A DNA stretch of 36,187 nucleotides. Source: a virus. Positions within the stretch are counted from its first letter, which is position 1, and each line of letters starts with the position of its first letter. Positions 1 to 36,187 of this stretch are shown in pieces. The notes below the pieces were generated by a model. The model was given only the letters and a program-made list of their open reading frames with translations. It ran no database searches and was not told the origin of the DNA. A program made the translations under genes and the position numbers. The stretch is taken from IMG/VR virus record IMGVR_UViG_3300000385_000001, positions 1 to 36,187 of that record. One strand, given 5' to 3'.

Positions 1-33
1 ATCATGAAATGACTTGCAAAGGTGTGTCTTAAG
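1..33. repeat. 33-bp terminal direct repeat, left copy
   Basis: These 33 bases are identical to positions 36155-36187. The integrase reading frame passes through both copies without a break, so the repeat is best read as the overlap of a circular assembly; the unique circle would be 36154 bp. A biological terminal redundancy is possible but unlikely, because the repeat lies inside a coding region. Confidence 0.9.
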
Positions 34-944
34 TCATGAAATCTTATAATTCTATCGCAGTTAATATTAAACTGGTGTCTATTCCAGTATCGATCTGTGA
101 ATTTTGATACGTTTATAATATTACCTTTGTGCTTAAATATAAGATCATCGACATTGATTAACTTGCTTCTCTTTTTTAGAATCGATCTAACTCTTTTGGT
201 CATTGGTACTGAGCGATTTGTTTTCCCTTTGGTTGATCCTATGCTTAGATTCTTTTTAACAGTCCTTGTGACTCTTATGATGTTTTGCTCAAAGTTTATA
301 TCCATAGGACGTAAAGCAGATAACTCCCCTAGTCTCATTCCAGTATTCAATGCCACCATAACCAAGTCGAAAAATTCCCACGACTCTGATTTGCCTATGA
401 AGTAATCAATTTCTTCTTTACTCCAGTAAGTGATTTCTCTTTCTTCAACTTTTAAAAGGTCGATATTCTTTGATGGATCCTTTGTAATAACTTCTTTCTC
501 ATAAGCATCTTTAAAAATCTGCTTCATTAAAGTTATATACAGATTAATTGTCTTAGGTTTCATATTTAGTGACTTGAGATGCACAAGCAAGTCCTCAAGG
601 TCTTTCAATGATATATCCTTAACATTTTTAGTTGCACCGAGATTAGGAATTATTTTCTTTTCAAGCTTGGATTTGTATTCAGTGTGTGTGCCATCGGTTA
701 CTCTTAGCTCACGCCTAGCTAGCCATTGTGCACAGAAGTCTTTTAAATTAATCTTAGAATCTATTTTGGAATCAATCTCTTTATTTGTATCAGGGCTAGA
801 TGCACCCTGTTGAATAAGCCAATTTTGAGCATCACCCTTGCGACTAAATCGCTTAGTTAATCTTTTCTTTTTGCCGTTGTGAGAATAACTGTAAACAGCT
901 TTATATCTCACACCTGACTCAGTTTCGATTCTTTCTATGGCCAT
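1..944 (-). CDS. int: Tyrosine recombinase integrase, N-terminal part (continues at 36187-36031)
   Basis: Phage tyrosine integrase that would recombine attP with a bacterial attB and, with an excisionase, reverse this. ATG at 944-942 is preceded by GGAG. The frame is open to base 1 and continues at the right end, giving 355 aa across the seam. The N-terminal ~65 residues are basic and likely bind arm sites, residues ~65-155 form the SAM-like core-binding domain, and the catalytic domain follows. Visible catalytic residues are Arg204 (TGMRLGE), Lys239, His303 and Arg306 (HDLRH). His329 and Tyr338 lie in the part after the seam. All six expected positions are filled, so the enzyme should be active. 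It is convergent with the early operon, and its leader contains GGTGTCC arm-type repeats that could allow autoregulation. Phage origin and family are clear; the target site is inferred. Confidence 0.96.
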   Translation of the reverse strand, partial: MAIERIETESGVRYKAVYSYSHNGKKKRLTKRFSRKGDAQNWLIQQGASSPDTNKEIDSKIDSKINLKDFCAQWLARRELRVTDGTHTEYKSKLEKKIIPNLGATKNVKDISLKDLEDLLVHLKSLNMKPKTINLYITLMKQIFKDAYEKEVITKDPSKNIDLLKVEEREITYWSKEEIDYFIGKSESWEFFDLVMVALNTGMRLGELSALRPMDINFEQNIIRVTRTVKKNLSIGSTKGKTNRSVPMTKRVRSILKKRSKLINVDDLIFKHKGNIINVSKFTDRYWNRHQFNINCDRIIRFHDLRHTFASHFM

Positions 945-961
945 TTATTCTCCAAAATAAA

Positions 962-1012
962 GGTGTCCAAAAGGTGTCCGCAATACTTACCAAAAGGTGT
1001 CCAAGGGTGTCC
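962..1012. repeat. Four GGTGTCC repeats, putative integrase arm-type sites (left arm)
   Basis: Four direct copies of GGTGTCC begin at 962, 973, 996 and 1006, spaced 11, 23 and 10 bp, close to whole helical turns. Two further copies in the same orientation lie at 1244 and 1255. Clusters on both sides of a short core are the usual design of phage attachment sites, where the integrase N-terminal domain binds arm sites. These copies also sit in the leader of the integrase gene, so bound integrase could repress its own transcription. Function is inferred. Confidence 0.6.
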
Positions 1013-1140
1013 AGTTGTAAAAATATACTGAAATTTACCACAATTTATCACAACAAACTGCAACAAATTAAATTATGATAGTTTCGCTCAAAGCCCCTCT
1101 ATGATTAGCTTAATCGTATAAACTCTTGTTTTTTAAGCAT

Positions 1141-1165
1141 AAAAAAAGACACTCAAAAAGTGCCT
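1141..1165 (-). terminator. Rho-independent terminator of the late operon
   Basis: Read on the minus strand, a 7-bp stem (AGGCACT with AGTGTCT, one G-U pair) closes a 5-nt loop and is followed directly by a run of seven U residues. It lies about 130 bp past the last late gene and before integrase, so it should end late transcription and insulate integrase. On the plus strand the run of A precedes the stem, so it should not act in that direction. Confidence 0.7.
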
Positions 1166-1173
1166 TAAAAGTA

Positions 1174-1198
1174 TGGAGGAGAGGATCGGATTTTCACC
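1174..1198. other. attP: Probable attP core resembling the 3' end of a tRNA-Ser gene
   Basis: The minus strand reads like the 3' end of a serine tRNA with encoded CCA: AATCC, then GAT, then CCTCTCC, one base, then CCA. The number of bases after the T-loop (14 including CCA) is exactly that of a tRNA. The T-loop itself is broken (TGAA in place of TTCG) and the discriminator base would be T, not G, so this is not a tRNA gene but a fragment of one. Phages that integrate at tRNA genes carry such a fragment in attP. It lies next to integrase and between two clusters of GGTGTCC repeats. The host tRNA match has not been tested. Confidence 0.6.
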
Positions 1199-1243
1199 AT
1201 TATTAAGTTAAGTTATTAATATAACTTTATTTTAATTTTAAAA

Positions 1244-1261
1244 GGTGTCCAAAAGGTGTCC
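1244..1261. repeat. Two GGTGTCC repeats, putative integrase arm-type sites (right arm)
   Basis: Two direct copies of GGTGTCC start at 1244 and 1255, 11 bp apart, in the same orientation and spacing as the pair at 962/973. The surrounding string (AAAGGTGTCC twice) is shared by both clusters. AT-rich DNA between them and the core (1199-1243) could provide a bending site. The rest of the 945-1292 gap holds no gene that I can support. Confidence 0.55.
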
Positions 1262-1292
1262 ATTTTTGATGTTACGGTTTGTTGCCGTTGTG

Positions 1293-1523
1293 TTATTTTA
1301 TTAATCTAGCTTTTAAAATAGTGCTTTTAACGATTGTTGTTGGCTCTATATTCTGCATTTTTGTTTCGTCACAAGAACTATCAATTATCCAGTGAGATAT
1401 TGTAACACTTAATTTGGTGGAATGTATAACCCACCCCACTGCGTGACATTTCATTTCTTCCTTGATTCCGACGCAGTGATCTAAGAATGTTATTTTGTAT
1501 AAAGAGCCTTTGTTAAATTTCAT
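1293..1523 (-). CDS. Small conserved-type phage protein, last gene of the late operon
   Basis: A 76-aa protein starting MKFNKGSLYKITFLDHC. The upstream in-frame ATG at 1562 would overlap the preceding gene by 35 bp, whereas ATG at 1523 lies 5 bp after that gene's TAG stop, so I prefer the shorter form; no strong Shine-Dalgarno is visible and translation is probably coupled. The sequence alternates hydrophobic and polar residues as a small beta-rich domain would, with conserved-looking DHC, GW and NxEPTTI stretches. I recall similar small proteins in many phages, with no known function. It lies directly downstream of the RNase H-like gene and upstream of the operon terminator. No function is proposed. 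Confidence 0.7.
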   Translation of the reverse strand: MKFNKGSLYKITFLDHCVGIKEEMKCHAVGWVIHSTKLSVTISHWIIDSSCDETKMQNIEPTTIVKSTILKARLIK

Positions 1524-1527
1524 AATA

Positions 1528-2505
1528 CTATTTAAGAAATAACTTTCTATCATCCTTATCAATTAAGTTTTCTTTACCTGAATATTTCTTTCCGCACTTA
1601 TCACAGGCATATCTCTGATATGCACCTTGTTTGGTGTATCTGAAGCCTTTTTTTATAAACTTATCACAACCACACACACAAACTGCACGCCCATAATAAG
1701 ATTGGAAATTAAGTGATTGATCCCATGCTTTTAATTTATCAAATACTTCTATTGTGGTTTCAACATCTTGAATATTATATTTCTTATTCTCTTTAAATGC
1801 TTCGATGTTTCCTTTTTCGCACTCGTCCCACATCTCTTCATTAGATGAAAATTTTCTAGTTATTCTCTTTGGTGTAAGACCTAAGAACTTAGCAATAAAA
1901 TCAAGTCTATTACTTGTAATTTTAAAGTACTTTCTAGCAATTTTTAAAGTATCAATTTGTTTTGAGAAGTGGACTGGCTTAAGTCCATATTGTAAAAACT
2001 TAGCGTTTATCTTTTTAATATCATACCTATCAGAGTTATGGCCCAGAATTATATCAGCTTTATTAAGTTGAGTATGAAGCTTTTTAACAATGGACTTATC
2101 ATTCCTAACATTCTTTTCTTCTCTTGTGTCATAGTAGTAAATTTCTTTCTCGTCTAAAAACTTCCCTGCCCATGAAAGTATGCTCCAATCATTAACAATT
2201 CTTGATGGCCTAATGTTTTGATTATATAGACCATACGTTTTAACAACCAATGCAAGGACTTCAAGGTCAAAGCAAAATATCTTTGGTGCACCTTGATAAA
2301 CATCAATTTTATCTGATTCTTTTGTATTTCTATTTGGTGTTAATCCAGCTTTTCTACATAAGCTGTTGTGTCCACCAAGTGCTCTCAATTTATTTTCTGA
2401 AATTCCTAAGTGATTATGTATGTCTTTTATTCGGGGTGTTCTTTCTAGGTCTTTTGCAAGTTTTTTGTAAGCTGAAATAGTTTCGTGTAGTTTCAGCTTG
2501 CTCAT
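1528..2505 (-). CDS. RNase H-like DEDD exonuclease with HNH-associated repeat and zinc ribbon
   Basis: A 325-aa protein with three parts. Residues ~5-57 resemble the homing-endonuclease-associated repeat (AYKKLAKDL, then RALGGHNSLCRKAGL). Residues ~75-258 are a DnaQ/RNase H-like fold of the RNase_H_2 type: D80 and E82 in FDLE, D162 in GHNSDRYD and D247 in YNIQD fit the metal-binding DEDD set. Residues ~276-304 carry a zinc ribbon (CVCGC, then CDKC). It is probably a 3'-5' exonuclease or structure-specific nuclease acting on DNA or RNA. It lies in the late operon after the lysis genes, 1 bp from the lipoprotein gene, rather than with replication genes. The fold call is firm; substrate and role are unknown. 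Confidence 0.8.
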   Translation of the reverse strand: MSKLKLHETISAYKKLAKDLERTPRIKDIHNHLGISENKLRALGGHNSLCRKAGLTPNRNTKESDKIDVYQGAPKIFCFDLEVLALVVKTYGLYNQNIRPSRIVNDWSILSWAGKFLDEKEIYYYDTREEKNVRNDKSIVKKLHTQLNKADIILGHNSDRYDIKKINAKFLQYGLKPVHFSKQIDTLKIARKYFKITSNRLDFIAKFLGLTPKRITRKFSSNEEMWDECEKGNIEAFKENKKYNIQDVETTIEVFDKLKAWDQSLNFQSYYGRAVCVCGCDKFIKKGFRYTKQGAYQRYACDKCGKKYSGKENLIDKDDRKLFLK

Positions 2506-2506
2506 A

Positions 2507-2785
2507 TCACCTGAGTACTTTTAATTTGAAGCCCATATTTTTAAGCTTCATTCGTGTTTCTTTGTTTGTGAAATCAAAGAACTCTGTTTCAATCCAACAC
2601 CTACGAAATGGCCACATCTTGCCATTGCATTTCTCATACTGATACCTAAAGCGTGGAGTCTCAGCATCAATCCTGAGCGTTCGATTTTCCAAACTTGGCA
2701 ACTGTTTCAGATATGATGCACAGGCGAGCGTCGATGTTATCAAGAACAGCATGATTGCGATTTTGCTCAGGTTTATTTTCTTCAT
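2507..2785 (-). CDS. Small lipoprotein, candidate outer-membrane spanin (Rz1-like)
   Basis: A 92-aa protein with a basic start (MKKINLSK), a hydrophobic stretch and a lipobox ending LAC at about residue 22, so it should be exported and lipidated. The mature part (~70 aa) contains two cysteines in YEKCNGKMWPFRRCW. Its first 119 bp overlap the end of the 77-aa gene at 2667-2900 in another frame, an arrangement typical of Rz/Rz1 spanin pairs. It ends the lysis block, next to holin and endolysin candidates. It has no proline-rich segment as in lambda Rz1, so the spanin role rests on location and lipobox only. Another lysis or envelope lipoprotein role remains possible. Confidence 0.65.
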   Translation of the reverse strand: MKKINLSKIAIMLFLITSTLACASYLKQLPSLENRTLRIDAETPRFRYQYEKCNGKMWPFRRCWIETEFFDFTNKETRMKLKNMGFKLKVLR

Positions 2786-2900
2786 AGAGTCTCTTTTTTT
2801 CTAAATCTAAAACCTCATCGAGGTACTTGCGACTTTCCTTATTGTCCCATATTGATAAGCCAAACTTTAAAGATGCAATAAGTGCAGTCGCAAGATTCAT
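2667..2900 (-). CDS. Small lysis-block protein overlapping the lipoprotein gene
   Basis: A 77-aa protein, MNLATALIASLKFGLSIWD at the start, followed by a charged helical part (YLDEVLDLEKKRLYEE) and AVLDNIDARLC near the C-terminus. The first ~17 residues could form an amphipathic or weakly membrane-associated helix. It begins 2 bp after the holin-like gene stops, and its 3' part overlaps the lipoprotein gene by 119 bp in a different frame. I recall comparable proteins sitting beside Rz1-type lipoproteins in other phages, but I cannot assign a function. It could be the inner partner of a spanin pair even though it lacks a clear long transmembrane segment. Confidence 0.6.
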   Translation of the reverse strand: MNLATALIASLKFGLSIWDNKESRKYLDEVLDLEKKRLYEENKPEQNRNHAVLDNIDARLCIISETVAKFGKSNAQD

Positions 2901-2902
2901 AA

Positions 2903-3250
2903 TTATTTCTTTTTTTCTGGTAGTTTTATTGAGGCAATAAAATCAAATAAGAACTTAATTGTTTTGTAGGTGTTACCCTCATTGATACTCTTGTAAAGTT
3001 CATCATCTTTCTTAGTTGGTGTGTAAATACTTACAGCTTCAAGTAATGCCATCAATGGCTTAAATACAACTCTAAAACCACCAATCAATGCAATAATAGC
3101 AATTACATTCTCAGGTAAATAAGTTGCTAGAACCTCAAGGACTGGCTTTAATAAAGCAGCACCTTGCTCTGGATCTACTTGTGCCATCGCATCCATTCCA
3201 AACATCATGCCAACAAGCATGAGGCAAATCATCCCAATAAACTTAATCAT
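2903..3250 (-). CDS. Holin-like small membrane protein
   Basis: A 115-aa protein with an N-terminal hydrophobic segment (residues ~3-22, ending AMAQ, which could be a cleavable signal), a second hydrophobic segment near residues 49-70 (VIAIIALIGGF), and a charged C-terminal tail rich in lysine. Small size, membrane segments and charged tail, together with direct overlap (4 bp) with the endolysin gene, fit a holin that permeabilises the inner membrane at lysis. If the first segment is a cleaved signal peptide, the topology would be unusual for a holin. The adjacent 121-aa membrane protein at 3678-4043 is the rival candidate for this role. Confidence 0.55.
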   Translation of the reverse strand: MIKFIGMICLMLVGMMFGMDAMAQVDPEQGAALLKPVLEVLATYLPENVIAIIALIGGFRVVFKPLMALLEAVSIYTPTKKDDELYKSINEGNTYKTIKFLFDFIASIKLPEKKK

Positions 3251-3681
3251 AATCTCTCCTTATAAGGTATTTTAAAACCAGCAACTAAATCACTTCTATT
3301 GCTGATAGGTTTAATTCTTACTGTGGCATCAATCTCAAGTAGTTCATCTTTTGACATTTTTAAAGAATCACGACCTGAGCCACCTGCTTCAATCATCATT
3401 GGTGTATTATCGACCTCACCCAGTGATATTGCCACGTGAGTAATGTTGTTGGTGTTCTTACCGAAAAATAGAAGCGAATCGCAATCAAGACTAGACTCAC
3501 CATCAAGCTTTAAACAATGGTTATAGATACCCTGTGCTGTCATATCAGGCAGAGTGTAACCAACATCATGAAGTACTTTTAAAACGAATCCTGAGCAATC
3601 TAAGCCGTTCCTATTATTGCCTGCCCACTTGTAGGGTACATTTAAATACTGAAACGCCATTAACATCATTAGAGATTTCAT
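3247..3681 (-). CDS. NlpC/P60-family endopeptidase, probable endolysin
   Basis: A 144-aa single-domain cysteine peptidase that would cut peptide stems of peptidoglycan at lysis. The NlpC/P60 signature is visible: YKWAGNNRNGLDCSGFV with the nucleophile Cys29, and ITHVAISL with His82; the third polar position, after MIEAGG, is less certain. There is no signal peptide or transmembrane segment, so release would depend on a holin. It overlaps the genes on both sides by 4 bp (ATGA-type junctions), showing tight translational coupling in the lysis block. The length is typical of a catalytic domain without a separate wall-binding domain, as expected for a phage of a Gram-negative host. Confidence 0.85.
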   Translation of the reverse strand: MKSLMMLMAFQYLNVPYKWAGNNRNGLDCSGFVLKVLHDVGYTLPDMTAQGIYNHCLKLDGESSLDCDSLLFFGKNTNNITHVAISLGEVDNTPMMIEAGGSGRDSLKMSKDELLEIDATVRIKPISNRSDLVAGFKIPYKERL

Positions 3682-4043
3682 TGATTACCCTCTTTCATAA
3701 ACTCTAATATTTGACTATTACTGCCTTCGAGTTTATGTAATCTGTCTCTTGATTTTTGTGTTTCATGCTGAATATCAGCTATGCTTTGCTCATTTCTTTT
3801 AATTAACTCATAGCTGTGATCGTATTTAAGTATTAGTTTTTCTACGCTAACATTTAGTGTATTAATAGATTGAGTTACTTCTTTAAAGCTATCACTTGCA
3901 GTCTTGGCGTTTTCATTTATAGCCTTGCTAGTGTTCGCCATAAAGTCAGAGAATCTTTTATATATAGACCTTAAGAACCAACCAACAAGAAGTACGGCAC
4001 CTATTGAAATTGTTTTGTAAAAGTCTATTTCAAAGTTTTCCAT
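3678..4043 (-). CDS. Membrane-anchored coiled-coil protein of the lysis block (i-spanin or holin candidate)
   Basis: A 121-aa protein with a short N-terminal periplasmic or cytosolic stretch, one transmembrane segment at about residues 11-27 (ISIGAVLLVGWFLRSIY), and then ~90 residues of charged, heptad-like helix (KAINENAKTASDSF, INTLNVSVEKLI). One N-terminal anchor with a long coiled coil is the layout of an inner-membrane spanin; such proteins can also be tail- or lysis-associated. It lies just after the tail fibre gene (8 bp) and overlaps the endolysin gene by 4 bp. The partner lipoprotein candidate is two to three genes downstream. The role is inferred from layout only. Confidence 0.55.
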   Translation of the reverse strand: MENFEIDFYKTISIGAVLLVGWFLRSIYKRFSDFMANTSKAINENAKTASDSFKEVTQSINTLNVSVEKLILKYDHSYELIKRNEQSIADIQHETQKSRDRLHKLEGSNSQILEFMKEGNQ

Positions 4044-4051
4044 TTAATCAC

Positions 4052-6970
4052 CTACTTAATTCTACTGATTGAAAAATTATTTATATTTCCAACACCTGCT
4101 AAATTTGTGCTTATATTAGATTGACCATAAACAGAACAAGTTTCATCCTCAGCTAAATATACTAAAGTTGAAGCTGTGTGTGAAAGAGCAGTTGAACCTG
4201 TAGAGCTTCTTCTTGTGTAAGATTGATGAAATTCAGAACCGTTTTTGTAAAATTTAATCATCCAATAACTATTACTAGTAGACCAAGAAGTGCCCCCAGA
4301 GGTTATTGTTGCGTTTATTCTATAATAGCCGCTTACTGGTGCAGTATATACACCAGTGCTAGTGTTATAGGCGTTATGTGTGTCAAAATCCAAATCTTCA
4401 AAAGGTATTACAGATGGTGTTGCGTTTAAGCTTGTAGTTGTATTAGTCGTGTACCTAGCTGCAACTGTAGCATCTTCTTTACTTAAATTTTTAACTATTG
4501 CTGATAAGTCTGGGAGTTCGGTTATTGAGATGTGGTGTGTGTTTTCATCATCGGTAGTATCTTGAGTAAGCGAGCTATTTGGTCTTATTGTAACAACATC
4601 ACCACTAGCTAGCGTTATTTCTCCACAATTAAACGATCTGACTACAAAGCCACTTGTGTTGCTTGAACAAGACTTAAGTTTTGTACCATTTAAAAAAACA
4701 TCTATAATGTAACTTGCCGTACTTGTAGTTCTAACTAAACCACTTATAAAAAATTTTGATGATCTGGGTGCTGTAAAAGCATTACCATCAAAGGCATTGC
4801 AGTTATCTTCAGTTTCGATTGTAAAATCATAGCCAGTTGTGGTCGATACCGCACTTCCATCGTTGCTGTTTGCTTTAACTTTACACAACGGAGTATCGTT
4901 AATGTTTGCGAATTTGCCTACAACATTAATTGATTTATTTACGTCTGCACCTGTTTTTGTAACTGTTATAGTAAAATCAGATAAATCTTGAAGCGAACCT
5001 GAAGAAGTGCCAACAACCGTAAAACCTGTCGTGCTTAAAGTTTGATAATTAACTTCTCTACTTGCACCATCACCAGCACTAACATGAATAGCAGGTTTAT
5101 TTGTAAAAATGTTACTTTCAAAAACTATGTCATATGTACCCGTTGCGGATCTTGTGCATGATGCAACAAAGTTAAAGTCATCTTCTATTTCATTACATGA
5201 GCCTGTATCTGTAAATGTGGCTGTTAATCTATTAGCAGTCTCAGCCGTTAATTCTGTTTGTTGATTAACAACCTCTGTGCGACCTGTTGACCAGCCTTGG
5301 ATTGGTACGGAAAATTCAATTGAAATACGCTCACCATTTGCAGTAATCAAGTTTGCAGTTACCTGTGATAAAGGGTTTTGGTTTAAATCTGAGTATATAA
5401 GATTACTAAAATTTACAAAACTATCCCCTCCTGTTGACAAAATTGCACCACCCTTGGCAGTAGTAGTTGTATCCCTAAGGAAAGTACCTACATTTGACGT
5501 TTGAGTGCCATCCTTTATTACTAGTGCGTTAGGTAGCTCTATTTGAGCTTCAACCGCTGTCACTGTGCCACAATCAAAGTAACCCCTTACCTCTAAAGAA
5601 TCTCCTACCCTCCTATACTCCAAGTTGTTGTTAGTTATACTCCCGAAACCCTGAGTATTACTAGGCGTATAACTAACCCAATCAGTATCAACATTATTGA
5701 TAGATTGAATATATCCATCTGGTATTGTGCCGATATAAATTTTATCAATATTAATTTCTAATGCACCTGTATAAGATTCATTAAATATTTCATACTCAAC
5801 AGTACTTGCACCAAAAACAAAAGGTATCTCGTATTTTCTCCAAGTATCATCGCTTGTAATTGTAATTAAATAAGCATCATCACAAGTTTCACTATAATCA
5901 CTGTCATCAACTCTTAAGCATAGTTGTAAATCTTGATCGCTTACAGTAGTTGATTTAATCCATATAGAAAATAAACCTTGCTTGTCGTCTAAGCCAGTTC
6001 TAGCAAAGCTATCTCTTGCATAGGCATCAGCACTAGATAGAGATGACCAATCAACTTGAAAGTGTTGTAAGTTAAATTCGCTATATAAATCAGCGTTAAC
6101 AGTATAAATCTCGTATGACTCTAAGCCAGCAGTTGTAGTATCTGGATCAAGCTCACCATCTTCAAAGCTATTGTCAGATATAAAATTGATACCAGCAGAT
6201 CCACCACCACCACCTACTTGTGTCCACTCACCATCGAGATAATAGTTTACTTCGGCATTAGTTGAATCAACTACACAATCACCCTCGCTAGGTGCTGATA
6301 TATTATTCTTTTGTGTTTCAGTCATTACTGGACAAGGTCGTGATCCATTGGTGGTAGAAACAGCAACGTATTGCTCAGTAAATGTCTTTACTCCAGCAAT
6401 AGACTGATTAGTGGTAAGATCAACAAAATTTTGAGTAGCACTACCAGTTCCACCATTAGCAATCGGCAAGATGCCTGTAACATCACTTGTTAAGTCTACT
6501 GACTCAAGTTTAGCGTTTAGTTGTGTTTGAATATTACTCGTAACATTATCAAGGTAACCAAGCTCTGTGGTGGAGACATTTGAGTCCTCAACAATAGCAC
6601 CACCGCTTGATATCATTACAAAGTCATTGTTTAGTGCTGTACTTGAATTAGTTCCACCGTTGGCAATTGGCAATATGCCTGAGACTTCACTTGCGACATC
6701 AACAGAGCCAGCACTCACAACACCACTAGAAAGCTTTGCAACTCCGCTTAAAGATGTATTTAAAGTTGTTGTGCCTGTTACATTAAGCCCATTGCTTAAA
6801 GTTATTGCGGTTGTGTCATCGTCTATTGTTTGACCTGATTCTAACTCTATACCCGATGCTGCTAAATTTTTAGCATAACCACCAGAGCCCCAAATAATAG
6901 CAGGATTTGCAGTCAACCCATAAGGGATAGCTACAAGAAAAAATAATATTAAGAATGAAATTATTCTCAT
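4052..6970 (-). CDS. Tail fibre/receptor-binding protein with N-terminal export signal and C1q-like C-terminus
   Basis: A 972-aa fibre-like protein. Residues 1-21 form a Sec-type signal (MRIISFLILFFLVAIPYGL), which is unexpected for a virion protein. Residues ~50-180 contain fibre repeats, with GILPIANGGTN at 98-108 and GILPIANGGTG at 166-176, and the segment LGYLDNVTSNIQTQLNAKL at 138-155. A glycine run (GGGG) near residue 255 precedes a jelly-roll-like domain, and the C-terminal ~130 residues (STGVYTAPVSGYYRINATI, then a beta-rich end) resemble a C1q/TNF-like trimeric head. Rich in Ser, Thr and Asn, as in trimeric fibres. It overlaps the preceding gene by 4 bp. Most likely the host-recognition fibre. 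An exported adhesin captured from a host is the alternative suggested by the signal. Confidence 0.8.
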   Translation of the reverse strand: MRIISFLILFFLVAIPYGLTANPAIIWGSGGYAKNLAASGIELESGQTIDDDTTAITLSNGLNVTGTTTLNTSLSGVAKLSSGVVSAGSVDVASEVSGILPIANGGTNSSTALNNDFVMISSGGAIVEDSNVSTTELGYLDNVTSNIQTQLNAKLESVDLTSDVTGILPIANGGTGSATQNFVDLTTNQSIAGVKTFTEQYVAVSTTNGSRPCPVMTETQKNNISAPSEGDCVVDSTNAEVNYYLDGEWTQVGGGGGSAGINFISDNSFEDGELDPDTTTAGLESYEIYTVNADLYSEFNLQHFQVDWSSLSSADAYARDSFARTGLDDKQGLFSIWIKSTTVSDQDLQLCLRVDDSDYSETCDDAYLITITSDDTWRKYEIPFVFGASTVEYEIFNESYTGALEINIDKIYIGTIPDGYIQSINNVDTDWVSYTPSNTQGFGSITNNNLEYRRVGDSLEVRGYFDCGTVTAVEAQIELPNALVIKDGTQTSNVGTFLRDTTTTAKGGAILSTGGDSFVNFSNLIYSDLNQNPLSQVTANLITANGERISIEFSVPIQGWSTGRTEVVNQQTELTAETANRLTATFTDTGSCNEIEDDFNFVASCTRSATGTYDIVFESNIFTNKPAIHVSAGDGASREVNYQTLSTTGFTVVGTSSGSLQDLSDFTITVTKTGADVNKSINVVGKFANINDTPLCKVKANSNDGSAVSTTTGYDFTIETEDNCNAFDGNAFTAPRSSKFFISGLVRTTSTASYIIDVFLNGTKLKSCSSNTSGFVVRSFNCGEITLASGDVVTIRPNSSLTQDTTDDENTHHISITELPDLSAIVKNLSKEDATVAARYTTNTTTSLNATPSVIPFEDLDFDTHNAYNTSTGVYTAPVSGYYRINATITSGGTSWSTSNSYWMIKFYKNGSEFHQSYTRRSSTGSTALSHTASTLVYLAEDETCSVYGQSNISTNLAGVGNINNFSISRIK

Positions 6971-7731
6971 GCGTCTACTCCAATTAAGTTCATTGTTAAA
7001 TCAGTTGCAGAAAATGTTGATCCATCACTTTGAAGAAATATTTCTGAGGCAGCTGCAAGACTTATAGGTATTTTCCCGCCACCATTGGTAACTCTACCAA
7101 GCAAGTTACCACTTGTTGCAGCATCATAAATCGAAACAGTAACACCACCCTTTAAAATTATTTCTAGCTCAACTGCCTTTGTACTTGCTGGCACTTCCAT
7201 TAATGCAGCTGTTCTTGATCCACTTGGTATTGATAAAGAGGCATTAAAATAAGAATCAATAACTCTCTTATTAGCTTCTTGCGAAGTCAGCTTTTGAATT
7301 TCTGCCAGCAAAGTGTCCTGCTTAGCACTCGTAGAAAAATCTTTTGATTCTAAGCTTGCAAGGGTTGTTTGTGTTGCATAGTCCTTACCATCTAGGCTTG
7401 CCAGCAAAACTCTCGCAGCTTCAAGAGTCGTCTGAGTAGCAAAATCTTTACCGTCCAAACTAGCAAGCAAAACCCTAGCTGCCTCAAGAGTGGTCTGTGT
7501 TGCAAAGTCCTTTGCGTTTATAGAAGTTAATTGAGTTATAGTATCGTCTTGTTTTGCCTCAGTTGCAGGATCTAACTCTGTGCCATCAGGGTTTAACTGT
7601 TTAACAGGTAGAGGCTTAGAGTTAGCAGGGGTTTCTGTGTCCTCTAAGACAGTTGTGTTAGTGCCATCCTCTAAAAAAGACGCTGGACTTGCCGCAATTT
7701 GCAATGATACTGGAGGATATATAAAAGTCAT
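6967..7731 (-). CDS. Virion protein with 21-residue tandem repeats, probable fibre or tail component
   Basis: A 254-aa protein. Residues 74-94 and 95-115 are two identical 21-aa repeats (KDFATQTTLEAARVLLASLDG); a shortened third unit starts KDYATQTTL at 116 and a fourth, degenerate one KDFSTSAKQ at 130. Such units (with the EAKQDDTITQLTSINAKD lead-in) are common in phage fibre and collar proteins, where they form a coiled stalk. The C-terminal ~90 residues (VELEIILKGGVTVSIYDAA) look like a small beta domain. It sits between a small virion protein (1-bp overlap) and the tail fibre (4-bp overlap), which suggests it links the fibre to the tail or caps the stalk. Precise role unknown. Confidence 0.7.
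   Translation of the reverse strand: MTFIYPPVSLQIAASPASFLEDGTNTTVLEDTETPANSKPLPVKQLNPDGTELDPATEAKQDDTITQLTSINAKDFATQTTLEAARVLLASLDGKDFATQTTLEAARVLLASLDGKDYATQTTLASLESKDFSTSAKQDTLLAEIQKLTSQEANKRVIDSYFNASLSIPSGSRTAALMEVPASTKAVELEIILKGGVTVSIYDAATSGNLLGRVTNGGGKIPISLAAASEIFLQSDGSTFSATDLTMNLIGVDA
7384..7509 (-). repeat. Two 63-bp coding repeats within the 254-aa virion gene
   Basis: Units 7384-7446 and 7447-7509 encode the same 21 residues but differ at about 15 of 63 bases, all silent. The duplication is therefore old and has been held at the protein level. Confidence 0.8.
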
Positions 7732-8087
7732 TACGCCCCCTTAGCCGTTTTAAATAGTGTTGCAGTCATATTTCCACTACCACTACTTGATATGTATTTA
7801 AGTCTGATATATTTAAATGCTTTTACATCTATAAGAATTGTGTGCTGCTTAGGTGTTATTGTGTCATCAATAGAAATTACAGATCCAAAATTAAGTGTGT
7901 GCACATTTGATTGGTCATCCTTATTTGCAATTTCAACTTGTAACTCACCATCTGCATCACCAGACCAATCGACCAAATAAGTTAAAGAGTCATCAAGCGA
8001 AACATCTGTCCAATCACTAACATAATCTGCCGAAATATCTTGATTGTTAAAAATGTCGTATGGTTTTGAAAATCGTCTACGTCCCAT
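7731..8087 (-). CDS. Small beta-rich virion protein
   Basis: A 118-aa protein starting MGRRRFSKPYDIF, with no membrane segment and a pattern of short beta strands (YLVDWSGDADGELQVEIA, then ILIDVKAFKYIRLKYISSS). The end, SSSGSGNMTATLFKTAKGA, is typical of small phage structural proteins that form a jelly-roll. A strong ribosome binding site (AAGGGGGA) lies just upstream, and a 64-bp spacer separates it from the preceding ejection-protein gene, the largest gap in this part of the operon. It overlaps the next gene by 1 bp. It may be a head- or tail-decorating protein; no family could be named. Confidence 0.65.
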   Translation of the reverse strand: MGRRRFSKPYDIFNNQDISADYVSDWTDVSLDDSLTYLVDWSGDADGELQVEIANKDDQSNVHTLNFGSVISIDDTITPKQHTILIDVKAFKYIRLKYISSSGSGNMTATLFKTAKGA

Positions 8088-8151
8088 CAGTCCCCCTTGT
8101 AGGCTTAGGTTGTACCCCTAGACTCTCTATGACTGATGAGAAAAATATTAC

Positions 8152-10944
8152 TTATGATAAATTATCGAGCTTAGTCTTAAATCTGTTAGCCTGAGAAACT
8201 TCTCTTAAGCCAGTAACCCTTAACTCGTTTACGTTTCTTTTATTATCTTGTATCTGTGCCTGATCTTGTTGCATCTGTCCTTGCAATACTTGTAAGTTTA
8301 CAGGCATTAATGAACTAGCACCCATGACAGATAGCATTTTATAAAGTGATTTCTTTTGTTGATAATCTAAAGATTTAACTTCACTAACCCTTGATGTTAT
8401 TTCATCATAAATTAATTCGTATGTTTTAGGATATAATGCTCTAAGAGTTTCAACACCCTCTGGATAAACTAAGCCATCATTAAGTTGTTTAAGTACCAAA
8501 TCAGGATTATTGGCATAGTTAAAATACTTCATAAATTTATGCTTTGCTGATTTAGATGGTTTGTAATTATTTAAGTAACCTATCCCTTCGTATGAATTTG
8601 GCTTTTTCTCTTTTAAAAACTGAAAAACTTGCATCATTTTTGATGAGTAAGCCTCTGATGTTTTAGGTGCATTATCAAAAAGAATCTTGTTTTTTGTTGT
8701 TAAGTCTTCTAAGGTTTTGTCTGGATCATTTTCAAAATCAGTTATTATTTCAATTGCTTTTTCGTAGTCCCTTGACTCACCTGCGTTTAATGTTGATATT
8801 GTAGGTGCTTGTCTTGATCTTGTTATAAAATTATCAACAGAGTTTGAAATATTAATTAATGCCTTGTTATTTGCTTTCTCCATGCCCTTTAGCACATCAA
8901 CGGTTTCCTTAATGTATTTATTAATGCCTTTTTCACCTTGCTTATAAAGCATGTACTGTAAACCTGACTGCCCATGAAGAGCAATATTGAATAAATTTAA
9001 AAACTGTTCAGCTGTATTTGTGTCACTTGCATTAATTGGTGCGGGTATAGCATTAAAAATCTCTGCAAGCTCATCAATTTTATCAAGAGATTGATCGCCA
9101 AAAAGTAAATATCTATGTTTATCATTTCTTTTAACGTTACTTATAAATCTCTTTGCATTAAACTCTGTTTGTCCAGTAAGAGATTTTTTATATAGCTCTG
9201 CCATTTTTGATGCTCTAGCATCCTCGTAAGCCTCTGGTGCAAATGCTCTTATTTTATCTAGTTTGGATTTATCATACTGGTTTACAATTTTATTTCTTAG
9301 TTTTGCATCATCTAAAGAGTTTATCTTTTTTTGAAAGTCTTTAAAGTTTTTTGCCTTAACACCTATCGCCTCACCAACTTCTTGTGCCTCTTTATTTATA
9401 AGTTTATAATACTCATCTGCTTTACTAAGCTTACTAGGTAAATCGCCACCTATGGCATTTGCTGCCTCTTTAGTAACTTTGTTTCTTAATGTTGTTAGTT
9501 CATCATAAATATCTTTAATTACCTCATAATCCTCAGAACCGTAAGAAGCTTTAAGTCTCCTACCGTATGCAGACCTAACTTGTTTTAGCTCTGATAAATT
9601 AGTCATATCAAAGTTATCTTTTAATTGCTTAAAATACTTATCTGAATTAAAAACACCAACATACCTACGCCCTGAAAGTCTTTCTATAACCTCGTCAACA
9701 TCATCCTGAATTAATGGCACACGCTCAAGTTGATCACCTAAGTCATCATATAACTTAGATGCAGTGTTATTCATATCATCAAGTAAACCTGTTACTTTGC
9801 CCTTGATAGTTTGTGCAAATTCTTGTGCGGGTTTATCAATATCCACACCATTTAAGATGCCCATTGTTTCACGCTCAAGCTCTTCATATAAAACGTCATA
9901 CTTTGCACGTACCTTTTCGCCAAATGCAGTTGGTTGTTTCCTAAGGCTTGATTCTGTCATTCTAAAAAGCCAATTATCAGATGCAGCACCCAAGGGCTCA
10001 TCTGCTAAGTCTGGACGACCAGCTGACTTAAATCTTTGCTCAATTGCTTTTCTTATTTTGTCTTCACTTAGGCTTTCAAAGTTAGTGCTTACCAGTTCAT
10101 CATCAAGGCTTGTCTTTTTTACAAGGGAATCTAAGTTCTTACCTTTAAAAGATTTACTTAGTATCGATCTAGTTGCATCGCCAACCTTTTTTATTCCACT
10201 ACCCGCTAAACTAAGTGTTGTGCCTGTGCCACCACCAATTAAAGCACCCTCAGAGGCGTATTTTACAAGGTTTTCAGCGTTAAACTCAGCATCACCTATG
10301 GCATCCTCAGTTAAAAGCTGTCCTGATCCATATAAAGCACCCTCAACGGCACTACCAACACCTGCCTTAGTTGCATTTTCTACTATTTTACTAACTGATT
10401 TACTGGCAATTTTACCTGTTGCCTTGCGTGCTGCTACCTTACCAGCTGCCAAACCTGCTCTTGTTGCAAGTGCTGGTGCCGTCCTTGCTGCAATAGATCC
10501 CGCAACGCTTGTACCACCTGTTAAAAAAGCTGGTGCGATGGCACCTGTAAGCTCCCCACCAAGTGATGCAGTTGGGTTTAAATCTCTATAAAGTTTTAAG
10601 GCCTCTGGCTTTAAAAGCTCTAGCTTTGTTAATGCTTGATCTGATAGCCCAAAAGTTAAACCTCTGGCAGCACCTAGTGCAGCTGCCGTTGCCTCTGCAC
10701 CAATCCCCTCACCAAACTCTGCTTTTGTAGCGTCTTCTTGCTTCATTCTGGGTGAGTAAAAAGTATAACCACCAGCAAATGCACGTGCAGCATTTTCGCT
10801 TGGTATAGTACCTCTTTCACCTTCTGGGCTAATTACTTCAATCTCAACGCCTTTTTCAAAAGCAAACTCACCAGATGCAATTTTTCTCTCTACATCAGTG
10901 TAGTCATTGACTAGCTTTTTGTTTTTAACGTCAACTATTTTCAT
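8152..10944 (-). CDS. Large internal virion/DNA ejection protein candidate
   Basis: A 930-aa protein. The N-terminal ~70 residues form a small domain (EIEVISPEGERGTIPSENA, then AFAGGYTFYS). Residues ~78-260 are rich in Ala and Gly with several moderately hydrophobic stretches (AEATAAALGAARGLTFGL, AGSIAARTAPALATRAGLA), which could insert into membranes. The remaining ~650 residues are charged and largely helical. Size, composition and position behind the tail hub, next to two other coiled-coil virion proteins, match the internal (ejection) proteins of short-tailed phages such as P22 gp16 or T7 gp15/gp16. No lytic transglycosylase motif was seen. It overlaps the previous gene by 4 bp. Role is inferred. 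Confidence 0.65.
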   Translation of the reverse strand: MKIVDVKNKKLVNDYTDVERKIASGEFAFEKGVEIEVISPEGERGTIPSENAARAFAGGYTFYSPRMKQEDATKAEFGEGIGAEATAAALGAARGLTFGLSDQALTKLELLKPEALKLYRDLNPTASLGGELTGAIAPAFLTGGTSVAGSIAARTAPALATRAGLAAGKVAARKATGKIASKSVSKIVENATKAGVGSAVEGALYGSGQLLTEDAIGDAEFNAENLVKYASEGALIGGGTGTTLSLAGSGIKKVGDATRSILSKSFKGKNLDSLVKKTSLDDELVSTNFESLSEDKIRKAIEQRFKSAGRPDLADEPLGAASDNWLFRMTESSLRKQPTAFGEKVRAKYDVLYEELERETMGILNGVDIDKPAQEFAQTIKGKVTGLLDDMNNTASKLYDDLGDQLERVPLIQDDVDEVIERLSGRRYVGVFNSDKYFKQLKDNFDMTNLSELKQVRSAYGRRLKASYGSEDYEVIKDIYDELTTLRNKVTKEAANAIGGDLPSKLSKADEYYKLINKEAQEVGEAIGVKAKNFKDFQKKINSLDDAKLRNKIVNQYDKSKLDKIRAFAPEAYEDARASKMAELYKKSLTGQTEFNAKRFISNVKRNDKHRYLLFGDQSLDKIDELAEIFNAIPAPINASDTNTAEQFLNLFNIALHGQSGLQYMLYKQGEKGINKYIKETVDVLKGMEKANNKALINISNSVDNFITRSRQAPTISTLNAGESRDYEKAIEIITDFENDPDKTLEDLTTKNKILFDNAPKTSEAYSSKMMQVFQFLKEKKPNSYEGIGYLNNYKPSKSAKHKFMKYFNYANNPDLVLKQLNDGLVYPEGVETLRALYPKTYELIYDEITSRVSEVKSLDYQQKKSLYKMLSVMGASSLMPVNLQVLQGQMQQDQAQIQDNKRNVNELRVTGLREVSQANRFKTKLDNLS

Positions 10945-12380
10945 TTCTTTTTAAATCCAATTTTATCAGCATCAGTTGTAAGACCTAAGTTTTTAGCTTT
11001 AGTGTTTACAGCGTTTCTAAGTGTTTTCTTTAGCGTTTGTAGTTTTGTTTTATTGTTCATATCTAAAGATAGTAAGTCAGTAGGATTGGCAATCATATCT
11101 TTAAGCATTTCACGCTCACCATCACTCATTGCCCCCGGCCCTGTAATTGGTCTACGCAATAAACCAACTAGGGTTTGCTGAATGGTTTGAGCCTCTGATC
11201 TTAAAGTTGGGCTTAATGACTTACCTGTCATTTCATTTATCTCAAGAAGTCTATCAATGCCTTGCTCAGCTGTTTCAAGATCACTAAGAGTGTTTCTAAA
11301 TTCTTTGGCCTCTGTTTTATTCTCAACTTCGCCTTGGAATCGACCTATGTTAACAGTTCTTTCTTTTACTTTTTGATCAAACTTTTGTTTTTCTTGTAAA
11401 AGCTGCATTTCAATTTGTGAAATAGCTGTCTCGGCTTTCTTTTTGACTAATTCATTCTGCGTATTTAGTTGAATAGATTGCATTTTAAGCTTAGCTTTTT
11501 CTAAAGCACTCATTTTTGCAGCATTTTCAGCTTGATCAAGGTCTTTAAATTTTTTATAAAACTCACCTACCAAGCCCTTTGCCTCTGCAACCTTTTCTTT
11601 CTTTTTCATTATTTCAAGTTTTTGTGCTTGTATATCTCTATCAATATTTCTATTAATTGAAGCAAGTGCAGTTTGCATTGATTGTGGATTCAATGAAGCA
11701 AGTGCAAGCCCAATTCCTGCCATAATTTTTCTGCCTGTGCTCATGTTATCCCAATATCTATCTTGATCAATTTCTTTAGAGTTAAAATAATCCTCTGATA
11801 CTTCTTTGTATGTTTTTTCAGCTTGCAACTTCTCTCTTTCAAGCTGTTTTTCTTGCGAGTCAAAATCAGTTGCTATTTCTCTGGATTCATTTAATGCTTG
11901 ATCTAAAGCATCTGCTTGTTTTTTCTGACCTGCACCTTCAACACTTGCAGACTCTCTTAAAGACTGTGCATAATTATCCATAGGACTTGCTGAGCTTGTG
12001 CTTTCAGATCCCTCTTGTTGGTTAGGAATAGCAAAGTTACTTAAATCAACTTCGCTAGTGGGATCTGGATTGACTTTACCAACAGTCACATCACCACCTA
12101 AATCTGCGACCCTTGGAGTGTCGCTAATATCTGGTGTCATCATTTCGTATTCACTTGGTACAACAACACCTGTTTTAGGCTCAACTGACTCAGTCATCGC
12201 CACGTTTTGTGCGTTTACAGAGCTTGCAGGCTCTGGTGTTGGGTTTGGATCATATTTAGGCAAGCCAGAGAAATAACCCATCCTGCCCTGATCAATGCCT
12301 TTCTTAGCAACTTTAAAGGCTTGACCATCGTCACGCATTACATTGAAAAAGTTCTCGTCTTCACTTATAAGCTTAGGCAT
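10941..12380 (-). CDS. Coiled-coil internal virion protein candidate
   Basis: A 479-aa protein. The first ~20 residues (FFNVMRDDGQAFKVAKKG) resemble the small N-terminal segment seen on several podovirus ejection proteins. Residues ~40-150 are low-complexity and proline/serine-rich; ~160-380 is a long charged coiled coil (KQLEREKLQAEKTYKEV, KAKLKMQSIQL) interrupted by a hydrophobic stretch near 215-230 (RKIMAGIGLALASLNPQ). The C-terminus is a compact helical region ending LTTDADKIGFKKK. It is wedged between the S74 protein (2 bp) and the 930-aa protein (4-bp overlap), so it is most likely one member of a three-protein ejection complex. Confidence 0.6.
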   Translation of the reverse strand: MPKLISEDENFFNVMRDDGQAFKVAKKGIDQGRMGYFSGLPKYDPNPTPEPASSVNAQNVAMTESVEPKTGVVVPSEYEMMTPDISDTPRVADLGGDVTVGKVNPDPTSEVDLSNFAIPNQQEGSESTSSASPMDNYAQSLRESASVEGAGQKKQADALDQALNESREIATDFDSQEKQLEREKLQAEKTYKEVSEDYFNSKEIDQDRYWDNMSTGRKIMAGIGLALASLNPQSMQTALASINRNIDRDIQAQKLEIMKKKEKVAEAKGLVGEFYKKFKDLDQAENAAKMSALEKAKLKMQSIQLNTQNELVKKKAETAISQIEMQLLQEKQKFDQKVKERTVNIGRFQGEVENKTEAKEFRNTLSDLETAEQGIDRLLEINEMTGKSLSPTLRSEAQTIQQTLVGLLRRPITGPGAMSDGEREMLKDMIANPTDLLSLDMNNKTKLQTLKKTLRNAVNTKAKNLGLTTDADKIGFKKK

Positions 12381-12382
12381 AT

Positions 12383-13198
12383 TTAACCCTTTTTCTTCTT
12401 TTTCATTTCTTGAATCTCTTTATTGAGCTCTGAAATAGATGCAAGCATGGCACTAAAACCTTGTGACACATCAACCATTTTCCCATCTTTGGTGTCTTCA
12501 ACCATTTGCTTCCCAAGCTCAGATTTTTCTAAATCTTGTGCCATCACACCAGACTTTTCACCTTTGCCATTTTTTTCATCTTTATATTCGTATGTATAAG
12601 ACTCTAAGGCATTTAAAAATTCATCAACCTTATTAGTTGCTTCACTATCTGATTTCTTAATATTTTTCTTCATGTTTTCATCAGAAAAATAAGACGCAGC
12701 TGCCATCCCTGCGTTACCCAGAAAGCTAGACTGCCTGTTCATAGTTGCTTGATCTGCTTGGTTTTGCATTTGAGCATTTTGAAGTGCTACACCTTGCTGA
12801 GCTGCTAAGTACCTATTCATTGCATCCAATGCACTTTGCCTTTCTTGCATTCTTGCAGTTGCTGATGCCTGAGCAAGTTCTTGGCCTTGGTTTTTTGATG
12901 CCTCTGCAACGTTTCTACTTAGCAGAGCTGGATTACTCACACCCTTAGTGCTTTGACCTAGTGCCATTGCGTTTTTTAGGTTATCTTGTTGGGCCCTTTC
13001 ATATTGCTGAATTGCCATTGAGTCAGACTCACCTGCAATATCTTTCTCAAGCTCATCTGTTAAGTTACTAGCTCTTTTTTTATCAGCTGCACTTAACTCA
13101 GGTGTTTCAAGCTCAGGTGTCTCCATACCAGTCATTTGTGCAACTGAGCCCTTGCCAGTTCCAAATGGTTTTCTGAAAAAACTATTTTTGCCGCCCAT
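12383..13198 (-). CDS. Virion protein with C-terminal S74 intramolecular chaperone domain
   Basis: A 271-aa protein. Residues ~28-165 are helical, rich in Gln, Ala and Met (AQMQNQADQATM, AQQGVALQNAQ), like the small ejection proteins of podoviruses. From 172 it shows the Peptidase_S74 chaperone pattern: SDENMKKNI with the likely catalytic pair Ser172 and Lys177, then ESYTYEYKD, SGVMAQDLE and the closing helix SAMLASISELNKEI. S74 domains usually terminate fibres and spikes, fold the trimer, then cut themselves off before the serine. Here the N-terminal part has no fibre features. It may trimerise an internal or tail-tip protein and be removed during assembly. The domain call is solid; the virion location is inferred. 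Confidence 0.75.
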   Translation of the reverse strand: MGGKNSFFRKPFGTGKGSVAQMTGMETPELETPELSAADKKRASNLTDELEKDIAGESDSMAIQQYERAQQDNLKNAMALGQSTKGVSNPALLSRNVAEASKNQGQELAQASATARMQERQSALDAMNRYLAAQQGVALQNAQMQNQADQATMNRQSSFLGNAGMAAASYFSDENMKKNIKKSDSEATNKVDEFLNALESYTYEYKDEKNGKGEKSGVMAQDLEKSELGKQMVEDTKDGKMVDVSQGFSAMLASISELNKEIQEMKKKKKG

Positions 13199-13527
13199 TA
13201 TAAATCCTTCTTTAAAATTATGAAATCATTAATACAAGAGTGTAGTTTAAAACCATAATTTAACTGACTTATTAAAGAGACGTTTGCACCCTCAAGGCTT
13301 GGTGTTACTGTGCCAGTTAAAAACTTGCACCCTCTCTCTCTGGCTATTTTCTCAATCTTACTGCACATTTCAGATGCTATGCCGCTTTTTCTAAACTCAG
13401 GCTCAATGTAAACATCTGCGACATAGCACTCATCACCCTTAATTTTATACGTCATGAAGCCAATACCACTCTCAATTATTTCCTTGCCTTCACGTTCTTT
13501 AATATATTTTGAATACAAGCTTTTCAT
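13198..13527 (-). CDS. GNAT-family N-acetyltransferase
   Basis: A 109-aa protein with the core of the GNAT fold. Residues ~37-70 hold motif A, VYIEPEFRKSGIASEMCSKI, in which the R-x-x-G-x-A loop binds acetyl-CoA pyrophosphate, followed by the helix and the strand CKFLTGTV. The protein is shorter than a typical 140-170-aa GNAT and lacks most of the first helices. It overlaps both neighbours by 1 bp, between the S74 protein and the tail hub gene, so it is fully embedded in the structural operon. Its substrate is unknown; candidates are a virion protein terminus or a host protein. A second GNAT-like gene lies at 24522-24938. Confidence 0.75.
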   Translation of the reverse strand: MKSLYSKYIKEREGKEIIESGIGFMTYKIKGDECYVADVYIEPEFRKSGIASEMCSKIEKIARERGCKFLTGTVTPSLEGANVSLISQLNYGFKLHSCINDFIILKKDL

Positions 13528-16493
13528 TAAAACCTTTTTGTAGAAATACTTTTTGCAGTACCCTTTTTAAGCCCAACTTGCAGAGTCAGTTTATTTAACT
13601 CCATTGATTCACCACCACTTACAGGATTATCGAATATTTCAAACATTATGGAAGTGCATTTCTGTTGTGCTATGTGAGCTTGTAATTGATAAACCTGATC
13701 GCTGTTGACATCTATGGTGTGCTCCTCGTAAGTGCTTTCATCGTAATTAAAATACACCCTAACAACTAAAGAATGAGAATCTTTGTAATTACCAGTTACG
13801 ATCGCCCTTGTTATCCTCTGAAATCCCGCTAAAGTATTCATCTTAAGCCATGGTGTCCTTACTTTCATCGAGTAAAATGATCCGTTTCGTGTAAAGCTCG
13901 AGCTTTCTTTGTAAATATCCCCACCATCAACATGATAAATTAAATTGTTTACAATTATCGCCTCATCAGCTTCATAAGTATCAACACTCCATTGCCCCAA
14001 TAGGTAGTGATAAGTAAGCACATAGCTATCATTTGTAAAAAACTTAGCCTCATTGCTTTGCTCATCAATAAATGAGCTTGTGATAAAGTACTGATCAAAA
14101 TCACTGACTGCATTGCCTATGTAGTTAAGCTGTAATGATCTATCTAAAAGATAAAAACCCTTACTAGATTTAAATATAAGCCCATCTGGTAAGTTTAAAA
14201 TTGACTTAGGCTCTACACAACCAACCTCATCCGAAATAGACTCAGGCTCAGTGTAATCATTATTTAATCCATTATTCTCAGGGCCAAAACCTGCAACAAT
14301 ATATATTGCACTTTCTTGAAATATAATAATTCTACTATCAAGAAAACCAACACCAAAAACCTTTCCAGACTCTGAAAAATTAGCTGAATCAGTTTCTATT
14401 CTGTAAAAATCAGAAAAACTTGGTGCGACTTCAAAAACCTGCACCTTACTGTATGCTATATCACTAGACATTTTCAATCCTGCCAGTATAGCTCTACGTC
14501 CACTAACTGCTATGCTCGTTGCTTGCGGTGCTGAATCATTTGGCAACTCTCCACCAGCTGTATAAAGGATTTCATTTTCTTGTATATCAGCATCTGCAAC
14601 GGTATCAGTATATGGTGTGAATGATGCGAACGGAGTTGTTATAAAAGAGGTTTCAAATCTATTTAGGCGATAATAAACTGTGCCTGAGTCAATTGTTCTA
14701 TAGACAATGATTTTTAATCTCTCATTAGCTTTTTGTCCAAAGATAGGAACTTCGATATCAATTGTGTTTCTCTTATCTGCCCCTGTTTGAGTTATGCTAT
14801 CAGTAAAATGAGGTGCACTTCTTGTTAGCTCACCCTTAGCGTTATAGTACTCATAAACAATTGCATATGCTCTTGTGCCTGCCTCAATATCACCTGAACC
14901 TGTCTCACTTACCTGCACACGCTCAGGGTTTAAGAAGAAACCATTTTCTAAAACGGCAACACCCTCTGTCTCAAGGACAATTCCAGCTGCTAACAAGACA
15001 GATTTTCCAAACTCTGCAAAATCTATATTAAAATCATCAATGTCAATCTCAAGGTGCTCGATTGAGCTTTGATCAAATAAGGGACTAGCTGCATCTGTAA
15101 ATTGCCTAGTTCTTTCAGCTGCCATGTAAAACTTGTTATTAGAAAATATTAACTTACAGGCTATGTTTGAAGGCACAAAAGAGCCAGTTGCTGCTTGATA
15201 CCCTGATGCTAACCCCTTAGTCGTATTAGCTAAAACGTGGGGATAAATAACATCGCTACCATCAACTTGTGTAAGCTCTAATTCACAAAAGTAATTAGTT
15301 TTTTGAAGAGCAGAATTGTAAGAAAGAAGAGAATAAAATTTTTCACTAGTGCTGTCATAATAAACCTGTGACTGAAAAAAGCAGTTATTTGCCCTGTATG
15401 TATCTGAAAGTGTTGTCACACCTGTATCATAGACAAGGCACTCAACATTTCTGGATAGGCTATCAATTACGGTTGAACCAGTAATTTCATACTCAGTAAA
15501 AAAATAAACATTACTTGAGGTTTTAATAAAATCTATCTTTAAAAGCTCTTCACTCGCACCATAAGACTTTAAACTAGTCTCAGTTATTGATGTTGTAGTT
15601 AAGTCGCTTTCATACGCCTTAAATATCAAATCTGAGCTTGAGCTAACCCATGAGAGCCAAATTTCACCATCAACATATTTACACACTAAACCCTTTGAGC
15701 CTAAGCCATAAGCGTTTGACGGTGTAAAAGAGTTAGTTGTTACCGTTCCATCAAAAGCAATAGTTCCAAACTTAATATCACTTGAAAATGGTTGAACAAA
15801 TAAAACATTTGTACCATCATAATCAATATTTACAGGCCTTTTACTTGGTATTATTCCGATTGTTGTATTAGTGAGCAGATTTAACTCTAGGTCATACATT
15901 TTAAACTTTAAATTAAGTCCACCGTAATTATTATAAACAACAAGTATCTTATATGATCCACCACTCTCCATTATCTGCACACGTGGCGTATTAGACTCAA
16001 CATCTACCTGCCTTGTGATTACATAGTCAGTTTCATGATCTCTAAGCGTTAAATAAACAGCTTGATCATTAATATCTGTCTCTTCATATACTGTTGCAGA
16101 TATATTTAAATCAGCATTGTAGCTAATATCTGGAAGGTTTTGAGTGTTACCTCTGTAATTTAAATCAAATGATTCAATTTTTGCAGGGAACTTGGCACCA
16201 TCCATTAAACGCCAATTGTCTTCTTGAGGATAATAAGAATAAAACTGCCTATCATTAGTTATGGCAAAGATGTTCTTGCCTAGATTAAAGATTTTTTTAA
16301 TTTTTGTTGCCAATGAGCCACCACCAGCAATGTCCATTGTCATTTTTGCATGGCCATTAGTTTTAGAGATTGCACCAAATTTATCAAATGAAGCATTTTC
16401 AAGTAAGATGTTCTTACCCTCAACAAGCTTTTTATCAATCTGAGTCTCTAAACCTTGAGCTAGATTTATATCTATTTCTGATTTTTGAAGCAT
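13527..16493 (-). CDS. Large tail hub/nozzle-type virion protein
   Basis: A 988-aa beta-rich protein without signal or membrane segments. Repeated blade-like stretches in the middle (KIKKIFNLGKNIFAITN, RPVNIDYDGTNVLFVQPF) and, near residue 720-740, IIIFQESAIYIVAGFGPENN followed by VGCVEPKSI, are features of tail nozzle or hub proteins of short-tailed phages (T7 gp12, P22 gp10 type). It follows the adaptor and a 100-aa protein and precedes the ejection-protein block, the expected place. It starts at ATG 16493, directly after the stop of the 100-aa gene. I am confident it is a major tail protein; the exact family needs a structure comparison. Confidence 0.75.
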   Translation of the reverse strand: MLQKSEIDINLAQGLETQIDKKLVEGKNILLENASFDKFGAISKTNGHAKMTMDIAGGGSLATKIKKIFNLGKNIFAITNDRQFYSYYPQEDNWRLMDGAKFPAKIESFDLNYRGNTQNLPDISYNADLNISATVYEETDINDQAVYLTLRDHETDYVITRQVDVESNTPRVQIMESGGSYKILVVYNNYGGLNLKFKMYDLELNLLTNTTIGIIPSKRPVNIDYDGTNVLFVQPFSSDIKFGTIAFDGTVTTNSFTPSNAYGLGSKGLVCKYVDGEIWLSWVSSSSDLIFKAYESDLTTTSITETSLKSYGASEELLKIDFIKTSSNVYFFTEYEITGSTVIDSLSRNVECLVYDTGVTTLSDTYRANNCFFQSQVYYDSTSEKFYSLLSYNSALQKTNYFCELELTQVDGSDVIYPHVLANTTKGLASGYQAATGSFVPSNIACKLIFSNNKFYMAAERTRQFTDAASPLFDQSSIEHLEIDIDDFNIDFAEFGKSVLLAAGIVLETEGVAVLENGFFLNPERVQVSETGSGDIEAGTRAYAIVYEYYNAKGELTRSAPHFTDSITQTGADKRNTIDIEVPIFGQKANERLKIIVYRTIDSGTVYYRLNRFETSFITTPFASFTPYTDTVADADIQENEILYTAGGELPNDSAPQATSIAVSGRRAILAGLKMSSDIAYSKVQVFEVAPSFSDFYRIETDSANFSESGKVFGVGFLDSRIIIFQESAIYIVAGFGPENNGLNNDYTEPESISDEVGCVEPKSILNLPDGLIFKSSKGFYLLDRSLQLNYIGNAVSDFDQYFITSSFIDEQSNEAKFFTNDSYVLTYHYLLGQWSVDTYEADEAIIVNNLIYHVDGGDIYKESSSFTRNGSFYSMKVRTPWLKMNTLAGFQRITRAIVTGNYKDSHSLVVRVYFNYDESTYEEHTIDVNSDQVYQLQAHIAQQKCTSIMFEIFDNPVSGGESMELNKLTLQVGLKKGTAKSISTKRF

Positions 16494-16796
16494 CTAAAAC
16501 ACCCAAACGCTTGCAGTGACATCATTATCAGCTTGCAAACTTATAACGGTATTACTGGCCGTACTTCTCCATATAACTGCATTCCCTTGTTTATCGAGCA
16601 CAATAAAGCCTTGTGGTACTTCACCTAGTCCATGAACAAAGTCTTGGGCAGTTGTGGTTATTTGAATATCTTTAAGATATGTACCCTTAAGAAAGGGTAT
16701 AGAATAAAGCTGCAAAAAGAATTTATCTAAGTTTTGCTGCAACTTTGATGTAACAAAATCCTTAAAGTTGGTTTTCGTAAATTTCTCTATCACCAT
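16494..16796 (-). CDS. Small tail-associated protein
   Basis: A 100-aa protein overlapping the end of the adaptor gene by 35 bp in another frame. The C-terminal half has a pattern I recognise from many short phage tail proteins: FVHGLGEVPQGFIVLDKQG, then VIWR, ISLQA and the end ASVWVF, which suggests a small jelly-roll or immunoglobulin-like domain. The N-terminal ~45 residues are helical. It is encoded between the adaptor and tail hub, so it probably sits at the head-tail junction or the tail. Specific function unknown. Confidence 0.7.
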   Translation of the reverse strand: MVIEKFTKTNFKDFVTSKLQQNLDKFFLQLYSIPFLKGTYLKDIQITTTAQDFVHGLGEVPQGFIVLDKQGNAVIWRSTASNTVISLQADNDVTASVWVF

Positions 16797-17409
16797 AGTG
16801 ATGAAATCCTTGAACGTCTACAACCTTGCTTGGTTGATGATCATTTTTATCAGATGAGTTTTGAATACGCCTTTCAAGAGTCATTAATTCACGCTCTAAT
16901 TGGCTTGTGTCGCTTTCTTCTTTGTTTAAACACACAATTGCAGCATCAACTATAACAAACCTATCCCAACCATTGTAAAAATCCGCTGTGTCAGCATCAT
17001 CACTTAGAGTTGGTGCAAGTGGCACGTACCAAAGCTTAACATTTCCAGAATAATCATTGCGATTAAACTTAAGCTTGTTGTTCATAATGTTATATTTAAT
17101 GTGTCTGGACTTATGTAAATAATCCCTACGATTGAAAGTGTCGATCGGAAAGCCTGAGTCATCCTCGAGACTAACCACTTTATAAAAGTCACTAGGTAAA
17201 TCATATTCTGATGTGCCCTTTGTAAGAGTTATGTTTTGCTCACTTTCAAAATATTGCTCACCTCTATGGTCAATAATTAGATCATAAAGGCGAGCTATTG
17301 AATCGTTAATGTAACCATCAATTTCAGAGTCAGTAACAAATTGGGAGTTTTCCATGTTTGCTCGTTGCCTTATTCTTTGTCTCAACGTTGCAAGTGTTAC
17401 CGTTCCCAT
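16762..17409 (-). CDS. Head-tail adaptor protein
   Basis: A 215-aa protein that should form the ring between portal and tail hub. The N-terminus has the typical pattern of phage adaptors: LRQRIRQRANMENSQFVTDS, then EIDGYINDSIARLYDLI, ITLTKGTSEYDLPSDFYKV, followed by FNRRDYLHK. The C-terminal part contains WDRFVIVDAAIVCLNKEES and a charged helix with ERELMTLERRIQ, as in T7 gp11/P22 gp4-like proteins. ATG 17409 lies 3 bp after the previous stop. Position and motif pattern agree, so I am fairly sure. Confidence 0.8.
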   Translation of the reverse strand: MGTVTLATLRQRIRQRANMENSQFVTDSEIDGYINDSIARLYDLIIDHRGEQYFESEQNITLTKGTSEYDLPSDFYKVVSLEDDSGFPIDTFNRRDYLHKSRHIKYNIMNNKLKFNRNDYSGNVKLWYVPLAPTLSDDADTADFYNGWDRFVIVDAAIVCLNKEESDTSQLERELMTLERRIQNSSDKNDHQPSKVVDVQGFHHYGDREIYENQL

Positions 17410-17412
17410 TAA

Positions 17413-17658
17413 TTACCCCTCAAACTCTTCAATTTCTTTTTCTTTGTAATTCATCTTTTCGGAAAATAAATCACCTAAAGTCATTAAGGCCTGCTTAAGT
17501 GTCTCAATGTTGCCCGACTCAACTGCTTCGATTATGTCACGTGCACAGGCTTCATATCCTAACTCTGCATCGTACTCAACATCGGGCACATCCTTTGAGA
17601 CATACTGCTCAACTATTGTCTGAGCAATCTTTTTTTTATTATTTCCGTTAAGTATCAT
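17413..17658 (-). CDS. Small acidic helical protein of the head module
   Basis: An 81-aa, acidic, mostly helical protein (RDIIEAVESGNIETLKQAL, ending KEKEIEEFEG) with no membrane or zinc motifs. It overlaps the decoration-like gene by 1 bp and lies 3 bp before the adaptor gene, so it is co-translated with head genes. Small acidic proteins at this place are sometimes head-completion or scaffold-like factors, but nothing in the sequence proves this. Confidence 0.6.
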   Translation of the reverse strand: MILNGNNKKKIAQTIVEQYVSKDVPDVEYDAELGYEACARDIIEAVESGNIETLKQALMTLGDLFSEKMNYKEKEIEEFEG

Positions 17659-18020
17659 TACGCCACCGATGATTTAGTTGTTACAACTGTTAAGTGAACA
17701 GCGTGTGCAACTGCGGTATCAGCATCAACCGAACCGTCATCTGTTGCAACAACAATTGTCTTATTAGCTAAATCAACACTCTTCACCCTGTGATCTACAT
17801 CGGCAATAGCTCCCGCCTTGCCTAGTGCAGCTGAAAGAAGTTTGTTGTATTTATCTTTTAAAACGATTGTGTATTCACCAGTTCCTGACTTAGTGACACT
17901 CTCAACACCCTTTCCTTGAAAAGAGTCGACTGAGGCATCACTTGCAAGATTGATTATTAGCGGTAAGATAACACCTTTTTGCTCAATCATGCCGTATAAT
18001 GGATAATACATTTTACTCAT
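17658..18020 (-). CDS. Head decoration-like structural protein
   Basis: A 120-aa protein right after the major capsid gene. Its pattern (plain N-terminus YYPLYGMIEQKGVILPL, then VESVTKSGTGEYTIVLKDKY, LLSAAL, and the end VHLTVVTTKSS) is what I associate with small beta-rich capsid-associated proteins of podoviruses. It has no signal or helix-rich region. It begins 55 bp after the capsid stop codon, and the spacer contains a strong G/C hairpin. It is most likely a capsid decoration or head-stabilising protein made in high amounts; the family cannot be named. Confidence 0.6.
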   Translation of the reverse strand: MSKMYYPLYGMIEQKGVILPLIINLASDASVDSFQGKGVESVTKSGTGEYTIVLKDKYNKLLSAALGKAGAIADVDHRVKSVDLANKTIVVATDDGSVDADTAVAHAVHLTVVTTKSSVA

Positions 18021-18036
18021 AAATACTCCACATTTG

Positions 18037-18056
18037 GCGGGGGATATAACCCCCGC
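18037..18056. other. GC-rich stem-loop between capsid and decoration genes
   Basis: GCGGGGG at 18037-18043 pairs perfectly with CCCCCGC at 18050-18056 around a 6-nt loop. It lies 19 bp past the capsid stop. In the direction of transcription (minus) no U-run follows, so it is not a standard terminator there; the U-rich tail is on the plus strand. It may protect the 3' end of capsid mRNA, attenuate downstream transcription, or stop antisense transcription. Confidence 0.7.
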
Positions 18057-18075
18057 TATTTTTATTCTTAACAGA

Positions 18076-19275
18076 TTAGCTTAAAGCAATAGTCATGTTG
18101 TATGCAGGTGCATTACACTCAACTTGCTTATAACCACCAATTCTTAACTCGTACCCATCAGAGTCGTTTTCTCTAAGGAACTTATTACCATCAAGGTCTA
18201 AGATTCTGATTGGTGCCTTAAGTGAATCAAGTCTCCAAGTGTTACGAGTAACAACAGAGATTTGGTTAGATGCTACGTTATCATCCTCAAGAACAGTGAT
18301 TGATCTTTTACCAGAGTGAACCTGCACCCCTCTAAAACCAATATCAGCATAAGGACTCTTAACATCTACATAATTAACTTTTGAACCAAGCTCAAGAAGT
18401 AAGTCACCCATATTCCCAGAGTTCATAAAAGCAAAGTCTGGCCTTGCACCTTCACGCCCAATTCTTGAAAGACCCTTAACAAGTGCTTCCTCAGTACTCA
18501 TACCAGATCCATCAAAGCGAACTCCTCCAAGTCTAGTTGGATCAACTGATCTATCTAAACCAAAGAAACTATCGCCTGATGTTGGTGCAGTACTTGGAAC
18601 CCAAGCATTAAAACCACTCATCTTTGAGTTTCTATCACCATCAGTAAATAAATAATCACCAGCTGCCAGAGAGGTAGACTTAGTATCAACTTCGATTGTA
18701 CCAAGGTCACGATCAACAGCAACAACTGTCATTCTACCTGATCTTGTACCACCAGTTGTCTCAGCTGCAGCTGCCTCAAGGACTTGATCAACTTCATAGT
18801 GAATGATGTCTTCAACATCACTAAGAGTTAAAACGTTTCCAGAAATACCGCCAGTTGCAATTTGACCAATAGAACCTGATCCATTACCCCAAATTGCTTG
18901 AGAATCAGATTGAGCAGCACTCATCATGGCACCGTCAATTTCTTGTTTTAATAAGTTTACAAATGCACCCTTATCGTTTTCGCTTGACTCGATAGTCTCA
19001 CCATCAAATGCAGCGATTGAGTAATCTTTAGCTCTTGTAATAAAGAAAGCACCATACTTAGAGCTACCCTTATTTGCTTGTGCTCTAGCAAATGAGCTTG
19101 AACGCCCACGGTTAGAACCATAAACAACTGGAACCTGCATATTAAAACCGTAAAACATTTCCATTTTAGGGATTAATGCAAGCCAAGGGTGATTCTTATA
19201 GCATAAATTTTGAATTTCTTTTTGAGTATAGAGCGTTTTAAGTACCGCTCTGGCTTTAGTTAAATCTAAAGTCAT
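18076..19275 (-). CDS. Major capsid protein
   Basis: A 399-aa HK97-fold-type capsid protein that would build the icosahedral shell. Features: N-terminal helix (ALKTLYTQKEIQNLCYKN-like, residues ~9-28), an E-loop region with SSSFARAQANKGSSKYG at ~59-76, the acidic/hydrophobic core with ITRAKDYSIAAFDGETIE, a long spine helix with GAFVNLLKQEIDGAMM, and a C-terminal beta/A-domain part (FRGVQVHSGKRSITVLEDDN). No N-terminal protease-cleaved delta domain is evident; a separate scaffold gene precedes it. An 82-bp leader with AAGGA before ATG 19275 and the hairpin downstream point to independent control of expression level. The position between scaffold and adaptor supports the call. Confidence 0.88.
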   Translation of the reverse strand: MTLDLTKARAVLKTLYTQKEIQNLCYKNHPWLALIPKMEMFYGFNMQVPVVYGSNRGRSSSFARAQANKGSSKYGAFFITRAKDYSIAAFDGETIESSENDKGAFVNLLKQEIDGAMMSAAQSDSQAIWGNGSGSIGQIATGGISGNVLTLSDVEDIIHYEVDQVLEAAAAETTGGTRSGRMTVVAVDRDLGTIEVDTKSTSLAAGDYLFTDGDRNSKMSGFNAWVPSTAPTSGDSFFGLDRSVDPTRLGGVRFDGSGMSTEEALVKGLSRIGREGARPDFAFMNSGNMGDLLLELGSKVNYVDVKSPYADIGFRGVQVHSGKRSITVLEDDNVASNQISVVTRNTWRLDSLKAPIRILDLDGNKFLRENDSDGYELRIGGYKQVECNAPAYNMTIALS

Positions 19276-19357
19276 GTGTAATCCTTTGTTAATAAGTTAA
19301 ATAAAATTTTTATTTGCTCACTAACTGATGAACCAACATGACTGCGATTAGTTTAAT

Positions 19358-20281
19358 TTAAAGCATGCTTGCTGCAAGCTTAATTCTTTCTTCTGTCGAC
19401 ATATCATCAAGGTTTCTACTAGAGCCCGCTGAATTAATGTCATTAGTTAAAGTTTCACTGCTACTAAAAAAGTCTTCACTATTATCTTTTTCATTATTTT
19501 CTTTATTATCGAGATTAAATAAACTTTTTACTTTTGGAAGGTGTGAAATCTTTTTCACCTCTTCAACATAGTAATTCTCAACCTGAGAGCAAGCTTCATT
19601 AATATCCATTGTCTTGCCGTTTTCATTGTAATAATTCATCATTACATCAAATACAGTTTCGCTAAGGTCTAACTCTTTAACAAGTTGGTAATCCTCTTTG
19701 TCTTGTACAAAATTCTTTATGTTATCTTTAAATTGTTGTTCTTTCTTTTGAACTTCTTGAGATTTTTGCGTTTCTTTTTCTTCTTTTCTTTCATTCTTAA
19801 GAGACTCAATCTCTTCTTTGAGTGAATTAATTAGGCTTTTAGTTTCATTTTCTTGTGTTCTATCCTCTTCATTTAAAATAAAATCGCTAATGTCGTCATA
19901 AGAAGACTCAAGTTTTTTTTCTAAAAAGTCTCTAGGGTTTTGTCTAAACTCCTCTTTTATTTGATTTAGAAGCTCATCACGTGACATTTTGCCTTGTGTG
20001 CTTTCTTGTAATGATTCAATTTGCTCTTTTAGTTTTCTAATTTCACCTTGATACTTAGTTTCTATCTTAGCAATTTCAGAAAACTTCTTTGATAAAGTGT
20101 CACCATCTGTTTCTTTAGGTGGGGTAACTGTTTCACCATCCTCATCAACTGGCTTTGTGCCTTCCATGATGTTAATTGCCTCTGCCATTGGGTCGTTGTT
20201 TGCAAATGGAGACTCACCACCTCCTTGAGGTGCCTGCCCTTGGTTTTGTTCACTGATTTGTTGTGCTGCTTGTCCGTTCAT
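19358..20281 (-). CDS. Capsid scaffolding protein
   Basis: A 307-aa, strongly charged protein. Residues 1-60 are Gln/Gly/Pro-rich and disordered, residues ~70-180 are a long coiled coil (IAKIETKYQGEIRKLKEQI, LINSLKEEIESLKNERKE), and the C-terminus has a short acidic tail with LDDMSTEERIKLAASML. This is the build of a podovirus scaffold, which guides capsid assembly and leaves before DNA entry. It lies between portal (11 bp) and capsid genes, the classical place. No protease motif is visible. Confidence 0.85.
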   Translation of the reverse strand: MNGQAAQQISEQNQGQAPQGGGESPFANNDPMAEAINIMEGTKPVDEDGETVTPPKETDGDTLSKKFSEIAKIETKYQGEIRKLKEQIESLQESTQGKMSRDELLNQIKEEFRQNPRDFLEKKLESSYDDISDFILNEEDRTQENETKSLINSLKEEIESLKNERKEEKETQKSQEVQKKEQQFKDNIKNFVQDKEDYQLVKELDLSETVFDVMMNYYNENGKTMDINEACSQVENYYVEEVKKISHLPKVKSLFNLDNKENNEKDNSEDFFSSSETLTNDINSAGSSRNLDDMSTEERIKLAASML

Positions 20282-20292
20282 TCTGTTTCCTT

Positions 20293-22116
20293 TTATAACT
20301 GTTCAGGTGGAAGCTCACCGCTTGCTGCGACTTGCTCCCCTTCCGTTAATTGTTGCTCATTAACTGCGTCAACTTCACCCTCTAGCTCAGTCTGTTGCTG
20401 CTCAGGTGGGTTTATTATTAATAATGCTTGATCAATCCAATCTCTAAATAGATTGAGCTTATCATCATCAAGATTTTGCGTTTCATAATACATCAATGCG
20501 TTTTGAATATATGGCAATATTAATGCGTTTTTGTGATATTGATCAGGCTCTAAAAATTTACCCTCTAAGAAATTGTTAATAATTCTTTGTGCTATTTTGT
20601 AGGGAGAAGTCCTAAGATTGGTAACTGATTTAATATCAGGGAACTCTAGCAATTCTAAGCCCTCTTCTTGACCAATAAATCCCGCCTGCAATAGCTCTTG
20701 TGTATATTCAAGACGACCAGCTGGCTCTTTTGGTAGCATGTTAGTTGGATATGACTGCAAGACAGCTGCATCACGATCAAGATTGATCTCTTTAAATTTA
20801 ATTTTCTCAGTTCCTTCTTTACCAATTGAAAGAACCGAATAAGATTTATCTTTTTCAGCAATTTCTTTACCTAGCTCAACATAATGATCTGCTATATCTA
20901 AATAAAAGTTTTCATATTCCTTAGCTACTCTCTTAAATCTTTCTGTTTCAATATCATTAAATTCTCGAATCGCCTTACCAGAGTTAAGGCCATCAGGTTT
21001 GCGACTTTGTGCAGTCAGCTGAGATAATCCAACAACTTCAAATGCCTTGGCATATAAATTTTCAAGATACCCAGAAAGCTCAGGGCTAACAGACCTTGCC
21101 ACATCGAATATAGGTGGATTACCTTCATACTCTACAATTGTACCAATTTGGTTATTAATATGATTCTTTTTAACTTTGGCATTTCTCTCAATAAATATTC
21201 TAGGTACACTCACAAGGTGCAATGCTTGAGATATCTTTTTAATTGTTTTGTTTATTTCAAGTTGAATTGGTGCTAAAGCCTCAGCAACACCTTTACCATA
21301 AAAACCTAGTACTGGATCATAGATTCTATAAAAGCTAAAAGGAAATTTTTTCTTCTTATATTGCTCATCATGTAAAACAATATCTTTAACACAGATAACA
21401 TGTCTACCATCACCAGCACCCTCGCCACTTGGAAGGTGCCAAGCCTCGACAACCTTTACCATATTTGAAAGCGTTTGATCTCCGTAAATATCATAAGTGT
21501 CGTAGTTAATATTTTTAATTTCTTTAGCGTGCTTAGGGTATTTGTGCATTAATACTTCACGTGCAACATAGCGAACCTGAAATAAGGTTTTAGGGCTACC
21601 ATAGAGAGCTTCTTTCTGATCAACAATAATCTCAGTAGGCAATACCCACTCAGATTCAATTTGATTTTCTTTAATGTAATGCTTAAGAACACCTGTGCCA
21701 AAAATACTAGCACATATAAACGCTTTTAAACCTTTATCATAAGTTTCAGCTCTACTAAATTGCCCATAAACAAATTTATTAAGCTTTTTTGCTTGCTCTT
21801 GTTGTTTCCAATTACCCTCATCTGTTAAAAAGTATGGGCGTGGTCTATTGGCACCAACTCTTGATGCTAAAGTATCAATCATTATTTCTACAACATTCAA
21901 AGTTAAGCCATGTGTAGGGTCAGAGTAATCATATTCTATTGGCCCTATACCAAAGTCATGCTTATTCCCATACATTGCAAGATATAACTGAGCCCTTTCT
22001 TTGAGGTAAGACTGAGATTTTTCAATTCCGTCAAGTCTAGCATTTAAAGCATCTGCAAGTTGCTTTTTTTCTTTTTCTAAAAACCAGTTTAGTTGCTCAG
22101 TGTTGCTATTCTGCAT
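20293..22116 (-). CDS. Portal protein
   Basis: A 607-aa portal subunit; twelve copies form the DNA channel at one capsid vertex. The N-terminal helical region (QSYLKERAQLYLAMYGNKHD) and TLNVVEIMIDTLASRVGANR, the stem/wing part with EWVLPTEIIVDQKEALYG, then PFSFYRIYDPVLGFYGKGVA and PIQLEINKTIKKISQALHL, and AREFNDIETERF-like helices follow the pattern of P22-like and T7-like head-to-tail connectors. It overlaps the 74-aa gene by 11 bp and is followed by scaffold. The C-terminal ~60 residues are acidic and Glu/Gln-rich, as in podovirus portals. Confidence 0.9.
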   Translation of the reverse strand: MQNSNTEQLNWFLEKEKKQLADALNARLDGIEKSQSYLKERAQLYLAMYGNKHDFGIGPIEYDYSDPTHGLTLNVVEIMIDTLASRVGANRPRPYFLTDEGNWKQQEQAKKLNKFVYGQFSRAETYDKGLKAFICASIFGTGVLKHYIKENQIESEWVLPTEIIVDQKEALYGSPKTLFQVRYVAREVLMHKYPKHAKEIKNINYDTYDIYGDQTLSNMVKVVEAWHLPSGEGAGDGRHVICVKDIVLHDEQYKKKKFPFSFYRIYDPVLGFYGKGVAEALAPIQLEINKTIKKISQALHLVSVPRIFIERNAKVKKNHINNQIGTIVEYEGNPPIFDVARSVSPELSGYLENLYAKAFEVVGLSQLTAQSRKPDGLNSGKAIREFNDIETERFKRVAKEYENFYLDIADHYVELGKEIAEKDKSYSVLSIGKEGTEKIKFKEINLDRDAAVLQSYPTNMLPKEPAGRLEYTQELLQAGFIGQEEGLELLEFPDIKSVTNLRTSPYKIAQRIINNFLEGKFLEPDQYHKNALILPYIQNALMYYETQNLDDDKLNLFRDWIDQALLIINPPEQQQTELEGEVDAVNEQQLTEGEQVAASGELPPEQL

Positions 22117-22330
22117 CTTTTTTCACCTTTAATTTAAGGCCTGCCGAATATACAAGATCGTTTTTAAGTCTTTGCTCAGCTGTTAAATTTTCACCATCAC
22201 TTGATTCAGCAAAGTCGATTGGCTCAGTTGCAGAAAGATCCAACCTAAGCTCAATTTTATCATCCTTGTAGTATTCAACCTTATTTTGTTTAAGTTCTTT
22301 TATGAAATTTAATACATCATTGTATTCCAC
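22106..22330 (-). CDS. Small charged protein between large terminase and portal
   Basis: A 74-aa protein whose start overlaps the terminase 3' end by 22 bp and whose end overlaps the portal start by 11 bp. It has a helical N-terminus (DVLNFIKELKQNKVEYYKDD), a short strand (KIELRLDLS) and a charged C-terminus (LKLKVKKDAE). The double overlap makes it a real, coupled gene rather than a chance frame. It could be a portal-associated or head-assembly protein; no family recognised. Confidence 0.6.
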   Translation of the reverse strand: MEYNDVLNFIKELKQNKVEYYKDDKIELRLDLSATEPIDFAESSDGENLTAEQRLKNDLVYSAGLKLKVKKDAE

Positions 22331-23736
22331 TCTCTTTGCTCCCTTAATTGCTCTTCTAACTGCTCAGCTTCACGCCTTTCTAAATCATCCATATAGTCCT
22401 GTGAGTTTCTATCAGGTGCTTTTTCTGGCTCTGTATAACTGTAATGCCTCGCCTCTCTCCATGCGTATAACGCAGAATCTGATGAGTGGTTTTGACAGCG
22501 TGGATCTTCTTTTTCTTTCATTTCATCAACCCACTGCAAAGCCTGCCACTCTTCTTGTAGTGGCTTTGTCTCTTTATCGACTAAAAATGCAGAATTGGTT
22601 GCAAGATCATCCTTTAATAGGCGTAAATATGTTGCCTTATCGCTTTTTTCAGCTGATTCAAGGTTTAAGCCATGCCTTTTTTTGATCTCTTCAACACCTT
22701 GCTTATTTGCACCATCAATCTTTATTTTTAAAAAATCATATCTAACCATTAAGTGCTTTATGATATTTGCAACATCAGTAAGGTCGATCTCTGCTTTTTT
22801 AAAGTTTTCAACAAAATAAACATTTGGTGAGTCGTAAGAAAATGCAACTACCGTAAAGGCATTAGCATCATTATAGCCAATATCCACACCCAGAATAAAA
22901 CGCCATTCCACGCCCTCGGGTAGCTCATCAAGTATATTGTCATCATTAAAATTAATAATTCTAAGTTCATCATCGGTACACCATTGATTAAGGTAATGTG
23001 TTTTAAACCATGAAGCCTCTACAACCTTTGGATTAGTTGCCTTAAGCTCGTTAATCTCATCCGTCCACTGCCTGTGCATGTGAGGATTGTCATAAGCAGT
23101 CCACGCATGATTTGACCATGCAACTGTCTTCTCTTTATTTTCAGTAACCTTTTCAAAAAAAGTATTTGGGATATTCTCGCAAGTTCCTAAAAGCGTAAGC
23201 CACGAGTTAGGTCTTAAATCTGCTAAAGCTGGCATGATCATCTGATAAACTACTTTTTTCATATCAACAGTAATTGAGCCCGCCTCATCAATTGAGGCTT
23301 TTCTTAACTTTTGCCCTAGAATTTTTCGCATTTCTTTTTGGGATGAATCAAGACCAAAATATCTAAGCTTGGTGCCGTTTGGCCATATCATAAACTTACC
23401 CTGCCTAGTCTTAAGCTTTATTTTTAAAACCTCTGCAAATTCAAGATATGTGTCCCAAGCAATCTCAACGGCACTCTCAAGAGTTAAACCACCGTACACA
23501 AGCCTTGACTCAGGATAGATATCAGCAAGTAAAAAGTTTTCTAATACATCAGCATTAGTTTTGCCAGCTCTACGAGTGCACTTCATTGATCTAAAACGTG
23601 CACTCAATCTGTCTTCAATGTAATTTTCCTGCTTTTTAAAAGCCAACCTTAAGACCTCACTCTGAACATCAACAGGGTTTTTTAATCTTTGCCTGCGTAC
23701 AAATTCACGAATGAGGTCATCAAGATTGTGTTGCAT
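22309..23736 (-). CDS. terL: Terminase large subunit
   Basis: A 475-aa packaging motor. The ATPase domain shows Walker A in CTRRAGKTN (Lys59) and Walker B in ASIDE (Asp150/Glu151), preceded by the adenine-binding region near residues 35-45. The RNase H-like nuclease domain has the acidic triad D285 (LGVDIGYND), D341 (KIDGANKQG) and D420 (HSSDSALYAW), so both translocation and cleavage functions are intact. The C-terminus is a charged helical tail (ERREAEQLEEQLREQRE). It overlaps the preceding gene by 1 bp and the following small gene by 22 bp. The packaging mode (cos or headful) cannot be told. Confidence 0.95.
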   Translation of the reverse strand: MQHNLDDLIREFVRRQRLKNPVDVQSEVLRLAFKKQENYIEDRLSARFRSMKCTRRAGKTNADVLENFLLADIYPESRLVYGGLTLESAVEIAWDTYLEFAEVLKIKLKTRQGKFMIWPNGTKLRYFGLDSSQKEMRKILGQKLRKASIDEAGSITVDMKKVVYQMIMPALADLRPNSWLTLLGTCENIPNTFFEKVTENKEKTVAWSNHAWTAYDNPHMHRQWTDEINELKATNPKVVEASWFKTHYLNQWCTDDELRIINFNDDNILDELPEGVEWRFILGVDIGYNDANAFTVVAFSYDSPNVYFVENFKKAEIDLTDVANIIKHLMVRYDFLKIKIDGANKQGVEEIKKRHGLNLESAEKSDKATYLRLLKDDLATNSAFLVDKETKPLQEEWQALQWVDEMKEKEDPRCQNHSSDSALYAWREARHYSYTEPEKAPDRNSQDYMDDLERREAEQLEEQLREQREWNTMMY

Positions 23737-24140
23737 TACTTAAGTTTTTTATCAATCTCTTTAATTACACTTGAGCGAGTTTCAATGTCTTTCCACACCT
23801 CAAGAACTTCTTTTTTATCAGTTGCCCTTACCATTTTAATTGCTTCACCTGCGTTTAAATCACTAAGCTCAATTTCTACCTTTTCATTAGAAACAACCTC
23901 ATTTTCTACAGGTGTATTTACAACCTTGTCCTCTTCAACAATCATGTAGCAAATATTTGCAAGCCCAACATAAGCGACCATACCTGTTTTTTTAGACTTA
24001 ACTCTCAAAAGCCCACTAACAAAGTTTAAGTCAAACTTTTGTGCCTCTGCTTTGTTTTCAATGTTGATTGATTGCAATACTTGCGACTTCATTCTAATTG
24101 CTTGGTGAAATCTTACTTGTTTTACTTTACCTAAATTCAT
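23736..24140 (-). CDS. Unknown protein between RusA and large terminase
   Basis: A 134-aa protein. The first ~65 residues contain short strands (KQVRFHQAIRMKSQ, FVSGLLRVKSKKTGM, VAYVGLANICYMIV) and look like a small beta domain; a flexible acidic linker (~70-90) leads to a helical C-terminus (EVLEVWKDIETRSSVIKEID). It overlaps the terminase start by 1 bp and the RusA end by 4 bp. The place next to terminase would fit a packaging accessory or DNA-binding protein, but I recognise no family. Confidence 0.55.
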   Translation of the reverse strand: MNLGKVKQVRFHQAIRMKSQVLQSINIENKAEAQKFDLNFVSGLLRVKSKKTGMVAYVGLANICYMIVEEDKVVNTPVENEVVSNEKVEIELSDLNAGEAIKMVRATDKKEVLEVWKDIETRSSVIKEIDKKLK

Positions 24141-24529
24141 TTGTACTCCCTTAGTTCTATATCTACATATTTCTTATCTGAAATACATTTTTCTTGTGTG
24201 CACTTAAATACATGACAATCATCAATATCTAGCATTTTGAAGAGACAATCCTCTAATGCCTTAACTCTATTTGTGACATCAATCTTTTTTGGCTTACCCG
24301 CTTTTGTGTACCACGTGGACTTAGGTGCAAACACTTTAAGATTAAGCTCAACAAGCTCACCCCTAAGAAGCTTTATAGCTTTTTTCAAAGCCTTTATATT
24401 TTCGTATTCCCAAGCCTCGCACTCATATTCATACTCTTTATAGTCATGAGTCTTCACTCTTCTCTTACCTGCATTTTTATAAAGAGCATTAGTACTTGGC
24501 GGAAATGGAAAGCCAAAAAGCTCAATCAT
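24137..24529 (-). CDS. rusA: RusA-family Holliday junction resolvase
   Basis: A 130-aa endonuclease that would cut Holliday and branched junctions left by replication and recombination. N-terminal GFPFPPSTNALY is the RusA substrate region. The catalytic acidic motif IDVTNRVKALEDCLFKML-DIDD holds D84, D94 and D103/D104, in the usual RusA spacing, followed by HVFKCTQEK. The upstream in-frame ATG at 24541 adds four residues and more overlap with the GNAT gene; MIELFGFPFPP at 24529 is the usual N-terminus. It is encoded in the late operon just before terminase, so it probably clears branches before packaging, while RecT and the exonuclease are made early. Confidence 0.88.
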   Translation of the reverse strand: MIELFGFPFPPSTNALYKNAGKRRVKTHDYKEYEYECEAWEYENIKALKKAIKLLRGELVELNLKVFAPKSTWYTKAGKPKKIDVTNRVKALEDCLFKMLDIDDCHVFKCTQEKCISDKKYVDIELREYK

Positions 24530-24938
24530 GCAAAACCTCATAAAACTTGTAAGGATTAAAGGTGATATCTTTATCTCTAGCTAATTCTTTTGAGTAATCT
24601 GTTTGGTGTGTATAGACGATATTATCTGAGTCAATAGATTGACCAATTAGATTTTTAGCAATGCCCATACCTCGAAAGCTACCTTTGGTGTATGCAAAAT
24701 GAACAACATTAGGGCGGCTAAAAACTAGATAACCGTAAATGACATACGGATCATCAGGGTTACATGCAACAACGCACTCTAAAGCTCTTATACGCCTTTG
24801 AATTGCATCGTGATGTTCAGTCATAAATATTTGCTTTCTGATATGCTTATACATGCCTGAATGCCACAAAGCCCGCATCCAAGTTGCAGTTATAAAGCTA
24901 ATATCTTGTTTCGTTGCTGATCTAACGCTTATTTTCAT
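24522..24938 (-). CDS. GNAT-like acetyltransferase
   Basis: A 138-aa protein. It begins with a strand and helix typical of GNAT (ISVRSATKQDISFITATWM), continues with a basic region (HHDAIQRRIRAL), then VIYGYLVFSRPNVVHFAYT and the acetyl-CoA loop FRGMGIAKNLI. This variant, with residues WMRALWHSG near the N-terminus, is one I have seen next to terminase genes in other phages. The substrate is unknown. Its end overlaps RusA by 8 bp and its start overlaps the CsrA-like gene by 17 bp. Confidence 0.7.
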   Translation of the reverse strand: MKISVRSATKQDISFITATWMRALWHSGMYKHIRKQIFMTEHHDAIQRRIRALECVVACNPDDPYVIYGYLVFSRPNVVHFAYTKGSFRGMGIAKNLIGQSIDSDNIVYTHQTDYSKELARDKDITFNPYKFYEVLHD

Positions 24939-25119
24939 AATATTGTTTTCTCTCTGACTCTAATCTGTTTATCTTTATTGTCTCTACTGCCTTTATTAAA
25001 AGGTGTGCGTTGCTCTCGCTGCTCTTTACAAGCTCAACATAGACACGCTCACCATTGCTCATTACAACCTCAAGAGCTTTCTTTTTATTTAATGCTGTTA
25101 CGAGCACTTTTTCATCCAT
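24922..25119 (-). CDS. CsrA-like small RNA-binding protein (tentative)
   Basis: A 65-aa basic protein. From residue ~5 its order of strands matches the CsrA/RsmA fold: VLVTALNKKKALEVVM, ERVYVELVKSS, then LLIKAVETIKINRLESER. The last strand keeps the signature spacing A-x3-I-x-I-x-R-x-E, with the conserved arginine that contacts GGA-containing RNA hairpins. The first strand lacks the usual LTR(K/R), so RNA-binding ability is doubtful. CsrA proteins block or expose ribosome binding sites. Lying in the late operon two genes after the sigma factor, it could act on host or phage mRNA. Alternative: an unrelated small beta protein. The gene itself is supported by overlaps on both sides (8 and 17 bp). 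Confidence 0.45.
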   Translation of the reverse strand: MDEKVLVTALNKKKALEVVMSNGERVYVELVKSSESNAHLLIKAVETIKINRLESERKQYYENKR

Positions 25120-25504
25120 CTACTTCTTCCATCGCTTCCTTAAGCATCTCAAGCAGCTGATCATCAGGCATTTGCTTTAAACTCACAGATGTTGCTTGTG
25201 TTGGTTTACCTATTGTTCGATCTATAAAGCTATCAATTACATATTGTTTCTTTTTCTTAAGAGCATCTGCCATGATCTCATGCAAATATGTTCTATCTTT
25301 GGCTTTTAAAACCTTGTCAGCATCTGCCTTGGTGTAAGTAAGCAAGTGAGTTACTCTGGCAATCTCTGTTTTCAGAGCTGCCCTAATACACTTCACCTCT
25401 GGATCAAGCTTATTTCTAGGCACATTGCCTTTCTGAAACTTGCCAGACTTATCCCTATCGCCCTTTTGAGCGGGCTTCTCCGACTTTTTTTGCTTATGCG
25501 TCAA
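25112..25504 (-). CDS. Putative terminase small subunit
   Basis: A 130-aa basic protein. N-terminal GDRDKSGKFQKGNVPRNK matches the DUF5681-type start found on many phage proteins that precede terminase genes. The middle (KCIRAALKTEIARVTHLL) and KKKKQYVIDSFIDRTIGKP form helices that could bind DNA, and the acidic C-terminus (QLLEMLKEAMEEVDG) could contact TerL. It overlaps the sigma gene by 4 bp. TerL lies five genes downstream rather than next to it. The call rests on composition and position; it could equally be another DNA-binding late protein. Confidence 0.5.
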   Translation of the reverse strand: MTHKQKKSEKPAQKGDRDKSGKFQKGNVPRNKLDPEVKCIRAALKTEIARVTHLLTYTKADADKVLKAKDRTYLHEIMADALKKKKQYVIDSFIDRTIGKPTQATSVSLKQMPDDQLLEMLKEAMEEVDG

Positions 25505-26175
25505 ATTAACTCCATTTGTGGTGTGTAAACGTTCTTTTCTAAATTAACTTGTGTTTTAAATATATTTACTGGCTCTAAGTCCCAACCCTCTCCATTGTCC
25601 TCTGCTTTCATATCGAAATGCTCGGATAAACCAAAGGCATATATAATCTGATTTACCCATTTGTTATCTATTTCAAATGGATCATCAATAAGTTCACAAA
25701 ACTCTTTAAATTTTTGATTAATTCTTTCACGTGAGAAATTTGAATCTCTTGAGATATCTGAAAGCGTATGACCGAGAATAAAGCGAGCTACTAACAAAAC
25801 TCTGTCATCCTTGCTTGCAAGTCTAGCGACTAGATCCCACTTAATATCTAACTTTAGATCATCAAAAGAATTGTAAAACAAGCCAATATTTAACAGATCA
25901 AAGCTATCAACTTCACATGTTTGCTCGTTAATTTCCTGATGATATCTTTGGTTTTTTGGGCTTTTTAAGAAGTCTAAAACAGTACCATTACAATGATTCT
26001 GGATGAAACTCTTCCAAGGCTCGTCAAAGTTAATTTTTTCAAAATGCCTTAAGATTCGTTCAAATCCAGTTTGCTTAATGTCTTCTTTAACTTCTTTAGG
26101 TAAATGAGCAGCATATTTATTTATTGAATAATCAAGATACTCACTGGCCTTAGCTATTACTGATTCCTTGTCCAT
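25501..26175 (-). CDS. Phage sigma-70-family sigma factor, candidate late-gene activator
   Basis: A 224-aa protein with sigma region 2-like helices near residues 20-75 (LPKEVKEDIKQTGFERIL, then SFIQNHCNGTVLDFLKSP, compare the DxLR end of region 2) and a region 4 helix-turn-helix near 127-160 (GHTLSDISRDSNFSRERINQ), the best match. A ~40-residue linker separates them. The C-terminal ~60 residues are acidic and match nothing I know. It would direct host RNA polymerase to phage promoters. As the first gene of a 25-kb late operon in a phage without its own polymerase, it is the natural late switch. Its Shine-Dalgarno (GAGAGGG) lies in one arm of an inverted repeat. Family fairly sure; targets inferred. 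Confidence 0.7.
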   Translation of the reverse strand: MDKESVIAKASEYLDYSINKYAAHLPKEVKEDIKQTGFERILRHFEKINFDEPWKSFIQNHCNGTVLDFLKSPKNQRYHQEINEQTCEVDSFDLLNIGLFYNSFDDLKLDIKWDLVARLASKDDRVLLVARFILGHTLSDISRDSNFSRERINQKFKEFCELIDDPFEIDNKWVNQIIYAFGLSEHFDMKAEDNGEGWDLEPVNIFKTQVNLEKNVYTPQMELI

Positions 26176-26177
26176 GT

Positions 26178-26247
26178 CCCTCTCACTGTGTTGACTGTCT
26201 TATTCTCGATTGTGTGTAATAAAACGGTATGAAAAACAGTGTGAGGG
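26178..26247 (-). promoter_or_regulatory. Late-operon leader with an inverted repeat covering the sigma Shine-Dalgarno
   Basis: CCCTCTCACTG at 26178-26188 and CAGTGTGAGGG at 26237-26247 form an 11-bp inverted repeat with one mismatch, 48 bp apart. The first copy includes the GAGAGGG Shine-Dalgarno of the sigma gene (ATG 26175). If the transcript includes both arms, they could pair and hide the ribosome binding site; if transcription starts between them, the pair may be a protein-binding operator. A weak TTTACA near 26253-26248 on the minus strand is a possible -35 box, with no convincing -10. The late promoter probably lies between 26176 and 26262. Confidence 0.5.
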
Positions 26248-26261
26248 TGTAAAGGCCTAAT

Positions 26262-26846
26262 TTAGTAGCAGTTAGTAAAGACTGAATTGCCCACTTGATT
26301 TGAATGGCAATTTATATTGGTATTGGTGTTGTAGTTATTGTTATTGTTATTATTAAATCCTTCTTTAATAGAATTCATAAATTCAGCATTTCTTTGCTTT
26401 TCAGATATTTCTAAATCTTTAAGTTCTTTTTTAATTTTAAAATCGATGTTGTCATTGTTACTTAATCTATAAAAAGTTTCTATATTATAAAGAGTTGAAA
26501 ATATATCCTTGTTTAATTCTGTATATTTCATAGGGTAAGAATTTTGCATTTTCAAAACTAGCTCTGTAATGGGGTATTTATAACTTAGATCCAATCTATT
26601 TTTAAACATGAAAATTAATTGTTTCCTACATTCCATATCAATCTTATTAAAGTCTTTTTCATTGCATTTAACATGAATAAATTTTGCAATAGATTCAGAA
26701 TCTTTAAAAAACTCATCAAAAACATAGTTTTTCTTAACTTTATGTTTTAAATACTTTTTTTTAACTTTTTCTATATTTTTTTTTGAATTAATGCTTGAGC
26801 AAGATATTAAGAAAATCATAATAAAACTTAAGAAAACCTTAATCAT
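26262..26846 (-). CDS. Lipoprotein, probable lysogenic-conversion (moron) gene
   Basis: A 194-aa protein with signal MIKVFLSFIMIFLISC and lipobox at Cys16, so it should be lipidated and held in the envelope. The mature part is lysine-rich and helical with two cysteines near the middle, then an Asn run and the C-terminal motif NINCHSNQVGNSVFTNCY, with two Cys likely forming a disulfide; similar TNC-type tails occur on bacterial envelope lipoproteins. It has its own Shine-Dalgarno (AAGGAG) and a ~195-bp upstream gap with possible AT-rich promoter. It lies between repressor and late operon and is more AT-rich than its neighbours. An envelope role during lysogeny, such as superinfection exclusion, is inferred only. 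Confidence 0.75.
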   Translation of the reverse strand: MIKVFLSFIMIFLISCSSINSKKNIEKVKKKYLKHKVKKNYVFDEFFKDSESIAKFIHVKCNEKDFNKIDMECRKQLIFMFKNRLDLSYKYPITELVLKMQNSYPMKYTELNKDIFSTLYNIETFYRLSNNDNIDFKIKKELKDLEISEKQRNAEFMNSIKEGFNNNNNNNYNTNTNINCHSNQVGNSVFTNCY

Positions 26847-26956
26847 TTCAACTCCTTAGTAATTATTTCCTGTTATGCTATTCGGTATATTTAAATTAAA
26901 ATTAAATTATCGTGAGTTGTATTAGCAGAAGGTTGTATTTAATAATCAAGAAATTC

Positions 26957-26987
26957 CTAACTTCCCGAGAATTCAAGAGGGAGTTAG
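26957..26987 (-). terminator. Imperfect hairpin after the repressor gene
   Basis: CTAACTTCCC (26957-26966) and GGGAGTTAG (26979-26987) pair with one bulge around a GAATTC-containing loop. It is about 55 bp past the repressor stop codon and before the lipoprotein. Only a weak U-rich tail follows on the minus strand, so it is a weak terminator or mRNA-stability element at best. Confidence 0.35.
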
Positions 26988-27041
26988 TTATTGAAAACGA
27001 TAGAATTGTTGTAGAAGTTAAATTAATTAAGAAGACAAACC

Positions 27042-27416
27042 TTAAGCTTGTGAACTGCTTTGCTGTATTTGCTCATTTACAGCTTTTATCGATGCCTCAG
27101 TCATATCTTTAATGATATCTAACTCCTCATCTGGCAGCGTTGAAAGCTTTTTAATAAAGTCGCTATTGTGAGCAAGGAATTGGAAAATTTCGGGTAAATT
27201 TGGGGTAAAATTAGTTGTAACTTCTTCGCCTATAAGTTCGGACACCCTTAAACCTAAAGCCCCACATACAGTCATAACATTATCAAAACTAGGTACTAAC
27301 TGCCCTTTCTCCCACCTTAAGACCGTTGAGGAAGCTACCCCAACATCTGCAGCAAGAGACTCCCTAGAAAGTCCCTTTTCTTTTCTAAATTTTTGAATTC
27401 TACTGCCAATCTGCAT
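27042..27416 (-). CDS. XRE-family prophage repressor (CI-like)
   Basis: A 124-aa protein with a helix-turn-helix at residues ~3-60: RIQKFRKEKGLSRESLAADV, then SSTVLRWEKGQLVPSF and ALGLRVSELI, a standard XRE fold. The remaining ~60 residues are helical (LPDEELDIIKDMTEASIKAV) and probably dimerise. There is no LexA/S24 peptidase domain, so SOS self-cleavage is not expected. It is divergent from the early operon, with AGAGG 9 bp before ATG 27416. Two palindromes in the intergenic region are its likely operators. The -10 (TATACT) is good but the -35 is poor, so autoactivation is possible. Confidence 0.9.
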   Translation of the reverse strand: MQIGSRIQKFRKEKGLSRESLAADVGVASSTVLRWEKGQLVPSFDNVMTVCGALGLRVSELIGEEVTTNFTPNLPEIFQFLAHNSDFIKKLSTLPDEELDIIKDMTEASIKAVNEQIQQSSSQA

Positions 27417-27436
27417 TTTTTACATACCTCTAATAC

Positions 27437-27465
27437 AGTATAAATCATTAATAATATTACAAAAG
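27437..27465 (-). promoter_or_regulatory. Probable repressor promoter
   Basis: On the minus strand TATACT (27442-27437) is a good -10, giving a short leader with AGAGG before ATG 27416. The -35 at about 27465-27460 (CTTTTG) is poor and touches the operator at 27465-27478. This is the layout of a promoter activated by its own bound repressor, as with lambda PRM. A second -10, TATTAT, with TTGAGC as -35 is also possible. Confidence 0.45.
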
Positions 27466-27478
27466 AGCGTATTCGCTC
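27465..27478. promoter_or_regulatory. Operator-like palindrome GAGCGTATTCGCTC
   Basis: A 14-bp palindrome with core GCGTATTCGC, repeated in reverse complement at 27499-27508. It adjoins the repressor -35 region. It is the likely binding site of the XRE repressor or the Cro-like protein. Confidence 0.65.
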
Positions 27479-27487
27479 AAAAAACTA

Positions 27488-27516
27488 TTGATTTAAATGC
27501 GAATACGCACTAATCT
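27488..27516 (+). promoter_or_regulatory. Probable early promoter
   Basis: TTGATT (27488-27493), a 17-bp spacer and TAATCT (27511-27516) make a fair sigma-70 promoter. The second operator lies in the spacer, so a bound repressor would block it. The start site would be at about 27522-27523, at the ATG of the first early gene, and no Shine-Dalgarno exists there. Confidence 0.6.
27499..27508. promoter_or_regulatory. Operator-like palindrome GCGAATACGC
   Basis: This 10-bp element is the exact reverse complement of 27467-27476. The two centres are 32 bp apart, about three helical turns, and this copy lies between the -35 and -10 of the early promoter. Confidence 0.65.
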
Positions 27517-27522
27517 CTATGT

Positions 27523-27768
27523 ATGAAAAACACACACAAAAACTCACAGTTATTAAAAAAACGTATTAACGATATGAGGGTTAATAACCCTGATGTTGAA
27601 AGAGATTTAATAGACGCAGTTAGGATTAAATTCAGCACTCTGCAAAGTATTCTTTACAGAGAAAATTATATCCCTAACGCACAGATCAGATTACTGCTGG
27701 CACAGTTCACTGGTCTTGATGAAAATGAGCTATTTCCTGTTAGCAAAGGTAACGAGGAAGCAGCCTAG
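27523..27768 (+). CDS. Cro-like first early gene product
   Basis: An 81-aa protein, the first gene rightward from the switch. Residues ~27-70 (LIDAVRIKFSTLQSILYREN, then YIPNAQIRLLLAQFTGL) look like a helix-turn-helix of the Cro/XRE type, though weaker than the repressor. No Shine-Dalgarno precedes the ATG, and the mapped promoter would begin transcription at the ATG, so the mRNA may be leaderless. It is likely to compete for the same operators and favour lytic growth. The regulator call is from location and a moderate fold match. Confidence 0.65.
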   Translation: MKNTHKNSQLLKKRINDMRVNNPDVERDLIDAVRIKFSTLQSILYRENYIPNAQIRLLLAQFTGLDENELFPVSKGNEEAA

Positions 27769-27815
27769 GAAACACTAGCACGGAAGCTAATCAGTAACAT
27801 TAGACACACACTAAA

Positions 27816-27840
27816 CATGTATTTTTTACATGGTTTTATA
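27816..27840 (+). terminator. Short hairpin between Cro-like and next gene (possible attenuator)
   Basis: CATGTA (27816-27821) pairs with TACATG (27827-27832) around five T, followed by GTTTT. The stem is AT-rich and short, so termination would be weak. Its place after the first early gene fits a tR1-like attenuator, but this is uncertain. Confidence 0.3.
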
Positions 27841-27863
27841 ACTACGTCTTATCGGGAGGCATA

Positions 27864-28130
27864 ATGATTACAATCAATGACGAATTCGAATTCAATTTTG
27901 AACACTCCAAAAATTCTAAAGAAGTAACCTATTTTGTAAAAATGGAAGTTTCAATAAATAGAAGCGGATCTGCATCTGCAAGCTATGAAGTATTTAAAGA
28001 ATCAAATTACAGAACAGATATCACAAACGTAATTAAAGAAATTGACTTCTCTTTAGATAATGAAATTGCTCATAAAGTTAACAGTAGAGCCATGGTTATT
28101 GCGTCTGACTATAAGCAAGAGGCGGTGTAA
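27864..28130 (+). CDS. Small unknown early protein upstream of RecT
   Basis: An 88-aa acidic protein with good Shine-Dalgarno (GGGAGG, ending 5 bp before ATG 27864). It looks like a beta-rich N-terminus (EFEFNFEHSKNSKEVTYFV, then VSINRSGSASASYEVF) with a helical end. It stops 2 bp before the RecT start, so it is co-translated. Genes here in other phages often encode small recombination accessories or nuclease inhibitors, but the sequence shows no named motif. Confidence 0.65.
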   Translation: MITINDEFEFNFEHSKNSKEVTYFVKMEVSINRSGSASASYEVFKESNYRTDITNVIKEIDFSLDNEIAHKVNSRAMVIASDYKQEAV

Positions 28131-28132
28131 TC

Positions 28133-29059
28133 ATGAGTAATTTACAAGTATTAGAAAGAGAAATTAATAGCATCGCACCTGATTTTAATGAAATTGCAAA
28201 ACTTCATGGTGCAGTGAACTTTCAAAAAGAAGCAAGCTTTGCAATCCAAGCTTTAAAGCAAAACGATTATTTAATGAAAGTTGCTTACGGTAATCCTGAA
28301 TCATTACAGTTTGCAGTCATGAACATAGCTTCAATAGGCTTGAGCCTTAATCCCGCATCTAAGCACGCCTACCTTGTCCCTAGAGGCAGGGGGGTGTGTT
28401 TAGATATTTCATACATGGGACTCATCCAACTTGCTTGTGCAAGTGGTGGTATCAAGTGGGTGCAAGCTGAACTAGTTTGTGAAAAAGATACCTTTAAAAC
28501 TAATGGAGTTGGTCAAAAGCCTGATCATTCATTCTCCCCTTTTGATGATCGTGGGGAGTATATAGGTGCATACGTTGTTGCCAAAACTGAGGATGATGAG
28601 TTCTTAACAACAATAATGAGCATTGAAGAGGTATATGCAATTCGTGACCGTACAGAGGCATGGAAAGCATTTACTAGCGGTAAAGTTAAGTCGTGCCCAT
28701 GGTCTACAGATGAGGGTGAAATGATCAAGAAGACTGTTATTAAGCGTGCCTTTAAAACATGGCCAAAGAACGACAAACGTATGAGCGATGCAGTTAAAAT
28801 CCTTGATGATGATAATGGTGAAGGAATTGATTTCAATAAAGAAAAAGAAATACCAAAGCTTTCAGACTCTCAAAAAGAAGAAATTGAAAACAGTTTAAAA
28901 ACTCTTGATAGAAATGAAAAACAATTTTTAGGTTATTTCTCTAATGTGATCAAAAAGAATGTTGAAAGTGTTGGTGACTTGAACATGAATGAAGCTGAAC
29001 AGGCTCTAATTCAGTTAAGAACAATGGTGAGTAATCAAGAATTAAAAAAGGAAGCATAA
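28133..29059 (+). CDS. recT: RecT-family single-strand annealing protein
   Basis: A 308-aa RecT/Red-beta-type protein that coats single-stranded DNA and pairs complementary strands. The core, residues ~25-215, has clear RecT motifs: FAVMNIASIGLSLNPASKHAYLVP, ISYMGLIQLACASGGI, then FDDRGEYIGAYVV, AIRDRTEAWKAF and KKTVIKRAFKTWP (split here for reading). The C-terminal ~80 residues are helical and lysine/glutamate rich. It lies upstream of an exonuclease with an HNH gene between them. The RecT/exonuclease pair would repair breaks and help circularise or recombine replicating DNA. Confidence 0.93.
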   Translation: MSNLQVLEREINSIAPDFNEIAKLHGAVNFQKEASFAIQALKQNDYLMKVAYGNPESLQFAVMNIASIGLSLNPASKHAYLVPRGRGVCLDISYMGLIQLACASGGIKWVQAELVCEKDTFKTNGVGQKPDHSFSPFDDRGEYIGAYVVAKTEDDEFLTTIMSIEEVYAIRDRTEAWKAFTSGKVKSCPWSTDEGEMIKKTVIKRAFKTWPKNDKRMSDAVKILDDDNGEGIDFNKEKEIPKLSDSQKEEIENSLKTLDRNEKQFLGYFSNVIKKNVESVGDLNMNEAEQALIQLRTMVSNQELKKEA

Positions 29060-29538
29060 TGGCCAAGGGTAAAAATTGTGGTGAGAAAAATCCATCTTAC
29101 AAACATGGACACTCTACAAGAAACAACACATCCCATGAATATTGGATTTGGTCTGCAATGATCCAAAGATGCACTAATAAGAACAATAAGGGTTATCACA
29201 ATTACGGCGGCAGGGGCATTAAGGTTTGTGATGAATGGTTAAACAGTTTTGAGCAGTTCATAAGTGATATGGGATTAAGACCAAGTCGTAAACACTCCAT
29301 AGAGAGAGTTAATAATAACAAGGGCTACAACCCAGAAAATTGCATATGGGCAACTAAAGATATTCAACAAAGAAACAGAAGGATTAGGAAAGACGAAATA
29401 GTATTCAATGGAGAGACGGCAACACAAGCATCCTTAAGGTTGTCCAAAAATACATACAGGAGACTAGTTCAAAAAAGAATAAAAGAGCTTGGTTGGGATA
29501 TAGAAAAAGCTTTCACAACACCAAAAAGGAATTACTAA
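29059..29538 (+). CDS. HNH-type homing endonuclease-like protein
   Basis: A 159-aa protein with the very recognisable series WIWSAMIQRCTNKNNKGYHN, YGGRGIKVCDEW, FEQFISDMG, SIERVNNNKGYNPENCIWAT and QQRNRR, known from phage free-standing HNH/AP2-related proteins. Cys and His residues could bind zinc and metal for DNA nicking. The C-terminal ~40 residues (NTYRRLVQKRIKELGWD) look like a DNA-binding arm. It lies between recT and the exonuclease gene with 1-bp overlaps on both sides (ATAATGG, TAATG), as an insertion would. Frames on both sides are intact, so it is tolerated. Cutting activity is inferred. Confidence 0.8.
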   Translation: MAKGKNCGEKNPSYKHGHSTRNNTSHEYWIWSAMIQRCTNKNNKGYHNYGGRGIKVCDEWLNSFEQFISDMGLRPSRKHSIERVNNNKGYNPENCIWATKDIQQRNRRIRKDEIVFNGETATQASLRLSKNTYRRLVQKRIKELGWDIEKAFTTPKRNY

Positions 29539-30236
29539 TGAAAACACTAGAGCAAGTTCAAAAAGAATTAAAAGAAATGGAAAAATTATTTGGATTTGAC
29601 CCAAATAAAATTGAACAGGGCAGTGATGAATGGTTGCACATGAAGCTAGGAGTAATTTCGGCATCAAATGTCTCGAAAGTTCTAGCCAAAAAGGGATCTG
29701 CAACGAGGAATGGTTATATGGCTGAGTTAATAGCACAAATCGCAACGAGAGAAATGCCAGAAATAAACGCAAAGGCTTTAGATTGGGGAAAGGAAAATGA
29801 ACTTGCAGCAAGATCAATTTATGAATTTGAGATGGCGACTAACTTTAAACAAGTTCCAATTATATTTAAAGACAAGAGCATGAGGTGTGCAGCAAGTCCA
29901 GATGGCTACGGGGAAAGACCTCTGGAGTTAAAATGTCCTTTCAGCTCTAGGGTTTTTATAGAATTTGTATGTTCAGAAAAAATAAAAAAAGAATACATAG
30001 ACCAGTGTCAATATTCAATGTGGGTTACTAATGCAGATTTCTGGGACTTTGCTAATTACGATCCAAGGATGACAAAAAAGCAATTTCACTGCGTGACTAT
30101 AGAGAGAGATGAGAAAAAAATGAAAGAATTTGACGAAAAAATACCAGAATTTATAAGCGAAATGGATGAAATGCTCTCTAAGTTAGGTATTGAGTTTGGT
30201 TATCAATGGCACACACAGAAAGATAAGGCAGCTTAG
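29538..30236 (+). CDS. YqaJ-type viral recombinase exonuclease
   Basis: A 232-aa exonuclease of the YqaJ/lambda-exo superfamily, partner of RecT. MKTLEQ at 29538 is chosen over the upstream start because AAGGA lies 8 bp before and the TAATG junction couples it to the HNH gene. Nuclease motifs: SDEWLHMKLGVISASN (substrate-binding region, G..SAS), then DWGKENELAARSIYE (Glu), PDGYGERPLELKCP (Asp in the SPDG loop, then Glu and Lys of the ELK motif) and QCQYSMWVTNADFWDF (Gln/Tyr). It resects 5' ends from double-stranded DNA to make tails for RecT. Confidence 0.9.
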   Translation: MKTLEQVQKELKEMEKLFGFDPNKIEQGSDEWLHMKLGVISASNVSKVLAKKGSATRNGYMAELIAQIATREMPEINAKALDWGKENELAARSIYEFEMATNFKQVPIIFKDKSMRCAASPDGYGERPLELKCPFSSRVFIEFVCSEKIKKEYIDQCQYSMWVTNADFWDFANYDPRMTKKQFHCVTIERDEKKMKEFDEKIPEFISEMDEMLSKLGIEFGYQWHTQKDKAA

Positions 30237-30263
30237 AGTACACAAAAAAGAGGGATATTGGGA

Positions 30264-31109
30264 ATGAGTAAGAGGTTTGTAGATACAAATATGTATTCAA
30301 AGGCATGGTTTAGAAAATTAAAACCTAAACATAAATGCTTATGGGAATGGCTTAGATTGCATTGCGACCATGCAGGTGTTGTTGATTTAGATATTGACTT
30401 GGTATCTTTCCAGATTGGTGAAGAAATAAAAGAAAATGACCTCAATGAATTTGGAAAAAGATTAGAAAAAATATCAGAAAATAAATATTGGATCGTTGAT
30501 TTTGTTAAATTTCAGTATGGAGATTTAAAAGAAAATTACAATCCACATAAGCCAGTTATTAAATCACTAAAGAAACATGGTTTATTTTTAAGGGTTGAGC
30601 AAGGGTTGAGCAAGACTTCACCAAGTCTTATGGATAAGGATATATATAAAGATAAGGATAAAGATAAGGATAAAGATAAAGAAACTGAATACAAAAAAAA
30701 TGTTTTGGAATTTTCAAATGACCTTTTCGACAACGTGATCCAAGCTTGGAATAACCACCTTGCTGGCCATAAGGCTTTCAAACACATTCGTGGATTGAAG
30801 CCATCGTCGAGAGATAATTTTTTTGAAGTGGTTTCACACGCACCTGAGCTTAAAAAAATATCAACTTGGCAGGAATGTTTTGAGCTTGTGAAAAATATAC
30901 CCTTTTATAATGGCGAGAATGACCGAGGATTCGTTTGCACGCTGGATTGGTTGTTAGAGTCGGGTAAAATTGTCGACGTCTTAAACGGCAAATTTGATAG
31001 CAATAAGAACGTGTCTGAAATCACCGACGAAAACCTAGATCAGCAATACCAAATTTATTTACAAAAAAAGAAATCTGAAAGAATTGCAAGGGGTGTCGAA
31101 AATGCGTGA
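30264..31109 (+). CDS. Phage replication initiator (lambda O-like/replisome organiser)
   Basis: A 281-aa protein. ATG at 30264 is preferred to a TTG at 30258, because AGAGGGA lies 8 bp before it. Residues 1-~115 (TNMYSKAWFRKLKPKHKCLW, CDHAGVVDLDIDLVSFQ, KENYNPHKPV) match the N-terminal winged helix of phage replisome organisers. Residues ~116-140 are a charged linker encoded by tandem repeats (DKDKDKDKDK). The C-terminal part (PFYNGENDRGFVCTLDWLL) is like the region contacting helicase or loader. It would melt the origin and bring in host DnaB. The repeat array inside the gene is a likely origin, as in lambda O. It overlaps the next gene by 8 bp. Confidence 0.8.
   Translation: MSKRFVDTNMYSKAWFRKLKPKHKCLWEWLRLHCDHAGVVDLDIDLVSFQIGEEIKENDLNEFGKRLEKISENKYWIVDFVKFQYGDLKENYNPHKPVIKSLKKHGLFLRVEQGLSKTSPSLMDKDIYKDKDKDKDKDKETEYKKNVLEFSNDLFDNVIQAWNNHLAGHKAFKHIRGLKPSSRDNFFEVVSHAPELKKISTWQECFELVKNIPFYNGENDRGFVCTLDWLLESGKIVDVLNGKFDSNKNVSEITDENLDQQYQIYLQKKKSERIARGVENA
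30590..30682. other. ori: Probable replication origin inside the initiator gene
   Basis: Three structures follow one another. Two tandem copies of AAGGGTTGAGC (30590-30611) are followed by a perfect 7-bp inverted repeat AAGACTT-CACC-AAGTCTT (30612-30629). An array of purine-rich 12-mers GATAAGGATAAA follows (exact at 30651-30662 and 30663-30674, with variants at 30633 and 30675). One strand is purine-rich and the block is AT-rich, so it would melt easily. Lambdoid origins lie in the same place, the linker of O, and combine iterons with an easily melted AT-rich part. Confidence 0.6.
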
Positions 31110-31701
31110 ACTTCAACAAAGCGAATTTAAAAGTATGAGTTCAATAAAAAATGCTTTGACACAATACTCAGGTGATTTCAGATCAAGAATTTCAGACGAG
31201 CAAATTCAGAGAATGTCTGAGCGATTAACGATCTGGAAAATATCGACTTTGGATATCGAGTCAGCAATGGAGTCTTTAATTTCTCGAGGTGAAGAAAAAT
31301 TTCCTACTGCTCAAAACATAAGAACTTTAGTTCAAGGTAAGAAAAAAGCTGATAAAGATGCCAGTCCAATTAGGGATGAAACTGTTCAAAAAGACATTCA
31401 AGAATTTAATAAAAACTATGCGGATGCAAAAAGAAAATTCGGTGAAGAAGTAATTGAAAAATACATTGATGCTTGGCTTAAGGTTTTTTTTGGTGGCTGC
31501 GAAGACTTCCTGAAAGGCACAAATTTATCCAGATCACTATTCAAGAGATTAGCAATTAAAGACTTAAAAAGATATGGCGGTGATTTTAAGTTAGCACTTA
31601 GCTACGCAAAGAAAGAAAGAGAAGAACAAGAAAAGAAGCAGGAAAGAGAAAAAGAAAGATTAAGAAATCAGTTCAATTCTATTATTGGAGGAAATATATG
31701 A
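31102..31701 (+). CDS. Replication protein, possible helicase loader
   Basis: A 199-aa protein from ATG 31102 (AAGGGG 8 bp upstream; the in-frame TTG at 31084 would give a longer but weaker start). The N-terminal half (SDEQIQRMSERLTIWKIS, AMESLISRGEEKFPTAQNIR) is helical, with FPTAQ as seen in lambda P and related loader proteins; the C-terminal third is a charged helix (KKEREEQEKKQEREKER). Position directly after the initiator and before SSB is that of lambda P, which brings DnaB to O. No ATPase motif is visible, so it is not DnaC-like. Function inferred from order. Confidence 0.55.
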   Translation: MRELQQSEFKSMSSIKNALTQYSGDFRSRISDEQIQRMSERLTIWKISTLDIESAMESLISRGEEKFPTAQNIRTLVQGKKKADKDASPIRDETVQKDIQEFNKNYADAKRKFGEEVIEKYIDAWLKVFFGGCEDFLKGTNLSRSLFKRLAIKDLKRYGGDFKLALSYAKKEREEQEKKQEREKERLRNQFNSIIGGNI

Positions 31702-32135
31702 GCTTAAATAAAGTACTATTACTAGGACGTTTGGGAGCAGACCCTGAACTTAAATTCACTCCCAATGGAAATGCTGTTTGTAATTTCTCAATGGCAACGT
31801 CAAAGAAATTTAAAGATAAAAACGGCAATGATCAAGAGATAACTAGTTGGCACAGAGTTGTAGTTTGGGGAAAGCTTGCGGAACTTACAAATCAATATAT
31901 GAGCAAGGGTAAACAATGCCTTGTTGAAGGTGAAATTAATTATAGAAGTTGGGATGATAAGGATGGTGTAAAAAAATACACAACCGAAATTAATGCCACG
32001 CACATACAATTTATTGGCAGCTCTGAGCCCGATACTCAGGGAGGTAATAAAAAGGGGGGTGGGACTCATAGCTCATCCCCCGACTTTAAACCAGAGGTGA
32101 ATGATAGTTTTGCGGATGAATCTATTCCATTCTAG
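31698..32135 (+). CDS. ssb: Single-stranded DNA-binding protein
   Basis: A 145-aa SSB. N-terminal OB fold with MSLNKVLLLGRLGADPELKF at 1-20, then NAVCNFSMATSKKF, ITSWHRVVVWGKLAELTNQY, CLVEGEINYRSW and KYTTEINATHIQFIG. A Gly/Ser-rich linker follows, and the acidic tip ends FADESIPF, the contact used by host recombination and replication proteins. It would protect ssDNA made by replication and by the exonuclease. It overlaps the previous gene by 4 bp, and the next gene begins 10 bp downstream. Confidence 0.95.
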   Translation: MSLNKVLLLGRLGADPELKFTPNGNAVCNFSMATSKKFKDKNGNDQEITSWHRVVVWGKLAELTNQYMSKGKQCLVEGEINYRSWDDKDGVKKYTTEINATHIQFIGSSEPDTQGGNKKGGGTHSSSPDFKPEVNDSFADESIPF

Positions 32136-32145
32136 CGAGGTAACA

Positions 32146-32571
32146 ATGAAGAAATGCTTTAAATGTAAAATAAGTAAAAATTTAAATGAGTTTTATATTC
32201 ATAAACAAATGAAAGATGGCCACCTAAATAAATGCAAGGAATGCGCAAAAAGAGACTCGACCAAGCATCGATTATTAAACATAGAAAAGATAAGAGCTTA
32301 CGACAGATATCGAGGTAATAGACAAAAACCAACTTATATGAGTGATTACAGAAAAAAGTATCCTAAAAAATATAGTGCACACTGCAAAGTAAACAATGCA
32401 ATTAGAGATAATAAGTTAAAAAAGATTGATATCTGCGAAGAGTGCCAGAGCAAATATCATGTTGTTGCTCATCACGATGATTATAATAAACCATTAAGTG
32501 TAAGGTGGTTATGTCAGTCTTGCCATAGGCAGTGGCACATGAGGTTTGGTGAAGGTAAAAATGCAAGTTAA
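32146..32571 (+). CDS. Two-zinc-centre HNH-type endonuclease-like protein
   Basis: A 141-aa basic protein, starting MKKCFKCKISKNLNEFYI; start 32146 chosen because GCGAGG lies just upstream and the longer frame would extend into SSB. An N-terminal treble-clef zinc site (CFKC, then CKEC) resembles the domain of many phage zinc proteins. The C-terminal part has CEEC, VVAHHDDYNKPLSVRWLC and QSCHRQWH, the HNH pattern with a second zinc pair, so DNA cleavage is possible. The middle (YDRYRGNRQKPTYMSDYRKK) is strongly basic. Free-standing HNH proteins next to SSB are found in many phages. Activity inferred. Confidence 0.7.
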   Translation: MKKCFKCKISKNLNEFYIHKQMKDGHLNKCKECAKRDSTKHRLLNIEKIRAYDRYRGNRQKPTYMSDYRKKYPKKYSAHCKVNNAIRDNKLKKIDICEECQSKYHVVAHHDDYNKPLSVRWLCQSCHRQWHMRFGEGKNAS

Positions 32572-32585
32572 AAGGAGAGAGGTAA

Positions 32586-32819
32586 ATGGGGAAAATAAAT
32601 TTTAAAAAGTGTATTCACTGTAAAGAAATTAAAGTTGCCACAAGAGAATTTTTTGGGCCTTGTGGGAGTACTAAAGACGGACTCACAGGTGATTGTAAAA
32701 AATGCAGATCAATTAACTCTGTTAGGTACAAAAACTTAAGGGCAGCTAAAAACAAAGCGTTCAAAAAACCCGATTTATGTGCAGATTGGATGAATGGAAT
32801 TGATGGAGTGTATTGCTGA
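32586..32819 (+). CDS. Small zinc-finger protein, shortened paralogue of the neighbour's N-terminal domain
   Basis: A 77-aa protein with KCIHCKEIKVATREFFG and GDCKKC, giving the same CxxC...CxxC treble-clef layout as residues ~4-33 of the HNH protein just upstream. After that the two differ: this one has a basic linker (YKNLRAAKNKAFKKPD) and ends DLCADWMNGIDGVYC, with no HNH part. It may be a regulator or DNA-binding accessory, or a decayed copy. Good Shine-Dalgarno (GGAGAGAGG) and 1-bp overlap with the next gene support expression. Confidence 0.7.
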   Translation: MGKINFKKCIHCKEIKVATREFFGPCGSTKDGLTGDCKKCRSINSVRYKNLRAAKNKAFKKPDLCADWMNGIDGVYC

Positions 32820-33382
32820 TGGACAACCTAAACAAAAAACTAAACACTCACCTATTTATTAAGTTTGTATTACTCGTCGCAGTTTACGCCTGTGCGAGTA
32901 ATAATAAAAAACAAGATCCGATTGCCAGTGATCCTATTCAATCTGAACTCCTCATTATTGATAAAACTGGCAATGAGAGAATGAAGAAACTTGTCGCAGC
33001 TTCAAACTGCGTGATTAATAAAAAGAGTTTTCAAGATGAATTTAAAGCTGGAAAGAATTTCACTGACACCAATGATAATGGCGAAGTTATTTTAAACAAA
33101 GCTTTAAAGTCAGGGCAGGGCTTTGTTAATTTCTACACTCAAAATTGGATAGCTTGGAAGTTTACACCAGTTAATGGATATGTAAATAAAGGTAGTGATC
33201 AGATATTTATAAATACTAGACAACTATGGAGAGATAATAAAAGTATTGTCTCTACAATCAACCATGAGTTTATTCACACTTTAGGTTATTACCATGCTTC
33301 AAATAATCCAGACACTCAAAATGGTAGTGTCTTTAAATTTGTAGAGGATTTAACTGCTACCAATGTAGAGGGGTGCTTATGA
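32819..33382 (+). CDS. Lipoprotein metzincin-type zinc metalloprotease
   Basis: A 187-aa protein, ATG 32819 at a TGATG junction. N-terminus is basic (MDNLNKKLNTH), followed by a hydrophobic segment and lipobox VYAC with Cys25, so it should be an exported lipoprotein. The C-terminal part contains TINHEFIHTLGYYHASNN: H149-E150-x2-H153-x2-G156-x2-H159 is the complete metzincin zinc motif, with the catalytic Glu. It is short and would have a compact catalytic domain; a Met-turn is not obvious. Two further Cys (64 and 186) could form a disulfide. In the early operon, away from lysis and virion genes, it may be a moron that alters the envelope. Substrate unknown. Confidence 0.8.
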   Translation: MDNLNKKLNTHLFIKFVLLVAVYACASNNKKQDPIASDPIQSELLIIDKTGNERMKKLVAASNCVINKKSFQDEFKAGKNFTDTNDNGEVILNKALKSGQGFVNFYTQNWIAWKFTPVNGYVNKGSDQIFINTRQLWRDNKSIVSTINHEFIHTLGYYHASNNPDTQNGSVFKFVEDLTATNVEGCL

Positions 33383-33495
33383 GTAAAGAATATAGTTGCG
33401 ATATGTGCAACAAAGAAAAAGATAAAAAAGAACTTGATTGGCTTGATACTCCATACGGTGAAGCTTTAGCTTGTGAGGATTGTAGAAATGAATAA
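33379..33495 (+). CDS. 38-aa zinc-finger miniprotein
   Basis: A short gene that starts inside the previous stop region (ATGA overlap) with GAGGGG as Shine-Dalgarno. The protein MSKEYSCDMCNKEKDKKELD continues with ALACEDCRNE, so it has paired CxxC motifs at both ends, enough for one zinc site. Tiny treble-clef/zinc-ribbon proteins like this are common in early phage operons and often bind nucleic acid or host enzymes. Function unknown. Confidence 0.6.
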   Translation: MSKEYSCDMCNKEKDKKELDWLDTPYGEALACEDCRNE

Positions 33496-33592
33496 CTTTA
33501 ACGTATTCCACACGATAGCAATCTGCATGATGATTGGTGCTTATATTATTCTGTATGTCGCTGAGTGGATAAGGAGTTTTTTGTATGAGTGA
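33488..33592 (+). CDS. 34-aa single-pass membrane miniprotein
   Basis: ATG 33488 overlaps the end of the 38-aa gene, with GAGGA 9 bp upstream, and the stop at 33590-33592 overlaps the ATG of the following gene (33585). The protein begins MNNFNVFHTIAICMMIGAYI and then ILYVAEWIRSFLYE; residues ~8-28 form one transmembrane helix. Overlaps on both sides argue that it is translated. It could act as a small membrane effector; nothing else can be said. Confidence 0.5.
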   Translation: MNNFNVFHTIAICMMIGAYIILYVAEWIRSFLYE

Positions 33593-33869
33593 TAAATTTG
33601 AAGAAATTATATTAAAAAAGTTTTGTGTGATGCCTTTTAAACAATCTAACGGTGGGATAGGCTTAGCAGGAAAGGGTGTTACGCATAGTTATGAATACAC
33701 ATCAAGCTTGGAAAAACAACTAGCAGAAACTCAAGATAGATTAAAAGATGCTGAGAGTGTTCTTAAGAACATCAAGGGAAACCCTTTGAAAGACTTGAGG
33801 AGTCACGATTATTGGCAGATTTTAGATCCTATAAATAATTATTATGATAAACACAAAGGTGGTAAGTGA
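33585..33869 (+). CDS. Unknown early protein with coiled-coil centre
   Basis: A 94-aa protein with N-terminal strand-like region (FCVMPFKQSNGGIGLAGKG), a coiled coil at ~41-62 (SLEKQLAETQDRLKDAESVL) and a C-terminal polar part (LRSHDYWQILDPINNYYD). It overlaps the membrane miniprotein by 8 bp. I recall this pattern from short early phage proteins without known function. Only a gene call is offered. Confidence 0.6.
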   Translation: MSDKFEEIILKKFCVMPFKQSNGGIGLAGKGVTHSYEYTSSLEKQLAETQDRLKDAESVLKNIKGNPLKDLRSHDYWQILDPINNYYDKHKGGK

Positions 33870-33872
33870 AAT

Positions 33873-34238
33873 ATGAAAATTGTTATAATGGATAAGCTAA
33901 TAGACAAAGAGAATATTACAAAATCAATAGGTAAACTAGTTTACTATTACAATTTTAATTACAAACCAGCTTTAAATGCAGCTTGTGAAGACATAGTTGA
34001 ATTTCACAGACAAGTAAAAGCCTTAAGAAAAATAATAGATGACAAAGAAATTATGTCAAAGAAAGCAAGTGATCAATATTGGGAACTTCATGAGTTACAC
34101 TTAGATGCTTTGAGAACTATAGAAGTTAAAGATGAGTTGATGAGAGAAGCTTTAAAGATACTTGAGGGTGAAAATGGATGGTGTGACATTCAAATAATGG
34201 AAGCTATGAAAATATTAAAAGGTGGTAGTGATGAGTAG
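33873..34238 (+). CDS. Unknown helical early protein
   Basis: A 121-aa protein, mostly alpha-helical and charged (ACEDIVEFHRQVKALRKII, then ELHELHLDALRTIEVKDELM), ending with MEAMKILKGGSDE. It starts 3 bp after the previous gene, with AAGGTGG as Shine-Dalgarno, and overlaps the following gene by 8 bp. No motif of a known family could be seen. The C-terminal part (ALKILEGENGWCDIQIM) is of the kind found in various small phage early proteins. Confidence 0.6.
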   Translation: MKIVIMDKLIDKENITKSIGKLVYYYNFNYKPALNAACEDIVEFHRQVKALRKIIDDKEIMSKKASDQYWELHELHLDALRTIEVKDELMREALKILEGENGWCDIQIMEAMKILKGGSDE

Positions 34239-34896
34239 AAATAAAGACTACATAATAGACAACTATGGCTTTAAGAATTTACTTGTAGAAAAGATAAATG
34301 ATTCAAGATTAACTCCCACAATGAAAAGAACTAGATCTGGAAGAAAACAAATATTTAGAGAAGACTTTAATCTAAAAGGAGAATTAAAGAGGCATTTTGC
34401 AAACGAAGGTGATCCCGACGTAATAACCCTTAGGCACGAAAAGCAAGAGTACTACGCTGTTTTGGTCGAAGGTGAATGGTGGTGGGCTAACGGATGTTAT
34501 GAGTGCAGTGGAGATAAAAAGGACTGGATGTGCTACTCGATTTGTAATAAGCATGACGTTTGTAGCAAGTGTGGGGTTCACACTAGTGATGAGAAAGTAA
34601 CTACTCGCTGGGGAAACAAAAACGGATGGGTTTGCAATATCTGTCACGACAGAGAAGAAGCAATCGAAAAAGCTAAATGGCAAGCTAAAATTGATGATGA
34701 CTACTGTAGTTGGGATTATGATGAGCTAGATTTAGTTAAATGCCCTTGGTGCACATTTGAGTATGATGCTTATGAGTCTTGTGTAAGCTTCGCTGGAAAC
34801 GATAAAGAGTCGGAAGAAGAGTGTCCAAAGTGCAATAACAAATTTACAATAACAGGACACACTAGATACACATTTACAATGGAAAGGGATAGTTAA
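34231..34896 (+). CDS. Cysteine-rich zinc-ribbon early protein
   Basis: A 221-aa protein, ATG 34231 with AAAGGTGG upstream; the GTG at 34222 is less likely. N-terminal ~60 residues are basic (MKRTRSGRKQIFREDF). A central part has GCYECSGDKKDWMCYSIC, then DVCSKCGVHT and GWVCNICHDREE, giving one or two zinc sites of the type seen in treble-clef proteins. The C-terminus has CPWCTFEYDAYESC and CPKCNNKFTITGHTRYTF, a zinc ribbon as in nucleic-acid-binding proteins. At least 12 cysteines occur in pairs. It may bind nucleic acids or host proteins. The family is not identified. Confidence 0.65.
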   Translation: MSRNKDYIIDNYGFKNLLVEKINDSRLTPTMKRTRSGRKQIFREDFNLKGELKRHFANEGDPDVITLRHEKQEYYAVLVEGEWWWANGCYECSGDKKDWMCYSICNKHDVCSKCGVHTSDEKVTTRWGNKNGWVCNICHDREEAIEKAKWQAKIDDDYCSWDYDELDLVKCPWCTFEYDAYESCVSFAGNDKESEEECPKCNNKFTITGHTRYTFTMERDS

Positions 34897-35168
34897 TGAA
34901 AAAATTTAACAACATTGCAACGCTGGTCAGAGTAGCACGAAACAAGACTACTTTATCGCAGCAAGATTTAAGTCACAGACTTGGTTATAAAAATGGTCAA
35001 TTTATTTCAAACGTGGAGCGTGGTCTTTGTTCTGTGCCACTAAAGAAAGCTGAAAGATTATGCACAGTTTTAAACATAGACCAGTTTCAGTTTACTCACG
35101 CTTGTATGCAAGATCTTAAGAAAAACATTGAAGGGAGTTTTGAGAATGCCAACACTAATAACGACTAA
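34896..35168 (+). CDS. XRE-family helix-turn-helix regulator
   Basis: A 90-aa protein with an XRE fold at residues ~6-62: TLVRVARNKTTLSQQDLSHRL, then FISNVERGLCSVPLKKAERL and CTVLNID (written in parts). It is a second regulator next to the repressor. In the early operon it is a candidate CII-like activator or a late timing factor. It overlaps the previous gene by 1 bp (TAATG) and the next by 23 bp. Confidence 0.75.
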   Translation: MKKFNNIATLVRVARNKTTLSQQDLSHRLGYKNGQFISNVERGLCSVPLKKAERLCTVLNIDQFQFTHACMQDLKKNIEGSFENANTNND

Positions 35169-35328
35169 GGAGCTATGCGAGAGACTGCAAGTAAATAAAT
35201 CATGGGTTTCTCGCATGGTGAATAAGAAAAAGAATCCACTGCCACACATTAGGATTAGCGGTAAGCAATATCGCTACCCTCTTGAAAAGGTTATGGATTG
35301 GTTAAATAATGGGTTTGCGGTGAGTTGA
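35146..35328 (+). CDS. Excisionase-like MerR/HTH_17-type DNA-binding protein
   Basis: A 60-aa protein from ATG 35146 (GGGAG 9 bp upstream; the TTG at 35128 is less likely). ITTKELCERLQVNKSWVSRM is a winged-helix first helix-turn-helix, followed by LPHIRISGKQYRYPLEKVMD and WLNN, the typical HTH_17/excisionase pattern with recognition helix and wing. Small size and placement a few hundred bases from integrase suggest it directs excision by bending attP. It could also be a transcription regulator. It overlaps the previous gene by 23 bp. Confidence 0.7.
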   Translation: MPTLITTKELCERLQVNKSWVSRMVNKKKNPLPHIRISGKQYRYPLEKVMDWLNNGFAVS

Positions 35329-35329
35329 T

Positions 35330-35512
35330 ATGAAAATAAGAATAATACCAAAAAGTAGAGGTACAAAGGGGGTTGATTGGGAAAGATATTTTTTAATACA
35401 GATCAAAACCTTTCTTTGGTGGTCAAATTGGAAAGAGTTCAAAAGTATTTATGAGGCAATGGATATTATGAAATTGTTTAATGTCACATCTATAGAATAT
35501 AAGGTGAATTGA
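35330..35512 (+). CDS. Small basic early protein
   Basis: A 60-aa basic protein with MKIRIIPKSRGTKGVDWERY and IYEAMDIMKLFNVTSIEYKV. Trp-rich middle (FLWWSNWKEF). It lies 1 bp after the excisionase-like gene and 1 bp before the membrane protein, so it is part of the operon. No motif of a known family. May be a small DNA- or RNA-binding or host-takeover protein. Confidence 0.5.
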   Translation: MKIRIIPKSRGTKGVDWERYFLIQIKTFLWWSNWKEFKSIYEAMDIMKLFNVTSIEYKVN

Positions 35513-35513
35513 T

Positions 35514-35762
35514 ATGGATAGATTTGAGTTAGCTCTATTTTTATTTGTGTTTAGTTTTGCAATTTCAATTATTGTAGCTCTACTTTGGGAAGAAATAAGT
35601 TTTAAAAAGGAATATTACACCCTTGGAGATTTAATAATTTACTTATTAATAGCATATTCCTCACCTCTCCTGTTAATATACTTTTTATTTTTTATTCTAG
35701 TAAGAGTATTTATTTTTTTTATTAATTTGAGAATATGGACTAATGGGAATTATCTAAAATGA
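35514..35762 (+). CDS. Small membrane protein with about three transmembrane helices
   Basis: An 82-aa protein. Residues ~4-25 (ELALFLFVFSFAISIIVALL) and ~37-72 (LGDLIIYLLIAYSSPLLLIY, then FLFFILVRVFIFFINL) are strongly hydrophobic, giving three possible helices. It starts 1 bp after the previous gene and overlaps the next by 4 bp. Inner membrane location is likely. It could be an exclusion protein, but there is no evidence beyond topology. Confidence 0.55.
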   Translation: MDRFELALFLFVFSFAISIIVALLWEEISFKKEYYTLGDLIIYLLIAYSSPLLLIYFLFFILVRVFIFFINLRIWTNGNYLK

Positions 35763-36025
35763 ATATTGAAGAAGGTAAACAATTTGGAGTCATAGAGGTT
35801 ATAGAAAGATGTGAAGACTACGAGGGGAAATCTGATACCAGAAAGCAATATCTATGTATATGTAACAATTGTGGAAATTTGTTTAAAACACCTGCAAGAA
35901 ATTTAACAAGGAGGCCAAATAGAAAAGGATGTATAAATTGCTTGGTTAGTTGTAATAACAAAGGTGTTAAATATGGTCGAAATATTAATGGATTCATTGA
36001 TAAAAGAATAATAATTAAAAAATAA
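35759..36025 (+). CDS. Small zinc-binding protein resembling the N-terminal domain of phage homing proteins
   Basis: An 88-aa protein with FGVIEVIERCEDYEGKSDTR, then YLCICNNCGNLFKTPARNL and GCINCLVSC, a zinc module of the form seen at the start of AP2/HNH-type homing proteins (pattern FGxLxVI, CxCDCGN). No nuclease part follows, so it may be a truncated remnant or an independent zinc-binding protein. It is the last early gene, ending 5 bp before the convergent integrase stop; there is no clear terminator between the two operons. Confidence 0.6.
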   Translation: MNIEEGKQFGVIEVIERCEDYEGKSDTRKQYLCICNNCGNLFKTPARNLTRRPNRKGCINCLVSCNNKGVKYGRNINGFIDKRIIIKK

Positions 36026-36030
36026 TAATT

Positions 36031-36187
36031 TTAAAAACTAACAATCCCAATAGCATCTTGCAAGTGTGATGGTGATAAATGAGCATATTTCATTGTGTCT
36101 TTGAGGTCTGAATGTCCAAGTATTTTTTGCAGTGTAAATATGTTGCCATCATTCATCATGAAATGACTTGCAAAGGTGTGTCTTAAG
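36031..36187 (-). CDS. int: Tyrosine integrase, C-terminal part (continues at 1-944 in the circle)
   Basis: The C-terminal part of the integrase seen at the left end. The 33 bases 36155-36187 are shared with 1-33. Here HDLRHTFASHF continues with MMNDGNIFTLQKILGHSDL and KDTMKYAHLSPS, which hold the remaining catalytic residues His329 (LGHS) and Tyr338 (MKYAHL), then ends GIVSF with a TAA stop at 36033-36031. The protein is complete (355 aa) only when the two ends are joined. It is convergent with the early operon, 5 bp from its last stop codon. Confidence 0.95.
   Translation of the reverse strand, partial: LRHTFASHFMMNDGNIFTLQKILGHSDLKDTMKYAHLSPSHLQDAIGIVSF
36155..36187. repeat. 33-bp terminal direct repeat, right copy
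   Basis: Identical to positions 1-33. It lies in the integrase codons for DLRHTFASHFMM. The seam is in frame, which supports a circular genome or a circularly permuted one read through the end. Confidence 0.9.

Follow-up and report, generated by a model that had tools for sequence, protein, structure and literature searches.

A sigma-70 family protein and a bipartite promoter-like motif suggest a late sigma factor in a group of uncultivated phages

How might a small phage with no recognized RNA polymerase of its own turn on its packaging, head and tail genes? The question is raised by the window analyzed here, a 36.2-kb virus record of 35% G+C, in which a sigma factor-like gene stands just ahead of the packaging genes. 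An initial annotation had proposed that this protein, in a phage with no polymerase, is the first gene product of a 25-kb late operon that it may activate in a positive loop; indeed, no RNA polymerase gene was recognized among the proteins scanned. A 33-base direct terminal repeat at 1-33 and 36155-36187 indicates that the genome is probably complete and circular or circularly permuted. The phage has genes for an integrase, a cI-like repressor and a Cro-like protein and, in an early block running rightward, for RecT, an HNH nuclease, a RecE-like exonuclease, an O-like replication protein and SSB, and is therefore probably temperate. Between the cI-like and Cro-like genes are two perfect GCGTATTCGC/GCGAATACGC sites (27467-27508, 32 bp apart), which have no further exact copy in the genome and are likely to be repressor operators. 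Leftward from 26175 runs a co-directional block that encodes RusA, TerL, the portal, the major head protein, an adaptor and ejection/tail proteins. The genes of immediate concern are as follows.

3-944: integrase gene
25501-26175 (-): sigma-70 family gene P0001, an uninterrupted ORF of 224 codons for amino acids
18076-19275 (-): major head protein (capsid) gene, phrog_14242, E 1.8e-17; proposed sigma target unit
7731-8087 (-): gene for a 118-residue protein, heading the distal late unit; proposed sigma target unit

Two other genes of the late strand deserve mention. The product of 12383-13198 (-), 271 residues long, was scored as a DNA ejection protein and contains in addition a Peptidase_S74 (endosialidase chaperone) domain (E 3.9e-10), which is unusual at such a distance from a tail spike gene. 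The gene at 1528-2505 (-), at the far end of the strand and remote from the replication genes, strongly matches phrog_403, a DNA polymerase exonuclease subunit (E 1.6e-71).

Judged by its sequence, P0001 is a sigma-70 family protein of sigma2-sigma4 (ECF-like) layout, and binding to core polymerase is predicted. The regions 2 and 4 that had been proposed are both supported and lie in order. The TIGR02937 (sigma70-ECF) model aligned over P0001 residues 24-157, thereby spanning both regions (E 2.9e-7), and matched two homologs with E-values of 1.4e-8 and 1.5e-11; the curated cut-off of the model was exceeded by only one of the three proteins (that with 1.5e-11) and not by P0001. PHROG 1740, annotated as RNA polymerase sigma factor, matched all three (6.7e-8, 7.4e-8 and 4.2e-12). 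Pfam Sigma70_r2 matched the two homologs below its cut-off (8.6e-5 and 1.8e-4), and P0001 alone gave only a region 4 match in Pfam (0.018). Hence, in profile searches the homologs support the sigma assignment more strongly than does P0001. Because the homologs differ mainly at third codon positions, the ORF is a real gene.

Structure prediction points the same way for region 2. The AlphaFold model of P0001 had a low overall confidence (mean pLDDT 55.7) that was fair in residues 1-70, and predicted residues 1-84 matched solved sigma region 2 structures, the best being T4 gp55 (Z 9.8) followed by sigma28, AlgU and sigmaE (about 8.5). The top full-length Foldseek matches were all sigma factors, none of which was significant by E-value. 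Region 4 in a separate model did not give a sigma4 match, whereas sequence profiles do match region 4. The protein can be divided into three parts.

25948-26145 (-): sigma region 2, residues ~11-76, from the structural match and from Pfam r2 in the homologs
25687-25851 (-): sigma region 4 helix-turn-helix, residues ~109-163, from Pfam and TIGR02937
25504-25686 (-): conserved C-terminal extension, residues 164-224

Within region 2 the segment KEDIKQTGF, which resembles the core-binding helix of region 2.2, is invariant in three phages, and a region 2 segment was aligned with gp47 of phage 7-11 by hhalign. In region 4, 53% of the residues are invariant among the three phages. The C-terminal extension is almost as well conserved (48% invariant versus 51-53% for the sigma regions), and no relative was found for it; its low-confidence model gave no fold match.

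The two homologs are from related uncultivated phages (P0002 in L002/G001, 61% identity; L007:340-1017 in G002/G003, 59% identity), and both genes lie directly upstream of packaging genes. The assignment of the sigma gene to the head of the packaging/late cluster thus stands, the position being kept in three related phages. These relatives were reached only through TerL, portal and capsid proteins; single-protein scans with the sigma gave no relatives in viral contigs, genome contigs or phage records, with no match among 50,697 of the last. Alignment of the portal to genome contigs found no prophage. In G001 a DNA methyltransferase-like gene (L004:13941-14624) is inserted right after the sigma gene.

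A place beside RusA and terminase genes is also typical of the RinA, ArpU and Q regulators, which do the same job. Hence, P0001 could be a late activator or antiterminator of that sort, its helix-turn-helix merely resembling sigma region 4 and acting together with host sigma. Weak matches of this kind were seen (P0001 to phrog_36, 0.036; the L007 homolog to Phage_antitermQ, 0.0064, and to phrog_79, 0.0088). However, region 2 is the best-supported part of P0001 and TIGR02937 aligns through both regions, whereas no RinA or ArpU model of NCBIfam matched at E <= 1 and the Q-model matches are weak and at the level of the helix-turn-helix, such that Q, RinA and ArpU give no significant profile match to the window sigma. 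Sigma region 2 is not known in these families. We consider such a regulator improbable and proceed with P0001 as a sigma factor.

If P0001 is a late sigma, its target promoters might be recognizable on the late strand. A bipartite motif, consisting of an AAGTNAt box followed by YTCRYCAGTYAKNGAR with the AGT cores 17-19 bp apart, lies 50-59 nt before the start codons of two unrelated genes.

19317-19345 (-): motif before the capsid gene, with boxes GCAGTCAT (19338-19345) and TTCATCAGTTAGTGAG (19317-19332)
8125-8154 (-): motif before the 118-residue protein gene, with boxes TAAGTAAT (8147-8154) and CTCATCAGTCATAGAG (8125-8140)

The motif was initially spotted by eye, and the box alignment and spacing were set with both classes of gap in view. 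An unbiased Gibbs search of nine late-strand gaps from three phages scored 156.7 versus 111 ± 2.7 in shuffles. When both strands of the window were scored with leave-one-phage-out matrices, the capsid gap gave 25.9 and the 118-residue protein gap 23.9, the next site giving 14.8; in this held-out scoring the motif was found before both genes in every phage examined. A matrix made only from capsid gaps ranked the 118-residue protein gap 2/72344 in the window and 3/69846 and 2/37876 in the relatives, and training on the latter gaps ranked the capsid gaps 2, 8 and 2, with rank 1 in L018. The upstream box by itself scored 46.4 versus 31.8 ± 2.5 in shuffles, with 0 of 60 shuffles reaching this value. 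A further downstream box near +18 was marginal, barely exceeding the maximum of the shuffles (41.4 versus 41.3), and we make no claim for it. As equivalent gaps share descent, the effective independence of these comparisons is small.

G001, G002 and L018 have the motif at the equivalent position of their capsid gaps. In L018, a contig found after the motif was fixed and stopping short of the sigma position, it is the single outstanding match (24.4, the next being 11.2). Both capsid-gap boxes are conserved and the stretch from the motif to the Shine-Dalgarno sequence is poorly so. Across the genomes of the window phage and its close relatives the motif is nearly confined to the capsid and tail regions. 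If the motif is a promoter, as we read it, the AAGTNA-to-YAKNGA spacing would be 15-17, as in sigma-70 family promoters. We infer that the phage sigma would be the protein that reads it.

The shared motif, unlike sigma-70 promoters, that had been expected upstream of all three genes was therefore found upstream of 19275 and 8087 and not upstream of 26175. The 235 bases upstream of or overlapping the window sigma start contain no match (best 4.6 versus 23.9-25.9 at the two target sites). Among the relatives, only G001 has the motif clearly before its sigma gene, where it ends 5 nt before the ATG and overlaps the Shine-Dalgarno sequence (it ranks 3 although excluded from training); that of G002 is weak. 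Given the absence of the motif before the window's own sigma gene, the positive loop first envisaged is not supported, and feed-forward control fits better. A scan for consensus sigma-70 promoters gave fewer matches than shuffles and nothing usable upstream of the sigma gene. That region does contain one short dyad.

26224-26240: dyad ACTGTTTTTCATACCGT, conserved in G001 and the sole exact copy in the window

The dyad is possibly a regulator site or a hairpin arm. It was rejected as a cI operator, the only two exact GCGWATWCGC sites both lying between cI and cro. Also rejected was CTCGATAA, seemingly common to the regions upstream of the sigma and 118-residue protein genes, which at the latter forms the last part of the upstream coding frame.

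The promoter-like motifs lie close to, and in part within, potential RNA hairpins.

26178-26247 (-): inverted repeat of the sigma leader (arms 26236-26247 and 26178-26189); the hairpin would cover the Shine-Dalgarno sequence
19270-19343 (-): hairpin of the capsid gene leader, whose 3' arm contains the start codon
8082-8141 (-): stem of the 118-residue protein gene leader, in which CUCAUCAGUC pairs with the start region GACUGAUGGG
18037-18056 (-): G+C-rich hairpin directly after the capsid gene, also present in G001 and G002

Among 83 gene starts the capsid leader was the most structured (fold z -5.2) and the sigma leader the second (z -3.2); four of the top five places went to the sigma and capsid leaders of the window and G001, in which upstream sequence pairs with the start codon or the ribosome-binding region. 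G001 has a hairpin at the equivalent place in its sigma leader, and the signal is weak in G002. At the 118-residue protein gene, where G002 has a compensatory change (C-to-T/G-to-A) in the stem, part of the motif pairs with the start codon and hence selection may act on the RNA.

These structures raise the alternative that the motif is an RNA element (a start-codon lock or a protein-binding site), or the target of a different phage regulator, rather than a sigma promoter. The pairing with its single compensatory change, the rank of the capsid and sigma leaders and the overlap of the G001 motif with the sigma Shine-Dalgarno sequence all speak for an RNA role. However, two boxes of slightly varying spacing at a similar distance before two unrelated genes are promoter-like, and conservation in the capsid gap is of the boxes and not of the sequence leading to the Shine-Dalgarno. 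Moreover, the two functions are united at one place in T4, where start-codon hairpins of e, soc, 49 and I-TevI silence read-through transcripts and the late promoters lie inside the 5' arm (PMC3014915). Thus, we regard a motif that is not a sigma promoter as fairly unlikely. The start-codon hairpins of the capsid and sigma genes recall those of T4 e and soc.

A lock against read-through would make sense, we hypothesize, as a cI-like gene and a small ORF lie upstream of the sigma gene on the same strand in both the window and G001. The small ORF of the window (26262-26846 (-), 194 residues, with a lipoprotein-like N-terminus) is located between the cI-like and sigma genes, and G001 has a different small secreted-looking ORF (L004:12826-13155) in the equivalent place. 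The 194-residue ORF is possibly a lysogenic-conversion or exclusion gene.

Three or more transcription units are suggested by the promoter-like motifs at 19317 and 8125 and by the hairpin that follows the capsid gene. Hence, of the 25-kb operon, the co-directional arrangement of the genes from 26175 to ~1528 holds, and the block is probably subdivided by the internal motifs and hairpin. In the region of that hairpin (18021-18075) the G001 version resembles an intrinsic terminator in the late direction, and the T run of the window is on the opposite side.

Motif and sigma gene co-occur, and more distant relatives without the sigma, contigs that are mostly fragments, are without the motif. The sister phages L021-L028, with capsid proteins 41-48% identical, had no detectable sigma and no strong motif before the capsid gene, and those read had no comparable gap there; as the contigs of this clade are mostly fragments, it is only for G005, a genome-sized contig (35.9 kb) that may or may not be complete, that the sigma can be called absent with reasonable security. 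The sigma could instead be an accessory factor that redirects host genes, like the sporulation-like sigmas of Bacillus phages, rather than a late switch. Nonessential phage sigmas of this kind exist, including in temperate phages (PMC9429907). Against such a role, the gene keeps its place ahead of the packaging genes in three phages, and the same phages have a dedicated motif that coincides with the late units; we judge an accessory role very improbable.

We therefore favor, as the probable explanation, a phage late sigma that replaces host sigma and directs host RNA polymerase to bipartite promoters of the capsid and distal units in a feed-forward manner. The phage sigma would take the place of host sigma on host RNA polymerase, and the polymerase so equipped would bind phage promoters having the upstream AAGTNAt box and the YTCRYCAGTYAKNGAR box. 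Transcription from these late promoters would start at ~19310 for the capsid unit and at ~8118 for the distal tail/lysis unit. For the timing of the late switch, we infer that the sigma and packaging genes would be transcribed first from another promoter, and the capsid and distal units then by way of the sigma. Hairpins over the sigma and capsid starts may silence read-through transcripts from the co-directional cI-side genes, and transcripts begun at the late promoters, being without the 5' arm, would be translated, as in T4 e and soc. A bolder proposal is that this temperate podovirus-like group independently evolved a T4-like switch, in which a two-box late sigma acts at promoters within start-codon RNA locks of the capsid and tail units, and in which the sigma gene has a corresponding lock of its own, so that transcripts reading through from the repressor side leave the prophage silent; we think this rather doubtful.

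The closest parallel is gp47 of Salmonella phage 7-11 (SaPh711_gp47; phiEco32-like), which like P0001 has the sigma2-sigma4 layout and matches TIGR02937. It reads bipartite late promoters, GTAAtg-(16)-aCTA, and its gene is preceded by a hairpin and no autoregulatory motif (PMC8948821), features that have counterparts in the window phage. The upstream box resembles the GTAAtg box by eye and the downstream boxes differ. No overall sequence relationship of gp47 and P0001 was detected (hhalign probability 0.6%, with only region 2.2 aligning), and gp47 is without the 60-residue C-terminal extension of P0001. Phage 7-11 also differs in genome size (89.9 kb); the features listed for 22-48 kb include no integrase, and its sigma gene lies in a set of genes that are transcribed in the direction opposite to that of the late cluster. 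T4 gp55 acts with gp33 and gp45 at TATAAATA, whereas the window phage has a region 4 and a bipartite motif. Xpf, the positive control factor of the defective prophage PBSX, has the sigma2-sigma4 group IV layout (PMC10141391) and, likened by description, also regulates a temperate element, although a Bacillus tail-like one. The window protein thus probably belongs with late sigmas of a kind already described (phage 7-11 gp47, T4 gp55, PBSX Xpf), the phage group itself being new.

The best-known phage late sigmas are those of large lytic phages. The phages of the present group are small and temperate and appear to use a late sigma instead of an antiterminator, and the promoter consensus is specific enough to test. 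Sister phages that have neither sigma nor motif provide a natural comparison, and the sigma-promoter pair may be orthogonal to host promoters.
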